The notes below the pieces were generated by a model, which was given only the letters and a program-made list of their open reading frames with translations, had not been told where the DNA came from and did no database searches. The translations under genes and the position numbers were made by a program. A stretch of 64,000 nt of DNA from assembly GCF_013488225.1 (NCBI RefSeq), contig NZ_CP041238.1, forward strand, positions 3,063,501-3,127,500. The letters are read 5' to 3'. Shown here one piece after another: positions 1 to 64,000 of this stretch. The stretch's first letter is position 1; each line of letters begins with the position of its first letter. The stretch is from Sinorhizobium mexicanum (GTDB taxonomy: Bacteria > Pseudomonadota > Alphaproteobacteria > Rhizobiales > Rhizobiaceae).

Positions 1-449
1 GTCGATTCCCGGTATTCCCGCTTCTCGACGTCGACAACATGAACCGCCGCGCCGGCGGTGCCGTAGTAGACCCGCGTGCCGCTAAGCTCGAGATCCTGCT
101 TCGAATCGCGGGCATGGAGCGTGATGTCGCGGGCGGCAATGGCCAGCATGTCCTCGACCAGCGCGCGGGGAAAGCGAATGCGCCCGTCATCGCCGAGGAT
201 GGCGCCGGCACCGGTCATGATCTCGATGCCGGATTTCGGCGCGTTGGCAAGACCGATCTCTTCCAGCGCATCGAGGGCCGCTTCATGGATGCGCCTGACG
301 TTCGCCTCGCTCAGCGGCTTGTACTGCCCGCCGGCCAGCCCCGGCCGCACCGGCCGAATGTTCTCGGCAAGCGGCGCGGAGCGAAGCGCCATGCGCGCTG
401 CCCGTCCTCCGGACCGTCTCGAAACCGCAACTGCGCATTCCTCAGCCAT
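1..449 (-). CDS. MttB-family (trimethylamine/glycine betaine) methyltransferase, 5' part
   Basis: The gene runs off the left edge and about 149 N-terminal codons are present. The translation has the family's N-terminal pattern: a PLSEANVRRIHEAALDALEEIG helix, then a segment on an antigen-like GAGAILGDDGRIRFP turn, then ARDITLHARD and a Gly-rich VYYGTAGAAVHV stretch. Members transfer a methyl group from a quaternary or tertiary amine to a corrinoid protein; those without pyrrolysine commonly act on glycine betaine or similar compounds. No in-frame amber codon occurs in the visible part, but the usual pyrrolysine position lies outside it. The ATG at 449 is preceded by GGGAGATGA. Two dimethylglycine dehydrogenase-like genes lie upstream on the same strand, which fits a demethylation pathway. 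Substrate is inferred only. Confidence 0.8.
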   Translation of the reverse strand, partial: MAEECAVAVSRRSGGRAARMALRSAPLAENIRPVRPGLAGGQYKPLSEANVRRIHEAALDALEEIGLANAPKSGIEIMTGAGAILGDDGRIRFPRALVEDMLAIAARDITLHARDSKQDLELSGTRVYYGTAGAAVHVVDVEKREYRES

Positions 450-480
450 CATTCATCTCCCATGGGCCGTCTTGCTACTT

Positions 481-592
481 GCCCCTCATCCGCCTGCCGG
501 AACCTTCTCCTCGTTCTGACGGGGAGAAGGGAATTTGCGGCTCACGCTCGTCCCGTCTCCCCGCCTACGGGGAGAGGGTTAGGGTGAGGGGC
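481..592. repeat. Compound palindromic repeat, CTTCTCCCC family, copy A
   Basis: Outer arms GCCCCTCA (481-488) and TGAGGGGC (585-592) enclose two inner hairpins: CCTTCTCC/GGGGAGAAGG at 503-530 and CTCCCCG/CGGGGAG at about 556-573. A copy in the opposite orientation lies at 6563-6673 and a shorter one at 15466. It fills the gap between the DMGDH-like gene and the MttB-like gene and may fold in mRNA as a processing or attenuation signal. It is an intergenic rhizobial repeat; the exact published family name is not claimed. Confidence 0.8.
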
Positions 593-640
593 AGTTCGGC
601 GTCGGGCCTCTTCGGCTCTCGGCGTCATTCTCGACGACGT

Positions 641-3088
641 TTACATCCGCACCCGCTCCGCCTTCGGGTCGTACATCGGCTTCAGCGAAACCTCCGCCCT
701 GACCCGCGTTCCGGCAATCTCGATCTCGTAGCGTGACGCCAGCACATCCGCGGCGCTCTCGCCCTCGCAAGGCACATAGCCGAGCCCGATCGCGCCGCCG
801 AGGTGGTGGCCGTAGTTGCCGGACGTAATCGTGCCGACGATCTCACCGTTGCGGACAATCGCTTCGTTGTGGAAGAGCAGTGGCTCCGGATCGGCAAGCC
901 GAAACTGTACGAGCCGGCGCGACAACCCCTTGTTCCCTTTGGCAAGCACGGCCGCACGGCCGATAAAATCGCCCTTCTCGGGCTTCACCGCAAAGCCGAG
1001 GCCGGCTTCCAGCACATGGTCCTCGTCGGTGATGTCGTGTCCAAAATGCCGGAACGCCTTCTCGATGCGGCAGCTGTCGAGCGTATGCAAGCCGCAAAGC
1101 TTGAGGCCGACGCCGCCGCCTGCGGCTTCCAGCGCTTCGAACACATGGGCCACCTGGTCGGTCGAGACATAGAGCTCCCAGCCGAGCTCGCCGACATAGG
1201 TAACGCGGTGGGCGCGGGCGAGCCCCATGCCGATCTCGATTTCGCGCGCGGTACCGAACGGATGCGCCTGATTGGAAAAGTCGTTTGGACTCACCTTCTG
1301 CATCAGCGCGCGAGCCGTCGGTCCCATCACGCAAAGCACGCTCTCGGCCGCCGTGACATCGGTGATCACCACGAATTCATCCCGAACATGCTTGCGCAGC
1401 CAGGCGAGGTCGCGCTGCAGCGTCGCGCCGGGCACGACGAGGAAGAAGGCGGTTTCCGAAAGGCGGGTGACGGTGAGGTCGCTCTCGATGCCGCCGCGCG
1501 CATTCAGCATCTGCGTGTAGACGATCCGGCCTGGCTCGACATTCATCTCGTTTGAGCAGAGCCGCTGCAGGAACGCGAGGGCGTCTCGCCCTTCGACCCG
1601 GATCTTGCCGAACGACGTCATGTCGAAAAGGCCGACGCCGCCGCGAACGGCGAGATGCTCGGCCCTCTGGTTTTCGAACCAGTTCTGGCGTTTCCAGGAA
1701 TAGCGGTACTCGCGCTCCTGCCCGTCCCTTGCGAACCAGTTCGCACGCTCCCAGCCCGCCACTTCACCGAAAACAGCGCCGCGGGCTTTCAGATGTTCAT
1801 GGAGGGGCGAACGACGGACGCCGCGCGCGGTCGCCATCTGGCGATAGGGGAAGTGATCGGCGTAGAGCAGGCCGAGCGTTTCAGACACGCGCTCCTTGAG
1901 GTAGCTGCGGTTCTTCTGGAATGGCTGCGCGCGGCGGATATCGACTTCCCAGAGGTCGAACGGCGGCTCGCCGTCATTCATCCATTGCGCCAGCGCCATG
2001 CCGGCGCCGCCGGAGGAAACGATGCCGATCGAGTTGTAGCCGGCGGCAACCCAGTAGCCTTTCACTTCCGGCGCCTCGCCGAGATAATAGCGGTCATCAG
2101 GCGTAAAGCTCTCGGGACCGTTGAAGAAGGTGTGGATGCCTGCCGTTTCCAGCATCGGCATGCGATTGACCGCCATTTCGAGGATCGGTGCGAAATGGTC
2201 GAAGTCCTCAGGCAACTGGTCGAAGCAGAAGTCCTCGCGAATGCCGTCCATCCCCCAGGGCTTGGCCTTGGGCTCGAAGGCGCCGACGAGCATCTTGCCG
2301 GCATCTTCCTTGTAGTAGGTACACTCGTCCGGCACGCGCAGCACCGGCAACCGGCTCAGGTCCGCGATCGCCTCGGTGACTATGTAGAAATGCTCGCAGG
2401 CGTGCAGCGGCACGGTGACGCCCACCTGCCGGGCAAGCTCCCTGCCCCACATGCCGGCGCAGTTGACGACATTCTCGGTCTCGATCGTGAAGCTCTCGCC
2501 GTTCTGCTCGCAGGTGACGCCAGTCACGCAGCCGTCTTTCTTCAGAACGGACGTGACCTTCACACCCTCGATGATGGTCGCGCCGTTCTGGCGTGCGCCC
2601 TTGGCAAGCGCCATGGCGATATTGGCCGGATCGCACTGACCGTCGAGCGGAAGATGCACCGCCGCCCTGACATCCGAAGTGTTGAGATGCGGATACATCG
2701 CCTTCACCTCGTCCGGCGTGATCTCGCGAACGTCGACGTTGAAGGCGCGGGCGAGGGAGGCCTGGCGGTAGATCTCTTCCTTGCGCTCGTCTGTCAGCGC
2801 GACAGTGATCGAGCCGTTCTGGCGCATGCCGGTGGCGATGCCGGTCTCGGCCTCGAGCTTGACGTAAAGGTCGGCCGAATATTTCGCGAGCCGCGTCATA
2901 TTCTGCGAGGCGCGAAGCTGGCCGATCAGACCGGCCGCATGCCAGGTCGTGCCCGAGGTCAGCTGCTTGCGCTCGAGCAGCACCACGTCCGTCCAGCCAA
3001 GCTTCGACAGGTGATAGGCAACCGAGCATCCGGAGACACCGCCGCCGATGATGACCGCACGGGCCTTTGCAGGAATAGGTTTCGTCAT
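641..3088 (-). CDS. FAD-dependent dimethylglycine/sarcosine dehydrogenase-like protein with C-terminal GcvT domain
   Basis: The 815-residue product has an N-terminal FAD-binding fold (IIGGGVSGCSVAYHL near residue 13) and a GTTWHAAGL motif near residue 46. In mitochondrial DMGDH and sarcosine dehydrogenase the histidine of this motif carries covalent FAD. After the DAO domain (to about 400) comes a GcvT/aminomethyltransferase-type domain (FGKIRVEGRDALAFLQ through GELGWELYVS and CGLHTLDSCRIEKAFRHFG), which in the family binds tetrahydrofolate and captures the methyl as methylene-THF. Length is typical of a full two-domain enzyme. It starts 4 bases after the stop of the upstream paralogue, so translation is probably coupled. 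Whether the substrate is dimethylglycine, sarcosine or another methylamine cannot be decided. Confidence 0.85.
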   Translation of the reverse strand: MTKPIPAKARAVIIGGGVSGCSVAYHLSKLGWTDVVLLERKQLTSGTTWHAAGLIGQLRASQNMTRLAKYSADLYVKLEAETGIATGMRQNGSITVALTDERKEEIYRQASLARAFNVDVREITPDEVKAMYPHLNTSDVRAAVHLPLDGQCDPANIAMALAKGARQNGATIIEGVKVTSVLKKDGCVTGVTCEQNGESFTIETENVVNCAGMWGRELARQVGVTVPLHACEHFYIVTEAIADLSRLPVLRVPDECTYYKEDAGKMLVGAFEPKAKPWGMDGIREDFCFDQLPEDFDHFAPILEMAVNRMPMLETAGIHTFFNGPESFTPDDRYYLGEAPEVKGYWVAAGYNSIGIVSSGGAGMALAQWMNDGEPPFDLWEVDIRRAQPFQKNRSYLKERVSETLGLLYADHFPYRQMATARGVRRSPLHEHLKARGAVFGEVAGWERANWFARDGQEREYRYSWKRQNWFENQRAEHLAVRGGVGLFDMTSFGKIRVEGRDALAFLQRLCSNEMNVEPGRIVYTQMLNARGGIESDLTVTRLSETAFFLVVPGATLQRDLAWLRKHVRDEFVVITDVTAAESVLCVMGPTARALMQKVSPNDFSNQAHPFGTAREIEIGMGLARAHRVTYVGELGWELYVSTDQVAHVFEALEAAGGGVGLKLCGLHTLDSCRIEKAFRHFGHDITDEDHVLEAGLGFAVKPEKGDFIGRAAVLAKGNKGLSRRLVQFRLADPEPLLFHNEAIVRNGEIVGTITSGNYGHHLGGAIGLGYVPCEGESAADVLASRYEIEIAGTRVRAEVSLKPMYDPKAERVRM

Positions 3089-3092
3089 GCTC

Positions 3093-5540
3093 TCAGTCTC
3101 TCAGTCTTTCATTCGAGGGATCCCAGAGCGGCTGGTCCGGCTGAACCACCGCCTTGAAGCGCTCGCCGAAAATCTCGACCTCGATTTCCCGGCCCGGCAC
3201 GGCGAGATCGGCACGCAGCATGCCAAGCGCGATCGACTTGCCGACGCGATAGCCCCAGTTTCCGGAGGTCGTCTCGCCGACGACGTCGCCGCCCGACCAG
3301 AGCGTCGACATGTAGGGTGCGTCGCATTCGCCTGCCTCGACCGTAAGGGTGACGAAGCGTTTGCTGACGCCCCGCTGCTTCTCGCGCTCCAGCGCCGCCT
3401 TGCCCTTGAATGCCGGCTTCGACCAATCGACGAAGCGCTCCAGCCCGCCCTGCAGGACCGTGTAGTCGGTGGACAAGTCACCCTTCCAGGCGCGGTAGCC
3501 TTTTTCGATGCGCAGGCTGTCGAGCGCCTCCATGCCGAAGGGTCTGAGGCCGTGTTTCTGGCCGGCCGCCCATACGGCCTCGAAGATCGCGGCCGTGTCG
3601 TCCACCTTCGTGTGGATTTCCCAGCCGAGCTCCCCTGCAAAGGACACCCGAACGAGTTGGCAGTAACGCCCGGCGATTTGCGCCGTCTGATGCGTGAGCC
3701 AACCTTTCGAAAGGTCGGCATCGGAAACGTCGGCGAGGATGTCGCGCGATTTTGGGCCAGTCAGGATCTGGCAGGAGAAATTCGCAGTCACATCGTCAAG
3801 CGTGAAGGCCGCACCGGACGGACGGTGTTTCTGCAGCCATTCGAAATCATGCCATTGCGCCGTCGCCGCCGTGATCAGGAAGAAGAAGTCCTCCTCGATC
3901 GCCATCACCGACATTTCCGTGACGATACGCCCCTTGTCGTCGGCAAAATAGGCAAGGCCGATGCGTCCCGGCTTCGGCACGCGACCGGTGATCAGCCCCG
4001 TCAGCCATTCACGCGCGCCCTCGCCCTTGACGCGGAAACGCGAAAAGCCCGGCAGGTCGAGGATGCCGGCCGCGTCGCGCACCGCCAGGCACTCCTCCTC
4101 GATGCGCCTCGCCCATGGCCCCTCGCGGCCCCAGGTCTGCGTCGCTTCCTCGGAGGTGTCGTCGCCGGGTTTTGCGTACCACATGGCGCGCTCCCAGCCG
4201 TTATAGGGCTTGAACTGGGCACCGAGCGCGGCGATGCGGTCGTGGATCGGCGACAGCTTCTTGCCGCGCCCCGCCGGCCAGTAATGCTTCGGGAAATGCA
4301 TCGCGTATTCGTGGCCGTAGATCTCCATGCCCTTGGCGATGCAATAGTCCTGGTCGGTAAAGTTGGTGTAGCGGCGCGGATCGCAGGACCACATGTCCCA
4401 TTCCGTCTGGCCTTCCGTCACCCATTCGGCGAGCACCTTGCCGGCCCCGCCCGCCTGGCAGATGCCGAAGGTGAAGACGCAGGCCTCGAAAGCATTCGGC
4501 ACGCCGGGCATCGGCCCGATCAGCGGGTTGCCGTCCGGCGCATAGGGGATCGGCCCGTTGATGACGCGCGACAGGCCCGCCGTGCCGAGCATCGGCACGC
4601 GCTCGACCGCATCGTTCAGATACCATTCGAGCCGGTCGAGGTCGTCCGGGAAAAGCTGGAAGGAAAAATCCTCCGGCATCGGATCATCCGGCCTCGTCCA
4701 GTGCGCCCGGCAGTTCTTCTCGTAAGGCCCGAGATTCATGCCGTATTTCTCCTGCCGGAGATAATAGGACGAATCGACATCGCGGAGCAGCGGCAGCTTG
4801 TGCCCCGCCTCCTTCGACCAGGCGGCAAGCTCCGGGATCTCGTCGAAGAGAATATATTGATGGCTCATCACCATCATCGGCACGTCGCGGCCGAACATCT
4901 TGCCGACTTCGCGGGCATAATACCCGGCGGCGTTGACGACGTACTCGCAGCGGATCTCCCCTTGCGGCGTCGAGATCACCCATTCGTCGTTTTCGCGCCG
5001 TGCTCCGGTCACGGGACAGAAGCGGATGATCTTCGCGCCCATGTCGCGCGCGCCCTTGGCGAGCGCCTGGGTCAGCTGCGCGGGGTCGATATCGCCGTCA
5101 TAGGGATCGTAGAGCGCGCCGGTCAGCTCGTGGGTTTCGAGGAAAGGATAACGGCCGCGCATCTCGTCCGGCGTCAGGATGTCGAGATCCGTGCCCTGGT
5201 AGCGGCCCATGCCTACGACGCGCTTGAACTCCTGCAGCCGTTCCTTCGAATGACCGAGGCGGATCGACCCGGTGACGTGATAGTTCATCGGATAATCGAC
5301 CAGCGCCCCCAGCTCGCGATAGAGCGAGGCCGAATAGCGCTGCATGTTCATGATCGACCAGGACGACGAGAAGGTCGGCACATTGCCGGCCGCATGCCAG
5401 GTCGAGCCCGCGGTCAGCTCGTTTTTTTCCAGAAGCACGCAGTCGGTCCAGCCGGCCTTGGCAAGATGATAGAGCGAGGAGGCGCCAACCGCTCCCCCGC
5501 CGATGATCACGACGCGCGCGTGAGACGGCAAATTCGACAT
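3093..5540 (-). CDS. FAD-dependent dimethylglycine/sarcosine dehydrogenase-like protein, paralogue 2
   Basis: This 815-residue protein has the same architecture as its downstream neighbour: a Rossmann FAD motif (IIGGGAVGASSLYHL), the flavinylation motif GSTWHAAGN near residue 47, then a C-terminal GcvT-like folate domain containing FAGELGWEIH and GMEALDSLRIEKGYRAWKGD. The two proteins are clearly divergent (different lid and substrate residues), so they probably oxidise different N-methyl substrates or successive intermediates rather than being a recent duplication. The ATG at 5540 follows GAGGGAACTACGC. A LysR gene is transcribed divergently from 5667, leaving 126 bases for shared promoters. 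Confidence 0.85.
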   Translation of the reverse strand: MSNLPSHARVVIIGGGAVGASSLYHLAKAGWTDCVLLEKNELTAGSTWHAAGNVPTFSSSWSIMNMQRYSASLYRELGALVDYPMNYHVTGSIRLGHSKERLQEFKRVVGMGRYQGTDLDILTPDEMRGRYPFLETHELTGALYDPYDGDIDPAQLTQALAKGARDMGAKIIRFCPVTGARRENDEWVISTPQGEIRCEYVVNAAGYYAREVGKMFGRDVPMMVMSHQYILFDEIPELAAWSKEAGHKLPLLRDVDSSYYLRQEKYGMNLGPYEKNCRAHWTRPDDPMPEDFSFQLFPDDLDRLEWYLNDAVERVPMLGTAGLSRVINGPIPYAPDGNPLIGPMPGVPNAFEACVFTFGICQAGGAGKVLAEWVTEGQTEWDMWSCDPRRYTNFTDQDYCIAKGMEIYGHEYAMHFPKHYWPAGRGKKLSPIHDRIAALGAQFKPYNGWERAMWYAKPGDDTSEEATQTWGREGPWARRIEEECLAVRDAAGILDLPGFSRFRVKGEGAREWLTGLITGRVPKPGRIGLAYFADDKGRIVTEMSVMAIEEDFFFLITAATAQWHDFEWLQKHRPSGAAFTLDDVTANFSCQILTGPKSRDILADVSDADLSKGWLTHQTAQIAGRYCQLVRVSFAGELGWEIHTKVDDTAAIFEAVWAAGQKHGLRPFGMEALDSLRIEKGYRAWKGDLSTDYTVLQGGLERFVDWSKPAFKGKAALEREKQRGVSKRFVTLTVEAGECDAPYMSTLWSGGDVVGETTSGNWGYRVGKSIALGMLRADLAVPGREIEVEIFGERFKAVVQPDQPLWDPSNERLRD

Positions 5541-5666
5541 GCGTAGTTCCCTCTTTTGAGTGGATATTTGACGAGGAAAATAAGGCCATCAAGCAGCGGA
5601 ACGAGGTATTATTGATCGAAGATTTCGATTAGATTCACCGCACTTTGGAGGCGGCGTGTCGCAAAG

Positions 5667-6518
5667 ATGCAAGTTGAACTGATTGAGACATTTCTGGACC
5701 TGATGGAAACGCGGAGCTTCAACCGCACGGCCGAGCGGCTGAACATCACCCAGTCGACCGTTTCGCATCGCGTGAAGGCGCTGGAGGCGCAGTTCAACCG
5801 GAAGCTTTTTACCCGCAGCAAGGGCGGCACGGTGCCGACGGCTTCAGGCCTGCGTTTCCTCGACTACGCCAAAGCACTTCAAAATCAATGGCATGAAGCA
5901 ACGCGCGCGGTCGCCAGTGCCGGCGCCTTCGAGCGTTCGATGCGGCTCGGCATCCAGCACGATCTCGCCGAGAGCCTTGCCGGCGATTGGCTGGCCGCCA
6001 TCCGTCGCGAGCTGCCGCAGACCGAAATCTACATGGAGGCGGATTATTCCAACCAGATGAACCGCGATCTCGCGGCCGGGGAGCTTGACCTCGCGATCCT
6101 CTATACGCCCCACTATCTGCCCGATCTTCACTATGAACGGATCGGCGAACTGCATTACATACTGGTCAGCACGCAACCCTGCGACATAGCCGGCGTGAAA
6201 CCCGCGTCCTACATCCGCTCCAGCTATTCGCCTGCCTTCGACCGCGCCCATCGCCTCGCCCTGCCGCACCTCTCCGCCGCGCCGCTTTCCGCCGGGCAGA
6301 ACATGGCGATCACCGGCCTGCTTCGCGCGCTAGGCGGGGCCGCCTATGTAACGAAGGCCACCGCCGAGCGGCTCTCAGAAAACGGCGCTGCCACAACGGT
6401 CGCCGACGCGCCGGTCATCCCACAGGCCATCTACGCGGCAACCAGCCTCCGCACCCGCCATGCGCATCAGCACCGCAAGATCATCGGTGCGATCGAGGGT
6501 CTGCTGTTTGATCTTTAG
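5667..6518 (+). CDS. LysR-family transcriptional regulator
   Basis: The 283-residue protein has an N-terminal winged helix-turn-helix (ETFLDLMETRSFNRTAERLNITQSTVSHRVKALE, residues 6-40) followed by a periplasmic-binding-like effector domain. It is divergent from the tandem DMGDH-like genes, the usual arrangement for a LysR protein controlling an adjacent catabolic operon, so it is inferred to sense an N-methylated amine or a breakdown product. It is somewhat shorter than the usual 295-310 residues, with a reduced C-terminus. An inverted CTTCTCCCC-family repeat follows its stop codon. Confidence 0.85.
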   Translation: MQVELIETFLDLMETRSFNRTAERLNITQSTVSHRVKALEAQFNRKLFTRSKGGTVPTASGLRFLDYAKALQNQWHEATRAVASAGAFERSMRLGIQHDLAESLAGDWLAAIRRELPQTEIYMEADYSNQMNRDLAAGELDLAILYTPHYLPDLHYERIGELHYILVSTQPCDIAGVKPASYIRSSYSPAFDRAHRLALPHLSAAPLSAGQNMAITGLLRALGGAAYVTKATAERLSENGAATTVADAPVIPQAIYAATSLRTRHAHQHRKIIGAIEGLLFDL

Positions 6519-6562
6519 CGCGTCAATCAAACAGGACTGACGCCGGAGTTGCTGCGGAGATT

Positions 6563-6673
6563 GCCCCTCACCCTAGCCCTCTCCCCGCTCGCGGGGACAG
6601 GGGACTGAAAGCGGCGCGGCTTATCCCTTCTCCCCGCAGGCGGGGAGAAGGTGCCGGCAGGCGGATGAGGGGC
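6563..6673. repeat. Compound palindromic repeat, CTTCTCCCC family, copy B (inverted relative to copy A)
   Basis: GCCCCTCA at 6563-6570 pairs with TGAGGGGC at 6666-6673, with inner stems CCTCTCCCCG and CCTTCTCCCCGC/GCGGGGAGAAGG. The order of parts is the reverse complement of the copy at 481-592. It lies between the convergent LysR gene and the alpha/beta-hydrolase gene and could act as a bidirectional terminator. Confidence 0.8.
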
Positions 6674-6697
6674 GAATGCCGGTGAAGCCGGGGTCGC

Positions 6698-8380
6698 TCA
6701 TCGCTCCTTGAATTGCGCCTTCAGCCGCGTGACATCTTCGGGTGTGACCGCCGGTGGATCGGTCACCGCCATCCAGGCATCGATATAGTGCTCCGGCGCA
6801 TAGACATGGCCGTAACCGATCGGCGACGTCGTCGCCAAAGCAATGTCGGCGAGAAGCTGCAGTCCGGTCACCACTGGAAACCAGCTTAGCGCAGGCGAGA
6901 CATCAGGCCCCCGCGGCGCTTTCATCCATTGCGGCTCGCGATAGAAGGCATGGGGATCGAAAAACGTCACCGGGTCGCTCGCATATTGCAGATAAACGAT
7001 CCGCATCGCCCCCCAACTGGCGCCCGGAATCTCAAGCGCATTCTGCTGGTGCGTGAAACGGATGATCGAACTGTCCCGGTAGCGCGGCAGCCAGACCGGG
7101 GACGCAGGATCGCGATCCGCCGTCACCGATTGCCACAGCTCGCTCGTGAAAGGAGGCCCGCTCCAGAGCGCGCCCTGAAAGGGATCACTTATGACGTCGA
7201 ACAGATCAACCGACCCTTGCGAGTTCATCGCACCAAGACTCAGGCCGTGGAGATAGAGCTTCGGCCGCTGGTCCTTCGGCAGCGTCCTCCAGTAGTTGTA
7301 GACCTCGTCGAACAGCGCATTGGCAGCATCGGCGCCGTAGCCCGGCTCGACCAGCAGCGACAGCCAGCTCGAGAGATAGGAATATTGGACCGCAACGCTC
7401 GCGACATCGCCGTGCAGCAGGTACTCAACGGGATCGAGTGCCGCCGGATCGACCCAGCCGGTGCCGGTTGGAACGACGACGATCAGCGACTTGCGTTCGA
7501 AACCGCCGGCGCGCTTCAGCTCTTCGAGGGCAAGCTTCGCCCGCTCCCTCGCGGAGTCGGCAGAATTCAGCCCCACATAGACCCGGACCGGTTCCCGCGC
7601 CTGACCGCCGAAGAAGCCGCCGATCTCGGCACCCGTAGGGCCGGAGGCGATAAACTCTCGGCCCCGCCGCCCAAGCTCATCCCAGTTGACCAGCGATGCG
7701 GCGCTGCCCGTCTTGGCCGGATCCGACGGAGGCGGCACCTCGGCGTCGATATAGGCATCGAGGCTCTGAAAGGAACTGTCGGCGGCACGCAATGCGAACC
7801 TGAAGATCAGGCCATCGGCGACGGACCAGAAAAGTGCAATGGCTGCGAGCCCGCCGATCGCCCTTGCGATAGGGCGCGTGACGAGACGTTCCAGCATGCG
7901 CGAGAGAAACTGGAATGTCAGCCGGAACAGCCGCGCCAGAAAGACGAGCACGACAAAGCCCGACGCTGCGATGAGACCGAGCTTCAAGGGTTCCGCCGTC
8001 TCGATCGGTTCGAGACCCATGATATTGCGGACGGTGTTCTGCCATCCCGCGGTCTGCCACAGGAACACCGCGACTGCCGCAGCGCAGACGAGCCCCGCCA
8101 CGATCTTCAGCGTGTGTTGACGCCGCGGCGAGGCGTCGGGAAGCTCGAAAAAGGACCAGAGCCAGCGCATCAGCACGCCGATTGCATAACCGGCCGCGAG
8201 CGAGAAGCCGGATATCGTTCCCTGGATCAAGTAAGGCCGCGGAATGAGGCTCGGTGTGAGCGAAACGGCGAAGAACAGCACGCCGACGAGCAGCCCGGTC
8301 GTGGAAAACGGACCCCAGAGGCCCGCAGGATGGCTTGAAAGCCGCGGCCTCGACATGTCCGTCCGTTGAAGGTGTTCCAT
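6698..8380 (-). CDS. Alpha/beta-hydrolase family membrane protein (Abhydrolase_9 type)
   Basis: The product begins with several hydrophobic segments (TTGLLVGVLFFAVSLTPSLIP, IVAGLVCAAAVAVFLW, GLIAASGFVVLVFLARLF and ALFWSVADGLIF), followed by a soluble alpha/beta-hydrolase domain with the nucleophile elbow GLSLGAM. This is the pattern of a conserved bacterial family of membrane-anchored hydrolases with unknown substrate. An upstream in-frame ATG at 8473 exists, but the ATG at 8380 directly follows GGAGGGTCGC, so that start is preferred (about 560 residues). It stands alone, convergent with the LysR gene downstream, and no neighbour gives a clue to its role. Confidence 0.75.
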   Translation of the reverse strand: MEHLQRTDMSRPRLSSHPAGLWGPFSTTGLLVGVLFFAVSLTPSLIPRPYLIQGTISGFSLAAGYAIGVLMRWLWSFFELPDASPRRQHTLKIVAGLVCAAAVAVFLWQTAGWQNTVRNIMGLEPIETAEPLKLGLIAASGFVVLVFLARLFRLTFQFLSRMLERLVTRPIARAIGGLAAIALFWSVADGLIFRFALRAADSSFQSLDAYIDAEVPPPSDPAKTGSAASLVNWDELGRRGREFIASGPTGAEIGGFFGGQAREPVRVYVGLNSADSARERAKLALEELKRAGGFERKSLIVVVPTGTGWVDPAALDPVEYLLHGDVASVAVQYSYLSSWLSLLVEPGYGADAANALFDEVYNYWRTLPKDQRPKLYLHGLSLGAMNSQGSVDLFDVISDPFQGALWSGPPFTSELWQSVTADRDPASPVWLPRYRDSSIIRFTHQQNALEIPGASWGAMRIVYLQYASDPVTFFDPHAFYREPQWMKAPRGPDVSPALSWFPVVTGLQLLADIALATTSPIGYGHVYAPEHYIDAWMAVTDPPAVTPEDVTRLKAQFKER

Positions 8381-8555
8381 GCGACCCTCCACTCTACAGG
8401 CACTACCACCGGAATGTCCGCCGCGAGCGACACGCGCAGAGAGCAATGTCGCCCTGCTGTCTCTTGCAGTCAATTGTTGCCGCCAAAAGGCGCGAGGGCA
8501 GCCCAGAGCGCCGCGCGTTCAAACGAACGCGCAAAGGACGCTCTCGTAATTTGAA

Positions 8556-8606
8556 TCTAGAGCATCCTGCTTTCAGTGATTCCACTTGAAAGCAGGATGC
8601 TCTAGA
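8556..8606. repeat. TCTAGAG-bounded palindrome overlapping the lrp stop codon
   Basis: A 20-base arm at 8556-8575 (TCTAGAGCATCCTGCTTTCA) is an exact inverted match of 8587-8606, with an 11-base loop. It would fold strongly in RNA from either strand. The TAG stop of the Lrp-type gene lies inside the right arm. A related palindrome with the same outer TCTAGAG ends is found at 11048-11092. Confidence 0.85.
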
Positions 8607-9060
8607 TCCGCCGCTCCTTGATCGTGTTCATCACGAAACTCGTCTCGATCGAAGCGACGCATTTCAACCGGGCGATCTTTTCCTTGATGAAACGCTCATA
8701 TTGTTCGAGCCCCGCACTCATCACCTTCAGAACATAGTCGCGCGAGCCGGTGACAAGGTGGCATTCGAGCACCTCGTCCCAGCCGCGGATCGCCTCCTCG
8801 AACATCACTATTTCGTCCTCGTGCTGGCGGCTGAGCCGGACGGTCGCGATCGCCGTCATCGTCCAGCCTTCGATCGCCGGATCGACGAGCGCTGTATAGC
8901 CACGGATGACACCGCTTTCCTCCAGCCGCCGCAGGCGCCTGAGGCAGGGCGACGCCGACAGCCCGACGCGCTCTGCGAGTTCATTGTTGGTGATCCTGGC
9001 GTCGGCCAGCAGTTCCTTCAGAATCCGGCGATCCATTTCATCGGCAATTTTCTGCGTCAT
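8602..9060 (-). CDS. Lrp/AsnC-family transcriptional regulator
   Basis: The product (about 152 residues) has the family's two parts: an N-terminal helix-turn-helix (ILKELLADARITNNELAERVGLSASPCLRRLRRLEESGVIRGY) and a C-terminal RAM/AsnC ligand domain (CHLVTGSRDYVLKVMSAGLEQYERFIKEKIARL). The start at 9060 (MTQKIADEMD) is chosen over 9096 because an upstream 12-base palindrome at 9076-9087 would otherwise be coding and because LRP proteins start just before this helix. It is divergent from a methionine gamma-lyase-type gene, its likely target, with an amino acid effector. Its stop codon is provided by a palindromic repeat. Confidence 0.85.
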   Translation of the reverse strand: MTQKIADEMDRRILKELLADARITNNELAERVGLSASPCLRRLRRLEESGVIRGYTALVDPAIEGWTMTAIATVRLSRQHEDEIVMFEEAIRGWDEVLECHLVTGSRDYVLKVMSAGLEQYERFIKEKIARLKCVASIETSFVMNTIKERRI

Positions 9061-9075
9061 ATCTCTTCGGTTCCG

Positions 9076-9087
9076 GCAAATATTTGC
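9076..9087. promoter_or_regulatory. Putative operator GCAAATATTTGC
   Basis: This is a perfect 12-base palindrome 16 bases upstream of the Lrp-type start codon, with a related half-site (GCAAATA) at about 9110. Lrp-family sites are palindromes with AT-rich centres, so this is a good candidate for autoregulation and for control of the divergent gamma-lyase gene. Binding itself is inference. Confidence 0.5.
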
Positions 9088-9155
9088 GCTCATCAAAGCG
9101 AAGTGATCGCAAATAGCAAGGATCGGTCCAAGCGTCTGATATAATTTGGCTGTTA

Positions 9156-9260
9156 CTGCATGTTTCCTGAAATCGTAGGCGATTTAAGGACAAAAACATG
9201 CAGCCAATTTAAAGTGCTACAGCGTCCCTTGCGCGTCTGACGAGACTCGCGGCGCTGTAG
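9156..9260 (-). repeat. RIME-type two-palindrome repeat, complete
   Basis: It consists of a palindrome bounded by CTGCATGTTTCCT and AACATGCAG, a linker CAATTTAAAGTG, then a second palindrome running from CTACAGCG to CGCTGTAG. The strand given is relative to the copies that begin with the CTACAGCG palindrome. It lies between the Lrp gene and the divergent gamma-lyase gene and ends 30 bases before the latter's ATG, so it must be in that gene's leader or promoter. Confidence 0.85.
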
Positions 9261-9290
9261 TCGAATCCGCTTCGTTCGAGGAGAAAAGCC

Positions 9291-10574
9291 ATGACCGCGC
9301 CGCATCCTTCCAAGACCCATATCGGCAACCACAAGCTGCACCCCGAAACCCTCATGCTGAACTATGGTTACGATCCGGAGCTCTCGGAGGGCGCGGTCAA
9401 ACCGCCGGTCTTCCTGACTTCGACTTTCGTTTTCCGCTCGGCCGAGGAAGGCCGCGATTTCTTCGATTTCGTTTCGGGGCGGCGCGAACCGCCTGCGGGG
9501 GTCGGAGCGGGTCTCGTCTATTCCCGCTTCAACCACCCGAACAGCGAGATCGTCGAGGACCGGCTGACTGTCTTTGAACGGGCCGAAAGCGGCGCCGTCT
9601 TCTCCTCCGGCATGGCGGCAATCGCGACGACGCTGCTCGCCTTCGTGCGCCCGGGTGACGCCATCCTGCATTCGCAGCCGCTTTACGGCGGCACCGAAAC
9701 GCTGCTCGCCAAGACCTTCCTGAATCTCAACGTCTCGGCAGTCGGCTTCGCCGACGGAGTCGACGAGACGGCCGTTAGGGGCGCGGCGGACGAGGCGATG
9801 AACAAGGGACGCGTCGCCGTCATCCTCGTCGAGACACCCGCCAACCCGACCAACAGCCTCGTCGACATCGCCATGATCCGCCGCGTTGCCGAGACGATCG
9901 GCGAAAGACAGGGGCACCGGCCGATAGTCGTCTGTGACAACACGCTGCTTGGCCCGGTCTTCCAGCACCCGCTCGATCACGGCGCCGACGTCTCTCTCTA
10001 CTCGCTGACCAAATATATCGGCGGCCACTCCGACCTCATCGCTGGCGCTGTGCTTGGCTCGAAGGCGATCATCAAGCAGATCAAGGCGCTACGCGGCGCG
10101 ATTGGCACGCAGCTTGATCCGCACTCCTGCTGGATGCTCGGCCGCTCGCTGGAAACGCTGGCCGTCCGCATGCACAGGGCGAATGACAATGCCCGCATCG
10201 TCGCCGAGTTCCTGCGCGACCATCCGAAGGTCGAGCGGATCCACTACCTCCCCTTCCATGACGAAGCCTCACCGGTCGGGCGCGTCTTCGCCGCCCAGTC
10301 GACCGGCGCCGGCTCGACCTTCTCCTTCGACATCGCCGGCGGCCAGGACGCCGCTTTCCGCTTCCTCAACGCGCTGCAGATCTTCAAGCTCGCCGTCAGC
10401 CTCGGCGGCACGGAATCGCTTGCGAGCCATCCGGCCGCGATGACCCATTCCGGCGTGCCGATCGAGGTGCGCCAGCGGATCGGCGTGCTTGAGTCGACCA
10501 TCCGCCTGTCGATCGGCATCGAGCATCCGGACGATCTCGTCGCCGACGTCGCCAATGCCCTGACGACCGTGTGA
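9291..10574 (+). CDS. Cys/Met metabolism PLP-dependent enzyme (methionine gamma-lyase / cystathionine gamma-synthase type)
   Basis: The 427-residue protein is a fold-type I PLP enzyme of the Cys/Met family: [16 protein letters not shown] near residue 80, [15 protein letters not shown] for cofactor contact, [32 protein letters not shown] with the Schiff-base lysine in SLTKY, and the C-terminal [18 protein letters not shown] motif. It may degrade methionine or homocysteine, or act in sulfur transfer; sequence alone does not separate lyase from synthase. An Lrp/AsnC regulator is divergent, favouring amino acid-induced catabolism. The ATG is preceded by GAGGAGAAAAGCC. Its stop is 7 bases from the convergent VOC gene. 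Confidence 0.85.
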
Positions 10575-10581
10575 CGTTTGT

Positions 10582-10953
10582 CTAGGCGGGGCGCGATTTG
10601 AGCTCCGCTGAATGCGACAGGATGTTGACGATGTTGCCGAACGGGTCGCGCAGAAAGAACCGGCGCACGCCCCAAGGCTCGTCAGTGATATCGTAGACGA
10701 TATCGGCGCGTTTCGCGCGTTGATAGACCTCGTCCACGTCATCCACCTCGATCGAGAGCGCCGGCACCGGCGTTCCCGATCCACCCTCGATGGCGAAGCT
10801 CACCTGCGGCATGGCGGAGCCGCCTTTCGCTGCAAAGGTGAGGATCCACCCATGATCCATCACCACCTCGAGGCCGAGGAGGTCGGTATAGAAAGCGCGC
10901 GCACGCGGCGGATCGGACGTCTGAAGATTGGACACGATGCGTCGGACTGCCAT
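10582..10953 (-). CDS. VOC-superfamily (glyoxalase/bleomycin resistance) protein
   Basis: About 123 residues form one vicinal-oxygen-chelate module: RRIVSNLQTSDPPRARAFYTDLLGLEVVMDHGWILTFA at the N-terminus and RFFLRDPFGNIVNILSH at the end, with the usual RDPFGN metal-proximal turn. The start at 10953 is chosen because GGGAGGGGAGC lies immediately upstream; the longer version starting at 10977 has no such signal. Members include glyoxalases, dioxygenases and resistance proteins, and no specific substrate can be assigned. It is convergent with the gamma-lyase gene. Confidence 0.8.
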   Translation of the reverse strand: MAVRRIVSNLQTSDPPRARAFYTDLLGLEVVMDHGWILTFAAKGGSAMPQVSFAIEGGSGTPVPALSIEVDDVDEVYQRAKRADIVYDITDEPWGVRRFFLRDPFGNIVNILSHSAELKSRPA

Positions 10954-11047
10954 GCTCCCCTCCCGTTTCGCCGGCATTCGTCACCGGCTAAAGTATCCCG
11001 CTTTCAAGTAGAGTCACTAAAGCAGAAAGATGCTTTAGATCCAAAGT

Positions 11048-11092
11048 TCTAGAGCATCCTTTGGGCGTTCATTGAACGCCCGGCACTCTAGA
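11048..11092. repeat. TCTAGAG-bounded palindrome encoding the tetR C-terminus
   Basis: Outer arms TCTAGAG (11048-11054) and CTCTAGA (11086-11092) surround an inner hairpin GGGCGTTC-ATT-GAACGCC (11063-11079). The last seven codons of the TetR gene and its TGA (11069-11071) come from this element. It resembles the palindrome at 8556-8606. Confidence 0.75.
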
Positions 11093-11656
11093 CCGCGCGA
11101 GTGTGATCAGCGATGCCGCCGCCATCCCCGCCGTCTCCATATAGCTAGGATCGCGATGGAGCAAAACGACGGCGAAACTGCCATCGAGGAGCAGCAGGAC
11201 CTGACGCGCAAGCATGTCTGCGCCGTCGATGCCCTCCTCTTCGAGGCACTGCCGTAGCCAGTTCTCGAATTTCTTCTTGTGTGCGGCCCCGATGCGCATC
11301 GCCGGATGCCCCGGCATATTCGCCAGTTCGGCGGAGGTGCGCAGGAAGCCGCAGCCTTTCCACTTTGGATGGCGCGCGGCACGGGCGAGATTGCGGAAGA
11401 TTCCGTCCACCCTCGTGGCGACGTCGCCCTCGGTTTCGGCAAACCATTTCTGGAAGAGCCTGAGGTTTGGCTGGTCGCGCCCCTCGAGATAGGCGGCGAT
11501 CAACTCATCCTTGCTGTCGAAATGATAGTAGAGCGTGCGCTTCGTGACGCCGGCGGCTTCCGCTACCGCGTCGACGCTGACGGCGCGAATGCCCTCCGCG
11601 TAGAAAAGCCTGGCTGCGGCAGAAACGATACGGTCGCGGGTGGAAGGGGTCGTCAT
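11069..11656 (-). CDS. TetR/AcrR-family transcriptional regulator
   Basis: The 195-residue product has a canonical TetR N-terminus (TRDRIVSAAARLFYAEGIRAVSVDAVAEAAGVTKRTLYYHFDSKDELIAAYLEGRD). The C-terminal domain contains the CGFLRTSAEL segment seen in regulators that sense small reactive or aromatic ligands. It is divergent from an enoyl-CoA hydratase gene, its probable target. The start codon lies 77 bases from the hydratase ATG. The last residues SRVPGVQ are encoded by a repeated palindrome, so the native C-terminus may have been replaced. Confidence 0.85.
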   Translation of the reverse strand: MTTPSTRDRIVSAAARLFYAEGIRAVSVDAVAEAAGVTKRTLYYHFDSKDELIAAYLEGRDQPNLRLFQKWFAETEGDVATRVDGIFRNLARAARHPKWKGCGFLRTSAELANMPGHPAMRIGAAHKKKFENWLRQCLEEEGIDGADMLARQVLLLLDGSFAVVLLHRDPSYMETAGMAAASLITLARSRVPGVQ

Positions 11657-11657
11657 A

Positions 11658-11690
11658 GGTATACCGACTAGTAAATATACATCCGGTTAT
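11658..11690. promoter_or_regulatory. Putative TetR operator between tetR and the enoyl-CoA hydratase gene
   Basis: Directly upstream of the tetR start is TATACCGACTAGTAAATATA followed by CATCCGGTTAT. ACCGACTAGT matches one arm of the ACCGAC-type palindromes bound by many TetR proteins, and CCGGTTA gives an imperfect opposing arm. The position would let one site control both divergent genes. Assignment is by pattern only. Confidence 0.4.
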
Positions 11691-11732
11691 CGTTCGCCTA
11701 GCCTGCTTCCGTCAAGACCACGGGAGATAGCC

Positions 11733-12524
11733 ATGTCCGATACAGTGCTTTTCGATGCCGCCGACGGCGTCGCGCTGCTCACCCTCAATCGGCCGGAAAA
11801 ACTCAACGCGTTAAGCTACGAACTGATCGACCGGCTCCTTCACCTCCTCGACCTGATCGAGGTGGACGACACCGTCCAGGCGGTCATCCTCACCGGCGCC
11901 GGAGAACGCGCCTTTTCGGCCGGCGGCGACATCCATCAATTTTCCAACAGCGTGGCGCAGGGCGCAAACGCGGCCGTTCGCGATTTCGTGCGGCGCGGGC
12001 AAAGGCTCACCGCCCGGCTGGAAGCCTATCCGAAGCCGGTGATCGCAGCCGTCAACGGCCTTGCCTATGGCGGCGGCTGCGAGATCACCGAAGCCGTGCA
12101 TCTCGCGATCGCCAGCGAACGGGCCCGTTTTGCCAAGCCGGAGATCAAGCTGGCCATGCCGCCGACCTTCGGCGGTACCCAGCGTCTTCCGCGCCTCGCC
12201 GGCCGCAAGCGCGCGCTCGAGTTGCTTCTGACTGGAGACGAGTTTTCCGCGAACCGGGCGCTCGAGCTCGGGCTCGTCAACACGATCGTGCCACACGACG
12301 ACCTCATCGCTTCCGCCCGCGCGCTGGCCGCACGGATCACGCGACACTCGCCCCTTGCGATCGCCGCGATCATCACCGCGGTCACACGCGGCCTCAACAT
12401 GGCGATCGGCGAAGGCCTGATGAACGAGAGCGAACAATTCGCACGCATGATACCGAGCCATGATCTCGCCGAGGGCCTTGCAGCCTGGAAAGAATGGCGC
12501 GAGCCGCACTACACCGGACGCTGA
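11733..12524 (+). CDS. Enoyl-CoA hydratase/isomerase family protein
   Basis: The 263-residue protein has crotonase-fold signatures: the oxyanion-hole segment AGERAFSAGGDIHQF and the second loop AAVNGLAYGGGCEITEAVHLAIASERARFAKPEIKLAMPPTFGG. The ALELLLTGDEFSANRALELGLVN stretch is typical of the family. The candidate catalytic glutamates lie in the CEIT and KPEIK loops. The start at 11733 follows GGGAGATAGCC; an in-frame upstream ATG at 11640 overlaps the tetR gene and is unlikely. It probably hydrates an enoyl-CoA in fatty or aromatic acid breakdown under TetR control. Confidence 0.85.
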   Translation: MSDTVLFDAADGVALLTLNRPEKLNALSYELIDRLLHLLDLIEVDDTVQAVILTGAGERAFSAGGDIHQFSNSVAQGANAAVRDFVRRGQRLTARLEAYPKPVIAAVNGLAYGGGCEITEAVHLAIASERARFAKPEIKLAMPPTFGGTQRLPRLAGRKRALELLLTGDEFSANRALELGLVNTIVPHDDLIASARALAARITRHSPLAIAAIITAVTRGLNMAIGEGLMNESEQFARMIPSHDLAEGLAAWKEWREPHYTGR

Positions 12525-12543
12525 CGCCGTTAAGAGCGCTGCA

Positions 12544-13020
12544 CTAGCTTCGCGCGAAGCCGAGCACGAAGAGCGCCAGCGCTGCGATCGAGGCGAATGT
12601 CCGGACGTGGTTCCACCAGACCCAATCTGTCAGGTATCGCTTCTGCCAGATCTCTTGAGCCGCCTCTCCTGACGCGGCCGCAAGCGCATCGTTCAACGGC
12701 ACATTGAAGACGATCGTCACCAGCAGTGTTCCGACGACATAGGCAACGCCGCCTGCCGCCAGCAGCCAGCTACCCTGCCCTCCAGAAAAGAAGGCCGAGG
12801 CGACGAGGATCAACCCCACAAGTGCCGTTCCCATGAAAGCAGTGAGAAAGATCGGATTCTGGATCACCTCATTGATGGCATTCATCGCGGCGATTCCCTG
12901 CTCGGGCGGCAACCGCGACAAGGCCTGCATGATGCAGACGGAGAAGATGAAGAACAGACCGGCCATCAGGCCGGAGCCGATGACAGCGGCGAAAGCCAGG
13001 GCGGGAATCAGGGCGACCAT
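12544..13020 (-). CDS. DUF1772 (anthrone oxygenase-like) membrane protein
   Basis: About 158 residues form four hydrophobic helices (ALAFAAVIGSGLMAGLFFIFSV, PIFLTAFMGTALVGLILVAS, SWLLAAGGVAYVVGTLLVTIVF and TFASIAALALFVLGF), the DUF1772 layout. The family includes fungal anthrone oxygenases, but bacterial members have no firm role. The start at 13020 is preferred because the protein then begins at the first helix and has GGAG upstream. It is convergent with the enoyl-CoA hydratase (19 bases apart) and divergent from a TetR gene that probably controls it. Confidence 0.75.
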   Translation of the reverse strand: MVALIPALAFAAVIGSGLMAGLFFIFSVCIMQALSRLPPEQGIAAMNAINEVIQNPIFLTAFMGTALVGLILVASAFFSGGQGSWLLAAGGVAYVVGTLLVTIVFNVPLNDALAAASGEAAQEIWQKRYLTDWVWWNHVRTFASIAALALFVLGFARS

Positions 13021-13054
13021 CGCACAACACTCCAGATATCGGCGACTACTGGCG

Positions 13055-13107
13055 AATATGAGCATTCCTCATATTTGCAAATGTGATAAATCCTCGTATT
13101 TTGCGAG
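13055..13107. promoter_or_regulatory. Cluster of inverted repeats between DUF1772 and tetR genes
   Basis: Three overlapping inverted repeats are visible: AATATGAG (13055-13062) with CTCATATT (13068-13075), CATATTTGCAAATGTG (13070-13085, nearly perfect), and CTCG-CGAG around TATTTTG (13093-13107). They sit between the divergent starts, so they are candidate operators for the TetR protein encoded at 13133. Confidence 0.5.
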
Positions 13108-13132
13108 TCAAGTGAAAATGTGAGCGATACTC

Positions 13133-13783
13133 ATGACTGAAGAGCCTAATCCGGCCGCGGGACCAACCGAAGAACAACCAAGCCTCCGCCGCACGCCGAG
13201 CCAGAAGCGCAGCCGCGAGCGTGTCGAGCACATCCTTTCCTGCGCCAGAACGTTGATCGAGGGAAAGGGCAGCGACGCCATGCGCATGAGCGAGGTTGCG
13301 GAGATGGCCGGCATCTCCATCGGGTCGCTCTACCAGTATTTTCCCGACAAGGCGGCGATCGTGCACACTCTTGCCGAACGTTACAACGCCGCCAGCCGGG
13401 ACTGCATCGCGAGCGAGTTCGCCAAAGTCGCCACGCTCGCCGAGTTGCGTAGCGCCTTTTCCGCGCTCGTCGATACCTACTACGATATGTTTCTCGCCGA
13501 ACCGGTGATGCGCGACATCTGGTCGGCGATGCAGGCGGACAAGGCCCTGCGCAAAATCGAACTCGCCGAAAGCCGGGCGAATGGGCGCCTGCTTGCCAAA
13601 ACCTGGGCAAGGGTTCGGCCGGAAACACCACGCCAGAGGATCGAGGACGCCGCCTTACTCATCATGCACCTTGGCGAATGCACGATGAGGCTCGCAGTCT
13701 CGGTCGACAGGTCCGAGGGGGACCGCATCGTCGCCGCCTTCAAGCACATGATCCTTCGCGAAATTGTCGCGGATGCAACTTGA
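13133..13783 (+). CDS. TetR/AcrR-family transcriptional regulator
   Basis: The 216-residue product starts with a polar tail and then a TetR helix-turn-helix (RSRERVEHILSCARTLIEGKGSDAMRMSEVAEMAGISIGSLYQYFPDKAAIVHTLAERY). GSLYQYFPDK is the usual recognition-helix signature. The C-terminal half resembles TetR_C domains of the kind found beside DUF1772 or efflux genes. It is divergent from the DUF1772 gene with palindromes in the gap, suggesting repression of both genes. Confidence 0.85.
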   Translation: MTEEPNPAAGPTEEQPSLRRTPSQKRSRERVEHILSCARTLIEGKGSDAMRMSEVAEMAGISIGSLYQYFPDKAAIVHTLAERYNAASRDCIASEFAKVATLAELRSAFSALVDTYYDMFLAEPVMRDIWSAMQADKALRKIELAESRANGRLLAKTWARVRPETPRQRIEDAALLIMHLGECTMRLAVSVDRSEGDRIVAAFKHMILREIVADAT

Positions 13784-13839
13784 GACGACGCAAGTTCAAT
13801 TGACATCGCCCGCGACCGATCCTAATCATCTGGGATCGA

Positions 13840-14075
13840 TTGGTTCCCGGAAAGCGAACGCGTTTCGGGAGTAAATGGGAACGTGACGGATGGACCCAAG
13901 CTGGGCATCTTAATCACGGCCGACCCCGCGACTGTAGAGCGGCGTGAATTTGCCGTTCCGGAGCGATCCGGAAGAAGCCACTGGGAAAGACCGCGAGGGC
14001 GGTTCGATCCTGGGAAGGCGAGGCAAATCCTTGGTGAAAACCACCTGACGCCGTGAGCCAGGAAACCTGCCAAGC
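13840..14075 (+). ncRNA. Cobalamin riboswitch
   Basis: The leader contains the landmarks of a B12 riboswitch in the right order: TTGGTTCCCG at the 5' side, AAATGGGAAC, GCCACTGGGAAAG, CCTGGGAAGGCG, and the B12-box AGCCAGGAAACCTGCC at 14056-14071. It is 60 bases upstream of cbtB, whose SD (GGAGG) at 14121-14125 could be sequestered by the expression platform. In this class ligand binding lowers expression, so cobalt uptake would be shut off when adenosylcobalamin is plentiful. Confidence 0.92.
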
Positions 14076-14130
14076 GATGCGGGCATAGTGCCCAACCCGG
14101 GAAACGTCCCACGCCATCACGGAGGTTGTC

Positions 14131-14307
14131 ATGGCTACGTCTACAGCTTCGAGCATTTCGCTCTCCCTCAACGATCGTCTGGTCGCAGGCATCTCCGCCC
14201 TGTTGATCGGCGCCTTCCTCGTCTTCGGTGCAGGCCTCGCAAATTCGGCCGTTTTGCACGACACGGCGCACGACACCCGCCATTCCTACGGCTTCCCCTG
14301 CCACTGA
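14131..14307 (+). CDS. cbtB: CbtB, small subunit of the B12-regulated cobalt transporter
   Basis: This 58-residue protein begins MATSTASSISLSLNDRLVAG, continues with one membrane helix (ISALLIGAFLVFGAGLAN) and ends with a histidine-rich tail (HDTAHDTRHSYGFPCH) that is the hallmark of CbtB and probably binds cobalt. GGAGGTTGTC precedes the ATG. It follows directly on a cobalamin riboswitch and precedes cbtA on the same strand, the standard arrangement. A RIME-type repeat separates the two genes by 338 bases, which is more than usual for a cbtBA operon. Confidence 0.9.
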   Translation: MATSTASSISLSLNDRLVAGISALLIGAFLVFGAGLANSAVLHDTAHDTRHSYGFPCH

Positions 14308-14325
14308 TCGATGCCATGGAACGCA

Positions 14326-14430
14326 CTACGGCGCCGCGCGTCTTATCGGACGCGCAAAGGACGCTGTAGCACTTTGAATTGCTGCATGTTTTTATCCTTG
14401 GATCGGCTACGCTTTGAGGAAACATGCAGC
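14326..14430 (+). repeat. RIME-type repeat between cbtB and cbtA, flanked by a 9-base inverted repeat
   Basis: A complete copy (CTACGGCGCCGCGCG to CGCTGTAG, linker CACTTTGAATTG, then CTGCATGTTT to AACATGCAG). ATGGAACGC at 14316-14324 and GCGTTCCAT at 14433-14441 pair just outside it, so the repeat sits in the loop of a longer stem. The 200 bases from 14442 to cbtA hold no recognisable gene, only further GC-rich potential stems. Confidence 0.85.
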
Positions 14431-14645
14431 AGGCGTTCCATCTCGAACAAGAGCGGATCGTTGCTGCGGCGTATAGCACGCGGGCATGCTTGCCGTTGGG
14501 CATGTGCTCCGACGTGCTCCGCCGGCGTTTTGCATCCATGGAAAGTGGAAATGGCGCCAGCTGTGGCGTTTGCGCGGCGGTCGCGTGTCTTGAATGACGC
14601 GCTGCGCGTCGGGGCAGCCGCGCGCCGGATTGAGGAATATCGACA

Positions 14646-15434
14646 ATGATCGTCAAGACACTTCTGGCCGCGATCGTGGCCGGGCTGATTGCCGGCGTCT
14701 TCATGACCGCCGCTCAGGAAATACGCGTCGTGCCGCTGATCCTGCACGCCGAGAAATACGAGGGCGAAGCGCCGTCGGCGGATCAGCCGACAACGCAGGA
14801 GCCCGCGGCCGCTGGTCACGACCAGCATTCGTCGCTGGACGGCGTGTCACCCGTCGGCGCGCTGCTTTCCCTGCTCTCGCCGGTTACGCCGGCCTATGCG
14901 CATGAGCATGAGGGCGAGCACGAGGAAGGCGGCATCATGTTCGGCTTGAGCCGCTTCTCCGGCACGCTTCTCGCCAATCTCGTGACCGGCGCCGGATTTT
15001 CGCTGCTGCTCGCCGGCGTCAGCCTCGTGATCGGCTATCCGATCACGCTCGCGAACGGGGCGCTCTGGGGCGCCTGCGGATGGCTCGCCGTCCACTTGCT
15101 GCCGGCGGTCGGGCTTCCGCCCGAACTGCCGGGCTTCCCGGCGGCCGAGCTCGGCGACCGGCAGGTCTGGTGGGCTGCGACCGTGCTGTTCTCGGCAGCC
15201 GGCCTCTATCTGCTGGCGCTGCGCCGCGAACTGGTCGCCAAGATCGCGGGTCTCGTGCTCATCGCCGCGCCGCAGTTCTACGGCGCACCGCAGCCGCTCG
15301 ACATCTCCAGCAACGTGCCCGCCGTCCTCGGCGCCGAGTTCGCCGTTGCGGCACTCGCGACCACGCTCGCCTTCTGGCTCGTGCTAGGGGTGGTATCCGG
15401 CTTCATCAACGACCGGTTCGTCAAGGCGCACTAA
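14646..15434 (+). CDS. cbtA: CbtA, membrane subunit of the B12-regulated cobalt transporter
   Basis: The 262-residue protein has a first helix TLLAAIVAGLIAGVFMTAAQEI, a long loop carrying the histidine cluster AHEHEGEHEEGG (about residues 87-98), and four more helices (for example LLANLVTGAGFSLLLAGVSLVIGY and TTLAFWLVLGVVSGFIND). This matches CbtA, a predicted cobalt permease found downstream of cobalamin riboswitches in bacteria. GAGGAATATCGACA precedes the ATG. It shares the riboswitch with cbtB only if transcription reads through the intervening RIME. Confidence 0.88.
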   Translation: MIVKTLLAAIVAGLIAGVFMTAAQEIRVVPLILHAEKYEGEAPSADQPTTQEPAAAGHDQHSSLDGVSPVGALLSLLSPVTPAYAHEHEGEHEEGGIMFGLSRFSGTLLANLVTGAGFSLLLAGVSLVIGYPITLANGALWGACGWLAVHLLPAVGLPPELPGFPAAELGDRQVWWAATVLFSAAGLYLLALRRELVAKIAGLVLIAAPQFYGAPQPLDISSNVPAVLGAEFAVAALATTLAFWLVLGVVSGFINDRFVKAH

Positions 15435-15465
15435 CGAAGACCGGATCAAGGCATCGCTCGAAAAA

Positions 15466-15493
15466 GCCTTCTCCCCGTCCCACGGGGAGAAGG
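15466..15493 (+). terminator. Hairpin after cbtA, CTTCTCCCC-family repeat, short copy
   Basis: CCTTCTCCCCGT (15467-15478) pairs exactly with ACGGGGAGAAGG (15482-15493). There is no T-run, so it is more probably a repeat acting as a transcript 3' end than a classical rho-independent terminator. It separates the convergent cbtA and fhuF genes. Confidence 0.6.
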
Positions 15494-15522
15494 TGAGCGT
15501 CAGGCGGACAAGGGTCAAACAC

Positions 15523-16374
15523 TCACCCTGTCCGATCGCAAGCAGCCCCGAGCAAATGCGCCCGCAGCCGTTCGCGTCGAGCCTCGGGGTCGAGCAGCAC
15601 GCAGCTGTCGCAATAGCTGCCGCCGTCGGTGCGATAGTAGAGGCAGCACCCGCCGCGTATCCTGTAGGTCCGCGAAAGATCTGTCCCATCCGCCGCGGCA
15701 ACACCGATCGTCTCATAGCAAAGCGCCTCGGAATGGAGCGGTGACCCCGCACGCTTGACGATCGCCAGCGCCTGTGCGATCGCCTCTGCCTCCGTTCCGC
15801 GCCGTCGTCCGACTTCGAGAAAGGCACCGGCCAGACCGTCGGCCGCAAGCCGCCATTGCGCGCGCAGCGACAGGCCGCAGCGCCGCTTCAGATGAGCGAT
15901 GACCGGCTTCAGATGAGCGACAAAGAGATCGTGAAAAAGCCTGTCGGCATCCTCTGGTTCGCTGCTGGAGACTTCCTTAAGTCGCATACAAAAATGAAAT
16001 CGTCCGGCGTCAACGGCGCCCGCCTCGCGCGGACGCACGTAGTGCTCGAAGCGTAGCCCAGTCACGTGCGGGACACGACCGCAGCAGAGATAGATGGCGG
16101 TGGCCGCGAGGCTGAGCTGATGGCTATAGAAGGCGATGAGATGCGCCGCCCGCACCTTGTCGTCCATCCCGGCGGCGAAACGGTCCTGATAGGCAAGACA
16201 GGTCTCCAGATCGCGCGATCCCTCGGCCCAGAATGCCGACGGCAGTCGCACGTCCTCGTTCAAGATCAGCGAGCAGGCAACCTCGGGAAACGCGGCTTCG
16301 AACCAGGCGACCGCGGCCCTCGCCTCCCCCTCGCCCTGGGCGTCTTCCGGCTCCAACTTCGGCGCCTTGTCCAT
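15523..16374 (-). CDS. fhuF: FhuF-type siderophore-iron reductase
   Basis: The 283-residue product ends with C-C-x10-C-x2-C (CCLYYRTDGGSYCDSC near residues 243-258), the unusual [2Fe-2S] ligand set that defines FhuF. These cytoplasmic proteins reduce ferric iron from imported siderophores. The start at 16374 (MDKAPKLE) is preferred over 16458 because the latter would overlap the upstream gene; GGAGACGGA precedes it. The 16-base gap to the upstream glycoamylase-fold gene suggests co-transcription, although no functional link is obvious. No siderophore receptor or ABC importer is nearby. Confidence 0.85.
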   Translation of the reverse strand: MDKAPKLEPEDAQGEGEARAAVAWFEAAFPEVACSLILNEDVRLPSAFWAEGSRDLETCLAYQDRFAAGMDDKVRAAHLIAFYSHQLSLAATAIYLCCGRVPHVTGLRFEHYVRPREAGAVDAGRFHFCMRLKEVSSSEPEDADRLFHDLFVAHLKPVIAHLKRRCGLSLRAQWRLAADGLAGAFLEVGRRRGTEAEAIAQALAIVKRAGSPLHSEALCYETIGVAAADGTDLSRTYRIRGGCCLYYRTDGGSYCDSCVLLDPEARRERLRAHLLGAACDRTG

Positions 16375-16390
16375 TCCGTCTCCGTCGCGC

Positions 16391-17710
16391 TCAGACTTGC
16401 GGGCCGCCCGCCGACAGCCAGCCACCCTCGAAACCGGCCCGGCGCAGTCCGCAACCAAAGGCAGGGGTGCTGCGTGTGATATCCCAGAGCAATCCGCTCC
16501 TCCAGTTCTCGATCAACATGACCACCAGGCCCTGGTCAAGTCCGACGACCCTGTCGTCCACCCAACCTTCTGGGCCCTCGCCTGGCAAGCTCGGATTGAA
16601 ACCACCTGGAAGGCGGTCATCGCTGAGCAGCGCCGGATAACGGGAAAGCAGGTGGTCGAGGCCGCCAAGGCTGGCCTCCGGCTCGAAGGGCAGGCAGGCA
16701 AGCGGCGCCCAGGGCACGAGTGTCCCGTCGTCGGCTCCGAAGGGCGCGCCGCGTGCCGCGTAGCCGAGCATTCTTTGCCAGCGGCCGTCACGAAGCCGCA
16801 GCCGGCCCTTCGGCGCGTGGCAGGCGCTGAAGCCCCAGAGGTCGCGGCAATAGCCAGCGAAGGCGCCAGGATTTTCCTCTGCATGCGAGCGCTGGAACGC
16901 AATCGCGCGACGGGTATTTTCAAAGTAGTCGCTCCCCGCCTTGCGCATCGCAGCATCGCGAATGGCGCGAAAATCGATCCAGGAATGAGGAAAGAGGTGG
17001 ATGAAAAGCGCGCCTGCATGAAGGTGCCCGGCGCCTCCGATCGACAGCCACTCATGAGCCGCGGTGAAGGCGTCGTAATTCTCGGGCGCGATCGCGTGGC
17101 GCGGCGCGGCAAGCGCCAACGCATAGAGCAACAGCGCCTCGCTATATCCGCGCCAGCGATGCCTGAGAAAGCGACCAGGCGGCCGCCAGCCCATCGTCAG
17201 CGTGTCGCCACGATTGAGCGCCCATGCCCAGTCCGCCCGCTCGAAGAGCCGTTCGGAAAGGCTGCGGACCTCCGTCTCGACTTGCCTGCGCTCCGCGAAA
17301 TAGGCAGCCGCCGTCAACATCCCAGCAAAGAGCAGCGCGCTGTCCATCGTCGAAAGCTCGCAGTTCCAGCTGCGCTCGCCGGTGCGCATATCGAGGAAAT
17401 GATAGTAGAGGCCACGGTAGCCTGTCGCGCGCCTATCACTTGCCTGCCTGCTGGCCGCGAGAAAACGCAAAACCGTCAGCACGCGACGCGCAGCCTCGGC
17501 ACGGCTGATCCAGCCACGCTCGACCGCGACCGGATAGCAGGCAAGGCCGAAGCCTGTGGCGGCGACGCTCGATGGCGACCCCTCCCGCGATGTGTCCGCT
17601 ACGAGACCCGTCCCGGCATCGGAATATCGGAGAAAATAGCCGAACGCAGCGCGTTGCAACCGATCGATCCGCATGATGTCCGTATTTGACCTGGATTGAA
17701 GCATCCCCAT
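16391..17710 (-). CDS. Glycoamylase-fold (DUF3131/PF10091-like) protein
   Basis: The 439-residue protein has RAAFGYFLRYSDAGTGLVADTS at the N-terminus, SVAATGFGLACYPVAVERGWIS, YYHFLDMRTGERSWNCELSTMDSALLFAG and a final GLDQGLVVMLIENWRSGLLW. This order is that of the glycoamylase domain also found at the C-terminus of cyclic beta-1,2-glucan synthase NdvB and in stand-alone carbohydrate-active proteins. It has no clear signal peptide. The exact start is uncertain (17710, 17704 or 17674). It probably acts on a glucan; its link with fhuF downstream is unclear. Confidence 0.75.
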   Translation of the reverse strand: MGMLQSRSNTDIMRIDRLQRAAFGYFLRYSDAGTGLVADTSREGSPSSVAATGFGLACYPVAVERGWISRAEAARRVLTVLRFLAASRQASDRRATGYRGLYYHFLDMRTGERSWNCELSTMDSALLFAGMLTAAAYFAERRQVETEVRSLSERLFERADWAWALNRGDTLTMGWRPPGRFLRHRWRGYSEALLLYALALAAPRHAIAPENYDAFTAAHEWLSIGGAGHLHAGALFIHLFPHSWIDFRAIRDAAMRKAGSDYFENTRRAIAFQRSHAEENPGAFAGYCRDLWGFSACHAPKGRLRLRDGRWQRMLGYAARGAPFGADDGTLVPWAPLACLPFEPEASLGGLDHLLSRYPALLSDDRLPGGFNPSLPGEGPEGWVDDRVVGLDQGLVVMLIENWRSGLLWDITRSTPAFGCGLRRAGFEGGWLSAGGPQV

Positions 17711-17755
17711 GTCCCGTCTGGCGCACAGCGTTCGTGCCGGCTGCGTCAGCGATAT

Positions 17756-17856
17756 CTACAGCGCCGCGCGCCCAATCGGGCGCGCTAGGGTCGCTGTAGC
17801 ACTTTGAATGGCTGCATGTTTCCTTAACTCGATTCCGATTTAAGGAGACATGCAGC
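17756..17856 (+). repeat. RIME-type repeat, complete
   Basis: CTACAGCGCCGCGCGCC to CGCTGTAG, linker CACTTTGAATGG, then CTGCATGTTTCCTTAA to TTAAGGAGACATGCAG. It lies upstream of two divergent genes. The remaining 287 bases to 18143 show no gene or clear signal. Confidence 0.85.
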
Positions 17857-18143
17857 AGCGCCCTGAAAGCGGCCAATGCTTTCGCCCATCGGTACGGTTC
17901 CTTCAAGGGCAAAATCGGGCAAGCAGGATATCGACGATCACCGAATATTGTAGGGTTGATCGTTCGCAACAGTCGCGCAAAGCCAATCCTGTGCTACATT
18001 CTTCCCGATGCCTTGATTTTGGCGGGGTGCAATCCAGACTCACGGATGTCATCGATTTTTGAAGCGCAGGGTGCGGGGCAGACCGCCTCATATTATTCCG
18101 CATCCAGCCCCGAAGTGACCACGCGCAGTAAACGGTTGATGCG

Positions 18144-18938
18144 ATGTTGAGCACGTTGGCATTGATCCTGGCCCTCAGTGGGAGTCCGATCCAATCGGCC
18201 GCCATGCAGACGGATGTCGATGTGGAACTGGTGCTGGCCGTCGACATGTCCGGATCGATGGATATGGAAGAGGCGCGCGTCCAACGGTCCGGCTATCTGC
18301 AGGCACTGCGGCATCCGGACTTCATCAACGCGGTCAAGGGCGGCCTGATCGGGCGCATCGCCATCGGCTACTTCGAATGGGCAGGACTTGTGAACGAGCA
18401 GTCGGTCGTTTCCTGGCAGGTCATCGACAACGCCGAGGACGCCGAAGCCTTCGCCGCGAAGGTCGAGGCGCGACCGATCGGTACGCGCCGTGGCACATCG
18501 ATCTCCAATGCCATCCTGTTCGGCACGAACCTGATCGATTCCAATGCCTTTTCCGGCGCACGCCGGGTGATAGACATTTCCGGCGACGGGCCGAACAATA
18601 CCGGCCCGCCGGTGACACCCGCCCGTGACGGCGCCATTGCCCGCGGCATCATCGTCAACGGGCTGGCAATCCTCATCCGTCCCTCGGTTTCGACCGGACC
18701 GCTCGACCAGTACTACGCGCAATGCGTCATCGGTGGACCGGGATCTTTTGTGCTTCCGGTCCATGAACCGGAGGATTTCGCGATCGCAATCCGCCAGAAG
18801 CTGATCCTTGAAGTGAGCGGCCTGCCCCCACCGCCCACCTTGCAACTCACGGCCATGACGCCCGGCGCCGACTGCCTGATCGGCGAAAAGCTGAGGCCCG
18901 GTTTTCTCGACCGGATCTATCCCGAACTCGACCGATAA
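18144..18938 (+). CDS. DUF1194 von Willebrand factor A-like secreted protein
   Basis: The 264-residue product has a short hydrophobic N-terminus (TLALILALSGSPIQSAAMQ), probably a signal peptide, followed by a VWA fold. ELVLAVDMSGSMDMEE is a MIDAS metal site (D-x-S-x-S), with a threonine-containing GTRRGTSIS loop and DISGDGPNN as the third motif. DUF1194 proteins are exported alphaproteobacterial proteins of unknown role. No SD is obvious before the ATG, so the start is uncertain by a few codons. It is convergent with the SDR gene, only 16 bases apart. Confidence 0.8.
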   Translation: MLSTLALILALSGSPIQSAAMQTDVDVELVLAVDMSGSMDMEEARVQRSGYLQALRHPDFINAVKGGLIGRIAIGYFEWAGLVNEQSVVSWQVIDNAEDAEAFAAKVEARPIGTRRGTSISNAILFGTNLIDSNAFSGARRVIDISGDGPNNTGPPVTPARDGAIARGIIVNGLAILIRPSVSTGPLDQYYAQCVIGGPGSFVLPVHEPEDFAIAIRQKLILEVSGLPPPPTLQLTAMTPGADCLIGEKLRPGFLDRIYPELDR

Positions 18939-18954
18939 GCCCCATCACAACTGC

Positions 18955-19707
18955 TCATTCGCTGCCGGGCATGAGCGCCGAAACGCCGCCGTCGACGAAA
19001 AGCGTTGTGCCGTCGATGAAATCAGAATCGGGGGAGACCAGGAACAGGATGGCGCGCGCGAGATCGTCCGGCACGCCCGGCCGGTCACGCAAGTTGACGA
19101 CCGGCCGCGTCGGATCGAACGTATCCTTGCCGACCGGCGAGCCGATCTTGTTCGGCACCACGCAGTTGACGCGGATCTTGTGCTTGGCGAGCTGGATCGC
19201 CAGTGAGCGCGAGAGGTTGGTGACACCCGCCTTGGCAGCCGTGTAGGCGACGGCGCGCGGGCGTCCATAGAAGCCTGAGGTCGAGCCGACGTTGACGATG
19301 TTTCCGCCATGGCCCTGTGCCACCATCTGCTGGGCGAAATATTTGCTCATCAGGAACGTCCCGGTCAGCGTCACCGCGATCACCCGGTCCCATTCCTCCT
19401 TCGTCACGTCGAGGATGTGCTTGTTGTCGCTGATGGCGACGTTGTTGACGAGGATATCGACCTTGCCGAAGTGCTCGGTCACGCTCCTGACGAGCGAGAT
19501 GACACCTTCTTCGTCGGCAACGTTGGCGAGGAACACCTCGGCGGTACCGCCTGCCGCGCGGATCTCGTCCGCGACGCGTCCGGCACGCGCGGCGTCGATG
19601 TCGGTTACGGCGATGCTCGCGCCTTCCTTTGCCAGAAGCTTCGCCGTTGCCTCGCCGATATTTCGGCCAGCGCCGGTGACGACCGCCACTTGATCGATCA
19701 GTTTCAT
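18955..19707 (-). CDS. Short-chain dehydrogenase/reductase (SDR) of the hyu/ABC cluster
   Basis: The 250-residue enzyme shows the classical SDR set: VTGAGRNIGEATAKLL for nucleotide binding, ILVNNVAIS, the catalytic serine in VGSTSGFYG, and Y-x3-K in YTAAKAG. The aspartate after the second strand (VTDID) favours NAD over NADP. It is the last gene of a run of same-strand genes with an ABC importer, a HIBADH-like enzyme and HyuA/HyuB. It is therefore inferred to oxidise a hydroxy intermediate of the imported compound. Confidence 0.85.
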   Translation of the reverse strand: MKLIDQVAVVTGAGRNIGEATAKLLAKEGASIAVTDIDAARAGRVADEIRAAGGTAEVFLANVADEEGVISLVRSVTEHFGKVDILVNNVAISDNKHILDVTKEEWDRVIAVTLTGTFLMSKYFAQQMVAQGHGGNIVNVGSTSGFYGRPRAVAYTAAKAGVTNLSRSLAIQLAKHKIRVNCVVPNKIGSPVGKDTFDPTRPVVNLRDRPGVPDDLARAILFLVSPDSDFIDGTTLFVDGGVSALMPGSE

Positions 19708-19768
19708 TCTGTCCTACCGTTCTTTAGTGTGGGGTGATCCGGCCGGTCGCTCATGACCGGCCAGGAGG

Positions 19769-20602
19769 TTAGAGCTTGTTGTCCGGCCGCCAGCGGTCGA
19801 AGCGCCGCTCGATCATCCTGAGGATGTTGGTGAGAATGACGCCGGCCGCGGCGATCAGGATGATGCCGAACATGACCCGGTCGGTCTGGAATGTGGCGCC
19901 AGCGACAGAGATCAAATAGCCAACGCCCGCCTGTGCCGAGTACATTTCGCCCACCACGATGCCGATCAGCGCGTGGCCGAGGCCGAGGCGTAGGCCGGTC
20001 AGGAGGAAAGGAACGGCCGCCGGGAAGGCAACCGTCAGGAACATCTGCCTGTCGTTCGCGCCGAAGGACCGAGCCACCTTGATATAGTCGCGCTCGACGG
20101 TCTGGACGCCGGCGGTCGTGTTGATGAGGATCGGGAAAACGGCGCTCAGGAAGATGATCGCAAACTTCGAGCCGAGGCCGATACCGAACCAGATCATGAT
20201 CAACGGCAGCAGCGCAATGCGCGGCGTCGCGTAGAGCGCCGAAATGATCGGATCGAACGCCGCGTCGAAGCGACGGTACCAGCCCATCAGGATGCCCAGC
20301 GGCACACCGACGATGATCGCAAGCCCATAGCCAACAACCAGCTCCAATCCGCTGATGGCGAGGTGCGGATAGATGCTGCCGTCGGCGAACATTTCATAAC
20401 CGGTTGCGATGATGCGGCTCGGAGAACTGGTGAAAAGCGGATTCACCAGGTCGAAGCGGACGACCGCCTCCCAGAGCAGCAGTGCCACGATCATCGTGAA
20501 GCTGCCGAGCAAGGCGTTCTCGTGGCGCACCAGGAACTCGTAGAGGGCGAATTCCGACTTGCGCGGTCTTGGGATTTCTCTGTCTTCGGTAACGGACGTC
20601 AT
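19769..20602 (-). CDS. ABC transporter permease, nitrate/sulfonate/taurine type
   Basis: About 277 residues with six membrane helices. The EAA-like cytoplasmic loop is VERDYIKVARSFGANDRQMFLTVAFPAAVPFLLTGLRLGLGHALIG, characteristic of the SsuC/TauC/NrtB class. The start at 20602 (MTSVTED) follows GGGAGCGAGAG; a TTG at 20617 would overlap the ATPase gene. It pairs with the ATPase and binding protein immediately upstream. Confidence 0.88.
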   Translation of the reverse strand: MTSVTEDREIPRPRKSEFALYEFLVRHENALLGSFTMIVALLLWEAVVRFDLVNPLFTSSPSRIIATGYEMFADGSIYPHLAISGLELVVGYGLAIIVGVPLGILMGWYRRFDAAFDPIISALYATPRIALLPLIMIWFGIGLGSKFAIIFLSAVFPILINTTAGVQTVERDYIKVARSFGANDRQMFLTVAFPAAVPFLLTGLRLGLGHALIGIVVGEMYSAQAGVGYLISVAGATFQTDRVMFGIILIAAAGVILTNILRMIERRFDRWRPDNKL

Positions 20603-20613
20603 CTCTCGCTCCC

Positions 20614-21423
20614 TCAATGCACGCGCAGAAGGCCCATGCGGGCACTTTCCTCTTCGATCAGCCGCCAGATATGGCGAAAGATCTCCATGAAGCGCGGCGT
20701 ATGCTTCAGATCGAGCGTGCGCTCCTTCGGCAGGTCGATCTCGACGATCTCCTTCACCTTCGCCGGGCGTGCCGAAAACACGACGACGCGGTTGGAAAGG
20801 AAGATCGCCTCGTCGATCTGGTGTGTGATGAACAGGCCGGTTTTCTGGGCCCGGTCGAGAATGCGCAGCAGTTCGAACTGCATGAATTCGCGCGTCTGCG
20901 CGTCGAGCGCCGCGAAGGGCTCATCGAGCAGCAGCAGTTCCGGATCGACGGCGAGTGCCCTTGCGATGTTGACGCGCTGGCGCATGCCGCCGGAAAGTTC
21001 GCGCGGATAGCTGTCTTCGAAACCGGAGAGCCCGACGAGCTCGACGAACTTGCGCGCACGGGCGGCGATCTCCTCCTTGCTCAAGAGCTTCTGGATCTCG
21101 AGGCCGTAGGCGACGTTGCGCTGGACCGTGCGCCACGGAAAGAGCGAGTCCTGCTGGAAGACGAGGCCGCGATCCGGCCCCGGCTTCTTCACCTCCCGTT
21201 CGTCGATCAGGATTTTACCGCCATCGATCGAGACGAGGCCGTCGACGGCGGCGAGAAAGGTCGATTTCCCGCAGCCGCTCGGGCCGACGATGCTGACGAG
21301 TTCACCCTCGTTGACGCTGAAGTCGATGCCGTCGAGTACACTCAGATCGCGCTTGGTGCGATCATTGTAATAATTCAGTTTGACGCTATCGGCCTTCAGC
21401 TTGACCGGCGTTGCCTGCAACAT
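20614..21423 (-). CDS. ABC transporter ATP-binding protein, nitrate/sulfonate/taurine type
   Basis: The 269-residue subunit has Walker A GPSGCGKST, Q-loop QQDSLFPW, signature LSGGMRQR, Walker B LLLLDEPFAALD and the switch histidine in LFITHQIDEAIFLS. EPFAALDAQTR and THQIDEAI are typical of the SsuB/TauB class. Its stop lies 11 bases before the permease ATG at 20602, supporting coupled translation. It powers import of the compound bound by the lipid-free binding protein encoded upstream. Confidence 0.9.
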   Translation of the reverse strand: MLQATPVKLKADSVKLNYYNDRTKRDLSVLDGIDFSVNEGELVSIVGPSGCGKSTFLAAVDGLVSIDGGKILIDEREVKKPGPDRGLVFQQDSLFPWRTVQRNVAYGLEIQKLLSKEEIAARARKFVELVGLSGFEDSYPRELSGGMRQRVNIARALAVDPELLLLDEPFAALDAQTREFMQFELLRILDRAQKTGLFITHQIDEAIFLSNRVVVFSARPAKVKEIVEIDLPKERTLDLKHTPRFMEIFRHIWRLIEEESARMGLLRVH

Positions 21424-21452
21424 GGGTGTCTCCTCCCGCCTTGTTCGCGGTT

Positions 21453-22448
21453 TCAGTCGAGCGCTTTGAAGAAGCCTTCGCTGTCAAGCGCATCGAGCGT
21501 GCTTGTGTCGACTATCGATTCCGGCTTCACGGAGGCCGCAGCCGGCAGCGTTTTTGAAAGCTCCGCCAGGACGGCAGCCACACCCGGCATCGAGGGGCGC
21601 AGATCCTGCGGGAATACCTTCTCGGAATAGAAGCGGAACGCCTGTTCGACCGACGGTCCCTTCTCAAGTTTCAGGAACGACGCGGTTACCTCCATTGCGT
21701 CCTGCGGATTGGCACGGAAGCCGTGGAGGCCCTCGCCCATCGCCATGAAGAAGCGCTTGACGACGTCAGGGTGCCCGGAAAGGTAGTTCCTCGAGGTCAC
21801 ATAGGCGGTATTCGGGTAATCCTTGACGATCTCGGTCACGTCCACGAGCATCTTCGAGCCGGCATCGACTATTTCCTGGGTGCGCGGATATTGCGACATC
21901 AGCCCCTGGACCTGATGACTTTCATAGGCGGCCGCCCGCGTTCCCTCGCCTCCGAGCTGCAGAATGTTGACATCCGTCGCCTCGAGGCCGAGCGACTTCA
22001 GCGCGAACTTCAGGGCGGTGTCGGTCGACGAGCCGAACTTGCTGATGGCGATGCTCTTGCCGCGCAGCTGATCGGCATTCTGGATCGAGCCATCGACGAC
22101 AAGCTGGAACGGCAGTTTATTGGCCATGCTGCCGATGATGACGACATCGGCGCCGGCAACGGCCGCCGAGATCGACGGGGTGTAGCCGTTCTGGGCTATA
22201 TCAATCGAGCCGCCGACGAGCGCCTGGGTGAGCACCGAGCCACCCTCGACATAGACGAGATTGACGTCGAGGCCATGTTTCTTGAACAGGCCCTTGGCAA
22301 GCGTGTACTGGATCGGCGCACTCGTCATGGTGAAGCCGTCATAGGCGACATTCACCGTGGTCAAGGCTTCGTCCGCCGCCGCCGGCGACAGGGCGCCGGC
22401 AACGAGGCTCAACCCCGCTGCCAAAACTGTCTTCAATAGATTTTTCAT
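21453..22448 (-). CDS. ABC transporter substrate-binding protein, NMT1/SsuA-like
   Basis: The 331-residue protein starts with a Sec signal peptide (KNLLKTVLAAGLSLVAGALSPAAADE). The mature part has the SsuA/THI5 pattern: VNVAYDGFTMTSAPIQYTLAKGLFKKHGLDVNLVYVEGGS, then ALVGGSIDIAQNGYTPSISAAVAGADVVIIGSM and LRGKSIAISKFGSSTDTALKFALKSLGL. It delivers a small ligand to the adjacent permease. The presence of HyuA/HyuB suggests a cyclic amide or imide, but the fold also covers sulfonates and pyrimidine precursors. Confidence 0.88.
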   Translation of the reverse strand: MKNLLKTVLAAGLSLVAGALSPAAADEALTTVNVAYDGFTMTSAPIQYTLAKGLFKKHGLDVNLVYVEGGSVLTQALVGGSIDIAQNGYTPSISAAVAGADVVIIGSMANKLPFQLVVDGSIQNADQLRGKSIAISKFGSSTDTALKFALKSLGLEATDVNILQLGGEGTRAAAYESHQVQGLMSQYPRTQEIVDAGSKMLVDVTEIVKDYPNTAYVTSRNYLSGHPDVVKRFFMAMGEGLHGFRANPQDAMEVTASFLKLEKGPSVEQAFRFYSEKVFPQDLRPSMPGVAAVLAELSKTLPAAASVKPESIVDTSTLDALDSEGFFKALD

Positions 22449-22472
22449 GCTCTCCTCCCACGGGTTGGTTCG

Positions 22473-22508
22473 CCCTCATCCGGCTCTCCTCCGAGCTCTG
22501 GATGAGGG
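22473..22508. repeat. Intra-operon hairpin CCCTCATCC/GGATGAGGG
   Basis: CCCTCATCC (22473-22481) pairs with GGATGAGGG (22500-22508), with a second short stem GGCTC/GAGCTC inside. It falls between the dehydrogenase and binding-protein genes. It could protect upstream mRNA or reduce read-through, raising the binding protein relative to its neighbours. Its outer arms resemble the CTTCTCCCC-family ends. Confidence 0.55.
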
Positions 22509-22517
22509 TGACTGGAT

Positions 22518-23342
22518 TCAGCTAAGCAGGCTCTGCATTCGTTCCTTGTTCATGGACTTCATGAGCTGGTCGACGAGACCGTTGAGCGGCAGAGGCAACT
22601 TGACGCTCTGCGCTAGGTCGAGGGCGACGTCCATGTCCTTCTCCGCCCATTTACCGGTGCTCTTGCCCCAGCGCGACAGCGACCAGTTGGCACCGGAAGA
22701 ATGCATCAGCGCGGAGACCAGCGTCGGCACGTCGGCGCCGAGCTGCTTAGCGAGGCTGAGCGCTTCAAAATTAGCGCAAATGCAGGCCCAAAGCAGCATA
22801 TTGTTGGTCGTCTTGGCGATCTGGCCGGTGCCGCTTGGACCGATGTGCAGGATGTTGCTGCCAAAGGCCGAGAGTACCGGGCGCGCCTTCTCGAGCCATT
22901 TCGCCTCACCGCCGACGAAGACCGTCAGCGTGCCGTTGTCTGCCGCTTCCTGTCCAAGCACCACAGGCGTGTCGAGAACGCCGACGCCCTTCTCGGCCGC
23001 CTCGCGCTCAAGCTGCCGGCAGGTGTCCGGCGCGATCGAGCTCGCGATGCAGATGACCGATCCCGGTGCGAGCGAAGCGAGAAGCCCGCCATTGCCGATC
23101 ACGTCGACGACCTGCTTGTCGGTCTGCACCATGACGACGACAACCTCGGCACCGCTGCCGACCTCGGCGATATCCGCCTTGGTCGGAATGCCGATCGCCT
23201 GCGACTTGGCAGTCGCCTCAGCCGAAACGTCATAGCCGGCAACGGTGAAGCCGTTCTCCTTCAGGTGCCGGGCCATCTGGTAGCCCATCGCACCCAAGCC
23301 GACTACGCCGGCCGTCGGTTTCGTGTTCACGATTCCATCCAT
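22518..23342 (-). CDS. NAD(P)-binding 3-hydroxyisobutyrate dehydrogenase-family protein
   Basis: About 274 residues: a Rossmann motif VGLGAMGYQMARHLKENGFTVAGYD, the catalytic-domain GPSGTGQIAKTTNNMLLWA (with the conserved lysine) and a C-terminal helical domain. This is the beta-hydroxyacid dehydrogenase family. The long reading frame from 23531 is not used because ATG 23342 has an AGGAGGAAAAACA signal directly upstream. It probably oxidises or reduces a hydroxyacid in the same pathway as HyuA/HyuB. Confidence 0.85.
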   Translation of the reverse strand: MDGIVNTKPTAGVVGLGAMGYQMARHLKENGFTVAGYDVSAEATAKSQAIGIPTKADIAEVGSGAEVVVVMVQTDKQVVDVIGNGGLLASLAPGSVICIASSIAPDTCRQLEREAAEKGVGVLDTPVVLGQEAADNGTLTVFVGGEAKWLEKARPVLSAFGSNILHIGPSGTGQIAKTTNNMLLWACICANFEALSLAKQLGADVPTLVSALMHSSGANWSLSRWGKSTGKWAEKDMDVALDLAQSVKLPLPLNGLVDQLMKSMNKERMQSLLS

Positions 23343-23364
23343 TGTTTTTCCTCCTGATCTCGCT

Positions 23365-25134
23365 TCAAACCGCCGCGGCCTTCGACCGCGCTGCTCGCAA
23401 TCTCTGCGTCGCCTCGTCATCGAGGCTCGGACCCTTCGGCCCTGCCACCAGCACCACGCCGTAGTCGCGTCCCGCCGCCTCGACGGAGACATACCCTTCC
23501 CTGACATCGGCAAGCACCGATCCCGGATCACGCGTCAGCGGATCGCCGTAGCCACCACCGCCCGGCGTTTCGAGTTCGAACACGTCGCCAGTCTGCAGCG
23601 GATAATCGGCGTAGCGCGAAGGCAGGCGCTTCCAGCCGTCTCCATCCGGGTTGATGCGGATGTCGCCCGTGCGTCCCGGCAGGCCGTCGGCATAACCCTC
23701 GGCCGGAATGACGTGCTTGGTCGAGCGGATCGAGAAGCGTGCCTCGGTGAGGTTCAGATATTTGCGCCGGATACCGAGTCCGCCGCGGAATTTGCCCGCA
23801 CCGCCAGAGTCGCGGATCAGCTCGAAGGCAAGCACCCGGGTCGGAAATTCGCTCTCGATGATCTCTACCGGCGCGATCTTGGCGTTGCTCTGGTTGACGG
23901 TCGTGCCCGAAGCCCCGTCGCGCGTCGAGCGCGCCCCGGCGCCGCCACCGACGATTTCGTACTGCACGTAGCTGCTGCCTGTATTCGTGCCGCGACCGCC
24001 GAGGATGATCGACCGGCTGCCGCATCCGTCGGCCCGCGAGCGATCCGGCACCACTTGCCCGAGCGCCGCGAAGATCGCGTCGACGACGGCATGCACCGTC
24101 GGATTGTAGGTATTGACCGGGGCCGGATAACGCGGATTCAGCACGCTTGAGGGCCGCGTTTCGACCGTGAAGGAGCGCAAAATACCGCTGGTGATGAAGA
24201 TGTTCGGGTCCACCAGCGAAATCAGCGCGTAGGCGCAGGCCGCCTGGACGAGCGGCGGGCGGATATTCGCCGGCCCCCGCGTCTGGTCGGCCGAGCCGGT
24301 AAAGTCGAAGCGGATGGTGTCACCCGTCTTTTCCACCCGGACATGGATGCGCACCGGCTTCGACAGCTCGACACCATCGTCGTCGACAAAGCGCTCGGCC
24401 TCGAAGACACCGTCCTTCCAGGTTTGGATGATCGCCCGCATCCGGCGCTCGGCGATGTCGCCAAGCTCGTTGAAGGCGGCGATGCATTTCGATGAGCCGA
24501 ACTTTTCCAGAAGGGCCGCAAGTCGGCGCTCGCCGAGACGCGCGGAGCCCAGCTGGCCGCGAATGTCGCCGAGCACCAGTTCCGGCGTGCGGCTGTTGGC
24601 GGCAATGATCCTCTCGACATCGCCGAAGGGCAGGTAATTGCGCTGGTAGCGCACCGGCGGCAATTGCAGGCCTTCGTTGAAGACTTCACGGGCCTGGCCC
24701 GAGCAGCTTCCCGGCACCGGGCCGCCGATATCGCCCTTGTGCGCAATGCTGGCGCAGAAGGCCACCAAGGTGTCGTCGAAGAAGAGCGGCGTGATCACCG
24801 CCATGTCCGGCGCATGCGGACTGCCGCCCTCGTAAGGGTCGTTGATCAGGAATGCGTCGCCGGGCGCGATGTCGCCGGCAAACGCCCGCAGCACCGCCTG
24901 GGTGCAGGCCGGGAAGGCGCCGATGTGCAGCGGCAGGACCACGTGCTGGGCGATGACGGCCGCGTTCGCGTCGAGCAGCGCGCACGAGGCGTCCTGCGAT
25001 TCCCGGATGATGGTGGAAAAGCCGGTGCGGAACAGCGAGTTCTGCATTTCCTGCACGATGCCGCCGAGGCTCGCGCGGATCACTTCAAGTTCGACGGCAG
25101 TAGGTCTGCCAAGCGAAGCGTTACGCTGCAGCAT
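23365..25134 (-). CDS. hyuB: Hydantoinase B / oxoprolinase-type subunit
   Basis: The 589-residue protein has the HyuB hallmarks: VIRASLGGIVQEMQNSLFRTGFSTIIRESQDASCALLDANAAVIAQHVVLPLHIGAFP, DAFLINDPYEGGSPHAPDM, RFDFTGSADQTRGPANI and a C-terminal GGGGYGDPLTRD. With HyuA it forms enzymes that open cyclic amides such as hydantoins or 5-oxoproline, often using ATP. The start at 25134 is chosen because its ATG overlaps the hyuA TGA by one base (TGATG), which implies coupling. Substrate is not determinable. Confidence 0.88.
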   Translation of the reverse strand: MLQRNASLGRPTAVELEVIRASLGGIVQEMQNSLFRTGFSTIIRESQDASCALLDANAAVIAQHVVLPLHIGAFPACTQAVLRAFAGDIAPGDAFLINDPYEGGSPHAPDMAVITPLFFDDTLVAFCASIAHKGDIGGPVPGSCSGQAREVFNEGLQLPPVRYQRNYLPFGDVERIIAANSRTPELVLGDIRGQLGSARLGERRLAALLEKFGSSKCIAAFNELGDIAERRMRAIIQTWKDGVFEAERFVDDDGVELSKPVRIHVRVEKTGDTIRFDFTGSADQTRGPANIRPPLVQAACAYALISLVDPNIFITSGILRSFTVETRPSSVLNPRYPAPVNTYNPTVHAVVDAIFAALGQVVPDRSRADGCGSRSIILGGRGTNTGSSYVQYEIVGGGAGARSTRDGASGTTVNQSNAKIAPVEIIESEFPTRVLAFELIRDSGGAGKFRGGLGIRRKYLNLTEARFSIRSTKHVIPAEGYADGLPGRTGDIRINPDGDGWKRLPSRYADYPLQTGDVFELETPGGGGYGDPLTRDPGSVLADVREGYVSVEAAGRDYGVVLVAGPKGPSLDDEATQRLRAARSKAAAV

Positions 25135-27194
25135 CACGCGACCTCCGTTACGATGAGATTCTTGAATTCGTCGATCCGAACCTGCTGGCCCGGCAGGATG
25201 ACGGTCGTGCAGTCGAACTGTTCCACGACAGCGGGGCCGGTGAAGACGAGCCCGACATCGAGGCGTTCGCGCTGGTAGACGGCGCAATCGAGATTTTCGC
25301 CGTCGAAGCGGACCGGACGGCGGCCGAGGAAGGCGTCGGCAAGCGTTCCGCCGCTCGGCCGGTAGCGCTTGGCGTTGACCGGCGGCACCAGGCCGACCGC
25401 CTTCACCCGATAGGAGACGATCTCCACGGACTCGCCCGACGCCTTGTGGCCGAACATCACTTCGTGCTCCGCATCGAACGCGCTGCGCACGGCATCGACG
25501 TCCGCGGCATCGGCAAGCGCGCCGATCGGAACGGTCAGTTCGTACCCCTGCCCGGCATAACGAAGATCGAGGGCTCGCTCGATACGGATGCGGTCTGCAG
25601 GGAAGCTTTCCTCGGCAAGATCGGCAAGCCCCTGCGCTTCCATGCCGGCGAAAATCGCGTTGAGTTCGCTCGCCGAGGCGCCGTCGAGCGGTGTCAGCCG
25701 AGAACGCACATAGTCGTGCGTGACATCCGACATCACCAAGCCCATGGCGGAGAATACGCCGGCATGCAGCGGCACGACGAGGCCGGCCATGCCGAGTTCA
25801 CGGGCTATGCGGGCGGCATGCAGGGGGCCGGCGCCGCCGAAGGGCAGCAGCATGAAGTCGCGCAGGTCGTGGCCGCGCATCGTCGAGATGGCCTTGATCG
25901 CCTCCTCCATCTTGACGTTGATGATCCGGACGATGCCTTCAGCCGCTTCGAGCACATCCATGCCGAGCGGGCCCGCCACATGGGTTTCCACGGCCTGGCG
26001 CGCCTTCTGTGCGTCGAGACGCATCTTGCCGCCGAGGAAGTTTTCTTCCGAGAGATAGCCGAGCAGCAGGTTGCAGTCGGTGATCGTCGGCTTGGTGCCG
26101 CCGCGGCTGTAGCAAGCAGGACCGGGTATAGCGCCGGCGCTTTCCGGCCCGACCTGGAGGACGCCGAAACGGTCGACTTCGGCGATCGTGCCGCCGCCGG
26201 CGCTGACCGTGTTGATATCCATCATCGGCATGGCGATGTCGCGGCCCTCGACCTTGCCGCGGTTGGCGATCACCGGCGTGCCGTTCTTGATCAACGCCAC
26301 GTCGCAGGACGTCCCGCCCATGTCGAAGGTGACGATGTCGTGGTAGCCGGTCGAACGCGCCATCGCGACACTCGCCGTCACGCCGCCTGCGGGACCGGAA
26401 AGCACGGTAGTGACGCCCTTCTTCGCCGTCGCGTCGAAGGTCGCCATGCCCCCGTTCGACTGCATGATGTATTTCTGCGGCGTCTTCACGCCCGCCGCTT
26501 CCAGCCGGTCGGCAAGCCGCGCAATGTAGCGGGCGAGAACCGGCTGCAGGTAAGCATTGATCACCGTCGTGCTCAGCCGGTGATATTCGCGGATCTGCGG
26601 CACGATTTCGGACGAAAGCGAAACCTCGCAGCCCGGCAGTTCCTCGCGGATAATCTCACGGATCCGCTCCTCGTGGCGCGGATAGAGGAACGAGAAGAGC
26701 AGGCAGACGGCAACGGATTCGATGCCCTGGCCGCGGAGTTCGGCAAGCGTCTCGCGGAGTGCGGCTTCATCAAGCTCTGCAAGGACGCTGCCGTCGTGAA
26801 CCACGCGCTCCGATACTTCGCCGGTCAGCGACGGAAGCACGATCGGCGCGGGCTTTTCATAGAGGATATCGAAGATCGCCGGCCCATGCGGACGCGCCTG
26901 TTCGCCGACTTCGTAGATACCGCGAAAACCTTTGGTCACCAGAAGCCCGGTCTTCGCCCCCTTGCCTTCCAGGAGCGCGTTCGTCCCTACCGTCGTGCCA
27001 TGGCAGAAGTAGCTCACATCGTCCGGGCGCACGCCGCGCTCCAGGAGAATATCGATCCCGGACAGGATTGCCCGCGATGGGTCGTCCGGCGTCGACGGAA
27101 CCTTGGAAATCGACGTTTCTCCCGTCGTTTCGTCGAGATAGACGAAGTCCGAAAACGTCCCGCCGGTGTCGACGGTCACGCGATAGCCTCCCAT
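25134..27194 (-). CDS. hyuA: Hydantoinase A / oxoprolinase-type ATPase subunit
   Basis: The 686-residue subunit begins with the ASKHA-like phosphate-binding motif VTVDTGGTFSDFVYLDE and contains GTTVGTNALLEGKGAKTGLLVTKGF, DMGGTSCDVALI, MDINTVSAGGGTIAEVD and the metal-associated FGGAGPLHAARIARELG. Length is normal for HyuA. GGGAGGCTGCCGC precedes the ATG. A 177-base gap separates it from two upstream LysR genes on the same strand and is the likely promoter of the operon. It acts with HyuB; the presumed pathway is hydrolysis of an imported cyclic amide. Confidence 0.88.
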   Translation of the reverse strand: MGGYRVTVDTGGTFSDFVYLDETTGETSISKVPSTPDDPSRAILSGIDILLERGVRPDDVSYFCHGTTVGTNALLEGKGAKTGLLVTKGFRGIYEVGEQARPHGPAIFDILYEKPAPIVLPSLTGEVSERVVHDGSVLAELDEAALRETLAELRGQGIESVAVCLLFSFLYPRHEERIREIIREELPGCEVSLSSEIVPQIREYHRLSTTVINAYLQPVLARYIARLADRLEAAGVKTPQKYIMQSNGGMATFDATAKKGVTTVLSGPAGGVTASVAMARSTGYHDIVTFDMGGTSCDVALIKNGTPVIANRGKVEGRDIAMPMMDINTVSAGGGTIAEVDRFGVLQVGPESAGAIPGPACYSRGGTKPTITDCNLLLGYLSEENFLGGKMRLDAQKARQAVETHVAGPLGMDVLEAAEGIVRIINVKMEEAIKAISTMRGHDLRDFMLLPFGGAGPLHAARIARELGMAGLVVPLHAGVFSAMGLVMSDVTHDYVRSRLTPLDGASASELNAIFAGMEAQGLADLAEESFPADRIRIERALDLRYAGQGYELTVPIGALADAADVDAVRSAFDAEHEVMFGHKASGESVEIVSYRVKAVGLVPPVNAKRYRPSGGTLADAFLGRRPVRFDGENLDCAVYQRERLDVGLVFTGPAVVEQFDCTTVILPGQQVRIDEFKNLIVTEVA

Positions 27195-27371
27195 GCGGCA
27201 GCCTCCCTAGATGCGCTCCAAACGACCTGATATTCCGGCCGACCGGCGCTCTCCCTGACCGCACCGGATTTGATATAAGGCAAGCCTAGTGGCACGAAGA
27301 TGGCCTGTCCAAGACCGTTGAAAGCGGCGAGCTATAAGTTTTTCGCTATGGCTGGATGATGTCACAGGGCG

Positions 27372-28322
27372 TCAGGAAGACGTCCCGAGGATCTCGAACC
27401 GCGGATCGACGATGATCGCGTAAGGGGCCGAGGCGCGACAGATGTGACGGACCACGTCCTTGAGGAACGGCCCGATGAGTTCGTCTTCCAGAAGCGAGCG
27501 CTCCTCGCGCCGGCTCACCATGTAGAGCGTGCGGCTCGGCACGGGACGCTCGATCCTGCGGATGGCGAAGATGCCGCGACTGACGCCGTCGGCGACGCTG
27601 CCATAGGGCAGAAGGCTGGCGCCGCCTTCGGCAATGCGCGCCCGGATCGCCGGCACCGACTGCATGTCCGAAACGATACGCGGTTCGAGCGAGAGGCGCT
27701 GGGCCATGCGGCGGACAAGCGTAACGATGCCACGCTCGCCGGCGAAGAAGAGCTCTTCTTTAAGAGCGTCGGCAAAGCTGATGGAGCTGTCGTCCGACGC
27801 ATTGGCCCGCGCCGTCACGAACAGCAGCTCGTCCTCGATCACTGCCTCCCGCACCAGCCCTGGACGTCCCTCGACGTCGTAGGCGAAAGCGAGGTCGATC
27901 TCCTTGCGCTCGAGCGCGGCGATCAGCGCGAAGCTAAGCTCTTCTACCAGTTTCAACGATGTCGCCGGCAGCTTCGTCCCCGCCGCAATCAACACGTCGG
28001 CGCCGACAAGGCGCATATGGCTCGGGACGAGGCCGATGACGAAGGGCCGCGGAGCCGGGCTGCCGGCGGCGGAGCGAACGTCATCGAGCGTCCGCTCCAG
28101 GAATCGCTCGAGTTCGTTGTAGCGCTCGTACAACACCTCGCCGGCCTTCGTCGGCACCACGCCGCGCGAATGCCGCTCGAACAGGCTGACGCCGATCTCG
28201 CGTTCGAGGTCGCGAATCTGAATGCTGATCGCGGTCTGGGCAAGCTTGAGCTGGGCCGCCGCATGCGACATGCCGCCGGTTTTGACCACCATCGCGAAAT
28301 AGCGCAACTGCCGAAGGTTTAT
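27372..28322 (-). CDS. LysR-family regulator 1 of the hyu cluster, apparent ATA start
   Basis: With the start proposed here the protein has 316 residues and begins I(M)-N-L-R-Q-L-R-Y-F-A, which restores the whole first helix of the LysR helix-turn-helix (continuing AMVVKTGGMSHAAAQLKLAQTAISIQIRDLE). The reading frame has TGA only two codons before the ATA at 28320-28322, so no ATG, GTG or TTG is available upstream. GGGGAGG lies 7 bases before the ATA. The next usual start, TTG 28307, lacks an SD at proper distance and cuts into the helix. The ATA overlaps the TAA of the upstream LysR gene as ATAA. Function: probably controls hyu and transporter genes. Confidence 0.8.
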   Translation of the reverse strand: MNLRQLRYFAMVVKTGGMSHAAAQLKLAQTAISIQIRDLEREIGVSLFERHSRGVVPTKAGEVLYERYNELERFLERTLDDVRSAAGSPAPRPFVIGLVPSHMRLVGADVLIAAGTKLPATSLKLVEELSFALIAALERKEIDLAFAYDVEGRPGLVREAVIEDELLFVTARANASDDSSISFADALKEELFFAGERGIVTLVRRMAQRLSLEPRIVSDMQSVPAIRARIAEGGASLLPYGSVADGVSRGIFAIRRIERPVPSRTLYMVSRREERSLLEDELIGPFLKDVVRHICRASAPYAIIVDPRFEILGTSS

Positions 28323-29278
28323 GGCTCAACCTCCCCATGTCGACGTGGCAGGACGCTGCCGATCAGGCTGCCGTATGGCCCCATCCTCTCGGCAAGCCGC
28401 CCAATCATCCTGTCGAGAAAAGCGAGCAGCGCCGTCTCGTGAACGAAAGACACGGCATCCGACATGCGGTTGAGGAAGAGCGTGCGCTTGATGGACGGCT
28501 GGCGGATCGGACAGGCGACGATCAGCCCCTGCTGGATTTCCTCCGCCACCACCCCATAGGGCACCACGCTGGTGGCCGCTCCCCGCGCGACCAGCGTCTT
28601 GATCGCCGGCATCGACTGCACCTCGAAGGCGACGTTTACGGGAAGCTTTTGCCGGCCGGCGACGTCGTGGATCAATCGCCAGACGATATCGCGGTCGCTG
28701 ACGAGCGCGAGGTCGGTGCGGATCGCCTCCTCGAAGGAGATGGATTCCCCGAGCACACGGGACCCGGCACCCGCGACGAACAGCAATTCCTCCTCGATCA
28801 GCGCCGTCGCGGCAAGCCCGGGACGGTTCTCGAACTCATAGGCAAGCGCAATATCGAGCTCGCCGCGCATGAGCGCGTCGATCAGGATGAAGCTCAACTC
28901 CTCGACGACGCGGAACGAAACGTCCGGGATCTCGTCGCGGGCGGCAAGGAGGAGTTCCGGGCCGATCAACGCCTGGATGCTGGGCGTAACGCCGAGATTG
29001 ACAACCTCTCGCCTCGCCGCCCCATGCGCCATCACCTCCCGGCGCGCCTCCTCGACGGAACTGAGAATGGCAAGCGCATGCCGGTGCAAGACTTCCCCCG
29101 GCTCGGTCAGCGAAATCCCGCGCGAATGGCGAACCAGAAGCCGGACGCCGAGCGATTCTTCCAGATGCCTGATCTGCTGGCCGAGCGCCGTCTGCGCGAC
29201 ATTCATGCTCTGTGACGCCCGGGTGATATTCCCGGTCTCGACCACCTTCACGAAATAACGAAGCTGCCTGAGATTAAT
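28319..29278 (-). CDS. LysR-family regulator 2 of the hyu cluster, apparent ATT start
   Basis: The proposed 319-residue protein begins I(M)-N-L-R-Q-L-R-Y-F-V-K-V-V-E, the same N-terminus as its downstream paralogue, then TGNITRASQSMNVAQTALGQQIRHLEE (helix-turn-helix) and a LysR effector domain (PSIQALIGPELLLAARDEIPDVSFRVVEELSFILIDALMRGELDIALAYE). GGGAGGAGACC precedes the ATT at 29276-29278. Upstream in frame there is no ATG, GTG or TTG before TAG at 29312-29314. The conventional choice, GTG 29251, removes nine residues of the first helix. It overlaps the next LysR gene by four bases. Confidence 0.8.
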   Translation of the reverse strand: MNLRQLRYFVKVVETGNITRASQSMNVAQTALGQQIRHLEESLGVRLLVRHSRGISLTEPGEVLHRHALAILSSVEEARREVMAHGAARREVVNLGVTPSIQALIGPELLLAARDEIPDVSFRVVEELSFILIDALMRGELDIALAYEFENRPGLAATALIEEELLFVAGAGSRVLGESISFEEAIRTDLALVSDRDIVWRLIHDVAGRQKLPVNVAFEVQSMPAIKTLVARGAATSVVPYGVVAEEIQQGLIVACPIRQPSIKRTLFLNRMSDAVSFVHETALLAFLDRMIGRLAERMGPYGSLIGSVLPRRHGEVEP

Positions 29279-29605
29279 GGTCTCCTCCCAAATCCACGGC
29301 CCGCGGCGATTCTACCGTTCGCGGTGCCGAGCATGCAACGGCGTTCTAGGTTTCGACCTACGGCCACGACTGGTCAAGCTTGGTGCGGCGAAGCAGCGAT
29401 GATTGCTTGGTCAGCGGTTTGGATGATTTCTACCATGATCTCCCACGCCAACGAGGAAGATGACTATGGCCACTGATCGCTGCGGCGGCCAGCGGGACCA
29501 GACGAAACTCTATCCTCGGCGCCGTCTTCGATGAAATTGCATTGGAGCGGGTGAGCTCGGGGCGTCGAGCTTGAGGCTCAGGTTCTCACGGGCCTCGCTG
29601 GAGCG
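29279..29605. other. Intergenic region upstream of the LysR pair
   Basis: No convincing gene, RNA or strong hairpin is visible. A possible very short reading frame starting at ATG 29463 behind GAGGAAG stops after about two dozen codons and resembles nothing known. Confidence 0.5.
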
Positions 29606-29706
29606 CTACAGCGCCGCGCGTCTTGTCGCATGCGCAACGGACGCTGTAGCACTTTGAATTGCTGCATGTTTTGGTAAATCGGCTACGATTTAGGAGACAT
29701 GCAGTA
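29606..29706 (+). repeat. RIME-type repeat, complete
   Basis: CTACAGCGCCGCGCG to CGCTGTAG, linker CACTTTGAATTG, then CTGCATGTTTTGGTAAATCG to CGATTTAGGAGACATGCAG. It lies downstream of the cytochrome c gene. Confidence 0.85.
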
Positions 29707-29798
29707 GAACCAGGCGACGCCGACCTCGGCGCCGCGGTGGCTGGGGACTATGCAGAGTTTCCGGGCCTTAACGCCCGGAGTCACGGTCGCGCCGGGCT

Positions 29799-30365
29799 TC
29801 AGGGCTTGGCTGGGGTGCCTAGGGGGCCGACGTACTGCTCCAACGGATTCAGTTCCAGGGGCGTCCTGAATTGGGCATGGCAGCTCTCGCATTGAGCCTC
29901 GAGGTCTTCCACGATCGGCAGCGCATTTGCACGCTTTTCCAGCGACGCCTTGAACATGGTCTCCGACGCCTGCTTGGCCATTGCGTTGAAAGTCTCCCAA
30001 TCTTCCCACACAGTCGGCAGTGCAAGGCTGGCGCCCGCCGGATCGGCGGCTTCGGCCTCCGGCGTCCATGGATTGGGCTTGGCGCGGTAGAGGTTGGGAA
30101 ACGCCGTCATCATTGCGCCCATTGCCTCGAGTCGAGCCTTGAACTCAACCCCGTCCCATTCAAGATAACCGTCGAGCATCTCATGCAGCACGTCGTTGTT
30201 GGTGCCAATGGCGTCCATCAGCTCCCTTCTTGCGGTCAAGGCATCACCGGTTGGGGTCAGCGCTACCATGTCAGGGGTGGGAACGGTGGCATCCTGCGCT
30301 AGAGTCCCGCCGAGGCCCACTGCCAGAGCCGCAACAACGGTCGTAACCAGAACAGATTTCCTCAT
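29799..30365 (-). CDS. Class II-like periplasmic cytochrome c (c556/c' type)
   Basis: About 188 residues with a Sec signal (RKSVLVTTVVAALAVGLGGTLAQD) and a single C-terminal haem motif CESCH near residue 163, the position expected for the four-helix cytochrome c'/c556 family. TRRELMDAIGTNNDVLHEMLDG near the N-terminus supplies the first helix. AGGAGGTGT stands before two successive ATG codons; the second gives better spacing. It presumably shuttles electrons or senses small gases in the periplasm. No oxidoreductase partner is adjacent. Confidence 0.8.
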   Translation of the reverse strand: MRKSVLVTTVVAALAVGLGGTLAQDATVPTPDMVALTPTGDALTARRELMDAIGTNNDVLHEMLDGYLEWDGVEFKARLEAMGAMMTAFPNLYRAKPNPWTPEAEAADPAGASLALPTVWEDWETFNAMAKQASETMFKASLEKRANALPIVEDLEAQCESCHAQFRTPLELNPLEQYVGPLGTPAKP

Positions 30366-30991
30366 CATACACCTCCTGCATCATCTGATGACGAGGATGA
30401 TGGCGAAGTACCCCTTGGGCCTCCTCCCCCCATCTCCGGCATTTTTCTAGAGCAGGTTTGTCGGGCATGTAAAATGTTCAAAAGTTTCGGAAACCGTACA
30501 AAAAGTTATACCAAGACACATTGATCAGAACCTTTGAGCCCAGCAGCGTAAGCCGAGGGACAATATGCGCCGGGATTGATCGACCAATCTGGTCCAGGAA
30601 TCCCAGCATTGATCGACAATTCCATCGTGAAGTAAAGATGCGGTTCGACAGCCAGTTATCGGCATGAACTGCCAGACATTCTCCCGCGCATTGAGCAGAG
30701 CGCGACAGTCGACGATGCGGCGGTCGAGGAGTTTCTGGCGGCGGCAGTTTGGGAAATCCCGGTCGGGAACTTCACCGGCTCGTAGGCATCGACGCGACGC
30801 GGAGGGATGCCGTGAAGCGCTGGCTTGCCGAGCGGCTGACAGCGGGATTTGAGATCTTCCCGGCTCTGGCGCTCTATCACGTCCATCCCGGCACCGGCCG
30901 CTCGGGCCGAAACGACAATCCTTAGGTTTTCCAAAAGATTTCTAGTTTTCTATAGAAAACCGCCCCGTAACCATTTGATTTTGCGAGAAAT
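30366..30991. other. Gene-poor region with possible decayed coding sequence near the tRNA 3' end
   Basis: Between about 30656 and 30925 the plus strand shows coding-like stretches in two different frames: LPRIEQSATVDDAAVEEF then WLAERLTAGFEIFPALAL, interrupted by stops and a frame change. Nothing recognisable results, so this may be remains of a gene. The rest (30440-30655) is more AT-rich, with no clear signal. Confidence 0.25.
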
Positions 30992-31067
30992 TGGTGGGCC
31001 CGGAGGGACTCGAACCCCCAACCAAGCGGTTATGAGCCGCCGGCTCTAACCATTGAGCTACAGGCCC
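30992..31067 (-). tRNA. tRNA-Ile2 (anticodon CAU, lysidine-modified)
   Basis: The reverse strand folds as a 76-base tRNA with acceptor GGGCCTG paired to CGGGCCC before encoded ACCA, D-arm GCTCAATGGTTAGAGC, anticodon arm CGGCTCATAACCG with CAU, and T-arm GGGGGTTCGAGTCCCTC. Similarity of the D- and anticodon-arm region to E. coli ileX (GGTTAGAGC then CTCATAA) favours the isoleucine AUA-reading species over initiator or elongator methionine tRNA. It would need TilS modification. Confidence 0.9.
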
Positions 31068-31220
31068 TTGCCGGTCATCTGCCGGTTGACCGCGAACCAA
31101 TGGTAATTCGCGGGTCGCAATGGCTCTAGCGGAAAACCTTTTTGACGACAAGCCATTGCCGCAATGCCTACACAATCGATAAGCAAGAGTTCGGCATAAA
31201 ACAACCGGAGAGAAATAACC

Positions 31221-32003
31221 ATGATTTCTACACGCATCGCCCGCACGGTTCATGTCGCTGCCATGGCCGCTGCCTTTGCCGGCGCTTTTGCGGCTGCCGC
31301 TGTGGCGGACGATAGCAATGGCAACAAGAGCGGCAACGCGCGCCCTGAAGGTGTGCGGGGCCGGCAGGCGCTGATTAAGGTCTCCGGTGAGGGCCGCGCA
31401 ACCGCAGCGCCAGACATGGCGATCGTCCAATTGAGCGTCGTCAAGGACGCGAAGACCGCGCGCGAGGCGCTCGATGCCAACAACAAAGCGATGGCGGAGG
31501 TACTCTCGGCACTCAAGCAAGGCGGCATTGCCGAGCGCGACCTGCAGACCAGCGGCTTCGCCATCAACCCGCAATACAACTACCCGCAGGGCAACGACGG
31601 CACCAACCGGCCGCCGGAACTCGTCGGCTATCAGGTCGTCAACGGCGTAACCGTGCGCGTGCGCGATCTGAGCAAGCTCGGCGAGGTCCTCGACAAATCC
31701 GTGTCCCTCGGCATCAACCAGGGTGGCGGCATCGAATTCACCAAGGACAAGCCCGACGAGGTGATCACCGAGGCCCGCAAAGCCGCAGTGTCCGACGCGA
31801 TCGTCAAGGCGAAGGTGCTGGCGGAGGCAGCCGGCGTCTCGCTCGGTCGACTGATCGAGATTTCGGAACAGGCTTCCCGCCCGGAACCGGTTCCGATGGT
31901 GCGCAGCATGGCCAAGGAATTCGCCGCCGATGCCGTTCCGATCGCGACCGGCGAAAACGCCTACAACGTCACCGTCAACGTGACCTTCGCCATCGAGCAG
32001 TGA
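31221..32003 (+). CDS. SIMPL-domain (DUF541) periplasmic protein, homologue of Brucella BP26/Omp28
   Basis: The 260-residue protein has a signal peptide (RTVHVAAMAAAFAGAFAAAAVADD) and the SIMPL pattern: ALIKVSGEGRATAAPDMAIVQLSVVKDAKTAREALDANNKAM, LQTSGFAINPQYNYP, GYQVVNGVTVRVRDLSKLGEVLD and ARKAAVSDAIVKAKVLAEAAGVSLG. Length and features match Brucella BP26, a periplasmic antigen that forms channel-like oligomers. GGAGAGAAATAACC precedes the ATG. It is followed by a RIME and a T-rich terminator. Confidence 0.88.
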   Translation: MISTRIARTVHVAAMAAAFAGAFAAAAVADDSNGNKSGNARPEGVRGRQALIKVSGEGRATAAPDMAIVQLSVVKDAKTAREALDANNKAMAEVLSALKQGGIAERDLQTSGFAINPQYNYPQGNDGTNRPPELVGYQVVNGVTVRVRDLSKLGEVLDKSVSLGINQGGGIEFTKDKPDEVITEARKAAVSDAIVKAKVLAEAAGVSLGRLIEISEQASRPEPVPMVRSMAKEFAADAVPIATGENAYNVTVNVTFAIEQ

Positions 32004-32012
32004 TGCGCGTGG

Positions 32013-32119
32013 CTGCTGCCTGTTTCCCTAAATCAGCGCCGATCTTGGGATAAGAACATGCAGCAGCTCAAAGTATCGCCGCGACCTGTGCGCGTCTGAT
32101 AATACGGGCGGCGCTGTAG
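32013..32119 (-). repeat. RIME-type repeat, complete, diverged
   Basis: CTGCCTGTTTCCCTAAATC to GATAAGAACATGCAG, linker CTCAAAGTA, then TCGCCGCGACC to GGCGCTGTAG. It starts 10 bases after the SIMPL stop codon. Confidence 0.75.
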
Positions 32120-32171
32120 GCGGAGCGTTCCGCCCGAACCTCAAAGCGATACTTCGCGAAAAGTAACAGAC

Positions 32172-32205
32172 AAAGCCCCGGCGAATTGCATCGCGAGGGG
32201 CTTTT
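32172..32205 (+). terminator. Rho-independent terminator for the SIMPL gene
   Basis: AAAGCCCC (32172-32179) pairs with GGGGCTTT (32197-32204) and is followed by T. It is the last element on the plus strand before a convergent gene. Confidence 0.65.
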
Positions 32206-32215
32206 CGAATCAAAA

Positions 32216-32241
32216 GCCCCTCACGGTTTCCCGTGAGGGGC
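32216..32241 (-). terminator. Rho-independent terminator for the 32286-32645 gene
   Basis: GCCCCTCACGG (32216-32226) pairs exactly with CCGTGAGGGGC (32231-32241). On the minus strand the stem is followed by TTTTG. It is back-to-back with the plus-strand terminator. Confidence 0.75.
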
Positions 32242-32285
32242 GCATGTCCGTCGGCCGGGGGAGACGAGACGGAAAAACCGGCAGC

Positions 32286-32645
32286 TTACCAGCGGCCAAT
32301 CACCGGGCATCCGCGCACATTGGCGAAGATGATCGCCTGGCGGTCACCATGACGGCGGCCCTCGACGATGACCTGGCGCCGCGCGACATTGGCGACATGG
32401 GCCCGGCGCAGACCGCGATCACGGGCCTTTTCGACGGCAAGCCACGGGTCGCAACGGCCGCGGCGCTCACCGTCCCAGCGGGGGCGATCCCGGCGCCAGT
32501 CGCGATCGTAGTCACGGTATTGGACGCTCTGCGGCGAGCCGAACTCGAATATCACCGATTCAGCGGAAGCCGTGGTGGCTGCACCGGCAAGACCGGTCAG
32601 CCCGATGACGGCAGCAACCGCGGCATTGATGAGGAATTTTTTCAT
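32286..32645 (-). CDS. Small secreted Arg/Asp-rich hypothetical protein
   Basis: The 119-residue product has a clear signal peptide (KKFLINAAVAAVIGLTGLAGAATTASAE) and a charged mature part with the segment QYRDYDRDWRRDRPRWDGERRGRCD and a C-terminal RGCPVIGRW. The start at 32645 is set by GGAGAAAGTC upstream. Two cysteines in the mature part could pair. I do not recognise a named family; such proteins are common in Rhizobiales envelopes. Confidence 0.7.
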   Translation of the reverse strand: MKKFLINAAVAAVIGLTGLAGAATTASAESVIFEFGSPQSVQYRDYDRDWRRDRPRWDGERRGRCDPWLAVEKARDRGLRRAHVANVARRQVIVEGRRHGDRQAIIFANVRGCPVIGRW

Positions 32646-32870
32646 GACTTTCTCCGGTATAGCGAAGGGTTCAAAACTGGCGATTACCGCTCTCGACGAT
32701 TGAGCCAACCATAGTCCGAATAAACTGAACGCTACCGGAACCCTCCGTTCATGCAGTGTTCAGGTTGATGAATCCCGCATGGACGGAACGGCAAGCAAAG
32801 CGATTCGTTCCCTTCCGACCGCGCCGCATTCCTCCGCCCCGGATCCGATCCAAGGAGAAAAACACCTACC

Positions 32871-32970
32871 GCATGTCTCCTTGAACCTATCTCGATCAAG
32901 GAGAAAGACATGCAGCAATTCAAAGCGTTACAGCGACCTTTGCGCGTCCGATAAGGCGCGTGGCGCTGCA
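32871..32970 (-). repeat. RIME-type repeat, complete
   Basis: GCATGTCTCCTTGAACC to GAGAAAGACATGCAG, linker CAATTCAAAGCG, then TTACAGCGACC to GGCGCTGCAG. It lies upstream of a small secreted protein gene and downstream of an NTF2-like gene. Confidence 0.8.
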
Positions 32971-33000
32971 GACATCCGGCATGTTAGGGGGAGAGGCGGC

Positions 33001-33405
33001 TCAACCTTCCAGTTCGCGCTCGAAGATACGGAGATTGCGATAGTGGCTGAGGCGCGTGATAGCGCCATCCTCGATTTCGAAGATGAAAACGCTCGGAATC
33101 GCGTAGCTCTGGCCCGAAGCCGTTGGAAAGCCCGACATGGTCTTGCGATAGGTGCCGCGCGCAGTCATGTCGGCGGCGACCCGCTGCCCGAACGCATCAT
33201 GCATCAGCACGATATCGCTGAACGTCTCATCGAAATGGTGCAGATACGTCATGATCCAGGCCCTCAACGGACCGACGCCCACGGTTCGCTGGCCGGTCAG
33301 CGAATCAAGCGCGACGTCCTCATCGACGAGCCGGGAAAGCGCGTCGAAATCGCGACTGTTGACGGCCTCGATGAAACGGCTGGCGATGGTCTGGGCGTCT
33401 TTCAT
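33001..33405 (-). CDS. SnoaL/NTF2-like (nuclear transport factor 2 fold) protein
   Basis: About 134 residues: TIASRFIEAVNSRDFDALSRLVDEDVALDSLTGQRTVGVGPLRAWIMTYLHHFDETFSDIVLMHDAFGQRVAADMTARGTY and a C-terminal SVFIFEIEDGAITRLSHYRN. This is the NTF2-like cone fold used by isomerases and uncharacterised proteins. The start at 33405 is chosen because the fold begins there and GGGAACGGACG precedes it. No ligand can be proposed. Confidence 0.75.
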   Translation of the reverse strand: MKDAQTIASRFIEAVNSRDFDALSRLVDEDVALDSLTGQRTVGVGPLRAWIMTYLHHFDETFSDIVLMHDAFGQRVAADMTARGTYRKTMSGFPTASGQSYAIPSVFIFEIEDGAITRLSHYRNLRIFERELEG

Positions 33406-33481
33406 CGTCCGTTCCCGGAGCTGTGATCCCTCAACTCTACCGCAGAATGGTCGGCCGGAGCAGAACTCAATTGAGCGCCGA

Positions 33482-33904
33482 TCACGCGCCAAGGTGCAAC
33501 ACGATTTCGCGTCGGTGCGGGCGATCGCGATGCTCGAACAGATAGATCCCCTGCCAGGTGCCGAGCATCAGGCGCCCACCGCTGACCGGGATGCCTATCG
33601 AGACCTGATTGAGTGCCGCCTTGATATGCGCCGGCATATCGTCCGGTCCCTCCTGGGTGTGCGCAATCCAGCGCATGGAAGAATCGGAGGATGGCGGCAC
33701 CAGGCGACCGAAGAACTCATTGAGATCGCGTTTCACATCCGGGTCGGCGTTTTCCTGGATGAGCAGGGATGCAGAGGTATGACAGACGAACACGGTGAGA
33801 AGCCCCTCCGCGACGCCTGATTGCCGCACGAAATCGGCGGCCGCATCGGTGAACTCGTAGAGTCCCTGTCCACGGGTTGCGATGGTGATAACGGTCTGCG
33901 GCAT
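33482..33904 (-). CDS. YjbQ-family (UPF0047) protein
   Basis: The 140-residue protein has the UPF0047/YjbQ signatures HTSASLLIQENADPDVKRDLNEFF, the histidine-containing RWIAHTQEGPDDMPAHIKAAL and GTWQGIYLFEHRD. Some members have weak thiamin phosphate synthase activity, but the physiological role is unsettled. It stands 77 bases upstream of the NTF2-like gene on the same strand. A short CTACAGCGTCC stretch 20 bases upstream may be a RIME remnant. Confidence 0.88.
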   Translation of the reverse strand: MPQTVITIATRGQGLYEFTDAAADFVRQSGVAEGLLTVFVCHTSASLLIQENADPDVKRDLNEFFGRLVPPSSDSSMRWIAHTQEGPDDMPAHIKAALNQVSIGIPVSGGRLMLGTWQGIYLFEHRDRPHRREIVLHLGA

Positions 33905-34053
33905 TGCGGCCCTTCTCGTTTGCTACAGCGTCCTTGAATGAATCAATTTAGAAAAAATATCCAACAGGTCAAAATCCGGGACAGCCCACGCGGGAACGAA
34001 GAGAGCGCGAGGGCCGCGTCTTGCCAGGTAGAGCGGCACGGCCCCCCTGCCCG

Positions 34054-34407
34054 CTATAGCTCCAGAAACGGCTCGAAGCCTCCATAAATCATCCGCTTGC
34101 CATCGAAGATGGACTTCCACTCATCTCCCTGAAGCCGCGGATCGGCCATGACCTTGGCGACGATCGCATCACGATCCTGGCGCGACCGGTAGACGACCCA
34201 GGAGAAGACCACCGTCTCGTCCTCTTTCGCCTGCACGGCGCGTGGAAAGGACGTCAATTCTCCATAGGGCACGTCGTCGGCCAGGCACTCGACGTAGTTG
34301 AGCGCACCGTGTTCCTTCCAGACCTCGCCCGCCCGGCGTGCGAGCGCCTTGTAGTCCTCGACCTTCTCCTTGGGCACCGCGACGAGAAAACCATCAACAT
34401 AGGCCAT
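34054..34407 (-). CDS. DUF1428 protein
   Basis: The roughly 117-residue product reads MAYVDGFLVAVPKEKVEDYKALARRAGEVWKEHGALNYVECLADDVPYGELTSFPRAVQAKEDETVVFSWVVYRSRQDRDAIVAKVMADPRL and ends in the KRMIYGGFEPFLEL motif that defines DUF1428. The family has a ferredoxin-like dimeric alpha/beta barrel fold. AGGAGGAGATGAAC suits the second ATG at 34407. Function unknown. Confidence 0.85.
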   Translation of the reverse strand: MAYVDGFLVAVPKEKVEDYKALARRAGEVWKEHGALNYVECLADDVPYGELTSFPRAVQAKEDETVVFSWVVYRSRQDRDAIVAKVMADPRLQGDEWKSIFDGKRMIYGGFEPFLEL

Positions 34408-34623
34408 GTTCATCTCCTCCTATTTGGCTGGACAGGCAAAGGACGATCGAAGCGGAAAGGTTCCGACAGCGGATGATTATTTTTTGTCATTGCTCCACTC
34501 GCCAAAGAGGAGGCCGCTTTCGCTGACTTGTGTGGGTGAAGACGCAGAACGCGTCGATTGATTGTCGGAACGTCCCTCCGTCATTCGTCTTAATGCTGTA
34601 ACGACAAACAAGGGAGAATCGCC

Positions 34624-35076
34624 ATGCAGAAGATCACGCCGTTCCTCTGGTTCGACAACCAACTGGAAGATGCCATCGAATTCTACACCTCCATTTTCCG
34701 CGACGCCCGCGTCAGGGACATCAAGCGCGGACCGGACGGTAAGGCCTTCACCGCGACCTTCGAGCTCGAGGGCCTGCAGTTCATGGGATTGAACGGCGGA
34801 CCGCATTTCAAGTTCACCGAGGCTATTTCATTTTTCGTCCGGTGCAGCGACCAGGCGGAGGTCGACTACTATTGGGACCGGTTGATCGAGGGCGGCACGC
34901 CGCAGCATTGCGGCTGGCTGAAGGATCGCTACGGCGTTGCCTGGCAGATCATTCCCGACGCGCTCATCCGCTATCTCAGCGACGCGGACAGCGCAAAGGC
35001 CGGCCGAGTGCAGCAGGCGATGATGGGCATGGTCAAGCTCGATGTAGCGGGGTTGGACGCCGCGGCAGCCGGCTAG
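34624..35076 (+). CDS. PhnB-like VOC protein
   Basis: The 150-residue protein begins QKITPFLWFDNQLEDAIEFYTSIFRDARVRDIKRGPDGKAFTATFELEGLQFMGLNGGPHFKFTEAISFFVRCSDQAEVDYYWDRL and includes GWLKDRYGVAWQIIP. This is the PhnB/3-demethylubiquinone methyltransferase-like branch of the VOC fold, which has no proven methyltransferase activity. GGGAGAATCGCC precedes the ATG. It is convergent with a lytic transglycosylase gene. Confidence 0.85.
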   Translation: MQKITPFLWFDNQLEDAIEFYTSIFRDARVRDIKRGPDGKAFTATFELEGLQFMGLNGGPHFKFTEAISFFVRCSDQAEVDYYWDRLIEGGTPQHCGWLKDRYGVAWQIIPDALIRYLSDADSAKAGRVQQAMMGMVKLDVAGLDAAAAG

Positions 35077-35083
35077 ATCTGGC

Positions 35084-35653
35084 TCACGAACCGCAGCCGC
35101 GCAGCTGCTGTGCGTAGAGCGTCGCCATGCCGGAGGCGCGTTTTGCGCCGGTCTGCGCCGTTTGGCTCCAGTTGCCGCGCGCGTACCCGCCGTGGCCATG
35201 GTAATAGGCGATGTAGAGCCTGTAAGGGTCGTTAAGCGCGATGCCGTTCTGCTGGTGGCTTTGATTGTGGTACCAGGCGATGAAGCGGACAGCGTCGGCG
35301 AAATCCGTCCGGCGTGCGGTCCAGCGTCCGGTTTCGGACTGATAACGCGCCCAGGTGCCGTCGAGCGCCTGCGAATATCCATAGGCGGAGGAGACGCGCG
35401 TCCACGGAATGAAGCCGAAGAGCTTTGTGCGCGGCGGCCTTGCGTTATGCTGGAAACCGGATTCCGTGTAGATCGTTGCCATCAGCACCGGAACGGGTAC
35501 GCCATATTCGCGCTCCGCCGCATAGGCGGCCCGACGCCAATTGTTGAAAAGACCATCTCGCTGCTCGAAAACCGCGCAGGCGTTCCGGGTGTTTTTCGGC
35601 ACCGTTCCGCAGCCGGCCAACAACAGGAGGACGACGACAAAAACGCAACGCAT
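35084..35653 (-). CDS. Transglycosylase SLT-domain lipoprotein
   Basis: The 189-residue protein has a lipoprotein signal RCVFVVVLLLLAGCGTV with the lipobox LLAGC. The SLT (goose-lysozyme-like) domain shows the catalytic glutamate in MATIYTESGFQHNARP, then AYGYSQALDGTWARYQ and IAWYHNQSHQQNGIALNDPYRLYIAYYHGHGGY. It would cleave peptidoglycan glycan strands from the outer membrane side. GAGAGGTTCCGCG precedes the ATG. Confidence 0.85.
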   Translation of the reverse strand: MRCVFVVVLLLLAGCGTVPKNTRNACAVFEQRDGLFNNWRRAAYAAEREYGVPVPVLMATIYTESGFQHNARPPRTKLFGFIPWTRVSSAYGYSQALDGTWARYQSETGRWTARRTDFADAVRFIAWYHNQSHQQNGIALNDPYRLYIAYYHGHGGYARGNWSQTAQTGAKRASGMATLYAQQLRGCGS

Positions 35654-35723
35654 CGCGGAACCTCTCGTTTGCGAGAGATTGATAAAGCGTAAATCTTAAG
35701 GATCGGTTTTGAGGCGAAGTTGA

Positions 35724-36551
35724 ATGAGCGCCAGAATGACAGTCGTCCTGCCGTTTCTCGCCATGCTTGCCAGCGTGATCTCGCCGGGGATGGCACGGGC
35801 CGCCAGCGCGCAGGACCTTTACGTGAGCGATGCGATCGTCACTGGGACCGGCGAGGAGAACCGGGAGATCGGATTTCGTGAATGCCTGGAGGAAGTCCTC
35901 GTCAAAGTCTCCGGCGACCAGCGTGTGCTGGCAGCCCCTGCGCTCGCTCCACTCATTGAACGCGCCGGCCGCTTCGTCGCGTCCTTTGCCTATCGCGATC
36001 GGCTGGAGGGTATCCCGATCCACGACGAACAGGGCACGCACGACCGGCCGCATAACTTGACCTGTCGCTACGACCCGGCAACGATAGACCGGCTACTTGG
36101 GTCGCTGGGAACCAGGCCCTGGCCGCAGCCGCGCCCGAGGATTGCAGTCTTTCTTGCCGTCCACGACCAGAAGAGCAGCTTCACGCTGACGAGTGACGGT
36201 GAAGAGAGCCCCTACATGGCCGAGTCGCTCTCCTCCGCGACCGTGCCTCTCGCGCTTGAAGCAAGGCTGCCGGACCAAAAAACGCGTGTCGCAGAAAAGC
36301 TCGACCTCGACGTGGTGTCGACCAAAACAACCGTGCAATTGGAGCAGTTGGCAAAGGAAGTCGGCGGCGATGTGGCGCTCGCCGGTAAGATTTCCTGGAG
36401 CGACGAGGCGCTCGGCTGGATTGCAGAGTGGCAACTGCATAGCGCCGGAAAGACGCACCGGTGGCAAGTCCGCGGCGTCAGCTTCGACGACGCCTTTCGC
36501 AATGCGATCCGCGGCGCGGCGCAAATCCTGTCGGGCAACGGCGCGCCTTGA
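35724..36551 (+). CDS. DUF2066 secreted protein
   Basis: The 275-residue product has a signal peptide (RMTVVLPFLAMLASVISPGMARAAS) and DUF2066 features: LYVSDAIVTGTGEENREIGFRECLEEVLVKVSGDQRVL, then a second half with ALAGKISWSDEALGWIAEWQLHSAG. Members are periplasmic proteins of unknown role. It is divergent from the transglycosylase gene with a 70-base gap. Confidence 0.8.
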   Translation: MSARMTVVLPFLAMLASVISPGMARAASAQDLYVSDAIVTGTGEENREIGFRECLEEVLVKVSGDQRVLAAPALAPLIERAGRFVASFAYRDRLEGIPIHDEQGTHDRPHNLTCRYDPATIDRLLGSLGTRPWPQPRPRIAVFLAVHDQKSSFTLTSDGEESPYMAESLSSATVPLALEARLPDQKTRVAEKLDLDVVSTKTTVQLEQLAKEVGGDVALAGKISWSDEALGWIAEWQLHSAGKTHRWQVRGVSFDDAFRNAIRGAAQILSGNGAP

Positions 36552-36571
36552 CGTCCGGGCATCGAAGCCGA

Positions 36572-36608
36572 GATCATCTCACTGTCTCATTGAAACAGTG
36601 AGATGATC
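36572..36608. terminator. Hairpin between convergent DUF2066 and GYD-domain genes
   Basis: GATCATCTCACTGT (36572-36585) pairs exactly with ACAGTGAGATGATC (36595-36608) across a nine-base loop. No T-run follows, so it may be a repeat serving both convergent transcripts. Confidence 0.6.
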
Positions 36609-36630
36609 CAATTCCCTGAAACGAGGCAAC

Positions 36631-36924
36631 CTAGCCGAGCGTGCCGATCAGTTCACGATAGGCGGCTTCCGGAAATGCCTTCAACGTGCGGGTGCGCACA
36701 TTGCCATTCATCCCAAGCGTCAACGCAAACCGTGCGGCAACCGCGTCGTCGGGCGCTTCGCAGATTGCGACCATGTCGTATTCGCCCATGGTCAGATAGA
36801 AGTCCTTGAAGGACCCGCCCATTTCGGCAAGTACCTTCCTGGCGGCATCCAGCCGCTTCGGAGACTCACGTACGTTCTTGATACCCAGCTCGGTCCAATT
36901 GAGAAGCACGACATAAGTGGTCAT
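36631..36924 (-). CDS. GYD-domain protein
   Basis: The 97-residue protein is MTTYVVLLNWTELGIKNVRESP, then GGSFKDFYLTMGEYDMVAICEAPDDAVAARFALTLG and RTLKAFPEAAYRELIG. The GEYDMV centre gives the GYD family its name; these are ferredoxin-like small proteins of unknown role. The start at 36924 follows GGGGAGGTGTGAG, while the long frame from 37110 is not supported. Confidence 0.85.
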   Translation of the reverse strand: MTTYVVLLNWTELGIKNVRESPKRLDAARKVLAEMGGSFKDFYLTMGEYDMVAICEAPDDAVAARFALTLGMNGNVRTRTLKAFPEAAYRELIGTLG

Positions 36925-37157
36925 CTCACACCTCCCCACAGAGCATCCCGCTTCCGGATGAAAGCGAACAAAATGCCCTGGATTCAAAGGACTAGCGCCG
37001 ATGATGCGTTCATCGCATGGGCGCTCTGGCTCGCGCCCGCGGTGCTGCCTCCCTGCATCGCGGGCTCGCTGCAAGCCGCGAAGTATAATCCTGCGGTCAT
37101 GCGCGAACAAGCGCGCCCGGAACAGGGTGCGTGCGCAAAAAGGAATGATGGGGGCAT

Positions 37158-37187
37158 AAAAAAGCCGGGCGCGAGGCCCGGCTTTTT
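37158..37187 (-). terminator. Rho-independent terminator of rpoD
   Basis: GCCGGGC (37164-37170) pairs with GCCCGGC (37176-37182); A-run on one side and T-run on the other give a bidirectional terminator 19 bases after the rpoD stop. Confidence 0.85.
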
Positions 37188-37205
37188 CGACTTTATCCGT
37201 GTCGC

Positions 37206-39266
37206 TTAGCTATCAAGGAACGAGCGCAGCTTGCGCGAACGGCTCGGATGCTTGAGTTTCCTCAGCGCCTTCGCTTCGATCTGGCGAATACGTTCGCGGG
37301 TGACCGAGAACTGCTGGCCGACCTCTTCGAGCGTGTGGTCGGTGTTCATGCCGATGCCGAAGCGCATGCGCAGCACGCGCTCTTCGCGCGGTGTCAGTGA
37401 AGCGAGAACGCGGGTCGTCGTTTCACGCAGGTTCGCCTGGATGGCGGCGTCGATCGGCAGCAGCGCGTTCTTGTCCTCGATGAAATCGCCGAGGTGTGAA
37501 TCTTCTTCGTCACCGACCGGCGTTTCGAGCGAGATCGGCTCCTTGGCGATCTTCAGCACCTTGCGCACCTTCTCGAGCGGCATGGCGAGCTTTTCGGCCA
37601 ATTCCTCCGGCGTCGGCTCGCGGCCGATCTCGTGCAGCATCTGGCGCGAGGTACGGACGATCTTGTTGATCGTCTCGATCATGTGCACCGGAATGCGGAT
37701 CGTGCGGGCCTGGTCGGCGATCGAACGGGTGATCGCCTGCCGGATCCACCAGGTGGCGTAGGTCGAGAACTTGTAGCCGCGGCGGTACTCGAACTTGTCG
37801 ACCGCCTTCATCAGGCCGATGTTGCCTTCCTGAATGAGATCCAGGAACTGCAGGCCGCGGTTCGTGTACTTCTTGGCGATCGAGATGACGAGACGCAGGT
37901 TGGCCTCGACCATCTCCTTCTTGGCGATGCGCGCTTCGCGCTCGCCTTTCTGAACCATCGAGACGATGCGGCGGAACTCGGCGATGGAAATGCCGGTTTC
38001 GGTCGCAAGATTCTGGATCTCCTGGCGGATATCGCGGATCGTCTGGTTCTCGGCCTTGGCAAACTCCTTCCAGCCCTTGCCGGCGAGGTTGCTGATCGAC
38101 TTCATCCAGTTCGGGTCGAGCTCGGCGCCCGAATACTGTTCGAGGAACGAGTCGCGCTTGACGCCGTAGGATTCGGCCAGCCGCAGCAGCCGGCCTTCGT
38201 TCTGCATCAGGCGCTTCGAAATGTCGTAAAGCTGCTCGACCAACGCATCGATGCGGTTCTGGTTGAGCGACAGCGACTTCACCGCCTTGATCAGTTCGTC
38301 CTTCAGCTCCTTGTAGCGGCGCTCCTGCGCCGGCGACAGCGTGCCGGTAGCGGCAAGGCGCGCTTCCACCTGCTGGTCCTGCAGCTTGCGGAGCTTCTTG
38401 TAGGTCTCGGCGATGATGTCGAGCGTTTCCATCACCTGCGGGCGCAGTTCCGCTTCCATTGCGGCGAGCGAGAGGTTCGATTCGTCATCGTCCTCTTCTT
38501 CTTCCTCGGGCGGCTGGCCATCGCCGCCGACATTGGTGATGTCGTCGTCATTGGCCGCAGCTGCGCGCGTCTTGCGCACCTTTTCCTTCTCTTCGGCCGC
38601 CTTGCGGTCAGCCTCGATCTTTTCCGGGCTCTGGAACTGCGGGGCAGCCTTCGCCTCGGGACCGGAATAGGTCGTTTCGAGATCGATGATCTCGCGCAGA
38701 AGCGTCTGGCCCTCGTTCAGTTCGTCGCGCCAGATGATTAGCGCCTGGAAGGTAAGCGGGCTCTCGCAGAGACCGGCAATCATCGTCTCGCGGCCGGCTT
38801 CGATGCGCTTGGCGATCGCAATTTCGCCTTCGCGGGAGAGAAGTTCGACCGATCCCATCTCGCGCAGGTACATGCGCACCGGATCGTCGGTGCGATCGGT
38901 CGGCTCCTTCTTCTTGCCGGTCGCAAGCGCGGTGCCGCTCGAGGTGGTGAGTTCACCGCCTTCTCCGTCACCGTCGTCGCTGCTGTCTTCGTCGTCGCCG
39001 CCAGCGGCCGCTTCCTCGGCTTCTTCATCCTCGATGACGTTGATGCCCATGTCCGAAAGCATGGCCATCGTGTCTTCGATCTGTTCGGAGGTGACTTCCT
39101 CGGACGGCAGGACCGAGTTCAGTTCGTCCATCGTCACATAGCCGCGCTTCTTGGCGGCCTTGATCATCTTCTTGACAGCGTCGTCGGAAAGGTCGAGAAG
39201 CGGGCCGTCCGGAGCGCCTTCGCGTTCAACGTCTGCTTCTTCGTTTTCTTTGACTTTAGTTGCCAT
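37206..39266 (-). CDS. rpoD: RNA polymerase primary sigma factor (sigma-70, SigA/RpoD)
   Basis: The 686-residue protein has all primary-sigma parts: region 1.1 ([47 protein letters not shown]), region 1.2 ([31 protein letters not shown]), the long non-conserved region, region 2 ([40 protein letters not shown]), region 3 and region 4.2 ([29 protein letters not shown]). Two strongly acidic linkers lie before region 1.2 (about residues 77-105) and inside the non-conserved region (EEEEEDDDE), as in other Rhizobiales. It is separated from dnaG by tdh, kbl and recQ here rather than forming a dnaG-rpoD pair. Confidence 0.97.
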
Positions 39267-39749
39267 TTATTCGTCGCTTTCCTTGTCGCAACCAGCGTGA
39301 GCCTGGTGCCAATGCCGCTTCGGGGTCCGGGCGCCGCGCACCCGCCACCGACTCATTTCCCCTGACGTAACGGGATGAAGTTTAATTCCTGATTAACCAC
39401 GACAACGATCGCGGTCGAGTGGCAAGCTTCGCCAGTCCTGCCACTGAAACGTCTCAGGCATGATTTTCCTATCCGCCGTACCGTGTCGCCATTTCTGCTT
39501 GAAATGGTGATTCCCAGAATTTTTGATCCCGTCAAGCATTTCCGGTGAAAAACCGCGTAAATCGGCAAAAAACGCTTCTTCGCGGGTTTTTGCGCTGTTT
39601 ATCAGCTTTCGCTCAAGATGTAGGGACGGTCCAAAAAAAGACAAGGGCGGCGCTGGTTTTCCAGGGCTGAAGTCGGGAAGCCGGCCGCAGGGGCGACCTG
39701 CGGGGGGCTAGCCACGAGATCGAGATCAGTCAACGCAAACGCGCGATCT
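39267..39749. other. Upstream region of rpoD
   Basis: About 480 bases with no supported gene. It is AT-richer than its surroundings around 39370-39620 and must hold the rpoD promoter and leader, but no unambiguous box can be named. Confidence 0.5.
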
Positions 39750-40784
39750 CTACCAGTCCATCACGACCTTGCCGGAATTTCCGGACCGCATCGCCTCGAA
39801 CCCCTCGCGGAAATCGTCGATGCCGATCCGGTGGGTGATGACCGGTGAAAGATCCAGTCCGCCCTGGACAAAGGCGATCATCTTGTACCAGGTCTCGAAC
39901 ATTTCGCGTCCGTAGATGCCCTTCAGGTTGAGCATCTTGAAGATGACCTTGTTCCAGTCGATCTCGAAGCCCGCCGGCGCGATGCCGAGAATGGCGATCT
40001 TGCCGCCATTGTTCATCTTGTCGATCATGTCGCGGAAAGCAGGCGCCGCGCCGGACATTTCGAGACCGACATCGAAACCCTCGGTCATGCCGATCGACCG
40101 CATCACGTCGGCGAGGTTTTCCTTGGACGCATCGACGACATAGTCGATGCCGACCTTGCGGGCGAGTTCGAGGCGCGTCGGGTTGATGTCGGTGATCACG
40201 ACCTTGCGCGCGCCCGAGCGCTTGGCGACGAGCGCGCCCATGATGCCGATCGGTCCCGCTCCGGTGACGAGCACGTCCTCACCGACGAGGTCGAAGGAGA
40301 GCGCCGTATGCACGGCATTGCCGAAGGGATCGAAAATCGCGGCGATCTCATCCGGCACATCGTCCGGGATCGACACGACATTATATTCCGGAATGCAGAC
40401 GAACTCGCCGAAGGAGCCCGGACGATTGACGCCGACGCCAAGCGTGTTGCGGCAGAGGTGACCCCTGCCCGCCCGGCAATTGCGGCACTTGCCGCAGACG
40501 ATGTGGCCCTCGCCCGAAACGCGTTCGCCCACGTGATACTTGGTAACGGCGGAGCCGACTTCCGCGATCTCGCCCATGAACTCGTGGCCAACGACCATCG
40601 GCACGGGGATCGTCTTCTGCGCCCACTGGTCCCAGTTCCAGATGTGAACATCGGTGCCGCAGATCGCCGACTTCTTCACCCGGATCAAGACGTCGTTGGG
40701 ACCGACTTCCGGCACCGGCACCCGCTCCATCCAGAGCCCGACTTCCGGCTTCGTCTTGACCAGCGCCTTCATCATGTTCGTCAT
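39750..40784 (-). CDS. tdh: L-threonine 3-dehydrogenase
   Basis: The 344-residue medium-chain zinc dehydrogenase has [15 protein letters not shown] with the catalytic zinc cysteine, GHEFMGEI, the structural zinc loop [15 protein letters not shown] and the NAD motif [16 protein letters not shown]. It oxidises threonine to 2-amino-3-ketobutyrate. kbl, encoding the next enzyme, is 34 bases upstream on the same strand, so both form the threonine-to-glycine operon. Confidence 0.95.
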
Positions 40785-40818
40785 TGCAAGATCCTCGCTC
40801 GCCCCTCAGCCTAACACT

Positions 40819-42006
40819 TCAAATCACGCCCAGTTCACGGCCGACCTCTTCGAAGACCGCTATCGCGCGCCGGACATCCTGTTCGCTGTGCGCGGCCGAC
40901 ATCTGCGTGCGGATGCGCGCCTGCCCCCGCGGCACCACCGGGAAGGAGAAGCCGATGACATAGACGCCCTTCTCGAGCATCCGCGCGGCCATCTCTTGCG
41001 CCAGCGCCGCGTCACCGAGCATGACGGGAATGATCGGATGCCCTTCGCCAGCAAGCATGAAACCAAGCTTCGACATTTCGGCGCGGAAGAGCGCGGCATT
41101 CGCATAAAGCCTTTCGCGCAGCTTGTCGCCGTTCTCGATCAAGTCGAAGACCTTCAGCGAAGCCGCGGCGATGACGGGCGCCAGCGTGTTAGAGAAAAGG
41201 TAGGGCCGCGAGCGCTGGCGCAGCCATTCGACGACTTCGGCCTTGGCGGAGGTGTAGCCGCCCGAGGCGCCGCCGAGCGCCTTGCCGAGCGTGCCGGTTA
41301 TGATGTCGATCCGGCCCTCGACGCCGCAATGCTCGGCGGAGCCGCGGCCGTGCTTGCCGACGAAACCGATCGCATGGCTGTCGTCAACCATGACCATCGC
41401 GTCATATTTCTCGGCGAGATCGCACACACCCTGAAGGTTGGCGATGATGCCGTCCATCGAGAAGACACCGTCGGTGGCGATCAGCTTGAAGCGGCTGCCT
41501 TCGGCCTTCTTCAACTCCTCCTTGAGCGCTGCCATGTCGTTGTTGGCGTAGCGGAAGCGCTTCGCCTTGGAGAGCCGCACGCCGTCGATGATCGAAGCAT
41601 GGTTCAACGCATCGGAGATGATCGCGTCATCCTCTCCAAGCAGAGTCTCGAACAGCCCTCCATTGGCGTCGAAGCAAGAGGAATAGAGGATGGTGTCCTC
41701 CATCCCAAGGAAGGAGGATATGCGCGCTTCGAGCTGCTTATGCTCTTCCTGCGTGCCGCAGATGAAGCGGACCGAGGCCATGCCGTATCCATAGCGATCG
41801 AGCGCCTTCTTGCCGGCCTCGGCAAGCTCTTGGCTATCCGCCAGACCGAGATAGTTGTTGGCGCAGAAGTTCAGCACGCGATCGCCGGACGCCACCTCGA
41901 TCTCGCCCGCCTGCTTCGAAATGATGACTCGCTCGGCCTTGTAGAGGCCGGCCGTCTTCAGGCCTTCGAGTTCGGAACGAAGATGAGACAGAAAGGATGA
42001 GGTCAT
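40819..42006 (-). CDS. kbl: Glycine C-acetyltransferase (2-amino-3-ketobutyrate CoA ligase)
   Basis: The 395-residue PLP enzyme has [22 protein letters not shown] at the N-terminus, [14 protein letters not shown], and the lysine-containing [15 protein letters not shown]. It cleaves 2-amino-3-ketobutyrate with CoA to glycine and acetyl-CoA, the second step after Tdh. Length is exact for Kbl. It is first in the kbl-tdh operon. Confidence 0.95.
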
Positions 42007-42265
42007 GGCTGGCCACTCGCTGTAAGAAGGATGCTTCGAACCTGGGTATCGCGCGTTCGCGCACCGCTAGACGACTAGCACGACGGGCCGTCTCTTGCAG
42101 CAATTTCCAGCGCCTCGGGGAGGCCGGAACGCACCGATCAATGAAAACGACAGGGGCTTTCGCGCTGGACGCGGCCCGCAGACACTTTCTGTCCCACGGC
42201 GCGCCTCAGGCGACATTTTCGTTCGCAAGGGCGGGTCGATCAGTGGTGAGGCACCGACTGCGGCC

Positions 42266-44131
42266 CTACCCGTCGAGGTAGCCGTCGATGACGGCCAGGA
42301 ATGCCTCGCCGTAGCGCTCGCGCTTGCTCTCGCCGATACCGGGAATATCGAGTAGGTCATCGAAGTCGCGCGGACGCTGCTTGGCGAGCGCGATCAAGGT
42401 CGTGTCCGGGAAGACGACATAGGGCGGCACGTTCAATTCCTTGGCGATCGAGAACCGCTCGGCGCGCAGCCGTTCGAAAAGTTCGAGATCGGAGCCGGCA
42501 AGATCGGCTCTCTCGCGCTGCGCACCGCCCTTCGCCGTTCGGGCGGCCTTGCCCGAGGTCGGCCTGTCCTTGCGAAAGAATACCTGCCGCTCGCGCTTGA
42601 AGACGGCGCGGGCCTCCGGCTCGAGCTGAAGCGCGCCGAAGGCGGAATGATCGGTCCTGACGAGGCCGGCGGCGAGCAGTTGCCGGAATATCGACTGCCA
42701 TGTTCGCGCCGGCAGATCCTTGCCGGCGCCGAAGACAGGCATATCGACATGACCGAACCGCTCTGTTTTCTCGTTGATCGTTCCCACAAGCACATCGACC
42801 AGGTGGCCGGCGCCGAAGCGCTCGCCCGTTCGGTAGACGGCGGCAAGTGCCTTGATCGCGGCTTCGGTACCGTCCCAGGTCTCGACCGGCTTCAGGCAGG
42901 TGTCGCAATGGCCGCAGCGGCCGGGATGCGCCTCGCCGAAATGCGCAAGGATCGCCTGCCGCCGGCAGCCCGCCGTCTCGCAGATCCCAAGCAGCGCATT
43001 GAGCTTCGCCCGCTCGACGCGCTTGATCTCCTCCGCGGCACCACCCTCGTCGATCATCCGCCGACGCTGGATGACATCGGCCATGCCATAGGCCATCCAG
43101 ACTTCGGAGGGCAGCCCGTCGCGACCCGCGCGCCCGGTCTCCTGGTAATAGGCTTCGACCGAGCCTGGCAGATCGAGATGGGCGACGTAACGCACATCCG
43201 GCTTGTCGATTCCCATGCCGAAGGCGACCGTCGCGACGAGGCAAAGATCCTCCTCCTTCAGGAAGGCATCCTGATGGGCGTCTCGCAGGACGCGGTCCAT
43301 GCCGGCATGATAGGGAAGTGCGCGCACGCCTTGCACGTTCAGCCATTCCGCCGTGTCCTCGACCTTGGCACGCGACAGGCAATAGACGATGCCGCTTGAT
43401 CCCTTGAAGCGGGAGAGGAATCTGAGGAGCTGCTGGCGCGGCTGATCGCGCTCGACGATCTCATAGGCGATGTTCGGCCGGTCGAAGCTGGTCGTGAAGA
43501 CCTTCGCTCCGCTGAGCGCCAGCCGCTCGATGATATCGTCGCGCGTGTGCGGATCCGCGGTAGCCGTGAGTGCTATGCGCGGCACTCCGGGAAAGCGCGA
43601 CCGGAGACAATCCAGGCCGCGATATTCAGGCCGGAAATCATGGCCCCACTGCGAGACACAATGCGCCTCGTCGATCGCGAACAGCGCAATATCCATATCG
43701 CCGATCATCTCGGCGAAACCGTCGGTGACGGCGCGCTCCGGCGTGACATAGAGCAGGTCGAGCGCACCTGCCGAAAGTGCCCGGCGGACAGTGATCGCCT
43801 CGTCGCGCGTCAGAGACGAATTAAGCGCGGCGGCACGAATACCGAGTTGCTTCAGCGCCTCGACCTGGTCGCGCATCAAGGCGATCAGGGGCGAGACGAC
43901 GATGCCGACCCCGTTTCGGCAAAGTGCGGGAATTTGAAAGCAGAGCGATTTGCCCGCCCCCGTCGGAAAGAGCACCACTGCATCGCCGCCCGCCACCACA
44001 TGCTCCACGACGTCCAGCTGCTGACCGCGGAAGGCGGAATAGCCATAAACGCGTTTCAGAACATCAAGGGGGTCAGAGGCACCTTGCGCCCCGAAAAGGC
44101 GCGCGGCGGAAACATTGTCGTTGTGAGGCAT
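42266..44131 (-). CDS. recQ: ATP-dependent DNA helicase RecQ
   Basis: The roughly 621-residue enzyme shows [17 protein letters not shown], Walker [22 protein letters not shown] box [41 protein letters not shown] [13 protein letters not shown], a zinc cluster [12 protein letters not shown] with CGHCDTC, and a C-terminal HRDC domain ([33 protein letters not shown]). It unwinds recombination intermediates. The start is uncertain; 44131 gives normal length, but its SD is weak. Confidence 0.95.
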
Positions 44132-44212
44132 GGAATCACTTTCGTCGGGCGGTCGAGTATGGGTTTCGGCCGGTGGGATGCAAATCACCCGCGTGGGGGA
44201 GAATAGAAAGCT

Positions 44213-46195
44213 CTACCGCGCGGCCGGACCCTTCACCCTTCCCGAAAGCACGCCAAATCCTTCGATGATGGCTTCCTGGTTCTCGAGCCGCGTTACTTCG
44301 AGCTGGACCTCCTGGAGCGTCCTGAGCAGCTGTGGCACGACCTCGAGGTCCCCCTCCTCGGTGGCGTGGGCCAGTTCACGCTCCAGTTCGCGCCGCTGCC
44401 AATGCAGCGCTTTGCTGCGCCTGTGGAGGGCGAGCGCCTGAAGGTAACCTTCGCGCGCATCCTCGGGCGCTGCGGCAACCGTAGCCGTCCACAGCCGCGC
44501 ATAGCGGACCTGCTGGTCGAGTCCCGCGATCAGCGCACCGAAACCCTCCGCCTCCAATTGCTCGATGAGGATCTCGCGCGTCAAACGCGGTCCGTTTGAC
44601 GCCGCCGCGTTCAGAACCACGGCCCAGCAGCGCTGCAGGTCGCGGTGGTCGAACTCGATCGTCGAGATCTCGTCATATTCGTCGAAGAGCAACTGCGGGT
44701 GGTTGACGATCGTGAGCGCCAACACACTTTCGCGCAGCAGCGGCACCGCCTGTTGGCCGCTGACGAGAGAAGAGCGCGCCAGGCGATCTGAGATGGCGGT
44801 CGGGCCGGCGGCAATATTCCTGGCGCCCGCGGCACCTCGGGCGCCGCCACCCTGGCGTCCGCCCCGCTCGAACGGCCGCCGTTCATTCCTGAACGGCGCA
44901 CTTCCCTGCAGAAAGGCATTGAGGCGGTCGCGCATGTCCTGGCCATAATGGCGGCGCACGCTCTCGTCGGCGATGACGGACGTAACCTGCCTCAGCCGCG
45001 CCTCGAGTTCGGCGCGTTTTTCTGGCGTGTCGAATGCGCCGCCTTGGACCTCTCGCAGCCACACCATTTCAGCAAGCGAGCGGGCATTGGCGAGCACCTT
45101 GTCGAAGGGTTCGCGTCCGTCATGACGGACAAGATCGTCCGGGTCCTTTCCATCCGGCAGCATGGCAAAGCGGACCGATCGCCCGGGCTTCAGGTGGGGG
45201 AGCGCCAGATCGACGGCGCGGTTGGCGGCGCGGATACCCGCGCCGTCGCCATCGAAGCAGAGCACTGGCTGCGGCGTCATCTTCCAGAGAAGATCGAGCT
45301 GGTTTTCGGTGAGCGCGGTTCCGAGCGGCGCTACGGCATTCTCGATGCCGGCCTGATGGAGCGCGATCACGTCCATGTAGCCTTCGACGGCGATGATCGT
45401 GCCCGCCCCATCGGCACCCTGCGAAGCCCGCCGGGCGCGCGCGAAATTGAAGAGCACATTGCCCTTGTGGAAGAGCTCCGTCTCGTTCGAATTCAGATAT
45501 TTTGCCGGCGCGTCGGGCGACATCGCGCGGCCGCCGAAGGCGATCACCTTCTCGCGCGCCGAAAGGATCGGAAACATGATGCGGTCGCGGAAACGGTCGT
45601 AGGAGACCGGCACGTCGGGTCCATGCACGACGAGGCCGCACGCTTCGATCTGCTCCTTGCCGACACCCTTGCCGGCGAGAAATTCCTTCAGCGCGTTGCG
45701 GCTGTCGGGCGCAAAGCCCAATCGGAACGTCTCGATCGTGCGCCCGGTCAGCCCCCGCTCGCGCAGGTAGGCCCGTGCCTTGGCACCATTCGCCGTCTGC
45801 AACTGATCCTGGAAGAACTGCGTCGCCATTTCCATGACGTCGAGCAGGCTGGTCCGTTCCTTCTCGCGCCGCTCGGCCTGCGGATCGGGTTGGGGCATGG
45901 CGACGCCGGCCATGTCGGCAATCTGCTGCACTGCTTCAGGGAAGCCCAGCCCTTCAAGGTCCGTCAGGAAGCGGAAGTGGTCGCCGGAAACACCGCAGCC
46001 GAAGCAATGATAGCGGCCCTTGCGGTCCTCGCAATGGAAGCTCGGCGACTTTTCGCCGTGAAAGGGGCAGCAGGCCCAATAGTCGCCGCGCGAAACATTG
46101 GACTTGCGCCGGTCCCAGGTGACACGCTTGCCGACCACGTCCGAAATCGGAACGCGATCGCGTATCTCGTCGAGGAAGGACTGTGAAAAGCGCAT
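44213..46195 (-). CDS. dnaG: DNA primase
   Basis: The 660-residue primase starts RFSQSFLDEIRDRVPISDVVGKRV and has the zinc finger CPFHGEKSPSFHCEDRKGRYHCFGCG, then the primase core and TOPRIM motifs VEGYMDVIALHQAGIENAVAPLGTALTENQ and CFDGDGAGIRAA, ending in a helical DnaB-binding region. It makes RNA primers in replication. It is separated from recQ downstream by 81 bases. Confidence 0.97.
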   Translation of the reverse strand: MRFSQSFLDEIRDRVPISDVVGKRVTWDRRKSNVSRGDYWACCPFHGEKSPSFHCEDRKGRYHCFGCGVSGDHFRFLTDLEGLGFPEAVQQIADMAGVAMPQPDPQAERREKERTSLLDVMEMATQFFQDQLQTANGAKARAYLRERGLTGRTIETFRLGFAPDSRNALKEFLAGKGVGKEQIEACGLVVHGPDVPVSYDRFRDRIMFPILSAREKVIAFGGRAMSPDAPAKYLNSNETELFHKGNVLFNFARARRASQGADGAGTIIAVEGYMDVIALHQAGIENAVAPLGTALTENQLDLLWKMTPQPVLCFDGDGAGIRAANRAVDLALPHLKPGRSVRFAMLPDGKDPDDLVRHDGREPFDKVLANARSLAEMVWLREVQGGAFDTPEKRAELEARLRQVTSVIADESVRRHYGQDMRDRLNAFLQGSAPFRNERRPFERGGRQGGGARGAAGARNIAAGPTAISDRLARSSLVSGQQAVPLLRESVLALTIVNHPQLLFDEYDEISTIEFDHRDLQRCWAVVLNAAASNGPRLTREILIEQLEAEGFGALIAGLDQQVRYARLWTATVAAAPEDAREGYLQALALHRRSKALHWQRRELERELAHATEEGDLEVVPQLLRTLQEVQLEVTRLENQEAIIEGFGVLSGRVKGPAAR

Positions 46196-46350
46196 GGATA
46201 GCCGATACCCCTAGCGGGCCTGCCACACAAGCAGCGCGATCCGTGGTGCCCGCAATTCACAGGCAGATGCCGGGCGCCAAAGCTCAAAAATGAGGCCGGT
46301 CGGTGCGCCGGCGAGGAAGGCGACACGCCCGCTGCAAAGCGGGCGCAGGC

Positions 46351-46800
46351 TTATTTCAGCAGTTCCTTGACGAGACCGGAGGCCTTTGCGAAGTCCATCT
46401 GGCCCGGGTAGCGCTCCTTCAGCGCATTCATGCACTTGCCCATGTCGCGAAGGCCCTGGGCGCCGGTCTCCTCAATGATCGCGGCGCAGGCCTGCTTTAC
46501 CTTGTCCTCGGAGAGCTGTTCGGGGAGGAAATGGTTGATGACGGCAATTTCCTGTCGCTCCTGCTCGGCGAGCTCGGGGCGGCCGCCCTCCTCATAAATG
46601 CGAGCGGATTCTTCGCGCTGTTTGATCATCTTGGCGAGGATCTGCATGATCTCGTCGTCGCCGACCGGATCCTTGCCCTGGCCGCGATTGGCAATGTCGC
46701 GGTCCTTGATCGCAGCCTGGATCAGCCGGACAGTCGACGTGCGCCGTGTCTCCTTGGCTTTGAGGGCTTCTTTCAATGCGTTCGCGAGTTGGTCGCGCAT
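46351..46800 (-). CDS. GatB/YqeY domain protein
   Basis: The 149-residue protein has the YqeY pattern RDQLANALKEALKAKETRRTSTVRLIQAAIKDRDIA, DDEIMQILAKMIKQREESARIYEEGGRPELAEQERQEIAVINHFLPEQLSEDKVKQA and MGKCMNALKERYPGQMDFAKASGLVKELL. It resembles the tRNA-binding tail of GatB and may aid tRNA amidation. The start at 46800 follows GGAGTAAGGAC. It lies between dnaG and carA, as in many alphaproteobacteria. Confidence 0.92.
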   Translation of the reverse strand: MRDQLANALKEALKAKETRRTSTVRLIQAAIKDRDIANRGQGKDPVGDDEIMQILAKMIKQREESARIYEEGGRPELAEQERQEIAVINHFLPEQLSEDKVKQACAAIIEETGAQGLRDMGKCMNALKERYPGQMDFAKASGLVKELLK

Positions 46801-47127
46801 GTCCTTACTCCATGTCGAAACCGGCCCGCGGAGCTCATGCCCGCAACCGGTTCGATTACGTCGTTGTTGTCGTCGTCTTAAACCAGTGCGGCAGGTGCAA
46901 TCAAACGGATTACGCAACCAGTTGAATTATAAGGAATTTTATTTCCCTGCAATTCATGGCGGCCGGTTGACCCGGCCAAGGCCTTTCGTTATTTTCCGGC
47001 ACCTGCACGAACATCGGCATGAACCTTCTCTCGCGGGGTTTCCGCGCGCCATGCCGCATGCGATTTGAAATGGCGCTGAACCGACCGGCTTTCAAGCCTC
47101 GCTTTCCGCCGCAACGGGATAGGAACG
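46801..47127. other. Divergent promoter region between YqeY and carA
   Basis: About 326 bases without a supported gene. The stretch 46905-46955 is AT-rich and may hold promoters for both directions. A possible carA leader is not evident. Confidence 0.5.
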
Positions 47128-48333
47128 ATGACCGCGACACCCGCATGGACAACCCAGAAACCCACCGCCCTTCTCGTTCTGGCCGACGGCACGGTGATCG
47201 AAGGCAAGGGCATCGGCGCGACCGGCAAGGTTCAGGCCGAAGTCTGCTTCAACACGGCACTGACCGGATACCAGGAGATCCTGACCGACCCCTCCTACCT
47301 CGGCCAGATCGTCACCTTCACCTTCCCGCATATCGGCAACATCGGCACCAATGACGAGGATATCGAGGATCTGACACCCGCCGCCCGCCACGGCGCCGTC
47401 GGCGTCATTTTCAAGGCCGACATCACGGAGCCCTCCAACTACCGCGCCGCCAAACACCTCGACGCCTGGCTGAAGGCCCGCGGCGTGATCGGCCTTTGCG
47501 GCATCGACACGCGCGCGCTGACCGCCTGGATCCGCGAAAACGGCATGCCGAACGCTGTCATCGCTCACGACCCCGCCGGCGTCTTCGACATCGATGCGCT
47601 GAAGGCAGAAGCCAAGGCCTGGAGCGGTCTCGAGGGCCTCGACCTCGCCAAGGTCGCCACCTCCGGCCAGTCGTCCCGCTGGAACGAAAAGCCCTGGGTG
47701 TGGAACGAGGGCTATTCGAAGCTCGGGGAAACCGACGCCGCCTATCACGTTGTCGCCCTCGACTATGGCGTCAAGCGCAACATCCTGCGGCTGTTCGCCG
47801 GTCTCAACTGCCGGGTCACGGTCGTCCCCGCGCAGACCAGTGCAGAAGAAGTTCTGGCGCTGCGACCGGACGGCATCTTCCTTTCCAACGGTCCGGGCGA
47901 TCCGGCGGCGACCGGCGAATACGCCGTTCCGGTGATCCAGGACCTCCTGAAGACCGAGGTTCCGGTCTTCGGCATCTGCCTCGGCCACCAGATGCTGGCG
48001 CTGGCGCTCGGCGCCAAGACCGAGAAGATGCACCAGGGCCACCACGGCGCCAACCATCCGGTCAAGGATCACACCACCGGCAAGGTCGAGATCGTCTCGA
48101 TGAACCACGGCTTCGCGGTCGATTCGAAGTCGCTGCCGGAAGGCGTTGAAGAGACTCACATTTCGCTCTTCGACGGCACGAACTGTGGCCTGCGCGTCAC
48201 CGGCAAGCCAGTCTTTTCGGTCCAGCACCATCCGGAGGCCTCGCCCGGCCCGCAGGACAGCCACTATCTCTTCCGCCGCTTCCTCAACCTCGTGCGCGAG
48301 AAGAGGGGCGAACCGGCGCTCGCCGAGCGCTGA
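47128..48333 (+). CDS. carA: Carbamoyl-phosphate synthase small subunit
   Basis: The 401-residue protein has the CarA N-terminal domain (LADGTVIEGKGIGATGKVQAEVCFNTALTGYQEILTDPSYLGQIVTFTFPHIGNIGTN) and a class I glutaminase domain with the nucleophile in PVFGICLGHQMLALALG and the histidine/glutamate of VQHHPEASPGPQD. It supplies ammonia for carbamoyl phosphate used in arginine and pyrimidine synthesis. CarB is not in the window. A RIME sits in the loop of its terminator-like hairpin. Confidence 0.97.
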   Translation: MTATPAWTTQKPTALLVLADGTVIEGKGIGATGKVQAEVCFNTALTGYQEILTDPSYLGQIVTFTFPHIGNIGTNDEDIEDLTPAARHGAVGVIFKADITEPSNYRAAKHLDAWLKARGVIGLCGIDTRALTAWIRENGMPNAVIAHDPAGVFDIDALKAEAKAWSGLEGLDLAKVATSGQSSRWNEKPWVWNEGYSKLGETDAAYHVVALDYGVKRNILRLFAGLNCRVTVVPAQTSAEEVLALRPDGIFLSNGPGDPAATGEYAVPVIQDLLKTEVPVFGICLGHQMLALALGAKTEKMHQGHHGANHPVKDHTTGKVEIVSMNHGFAVDSKSLPEGVEETHISLFDGTNCGLRVTGKPVFSVQHHPEASPGPQDSHYLFRRFLNLVREKRGEPALAER

Positions 48334-48364
48334 GCCCGAGCCGCCAGCCGGTGCGATAAACAAA

Positions 48365-48506
48365 GAGAACCCTCCTACAGCGCCGCGCGTCTCATCAGAC
48401 GCGCAAGGACGCTGTAACACTTTGAATTTCTGCGTGTCTTTCTCCTTAAAGCGAGGTCTATTTAAGGAGAAAGACACGCAGTAGCGCCTGCTCGGAGGGT
48501 TTTCTC
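48365..48506 (+). terminator. carA 3' hairpin interrupted by a RIME
   Basis: GAGAACCCTCC (48365-48375) can pair with GGAGGGTTTTCTC (48494-48506, one bulged T). With the RIME removed this would be a compact terminator with a T-run, located 31 bases after the carA stop. Confidence 0.55.
48375..48483 (+). repeat. RIME-type repeat, complete, after carA
   Basis: CTACAGCGCCGCGCGTC to GACGCTGTAA, linker CACTTTGAATTT, then CTGCGTGTCTTTCTCC to GGAGAAAGACACGCAG. The second palindrome is almost perfect. Confidence 0.85.
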
Positions 48507-48636
48507 ATATGGGGAGCCTTGAAAACTCCCACGCTCGGCATTCGTAGCGTACAATGCGTCGCATGGTGCTGCAGAAAATCCGGGCGAAGTCGTCGCCTGA
48601 TTGCGGCTTTCGCGAATGCCTTGTTAGGAACGGACA

Positions 48637-49275
48637 ATGGCAAAGCCTCTTGTCTTTGGTGCCGATTACAGCGTCTACGTCAGAACCGTTCGCTTGACGC
48701 TGGAAGAAAAAGGCATCGGTTACGACCTCGTGTCAATTGACGTCTTTGCTGAAGGCGGCCCGCCTGGCGACTATCTTCAACGACATCCATTCGGCCGCAT
48801 TCCCGCCTTCGAGCACGACGGCTTTCGGCTGTATGAAACAGGCGCGATAATTCGCTATATCGATGAGGCATTCGAGGGGCCGGACCTTCAGCCGGCGGAT
48901 TTGCGACGGCGTGCGCGCGTCAACCAGATAATCAGCATGATGGATGCATATGCTTATCCCGTAATGGTCTGGGGCATTTACGTCGAGCGGGTATCAAAAC
49001 CCGCGGAAGTCGGCTTTGCGGATGAGGCGCGCATCGCCGAAAATCTTCCCAAGGCAGCCACTTGCCTCAAGGCGATGACCGATCTCATGAAGGGTGCGCA
49101 CTGGCTTACGGGCGACAGCCTGACGTTGGCCGATCTGCATGCCGCTTCGATCTTCGACTATTTTCTGATGGCTCCGGAAGGGCGCGCGCTGATCAAGGAT
49201 CATCCCGATCTGGCATCGTGGTGGTCACGAATGGCAGGCAGGCAAAGCATGCGAGCCACAAAGCCCGCGACGTAA
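48637..49275 (+). CDS. Glutathione S-transferase family protein
   Basis: The 212-residue protein has a thioredoxin-like GST N-terminal domain ([61 protein letters not shown], the last holding the glutathione gamma-glutamyl site ETGAI) and a helical C-terminal domain ending in [43 protein letters not shown]. Likely a stress or detoxification enzyme. A weak SD is present. Confidence 0.85.
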
Positions 49276-49296
49276 TGCGGCGCCGAGTCCGGGCCC

Positions 49297-49343
49297 CTAC
49301 AGCGCCGCGCGTCTCATCAGATCGAGGTCGATTTCAAGAGACA
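49297..49343 (+). repeat. RIME-type repeat with internal deletion
   Basis: The left end CTACAGCGCCGCGCGTCTCA (49297-49316) plus TCAG is joined directly to ATCGAGGTCGATTTCAAGAG, the far arm of the second palindrome. The centre, about 50 bases, is missing. It lies 9 bases from the stop codon of the LysR gene. Confidence 0.7.
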
Positions 49344-49351
49344 TACGAGAG

Positions 49352-50242
49352 TCAGCCTTCGCCGAGGCGGGCGGCCAGGAAATCCACTGTTGCACGCACC
49401 GAAGGCAATTGGCCGCGCCGATGCGGCATCAGGATCGTCGTCGTCACCCTGCCGGCCGTCCATTCAGGCAGGATACGGACGAGGACGCCGCCAGCGACCT
49501 CCGCTGCACAGAGCTTGCGAGGCAAGGCGGTGATCCCGAGTCCGGAAAGCGCAGCTTCGCGCAGCACGTAGGATTCGTCCGCAAGGAAGCGCGGCCGCGG
49601 CCGGGCCTGCACCTGCGAGCCCCGAGGATCGGTCGCCACCCAGCCTTCCGACGAGAGCGACGTCAGAAGCCCGTCGTGGCTTTCGAGATCGCCCGGATGC
49701 GCCGGCGTGCCGCGCGCGCTGAGGTAGGCGGGAGCCGCGACGAACCAGACCGCTTCGGAACCGACACGCCTCTGGACGAGGCCGGAGTCCGGCAGCGACG
49801 CGAAATGATCGCGCACCGCGAGATCGAAGCCTTCCTGGACAATATCGACGAACCGGTCGGTCGCATGCACCATAAAGCGGATCTTCGGGTATGCGATCGC
49901 CAGCCGTGGCAACAGCGGCGCGAGCGAAAGCTGCGCCGTCGGAACGGATGCCGTGATTCTGACGGTGCCGCTCGGCTCTGCAAGCCTTCCCTTGACCACG
50001 CTCTCGGCTGCTTCCGCCTCAATGAGCATTGCCGCCGCATGACGATAGAAATCCTCCCCCGTCTCGGTCACCGCAAAGCGGCGCGAAGTGCGGTTGATGA
50101 GCCGAACGCCGAGCGCCTTTTCGAGCTCCGCCACACGCTTGCTGAGCGTCGATTTCGGCACGTTGAGCGCACGCGCAGCCGGGGCGAAGCCCCCGTGATC
50201 CGCGACGTGGACGAAGAACATGAAGTCATTGAGGTTTGCCAT
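49352..50242 (-). CDS. LysR-family transcriptional regulator
   Basis: The 296-residue protein has [64 protein letters not shown], a CrgA-like LysR helix-turn-helix, and the standard effector domain. It is divergent from an SDR gene at 50360, so the 117-base gap should contain its operator. It probably controls the SDR and following dehydrogenase gene. The effector is unknown. Confidence 0.88.
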
Positions 50243-50359
50243 GAGCGAGAGCCACCGTCCGCATCCGTAGATGATAAGTCCACATTAAGCCATCTGGCAA
50301 ACCTTCGTCCACAAATGCATCTCTTCCTCATCGTTAAGTCGAACCAAGAGGAAGACATC

Positions 50360-51121
50360 ATGACTATCTACGAAGGTAAGAAGGCCGTCGTGATCGGCGG
50401 CACCCATGGCATGGGGCTGGCGACGGTCGCACGGTTGGTCGATGGCGGCGCCGAAGTGCTGCTGACGGGAAACAACGAAGACAACCTCGCAAAAGTCAAG
50501 GAGAGGTTCGGCACGCGCGTCCATGCCTTGCGCTCCGACATCGCCGATCTCAAAGACATTGCAGCTCTCGGCGCCGCGGTTGGCCAGAAGATGGGCGCGC
50601 TCGATCTTCTCCACATCAATGCCGGCATTTCGGAACTTGAGCCGTTCGATCAGGTGACGGAGGCATCCTACGACCGCCAGTTCGCGATCAACACCAAGGG
50701 CGCGTTCTTCACCGTTCAGCAACTGGCCCCGCTGATCCGCAAGGACGGCTCGATCGTCTTCACCTCCTCCGTCGCGGACGAGGGCGGATATCCGGGCATG
50801 AGCGTCTACAGCGCCACCAAGGCGGCGCTCGTATCGTTCGCCTCCGTGCTTGCGACCGAGCTCCTGCCGCGCGGCATCCGCGTCAACACCGTCTCCCCTG
50901 GCTTCATCGATACGCCGACCAAGGGCGCCGCCAGTCTCACCGACGCTGAACGCGCCAAGTTCAAGGCCCTCGGCGACACGGTCACGCCAATGAAGCGCAA
51001 TGGTACGGCCGACGAGGTCGCGCGCGCCGTGCTGTTTCTCGCCTTCGAAGCAAGCTTCACCACCGGCGCGAAGCTCGCCGTCGATGGCGGCCTCGGCCAG
51101 AAGCTCGCAACCGCGTTCTGA
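50360..51121 (+). CDS. Short-chain dehydrogenase/reductase
   Basis: The 253-residue enzyme has [44 protein letters not shown], the catalytic serine in [26 protein letters not shown] (Y-x3-K) and a C-terminal AVDGGLGQ. The long frame from 49409 is only the antisense of the LysR gene; ATG 50360 follows GAGGAAGACATC. It is probably co-transcribed with the next gene, 22 bases downstream, under LysR control. Confidence 0.9.
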
Positions 51122-51143
51122 CGCGAAACGGAAAGGGAGAAGC

Positions 51144-52010
51144 ATGAGCAGGATTTCGGTTCTCGGCCTCGGTGCCATGGGCGCAGCGCTGGCCGCAACC
51201 CTCATCAGGAAGGGCCATTCCGTAACCGTCTGGAACCGCACGCCCTCGCGTGCAGAGCCTCTTGCCGGCGCGGGAGCAAGGATCGCCACGAACCCCGCCG
51301 AGGCCGTCGCGGCAAGCGACCTCACGATCCTCTGCGTCGTCGACTATGCTGCCGCAGGCGCGGTGCTGGCTGAGGCGCAGGAGGCACTCCGCGGCCGCGA
51401 TCTCGTCAATCTGACGAACGGCACGCCGCGCGAAGCGAAAAAGCTCGCCGCCTGGGCTGAGGAGAAAGGAGCGGCCTACCTCGACGGGGGCATCATGGCC
51501 ATTCCGCCGATGATCGGCGAGACCGGCGCCTTGATCCTCTATAGCGGCTCGGACGCAGTCTTCGAACGGCACAAGCCATCGCTCGATGCCCTTGCCGAAA
51601 GCCGCCATCTCGGCGGCGACGCGGGCCTGGCTGCGCTTTATGACCTCGCCCTGCTCTCCGGCATGTACGGCCTCTTTTCGGGATTTCTGCATGCCGGCGC
51701 GCTGGTAGCAAGCAGCGGCCGCAGGGTCGGCGATTTCCTGCCGCTTCTCCAGCCCTGGCTCCAAGCGATGAGCGGCACCCTGCCCGACCTTGCCGGCAAG
51801 ATCGACAGCGGCAAGCACAGCGACACCGTCGTCTCCAACCTCGCCATGCAGGCGACCGCACTCGAAAACATCGCGAGGGCGAGCACGGAGCAAGGCGTGG
51901 CCCCGGACTTCATCGAACCGATGCTTCGGCTCGCGGCCCTTCGGATCGCCGATGGTCACGGCAACGACGATATCTCGGGCGTGATCGAGACAATCCGGAG
52001 AAAAAAGTGA
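51144..52010 (+). CDS. NAD(P)-binding dehydrogenase, imine reductase / 3-hydroxyisobutyrate dehydrogenase type
   Basis: The 288-residue protein has VLGLGAMGAALAATLIRKGHSVTVWNRTPSRAEPL and the DGGIMAIPPMIGETGALILYSGS segment that is characteristic of the imine reductase-like branch. The rest is helical, as in dimeric members. GGAAAGGGAGAAGC precedes the ATG. Which imine or hydroxyacid it uses is unknown; coupling to the SDR gene suggests redox chemistry on one substrate. Confidence 0.85.
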   Translation: MSRISVLGLGAMGAALAATLIRKGHSVTVWNRTPSRAEPLAGAGARIATNPAEAVAASDLTILCVVDYAAAGAVLAEAQEALRGRDLVNLTNGTPREAKKLAAWAEEKGAAYLDGGIMAIPPMIGETGALILYSGSDAVFERHKPSLDALAESRHLGGDAGLAALYDLALLSGMYGLFSGFLHAGALVASSGRRVGDFLPLLQPWLQAMSGTLPDLAGKIDSGKHSDTVVSNLAMQATALENIARASTEQGVAPDFIEPMLRLAALRIADGHGNDDISGVIETIRRKK

Positions 52011-52081
52011 ATCCGTTTCAGCGAATTAGCACCGTCGCCTGATGCGGATTGGCAAGGCGTTGAATCGCTTTGTGAGGCAAC

Positions 52082-52107
52082 AAAAAGCCCGCCGGCATCG
52101 GCGGGCT
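52082..52107 (-). terminator. Rho-independent terminator of aatA
   Basis: GCCCGCCG (52087-52094) pairs with CGGCGGGC (52099-52106); on the minus strand the stem is followed by TTTTTG. It lies 25 bases after the aspartate aminotransferase stop. Confidence 0.85.
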
Positions 52108-52131
52108 CCTCACTTGCGGCAAAGGCCATTT

Positions 52132-53792
<1,661 letters not shown>

Positions 53793-56132
53793 ATGTTTCT
53801 CGATGACGAAATCGCCGCCACGCGCACTCGGCGCAACGAGGCGCGCTGGGGCTTCTATCTGGCGCTCGCCGCGCTTGCAGCCTGCATCGTGATGATCCTC
53901 GGCCTGTTGGCGCAGGCTTCGGCGCAAACAGCCGATGCCAGGCCACAACGGCTGGCGGGCTACGTCCGCCCGAACGACATGGGGACCGGCGCGCTGCTCT
54001 TTCCTTCGCGGGAACCGGGCTATTTCGTCGAGGCGCCGCGGCTGGCAACCGACGTCGAGATAAACGTCAACGGGCCCGTCATGCGAACCCGCGTCACGCA
54101 GCGCTTCGAAAACCCGAGCAAGGGATGGGTCGAGGGCACATATGTCTTTCCGCTACCGGAGGACTCCGCCGTCGACACGCTGAAGATGCAGATCGGCGAC
54201 CGCTTCATCGAGGGAACGATCAAGCCACGCGCCGAGGCCAAGGAAATCTACGAACAGGCGAAGGCCGAGGGCAGGAAGGCCGCGCTTCTCGAGCAGCAGC
54301 GGCCGAACATCTTCACCAATCAGGTCGCCAATATCGGCCCAGGCGAAACCATCGTCGTGCAGATCGAGTATCAGAGCGGCGTTCGCCAGTCCAACGGGGT
54401 CTTTTCCTTCCGCTTCCCGATGGTCGTCGCGCCCCGCTACAATCCGCAGCCGGTCGTCAACACGGTCGATATCGATGGCCGCAGCGGCTACGCCGTAAGC
54501 GAGCCGGTTCCGGATCGGGAGAAGATCGAGGCGCCGGTACTCGATCCGAAGGAAAACGCCAAGGTCAATCCCGTAACCCTCACCGTGCACCTCAAGGCCG
54601 GTTTTCCGATCGCAAGCGTGACCTCCCCCTATCACGAGGTCGATACCGCATCGCTCGACGAACTCACCCGCCGGATCACGCTCAAAAACGGCAGCGTTCC
54701 GGCCGACAAGGATTTCGAACTGAGCTGGAAGGCGATCGACGGCAAGAGCCCCTATGCCGGGCTCTTCCGCGAGACGGTGGGCGGCAAGACCTACCTGCTT
54801 GCCTTCGTCACGCCGCCGTCCGCCGTCGAGGCCGGCAAGCCGGTCAGGCGCGAGGTTGTTTTCGTCATCGACAATTCCGGCTCGATGGCCGGGCCATCGA
54901 TGGAACAGGCCAAAGAGAGCCTCGCGCTGGCGATCTCGCGACTGGGCGACGATGACCGCTTCAACGTCATCCGCTTCGACGACACGATGACAGTGCACTT
55001 TCCCGAGCTCGTCGCCGCCACGCCTGACAAGCGCGAGGACGCCATCGCCTTCGTGCGCGCGCTCACGGCCGACGGCGGCACCGAAATGTTGCCGGCGCTG
55101 GAAGCGGCACTTCGCACCCAGGGAGCGGTGGAACCGGGCGCCCTGCGCCAGGTGATTTTCCTCACCGACGGCGCGATCGGCAACGAGAGCCAGCTCTTCG
55201 ACGAGATCCGCAACAACCGCGGCGATGCCCGCGTCTTTACCGTCGGTATCGGTTCCGCTCCCAACAGCCATTTCATGACCAAGGCCGCCGAATATGGCCG
55301 CGGCACCTTCACCCTGATCGGCTCCGAGCGCGAGATCGCCACCCGCATGGTCGAGCTTTTCGAGAAACTCGAAAATCCGGCCATGACGGAAATTTCGGCG
55401 ACGTTCGACGGTGTCGCCCCGGCAGACATCACGCCCGACCCGATGCCAGACCTTTACCGCGGCGAGCCGGTGGTGCTGACGGCGGAACTCAGCGGCGCGG
55501 CGCCTGAAGGCAAACTCAGGATCGTCGGCAAGGCGGGGGATCAGCCCTGGCGGGTCGAGATGGACATCTCCAAGGCGGCGGCTGGCGATGGTATCGCCAA
55601 GCTCTGGGCGCGCCGGAAGATCGACGATCTCGAGGCGAGCGCCGCGGCAATCGCAAACGCGGACGAACTCGACCGGAAAATCGAGGCCGTCGCACTCGCG
55701 CATCATCTCGTCTCGCGCGTCACCAGCCTTGTCGCCGTTGACGTCACCCCTTCCCGCCCGGCCGGAGAACCGCTCGCCGGCGCCAAGGTACCGTTGAACC
55801 TTCCGGAAGGATGGGATTTCGGCAAGGTTTTTGGCGAGAACCCGGCCGAGCCCGGCAGGATCGATGAGCGTGAGGCGGAGGCGGGCAACCGGAGCGAACG
55901 CGCCATACTGATCGCGGATCGGATGGCCGCAGCGCCGACGGCGCGCGCCGCAAGCCTGATCGCCGAGGCGACCAACCAGGTGAACCTGCCGCAGACGGCA
56001 ACCGAGGCTGACAGGCAGATTCTGATCGGCCTGATGCTGCTTGCCATCGCGCTCCTGGCAGGCACAACCTTCGCTTTCTGGCGGCAGCAGATCGCCGCGT
56101 TCGTTGTCGCAAGGGTGCACCGCGATGGCTGA
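53793..56132 (+). CDS. VIT/VWA-domain sortase target protein (marine proteobacterial type)
   Basis: The roughly 779-residue protein has an N-terminal membrane signal (FYLALAALAACIVMILGLLAQASAQT), a VIT domain (RVTQRFENPSKGWVEGTYVFPLPEDSAVDTLKMQIGDRFIEGTIKPRAEAKEIYEQAKAEG), a VWA domain with MIDAS motif FVIDNSGSMAGPSMEQAKE, and a cell-anchor tail: LPQTAT near residue 732, hydrophobic ILIGLMLLAIALLAGTTFAFW and basic end. That tail is the LPxTA-type sortase signal of this family. GGGGGTATGCA precedes ATG 53793. The sortase gene overlaps its end by 8 bases. Confidence 0.9.
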   Translation: MFLDDEIAATRTRRNEARWGFYLALAALAACIVMILGLLAQASAQTADARPQRLAGYVRPNDMGTGALLFPSREPGYFVEAPRLATDVEINVNGPVMRTRVTQRFENPSKGWVEGTYVFPLPEDSAVDTLKMQIGDRFIEGTIKPRAEAKEIYEQAKAEGRKAALLEQQRPNIFTNQVANIGPGETIVVQIEYQSGVRQSNGVFSFRFPMVVAPRYNPQPVVNTVDIDGRSGYAVSEPVPDREKIEAPVLDPKENAKVNPVTLTVHLKAGFPIASVTSPYHEVDTASLDELTRRITLKNGSVPADKDFELSWKAIDGKSPYAGLFRETVGGKTYLLAFVTPPSAVEAGKPVRREVVFVIDNSGSMAGPSMEQAKESLALAISRLGDDDRFNVIRFDDTMTVHFPELVAATPDKREDAIAFVRALTADGGTEMLPALEAALRTQGAVEPGALRQVIFLTDGAIGNESQLFDEIRNNRGDARVFTVGIGSAPNSHFMTKAAEYGRGTFTLIGSEREIATRMVELFEKLENPAMTEISATFDGVAPADITPDPMPDLYRGEPVVLTAELSGAAPEGKLRIVGKAGDQPWRVEMDISKAAAGDGIAKLWARRKIDDLEASAAAIANADELDRKIEAVALAHHLVSRVTSLVAVDVTPSRPAGEPLAGAKVPLNLPEGWDFGKVFGENPAEPGRIDEREAEAGNRSERAILIADRMAAAPTARAASLIAEATNQVNLPQTATEADRQILIGLMLLAIALLAGTTFAFWRQQIAAFVVARVHRDG

Positions 56133-56793
56133 CGAAGACGACCTGCCCAGCCAGCGTGCGGGTTTCCTTGCCAGACTGTCGGCGGTCGAAACGATCGTCG
56201 TGGCGATCATCGCGCTCATTGCTCTTGCCGGCCTGCTGCTGATCGGCAAGGGCTTCTACATGAAGGCCAAGGCCGAGCTTTCGCAGGTCCTGTTGCGAAA
56301 TACTTTCGAAGAACAGCTTCGCGGCGCTGCCGACGGCAGGCCCTGGCCTTGGGCGGATTTCGAGACCGAAGCGGAAATCTCCGCGCCTCGCATCAATCGT
56401 TCGGCAATCGTGCTTGCCGGAGCAAGCGGCGAGGCTCTTGCCTTTGGCCCCGCCTGGCTCGCCAACACGCCGCTCCCAGGCGATGAAGGAACATCGGTGA
56501 TCGCCGCCCATCGCGACACGCATTTCCGCTGGCTGAAGGACGTGAACCCCGGTGACCTGCTGGTACTGACGAGAAAGGACGGCCGCCGTTTCATTTTCCG
56601 TGCCGGTGAAGGCCGTGTCGCCCGCTGGGACGAAAGCGGCATCAACGCGTCCGCCAGTGGACACCATCTTGCACTCGCTACCTGCTGGCCCTTCGACGCC
56701 GTCAAACAGGGGCCGATGCGCTACATCGTCAATGCCGAACTCGTCGGCGAGCAACGCCCGGTGCCACTGACCACCGGCTCAATCCGCCGATAA
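56125..56793 (+). CDS. Class GN sortase
   Basis: The 222-residue protein has one N-terminal membrane helix (TIVVAIIALIALAGLLLIGKG) and a sortase domain with catalytic histidine in SVIAAHRDTHFRWLKDV, cysteine in LALATCWPF and arginine in GPMRYIVNAEL. The Gram-negative class GN sortases occur next to a single dedicated VIT/VWA substrate, exactly as here. It should cleave the LPQTAT signal of its neighbour and join it to an unknown acceptor. Confidence 0.92.
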   Translation: MADEDDLPSQRAGFLARLSAVETIVVAIIALIALAGLLLIGKGFYMKAKAELSQVLLRNTFEEQLRGAADGRPWPWADFETEAEISAPRINRSAIVLAGASGEALAFGPAWLANTPLPGDEGTSVIAAHRDTHFRWLKDVNPGDLLVLTRKDGRRFIFRAGEGRVARWDESGINASASGHHLALATCWPFDAVKQGPMRYIVNAELVGEQRPVPLTTGSIRR

Positions 56794-56876
56794 AGCGGTT
56801 TTGATCCGATTTGACTTGAACGGCGCCTGCCTGCGCCCCAGCTTACGTTAATCGAAGGCGCAATCCGGAGAATGGC

Positions 56877-58067
56877 ATGCAGCGCTCGCTCCTTGGGGCA
56901 GGTCTGACGAACATCCCGCCCCTGTTGACGCGGTCCGCGGCCGCTCTCCTATCCGGTTTTCTGTGCCTCCTCGCCCCGCAGGCAGCGACCGCACAAGGAG
57001 CGCAGGAATTTTCAACCCAGACCGGCACGGTCCGTGTCGAAACGCTCGCGACCGGGCTCCGCCATCCCTGGGCCGTCGAGGCGATGCCGGACGGCGGCCT
57101 CATCGTCACCGAGCGTGCGGGGCGGTTACGCATTCTGCGCGACGGCGAACTGTCCGCCCCGATCGAAGGCGTGCCCGATGTGGCCGCTCGCGGACAGGGC
57201 GGACTGCTCGATGTCGCCCTGGATCCGCAATTCGCCACTAACCGCGTGCTGTACCTGACCCATTCCGCCAGTGACGGCAACGGCTATGGCACGGTGCTTG
57301 TGCGAGCGACCCTCTCCGATGACCAACGGCGCTTGACCGATGTGAAGGAACTGTTCCGGATGAGCAAGTTCACCGGCAGGGGCCAGCATTTCGGCTCGCG
57401 CATCGCCATCGACAAGGACGGCAGCCTGTTCTTCGGCATAGGTGATCGCGGTCAAGGCGACCGCGCGCAGGACCCGCGCGACCATGCCGGCGCCATTTTG
57501 CACATCAGTCCCGACGGCAGCATTCCGGCGTCCAATCCCTATCGCGGCGGCACCGAGGGCCGCGCCGAGATCTGGTCGAAAGGACATCGCAATCCGCAAG
57601 GCATTACCTTCGACCAGGGCGACGGCAAGCTCCTGACAGTCGAACACGGCGCGCGTGGCGGCGATGAGGTGAACAACCCGCAGCCTGGCAAGAACTACGG
57701 CTGGCCGGTGATCACCTATGGCAAGGATTACTCCGGCGCGGAGATTGGCGAAGGCACGGCCAAGGAGGGGTTCGAACAGCCGCTCTATTATTGGGATCCG
57801 TCTATCGCACCCGGCGCACTTGCGGTCTACCGCGGCAGCATGTTTCCAGAATGGGATGGCGACCTCCTGGTCGCGGCGCTGAAATACCAGCTGCTCGCTC
57901 GCCTGGAGAGAGACGAAAGCGGCGCGATCACCTCCGAGGAACGACTGTTCGACGGCGAGTTCGGTCGGATTCGGGACGTGGTCGTGGCGCCGGACGGCGC
58001 GCTGCTGATGGTGACCGATGAAGACAACGGCGCCGTTCTCCGGGTCTCCAAGGCTCCGACGCAATAG
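56877..58067 (+). CDS. PQQ-dependent aldose (glucose/sorbosone-type) dehydrogenase
   Basis: The 396-residue protein has a signal peptide (SAAALLSGFLCLLAPQAATAQ) and the soluble GDH beta-propeller pattern: TGLRHPWAVEAMPDGGLIVTERAGRLRIL, GQGGLLDVALDPQFATNRVLYLTHSA, HFGSRIAIDKDGSLFFGIGDRG, GHRNPQGITFDQGDGKLLTVEHGARGGDEVNNPQPGKNYGWPVITYGKDYSG and a C-terminal LMVTDEDNGAVLRVS. Members oxidise sugars in the periplasm using PQQ. Signal: GGAGAATGGC overlaps the ATG. Confidence 0.9.
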   Translation: MQRSLLGAGLTNIPPLLTRSAAALLSGFLCLLAPQAATAQGAQEFSTQTGTVRVETLATGLRHPWAVEAMPDGGLIVTERAGRLRILRDGELSAPIEGVPDVAARGQGGLLDVALDPQFATNRVLYLTHSASDGNGYGTVLVRATLSDDQRRLTDVKELFRMSKFTGRGQHFGSRIAIDKDGSLFFGIGDRGQGDRAQDPRDHAGAILHISPDGSIPASNPYRGGTEGRAEIWSKGHRNPQGITFDQGDGKLLTVEHGARGGDEVNNPQPGKNYGWPVITYGKDYSGAEIGEGTAKEGFEQPLYYWDPSIAPGALAVYRGSMFPEWDGDLLVAALKYQLLARLERDESGAITSEERLFDGEFGRIRDVVVAPDGALLMVTDEDNGAVLRVSKAPTQ

Positions 58068-58103
58068 CGGGGTTCAGAGCAGTTCCGTCTGGAATCGTGT
58101 CGT

Positions 58104-58541
58104 TCAAAGCGCTTGAAGCGACGCCCGCACCTCCTTGCGAAACATGAACTTGAGCCCCGACCAGACCGGGTCGACAGCGCAGACCTTCACATCGACGAGG
58201 TCGAGCGGCAGAAATATCTCGCGCAAGGCATTCTCAGTCAGGGTTGTCAAAACACCCGAAGCCCGTTTCGGCCACGAGACCCAGAGCATTCCGTCCGCCT
58301 TCAACCACGCCCCGAGCGCCTTGGCCTGGCTTTCAAGCGTGGTCCGGTCTGCTTCGAAGACATGGATGTAATCGTAGCAGCGTGAGGCGATCCGGCCGAT
58401 CGAGGTGTCGGTGCGCGCGAAACCGGGAAAGCCGGCAATTTCAGAAAGCCTGGCGGGAACGGCGAGCAGCAGGGCGGCCTGCCCGTCGCGCAGGCCGAGC
58501 TTTTTTGTCAGTGGCGTTCCGGAATAGCCGGTGTCGCTCAT
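58104..58541 (-). CDS. DUF3052 protein
   Basis: The 145-residue protein contains SGTPLTKKLGLRDGQAALLLAVPARL, YDYIHVFEADRTTLESQAKALGAWLKADGMLWVSWPKRASGV and LVDVKVCAVDPVWSGLKFMFRKE, the DUF3052 pattern. It has no known activity. Convergent with the PQQ dehydrogenase gene. Confidence 0.85.
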   Translation of the reverse strand: MSDTGYSGTPLTKKLGLRDGQAALLLAVPARLSEIAGFPGFARTDTSIGRIASRCYDYIHVFEADRTTLESQAKALGAWLKADGMLWVSWPKRASGVLTTLTENALREIFLPLDLVDVKVCAVDPVWSGLKFMFRKEVRASLQAL

Positions 58542-58712
58542 CGGGTCGCGTCGCGGCCGTCGAAATGGTCACAGTGCATCGCTTGCCTCCCTATTGCGGC
58601 GGTGGAGGATGAGGGTTGCCCGGCAAAAACGCAACTGATAGAGCGACTATGCAATCACCGGAGCATGGCTTTGGATTGCCTCGCTTCAACGTCGTGATCC
58701 GGGAGCACAGCC

Positions 58713-59609
58713 GTGACTCGCCTCCAAGCCAATCTTTTCCTGCTGTTTTCCGGCGCGATCTGGGGCGCCGGTTTCGTCGCCCAATCGACGGCGATGGAGG
58801 CAATCGGTCCGCTGTGGTTCATTGGCCTGCGTTTTGCGATCGCAACGATCGTCGCACTGCCGCTGGCGGTCGTTGAAGGAAGGCTCGCCAAGACGCCGCT
58901 TCCGCAAAAGTCGATCCGCAACTTCACTATCATCGGACTGGCGCTCTTCGGCGGCGCAGTGACGCAGCAGTTCGGACTTCTGACGACGAGCGTCACCAAT
59001 TCGGGCTTTCTGACCGGGCTCTACGTCGTCTTCGTGCCTATACTGACCGTCGTCTTCCTGCGCCGCAAGCCGCATTGGGTCATCTGGCCGGGCGCCCTGC
59101 TTGCTACCTTCGGCATCTTCCTCTTGAGTGGTGGCGCACTTTCGAGCCTGACCGGCGGGGACCTTCTGACGATCGTGTGCGCGCTCTTCTGGGCGATCCA
59201 GATGCTGCTCGTCGGCATCTTCGCCTCCGAGACCGGTCGTCCGATGCTGTTGTCGATGGTGCAATTTGCCGTCTGCGCCGTTCTCGGTTGCCTGCTCGCG
59301 GCCTTCAACGAACCCTTGAGCCTCGGGGTGATCAGGGACGCCCTGCCACAGATTCTCTACGCCGGAATTTTTTCGAGCGGCGTCGCCTTCATCTGCCAGG
59401 TTGTCGGCCAGCGCTACACCACGGCACCACAGGCGGCGATCTTCCTGTCAAGCGAAGCCCTGTTCGCCGCCCTGTTCGGGGTGCTGCTGCTTGGCGAAGT
59501 CATCACCCCGATCGGCTATCTCGGCTGCGCCGTCATTTTCGCGGCGATGCTGGCGGTCGAACTCATTCCGGAGCTGGCAAGAAGGCGCGAGGCGGAAGCA
59601 GCCGCTTGA
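58713..59609 (+). CDS. DMT-family (EamA) transporter
   Basis: The 298-residue protein has ten hydrophobic segments in two EamA repeats (for example LFLLFSGAIWGAGFVAQSTAME and LLTIVCALFWAIQMLLVGIFA). FLSSEALFAALFGVLLLGEVITP is the typical second-repeat end. It starts at GTG 58713 behind GGGAGCACAGCC. These are inner-membrane exporters or importers of amino acids or metabolites; substrate unknown. Confidence 0.88.
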   Translation: MTRLQANLFLLFSGAIWGAGFVAQSTAMEAIGPLWFIGLRFAIATIVALPLAVVEGRLAKTPLPQKSIRNFTIIGLALFGGAVTQQFGLLTTSVTNSGFLTGLYVVFVPILTVVFLRRKPHWVIWPGALLATFGIFLLSGGALSSLTGGDLLTIVCALFWAIQMLLVGIFASETGRPMLLSMVQFAVCAVLGCLLAAFNEPLSLGVIRDALPQILYAGIFSSGVAFICQVVGQRYTTAPQAAIFLSSEALFAALFGVLLLGEVITPIGYLGCAVIFAAMLAVELIPELARRREAEAAA

Positions 59610-59619
59610 TTCGATACAG

Positions 59620-59681
59620 CTACAGCTCCGCGTGTCCAATCAGACGCACAAAGGTCGCCGTAGGACTGTGAATTTCTGCAC
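59620..59681 (+). repeat. RIME-type repeat, degenerate half copy
   Basis: CTACAGCTCCGCGTGTCC to GTCGCCGTAG, then ACTGTGAATTTCTGCAC, where the second palindrome is lost. Confidence 0.65.
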
Positions 59682-60330
59682 CTCAGGCAAGCTGAACTTA
59701 CGGTATTACTTATTACTGTCCAAAAGCGCCGATTTTGCTTCGAAATGAGACGACGTGACGCCGCCGCGCGCAAACCCGGCAGTATTCCTGCAGTTTTTCT
59801 GCAAAGTTTGGCAGCCGGACTTTGCCGCATGCGGAACGTGAAACATATCAGGCGCTTGCGATTTTTCGAACGAATCTGCACAAAGTCGCGGCATGATCGA
59901 GAGCGACAAAATATGGCGCAAACAGTCCAGTCTTGCCGCAGCTGCGTTCAAAAAGCTGTGATTTCAACAGCTTGCAACGCATTCTGAATACCCGGCGCCG
60001 GAGCCGCAACTGACCGGTTTTTGAGCAATGAGAAGCGGCAATACCTCGTCAGAAAAGTTTTGCTTGCCAATTCAAAATAAACCCATCACTCTTACTGTGT
60101 TCGGGCAATCTGCGAACACGGGAAGATCTTGAAAATAAGCGGGCCGGAGACGCAAGCCACTCCGGGCGGCCAGACCGGGGGGAGGCTTGTTTTCCCTTCC
60201 GTCTATGGCTGGTTGCGATAACAGGACCCTTTCCTCAAATGTCGAGAACTGCCTGCCCCCACGCCCATTTTGGGCAAAACTGCAATGCTGCCCGCGCCGT
60301 CAAGCGGGTGGAGAGAAAAGGACCTGACGC
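59682..60330. other. Long intergenic region upstream of the cold-shock gene
   Basis: About 650 bases without a convincing gene. Parts from 59690 to 60110 are AT-rich; AAGCTGT and ACAGCTT (about 59951-59971) form a short stem. The 3' part is the probable long leader of the csp mRNA, with GGAGAGAAAAGGACCTGACGC before the ATG. Confidence 0.5.
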
Positions 60331-60546
60331 ATGGCCGAAACTGGCACTGTAAAATTCTTCAACACTGACAAGGGCTTTGGTTTCATCAAGCCTGACAACG
60401 GTGGTGCGGACATCTTCGTACATATTTCTGCCGTGCAGGCTTCGGGCCTGAGCGGCCTTACGGAAAACCAGAAGGTAAGTTTCGACACTGAACCCGATCG
60501 CCGCGGCAAAGGCCCGAAGGCGGTCAACCTGCAGATCGCCGGCTGA
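60331..60546 (+). CDS. Cold-shock domain protein (CspA family)
   Basis: The 71-residue protein has both RNP motifs (KGFGFIKP and DIFVHIS) of the cold-shock domain. It binds single-stranded nucleic acid as an RNA chaperone. A long untranslated leader and a strong terminator directly after the gene indicate a single-gene transcript. A possible cold-regulated leader is an inference from the gap length. Confidence 0.95.
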   Translation: MAETGTVKFFNTDKGFGFIKPDNGGADIFVHISAVQASGLSGLTENQKVSFDTEPDRRGKGPKAVNLQIAG

Positions 60547-60577
60547 TACGGCCTCTGCTGATAGATTATAAGTTGCA

Positions 60578-60602
60578 GCCCGGCATATTTGCCGGGTTTT
60601 TT
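60578..60602 (+). terminator. Rho-independent terminator of the cold-shock gene
   Basis: CCCGGC (60579-60584) pairs with GCCGGG (60591-60596), followed by six T. Confidence 0.9.
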
Positions 60603-60692
60603 CATTCAGGCTCCGTTCAGTTTGGGCGCCATAAAGTCCATTTATGATGAAGACCGGAACTGATTCCGGCCCCATGCATAGGATTGAAGCCC

Positions 60693-61127
60693 ATGAACAA
60701 GTTCATCAAAGCCGCTGTTCTCTCGGTTGCCGCAGTCACCATGATTCTCCCGACCTTCGGCGCCGCCCAAGCAGGAGGCCACCATCACGACGATGCGTGG
60801 GCGGCGGGTGCAGTGGGCCTCGTCGCGGGCACGCTCATCGGTGGCGCGATCGCCTCGCAGCCGCGCTACTACAGCGAGCCAGTCTATAGCGAGCCGGTCT
60901 ATGTCGATCCGGAACCCGAATATTATGAGTCGCGCCCGGTCTATCAGCCGCGCCCGGTTTACCAGGCTCGCCCGGTCTATCGCCGGGTCGCCGTGGAGAG
61001 CTACGGCCTCGAACCCTGGACGCCGGCCTGGTACCGCTACTGCTCGCAGCGCTACCGTTCGTTCGATCCGGACAGCGGCACTTTCGTCGGCTATGACGGC
61101 CGCAGCCATTTCTGCACGGCCGGCTGA
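60693..61127 (+). CDS. BA14K-family secreted protein
   Basis: The 144-residue protein has a signal peptide (NKFIKAAVLSVAAVTMILPTFGAAQAG), a histidine patch (GGHHHDDAW), a hydrophobic glycine-rich helix (AGAVGLVAGTLIGGAIA), a low-complexity stretch of YSEPVY and RPVYQPRPVYQ repeats, and the BA14K end WYRYCSQRYRSFDPDSGTFVGYDGRSHFC. Brucella BA14K is an immunoreactive lectin-like envelope protein. The start at 60693 is preferred over an upstream TTG at 60684. Confidence 0.88.
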   Translation: MNKFIKAAVLSVAAVTMILPTFGAAQAGGHHHDDAWAAGAVGLVAGTLIGGAIASQPRYYSEPVYSEPVYVDPEPEYYESRPVYQPRPVYQARPVYRRVAVESYGLEPWTPAWYRYCSQRYRSFDPDSGTFVGYDGRSHFCTAG

Positions 61128-61147
61128 CCGAACCGCAATACGCTGAA

Positions 61148-61185
61148 CAAAAGGCACATGCCCCGCGCGGAGCATGTGCCTTTTG
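61148..61185. terminator. Bidirectional terminator between BA14K and MBL-fold genes
   Basis: CAAAAGGCACATGC (61148-61161) pairs exactly with GCATGTGCCTTTTG (61172-61185); both ends have T or A runs, serving two convergent genes. Confidence 0.88.
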
Positions 61186-61248
61186 ATTCTCTCCGTAATA
61201 CGTAGCGACCTTGCTTCCGTCAGTCGGCGAAGGAACCACGCTGCGATG

Positions 61249-61890
61249 TCAGAGACCCCTGAGATAGGGATTGCTGCGGCGTTCCTCACCGATCTGTCCG
61301 CCCGGGCCGTGCCCGCAGATGAATCCGACATGATCGCCAAGCGGCAGGATCTTGTCGCGAATCGAGGCCAGCAGTTGCTGGTGATTGCCGCCGGGCAAGT
61401 CGGTGCGCCCGATCGAACCGTGGAACAGCACGTCACCGACATGGACGAAATTCTGCTTCCTGTTGAAATAGACCACGTGGCCTGGCGCATGGCCCGGGCA
61501 ATGCAGGACCTCGAAAACATGGTCGCCGAAGGAAACGGTATCGCCGTCTTCAAGCCACCGGTCGGGAAGGACGTTCTGCACCTTCATCGTCAATCCGAAG
61601 CGTTCCGCCTGGCTCTCCAGTCGCTCGAGCAGGGGCTGGTCGTCCTTGTGCGGACCGATGATCTCGAGCCCCAGCGCCTCCTTCAATTCCTTGGCGCCGC
61701 CGGCGTGATCGATATGGCCGTGCGTGAGCCATATCGCTTTCAGGGTGATGCTGTTCTCACGAATGGTCTGCAGGATGATGTCGACGTCACCACCGGGGTC
61801 GACGACCACGCCCTCCTTGGTTTCACTGTCGAACAGCACCGTACAGTTCTGTTCGAAATGCGTAACCGGGATAATGCCCGCCTGTAACAT
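61249..61890 (-). CDS. MBL-fold metallo-hydrolase (glyoxalase II-like)
   Basis: The 213-residue protein has the metallo-beta-lactamase motif THGHIDHAGG, a second metal-ligand histidine in HCPGHAPGHVVYF, an aspartate in HVGDVLFHGSIGRTD and the C-terminal CGHGPGGQIGEERRSNP. The family cleaves thioesters and related bonds. The start at 61890 is preferred since residues upstream to 61953 do not match the family. Confidence 0.88.
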   Translation of the reverse strand: MLQAGIIPVTHFEQNCTVLFDSETKEGVVVDPGGDVDIILQTIRENSITLKAIWLTHGHIDHAGGAKELKEALGLEIIGPHKDDQPLLERLESQAERFGLTMKVQNVLPDRWLEDGDTVSFGDHVFEVLHCPGHAPGHVVYFNRKQNFVHVGDVLFHGSIGRTDLPGGNHQQLLASIRDKILPLGDHVGFICGHGPGGQIGEERRSNPYLRGL

Positions 61891-62013
61891 GCGACCGCGC
61901 CTCGCTTTTGGATCGTTTGGGTGCAAGGCAGGCATAACCGCCGAACATCCCAACCGATCTCAATCCGTTCCGCGGCCACCTATAGCGACATATGGACGGG
62001 ATGACAGCCCAAT

Positions 62014-62175
62014 TCAGCGCAAAGCGGCGATTTCCGGCGCGGGCGCAGGGGCAGGCGGAGACAATTGCACCGTCGTCAACAGCAGGGCCGATACCGCCAG
62101 TTTCGACGCCACGACGACAATCACCACCGGACGAAGCCTCTGGGCCGTGGTTCTGCGCTCATCGATGAGTTGCAT
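62014..62175 (-). CDS. Small single-helix membrane protein, 53 residues
   Basis: The reading frame begins MQLIDERRTTAQRLRP, continues with a hydrophobic stretch VVIVVVASKLAVSALLLTTVQL and ends with a proline-alanine tail PPAPAPAPEIAALR. GGGGGTAATGAA gives a good SD at seven bases before the ATG. The positive-inside charge pattern predicts a cytoplasmic N-terminus. No known family is recognised. Confidence 0.5.
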   Translation of the reverse strand: MQLIDERRTTAQRLRPVVIVVVASKLAVSALLLTTVQLSPPAPAPAPEIAALR

Positions 62176-62385
62176 TTCATTACCCCCGGATGCAGCAGGC
62201 CGCCCTTTCCGGGACGGGAAAATATCGAAATCACACCGTCATGCGACGGTCGGGCCGGTCGGCTGCGTTGGTTCGATCGTCAAACCGGGAGCAATATGTC
62301 TCATCCTCACACTTCGTGATGTCACGGGGGGAACATCCCGGCTCTACACGGCGTTTCGCCCTCATCACGCAACAGGAGCAAGACG

Positions 62386-63015
62386 ATGAAAACCCCTTCC
62401 CTCCACCTGTTTCGGACGGTCGCGGCAGCGGGTTTGATGCTCGCCGCTGGCATCTCGACGGGCTATGCAGCAATGAGCGCAACCGCCGTTACGGATTTGA
62501 ACATCCGCGCTGGCCCGGGGCCGCAATATCCGACCATCGGCCTTGCAACGCGCGGCAGCGCTGCTGTTCTCGATGGATGCATCCAAGGAAGCAATTGGTG
62601 TCAGGTCAACGTCAATGGTGTGCGCGGCTGGGCCTATGCCCGCTATCTGACAACCGATCTCGGCGGATCCGCGGTTGTCGTCGAGCAGCGCCGCACGGAA
62701 CTCGCGATCCCTTCCGTGACCTATCAGGTACAGCCAGGTGACCCTGTCGTCGCCACGACCTCCGAACCGCTGGAACTGATCGGCCCGGTCGAACAGGTTG
62801 ATGCCATCACGCCGCCTGCGGCGGTGCGCACCTATATCACCGAGAACCCTGCCGATACGGTTTACCTCGAAGGTGAGCCCGTTCTCGGCGCGGCATTGCC
62901 GAGTACAGTCGGCGTCCGGCAGATTCCGGACTACGACTACGATTATGTCAGCATCAACGGACAGCCCGTGCTGGTAGAACCGGCGACGCGGCGGATCGTT
63001 TACGTCTATCGCTGA
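62386..63015 (+). CDS. SH3b-domain / DUF1236 secreted protein
   Basis: The 209-residue protein has a signal peptide (FRTVAAAGLMLAAGISTGYAA), a bacterial SH3 domain (TAVTDLNIRAGPGPQYPTIGLATRGSAAVLDGCIQGSNWCQVNVNGVRGWAYARYL) and a C-terminal DUF1236 module (VRTYITENPADTVYLEGEPVLGAALPSTVGVRQIPDYDYDYVSINGQPVLVEPATRRIVYV). This combination is common in Rhizobiales envelope proteins; role unknown. AGGAGCAAGACG precedes the ATG. Confidence 0.85.
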   Translation: MKTPSLHLFRTVAAAGLMLAAGISTGYAAMSATAVTDLNIRAGPGPQYPTIGLATRGSAAVLDGCIQGSNWCQVNVNGVRGWAYARYLTTDLGGSAVVVEQRRTELAIPSVTYQVQPGDPVVATTSEPLELIGPVEQVDAITPPAAVRTYITENPADTVYLEGEPVLGAALPSTVGVRQIPDYDYDYVSINGQPVLVEPATRRIVYVYR

Positions 63016-63060
63016 CACAATCGACAGCCGGTAGAGGACGCGCGCGCAGCCTCCTCTTCC

Positions 63061-63125
63061 TGCATGCAGCAACTCAAAATGCTACGGCGACCTTTGCGCG
63101 TCTGGTGACGCGCAAAGGTCGCCGG
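63061..63125 (-). repeat. RIME-type repeat, partial
   Basis: Only the end of one palindrome (TGCATGCAGCAACTCAAAATG) and the full second one (CTACGGCGACCTTTGCGCGTC to GACGCGCAAAGGTCGCCGG) remain. The second stem is nearly perfect. Confidence 0.75.
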
Positions 63126-63456
63126 AGAGGAATGATTCGCCGAATCGCGCGCCAATATGCGCGCTTTCTACCGAGAAGAAAGATCGATTTGCGTTCGGAA
63201 TTACTGGGGCTCTTCTTCTGGAAGCACTATTTACTATTTGCCAATTTCTTCCATTCAAACCGAAGTCCGAACTAAATATCCATATATATCAAAGCGCTAC
63301 GTACTTCCCGAACCCATCCTTACACCGGTCACCAGTGCCGCCTCCGCACAACCTCAACGTCGAAATTGACAGTTTCCGCTTTCGGTCTCAACCTGTCCGT
63401 GCCGGATTGTCGGTGCATCGCGGCTCTTGGACGAGGGGCCGCAGACGGAGGGTTCA
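63126..63456. other. AT-rich gene-poor stretch
   Basis: From about 63180 to 63310 the sequence is markedly AT-richer than neighbours (for example AAATATCCATATATATCAAAG). A 70-codon frame at 63157-63369 has no RBS or family signature and is not called. The rest is the upstream region of the 88-residue gene. Confidence 0.4.
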
Positions 63457-63723
63457 ATGGAAGCATTAATGCCTATCATTACCCAGTTAATCGCGGGGGC
63501 AGCTGGCGGCAACGCGGCCAGCGCCATGCTGAAGCAGCAGGCATTCGGGGTTGTGGCGCGCACGATCGTGGGAGCCATCGGCGGCCTCGGCGGTGGGTTC
63601 CTGGTTCAGATGCTTGGCGGGGAAGCAGCAGCCACCGGCCTTGTCATGCAGGCAATTGGCGGCCTTGTCGGCGGTGGCGTGCTGAGCGGCATCGTCGGAC
63701 AGTTCCTCGGCAAAACAGCGTGA
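63457..63723 (+). CDS. Small glycine-rich membrane protein, 88 residues
   Basis: The product contains MEALMPIITQLIAGAAGGNAASAMLKQQAFGVVARTIVGAIGGLGGGFLVQMLGGEAAATGLVMQAIGGLVGGGVLSGIVGQFLGKTA-type repeated glycine-rich hydrophobic segments. GGAGGGTTCA precedes ATG 63457. It looks like a conserved rhizobial membrane protein without a named function. A hairpin terminator follows. Confidence 0.7.
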   Translation: MEALMPIITQLIAGAAGGNAASAMLKQQAFGVVARTIVGAIGGLGGGFLVQMLGGEAAATGLVMQAIGGLVGGGVLSGIVGQFLGKTA

Positions 63724-63750
63724 CGTCTCCCGAGCGATATCCGTAGCAAG

Positions 63751-63779
63751 ACAAAAGGCGGCCGCAGGTCGCCTTTTGT
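63751..63779 (+). terminator. Rho-independent terminator after the 88-residue gene
   Basis: ACAAAAGGC (63751-63759) pairs with GCCTTTTGT (63771-63779) with a T-run in the right arm. Confidence 0.7.
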
Positions 63780-63845
63780 ATTTCTGAATGCCTTGCAGGG
63801 CGCCTCCGGTTCTTCGGAGGCGCAAGAAGCCCTATTCCAAGTCTA

Positions 63846-63950
63846 CTGCATGTTTCCTTAAATCGCACTCGATTCAAGGATAAAAACATGCAGCAATTCA
63901 AAGTGCTACAGCGTCCTTTGCGCGTCTGATCAGACGCGCGGCGCTGTAGA
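63846..63950 (-). repeat. RIME-type repeat, complete
   Basis: CTGCATGTTTCCTTAAATCG to CAAGGATAAAAACATGCAG, linker CAATTCAAAGTG, then CTACAGCGTCC to GGCGCTGTAG. It ends exactly where the next gene's stop codon begins (63951-63953). Confidence 0.9.
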
Positions 63951-64000
63951 CTATTCTGCCGCCGCAGCGACCGGATTAACTTCCTTCGTGTAGTCGTTCA
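63951..64000 (-). CDS. C-terminal end of an unidentified gene
   Basis: The minus strand reads NDYTKEVNPVAAAAE then TAG. Only about 16 codons are present, ending in an alanine-rich tail, and the protein cannot be identified. The open frame to the window edge and abutting RIME are consistent with a gene end. Confidence 0.5.
   Translation of the reverse strand, partial: NDYTKEVNPVAAAAE

Follow-up and report, generated by a model that had tools for sequence, protein, structure and literature searches.

Organization of the LysR1-LysR2 locus

The analyzed window, a stretch of 64,000 nucleotides from Sinorhizobium mexicanum (assembly GCF_013488225.1, contig NZ_CP041238.1, positions 3,063,501 to 3,127,500), contained two adjacent LysR-type regulator genes on the minus strand whose reading frames opened with isoleucine codons. 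LysR1 (28319..29278, 319 aa) was read from ATT at 29278-29276 to the stop TAA at 28321-28319 and LysR2 (27372..28322, 316 aa) from ATA at 28322-28320, a codon lying within an ATAA shared with the LysR1 stop. The 5' end of LysR1 comprised GGGAGGAGACC followed by ATT-AAT-CTC-AGG-CAG, with the Shine-Dalgarno sequence (SD) GGGAGGAG at 29289-29282 placed 3 nt before the ATT and its GGAGG core 5 nt before it. For LysR2, GGGGAGGTTGAGCC preceded ATA-AAC-CTT-CGG-CAG, and the SD GGGGAGG (28336-28330), 7 nt ahead of the ATA, was situated within the LysR1 coding region. The strong SDs described in the initial annotation agreed with predicted duplex energies of -11.8 kcal/mol for LysR1 and -12.8 kcal/mol for LysR2; these and all other SD energies (kcal/mol) are predictions for pairing with what we take to be the anti-SD sequence.

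Translation from the ATT and ATA gave a complete LysR regulator in each case, with the N-terminus INLRQLRYF common to both immediately before the helix-turn-helix (HTH), as had been noted from the sequence. Pfam HTH_1 (residues 3-62 in LysR1, with its first position at residue 3 in both proteins) and LysR_substrate were identified in each and passed both cut-offs. The LysR1 frame closed upstream at TAG 29314-29312, while in LysR2 an in-frame TGA (28328-28326) was followed by the single codon GCC and then the ATA; ATG, GTG, and TTG were absent from both intervals, as first reported. The first conventional codons downstream were GTG 29251 (residue 10 of LysR1) and TTG 28307 (residue 6 of LysR2), which cut into the first HTH helix and, by eye, had no properly spaced SD, again as originally described. 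A further ATG in LysR2 (28292, codon 11) would cost ten residues and most of helix 1 if used as the start. A -1 frameshift fusing LysR1 into LysR2 was also considered and rejected, no slippery site being seen by eye at the junction.

The pair headed a cluster on the same strand consisting of a hyuA-like hydantoinase/oxoprolinase A gene (25134..27194; PF01968 and PF05378), a hyuB-like hydantoinase B/oxoprolinase gene (23365..25209, 5' end approximate; PF02538), a 3-hydroxyisobutyrate-dehydrogenase-like gene (22518..23336, 5' end approximate; PF03446 and PF14833), a gene for an NMT1/THI5-like substrate-binding protein (21453..22448; PF09084), an ABC ATPase and a permease (both named by eye from their translations), and an SDR. 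The order LysR1-LysR2-hyuA-hyuB was also present on plasmid p1 of Ensifer adhaerens, and this synteny suggests that LysR1 and LysR2 regulate the hyu genes, with hyuA a probable target.

Conservation of the ATT and ATA codons in Sinorhizobium and Ensifer

Orthologues of LysR1 were identified in 7 of 33 genomes of the genus, namely that of the window and those of S. chiapasense (G006), S. terangae (G020 and G048), S. psoraleae (G013), Ensifer sp. IC3342 (G003), and Sinorhizobium sp. 6-70 (G004). As G020 and G048 are nearly identical, the number of independent genomes is nearer six than 7. Together with E. adhaerens, represented by p1 as one of three plasmid records and carrying the pair ahead of hyuA and hyuB, eight records were available. 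LysR1 began with ATT and LysR2 with ATA in 8/8 (7 Sinorhizobium genomes plus p1) and ATG or GTG occupied these positions in none, so that the comparison with related genomes upheld the proposed codons. The ATAA overlap, likewise confirmed, was kept in all eight records; a single transition from ATAA to ATGA would provide LysR2 with AUG and retain a stop (TGA) for LysR1, and was seen in 0/8.

Both genes were under purifying selection, with a median dN/dS of 0.104 for LysR1 and 0.07 for LysR2 (21 pairs each). In the orthologue alignment the LysR1 leader 5' of the SD was divergent and contained indels, whereas the block from SD to ATT was itself kept. Codons 2-21 of LysR1 displayed synonymous variation at 2/20 sites compared to 114/239 elsewhere (p=0.0008; six genomes), and the early codons of LysR2 showed a weak trend in the same direction (4/18 versus 118/262; p=0.08). 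The interval from the in-frame stop upstream to the start codon was free of ATG, GTG, and TTG in 4/8 records for LysR1 and 7/8 for LysR2; where such codons were present, their distances differed and none was common to the records.

A census of the pattern ATHAAYCTNMGNCARCTN across the 33 genomes returned 12 matches, all of them LysR1 or LysR2 orthologues, and none for the reversed control. The census undercounts because it skips members with INFRQL or INDRQL and the LysR2 of G000 and G004, which have TTG at codon 6. A contig scan with a single protein gave 8 loci, 4 of which were orthologues. The closest LysR1 paralogue of the genome, on the C4 replicon and 49% identical, started with ATG in 6/6 genomes.

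A clade of LysR regulators with probable ATH starts

A third LysR gene, C4:1412283-1413188, which shares 40% identity with LysR1, was read in this genome as ATA-AAT-TTT after GGGAGGAACGTCAC. Its S. terangae orthologue had an in-frame stop upstream, no conventional codon in between, and a leader with indels; the orthologues read for this gene were those other than that of G004. Further LysR genes with an ATH first codon were identified in G049 (ATT), G117 (ATC), G701 (ATT), G559 (ATA), G399 (ATC, twice), G1120 (ATC), and G1434 (ATC). Altogether, 14 genomes and one plasmid record yielded 27 such genes, under family codes f1, f6, and f35, and ATT, ATC, and ATA each occurred among them. The initial view of the isoleucine starts as a feature of two tandem regulators was thus right about the pair and too narrow in scope, since the trait belongs to a LysR clade.

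LysR-type regulators at large share the HTH_1 and LysR_substrate architecture of LysR1 and LysR2 but use ordinary ATG, GTG, or TTG starts. In a sample of 40 further LysR genes from the genome, every one had a conventional start, located -9 to +2 codons from the aligned position; the sample was drawn from 81 non-clade matches by following the order of the list and skipping C2:353716 (whose scores equal those of C2:276833), C1:3488734, and C1:1945362. Among 50 distinct homologues outside the clade (33 + 17, set outside by score, with 9 of the 50 placed in the tree) an ATH start was found in none and all had a conventional start.

Phylogenetic trees were built without the first nine residues, and the G048 rows, near-identical to those of G020, were included in the first tree and dropped from the second. 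All ATH rows fell within one LysR clade of 39 rows (99/91 in the first tree and 98/93 in the second), which in the second tree contained 25 ATH and 14 conventional rows. Ten of the latter carried ATG at the aligned position and four had ATG one or two codons upstream, and GTG or TTG starts were not found among the rows of this clade. The start states required 7 changes on the second tree, compared to a mean of 16.2 in shuffled data and with 0/500 shuffles as low. An ATH ancestor of the clade requires 6 changes below the node and a conventional one 8; an ancient ATH origin with AUG regained later is therefore favored by the tree, the difference being modest and the deep branches moderately supported. 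The four rows with a Met codon just ahead of the conserved ATH (ATG-ATH-AAR in G602, G381a, and G491, and ATG-CAC-ATC in G192) look like returns to a conventional start via a new upstream ATG.

Of the 84 matches of one wide search, this census of the clade covers the 30 that had loci, and weaker members may be missed owing to the strict E-value limits of the order, class, and family searches. Genus and family searches around G701 yielded no members besides G701 and G559 at the E-value limits applied.

The genomic context varied across the clade. A search of 21 context loci for hyuA and hyuB found them in 2, one from Sinorhizobium (L250) and one from E. adhaerens (L101), so the clade as a whole is not tied to hyu genes. 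Elsewhere several ATH genes neighbored TPP enzymes (G701 and the C4 gene), class II aldolase (G399b and G1434b), or ABC transport genes (G049, G117, and G399a). A Pfam search of three G559 neighbor ORFs gave no match, for frames that were perhaps wrongly taken.

Shine-Dalgarno strength and start codon

Clade members with ATH starts had stronger predicted SDs than those with AUG, with median energies of -11.5 (n=14) versus -4.6 (n=9; p=0.0004). The contrast held with one gene per lineage (11 ATH versus 6 AUG; p=0.002) and also against the 40 other LysR genes of the genome (median -5.65; p=8e-6), in data that are not fully independent by descent. The spacing from SD core to first codon was 4-9 nt in the 13 ATH members listed. 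Exceptions occurred in both directions, including weaker SDs before ATH in G399b (-6.9) and in LysR1 of E. adhaerens (-7.3), and strong SDs before the AUG of G174 (-10.9) and in a GTG-starting sister group (-10.9 to -11.8). The strong SDs of G174 and the sister group argue against simple compensation of a weak codon.

Comparison with known non-conventional starts

Among the open-licence PMC papers considered, few bacterial genes were described with AUU, AUA, or AUC starts, namely infC, pcnB, ccpN, cvfC1, citZ, and lepA. In Staphylococcus aureus, the starts of infC, ccpN (AUA), and cvfC1 (AUU) accompany extended SDs, expression in poor medium from cvfC1, ccpN, and citZ reporters reached about one tenth (10%) of that with AUG, and the ccpN start is also conserved in Bacillus subtilis (PMC13009471). 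As described there, ccpN and cvfC1 resemble the LysR pair in being proven or possible regulators with a conserved AUA or AUU behind a strong extended SD, which in their case means low translation compared to AUG. They differ in being single, non-LysR genes characterized by ribosome profiling and reporters, whereas the LysR case concerns an alphaproteobacterial clade with a tandem pair and all three AUH codons, and is known from comparison alone. In Escherichia coli, infC starts at AUU under autocontrol by IF3 and pcnB also starts at AUU, both being translationally limited (PMC1780047; PMC9410913). Their AUU is like that of LysR1 and the genus infC likewise reads ATT, but E. coli infC exerts negative feedback on IF3 itself while the LysR genes would regulate other genes.

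Conserved non-ATG starts have also been described for the enterobacterial carbohydrate regulators lacI, cra, and mlc, with a fitness effect of the GTG start of E. coli lacI; as far as the available main text goes, these starts are GTG, not AUH, and neither LysR nor AUU is mentioned (PMC11445065). For Caulobacter crescentus, also an alphaproteobacterium, 0.25% of CDSs begin at other near-cognate codons; this figure is a genome-wide tally, and the available text names no regulator clade and contains neither AUU nor AUA (PMC4117421). LysR-type regulators with AUU, AUC, or AUA starts were not found in open-licence PMC text, which does not imply their absence from print. Conserved AUA or AUU starts on regulators are therefore already known (ccpN), and it is the tandem use and the spread across a LysR clade that look new.

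A probable conserved weak start on functional regulators

Codon identity, conservation, the lack of any other shared start, purifying selection, recurrence across the clade, and the SD contrast emerged from the comparison, and together they bear out the proposed starts: LysR1 and LysR2 are very probably functional regulators translated from AUU and AUA, with an old, selected weak start, a strong SD, low output, and coupling through ATAA. Strong SD pairing would set the AUU or AUA in the P site, where initiator tRNA would pair with a third-position mismatch. The expected outcome is a LysR protein made in small amounts, its N-terminal Met normal and its first helix complete. With its start inside the LysR1 stop, LysR2 probably also receives ribosomes through coupled termination-reinitiation at the ATAA.

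The weak start would then be an old selected trait, retained in many clade members near catabolic or transport genes and holding regulator number low, with AUU, AUC, and AUA interchangeable and the strong SD compensating. The initial proposal of deliberately weak expression stands in part: AUH has been retained in many members one base away from AUG, but others use AUG, and these AUG members within the clade indicate that a weak start is not essential. Considering the conserved starts, the SD contrast, the AUU-started infC of the genus, and the precedents of S. aureus and lacI, we take the AUH starts to be real, weak, selected, and mainly a means of fixing a low set point. From these comparisons we infer that translation starts at the ATT and ATA, that output is low, that LysR2 is coupled to LysR1, and that the pair regulates the hyu genes.

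infC and a possible response to IF3

The infC gene of the genus read as starting with ATT after GAGGAGAGTACGACC in 30/30 loci examined (30 of the 33 genomes gave loci), of which 25 had no in-frame upstream ATG, GTG, or TTG and 5 had one at least 15 codons further upstream. Initiation at AUU is thus probably in ordinary use by these ribosomes, and the initially suggested IF3-sensitivity of the LysR pair becomes plausible. By analogy with E. coli, the infC of the genus may also be under autocontrol.

On this basis the AUH start could be more than a set point and act as an IF3-responsive input, with free IF3 under AUU autocontrol shifting the levels of LysR1 and LysR2, a reading that we hold to be possible but rather unlikely. 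It is consistent with the ATT of infC in all 30 loci and with the use of all three AUH codons in a clade where GTG and TTG were not found. IF3 autocontrol should, on the other hand, keep IF3 nearly constant. A fixed low set point fits the strong SDs of the ATH members and the mostly weak SDs of the AUG members at least as well, matching SD compensation without a response to IF3. The S. aureus reporters point both ways, since in rich medium the AUA of ccpN climbed from ~10% to as much as 30% of the AUG level while the effect of medium was absent for the AUU of cvfC1 and modest for the AUA of citZ (PMC13009471). That the clade has kept AUH as an IF3-discriminated class, rather than any single codon, since its common ancestor, so that the whole family would read IF3 or initiation state alongside an AUU-started infC, is a similarly tentative and rather doubtful extension. 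A clade using all three AUH codons with strong SDs offers natural replicates for distinguishing fixed low dosage from IF3-dependent control.

Alternative start positions

Translation might instead begin upstream, the ATH codon being an ordinary internal isoleucine that is conserved as a residue and hence drifts among the three Ile codons. At least one genome had a conventional in-frame codon upstream in 7/11 ATH lineages (LysR1, LysR2, the C4 gene, G049, G399a, G1120, and G701), and single ATH genes of this kind could start there instead. The nearest such codon was 6-20 codons away for LysR1 (4/8 records) and a TTG 64 codons away for LysR2 of E. adhaerens, and elsewhere GTG at 15 for the C4 gene (G000 and S. 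chiapasense), TTG at 11 in G049, ATG at 12 in G399a, GTG at 8 in G1120, and GTG at 75 in G701. The Met codons just ahead of the ATH in G602, G381a, G491, and G192 fit the same reading, as does the annotation of E. adhaerens (L101), where LysR1 is taken from TTG 5956, six codons upstream of the ATT. The same annotation takes LysR2 from CTG 6936, two codons downstream of the ATA, and placing the pair upstream and downstream of its probable starts illustrates a blind spot of annotation.

Yet the SD adjoins the ATH codon in G049, G399a, G1120, and G701, with their conventional codons 8-75 codons upstream, and at least one genome lacked any upstream ATG, GTG, or TTG in 7/11 lineages (LysR1, LysR2, the C4 gene, G117, G559, G399b, and G1434b). 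The gap from stop to ATA in LysR2 was one codon in 4/8 records and four in 2 more, the frames of G1434b and G399b were open for just 3 and 5 codons upstream with no conventional start, the codon preceding the ATH varied, and the leaders contained indels and no common start. For LysR2, G399b, G1434b, G559, and G117 an upstream start fails unless an even stranger codon is used, making this explanation very unlikely overall.

A downstream start at GTG 29251, TTG 28307, or ATG 28292 is just as improbable. These in-frame codons exist, and the LysR1 GTG (codon 10) and the LysR2 ATG (codon 11) were identical in 8/8 records. TTG 28307 was not conserved, its place being taken by CTG in 5/7 Sinorhizobium genomes and by CTT in E. 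adhaerens, and no SD was seen by eye at a proper distance. Part of HTH helix 1 would be lost, as Pfam HTH_1 begins at residue 3 and the alignment starts at residue 2 or 3 in 20/22 LysR-type chains of solved structure, and the strong conserved SD would be left without a role.

Finally, sequencing error, a strain mutation, or decaying genes with a lost ATG, for which no supporting evidence emerged, are practically excluded by the identical codons in eight records and by median dN/dS values of about 0.1 or less.

Start codons of the LysR genes and infC

Within LysR1, the LysR gene starting at ATT, codons 2-21 (window 29216-29275) displayed synonymous change at 2/20 sites compared to 114/239 elsewhere in the gene, hinting at an RNA-level constraint close to the start. 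For the E. adhaerens orthologues of LysR1 and LysR2 on plasmid p1 (NZ_CP083351.1), the annotated starts at L101:5956 (TTG) and L101:6936 (CTG) appear misplaced with respect to the conserved ATT and ATA codons.

A third LysR gene of the S. mexicanum genome, adjoined by IclR and TPP-enzyme genes, also starts at ATA (GGGAGGAACGTCAC-ATA; replicon C4, 1412283-1413188, minus strand; loci L032/L131). A further LysR-like match on the minus strand of the same replicon (C4, 365416-366300; L183) carried one internal TGA and is possibly a decaying gene. A second LysR gene was identified immediately upstream of the member of the LysR clade that includes the ATT, ATC and ATA starters in both genome G701 (L233:4759-6940) and Antarctobacter heliothermus (L103:2699-4897), the clade member starting at ATT in the former and ATG in the latter.

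ATT was likewise the apparent infC start in all 30 Sinorhizobium loci (L148-L177), preceded by GAGGAGAGTACGACC, and 25 of the 30 lacked an ATG, GTG, or TTG in frame upstream.
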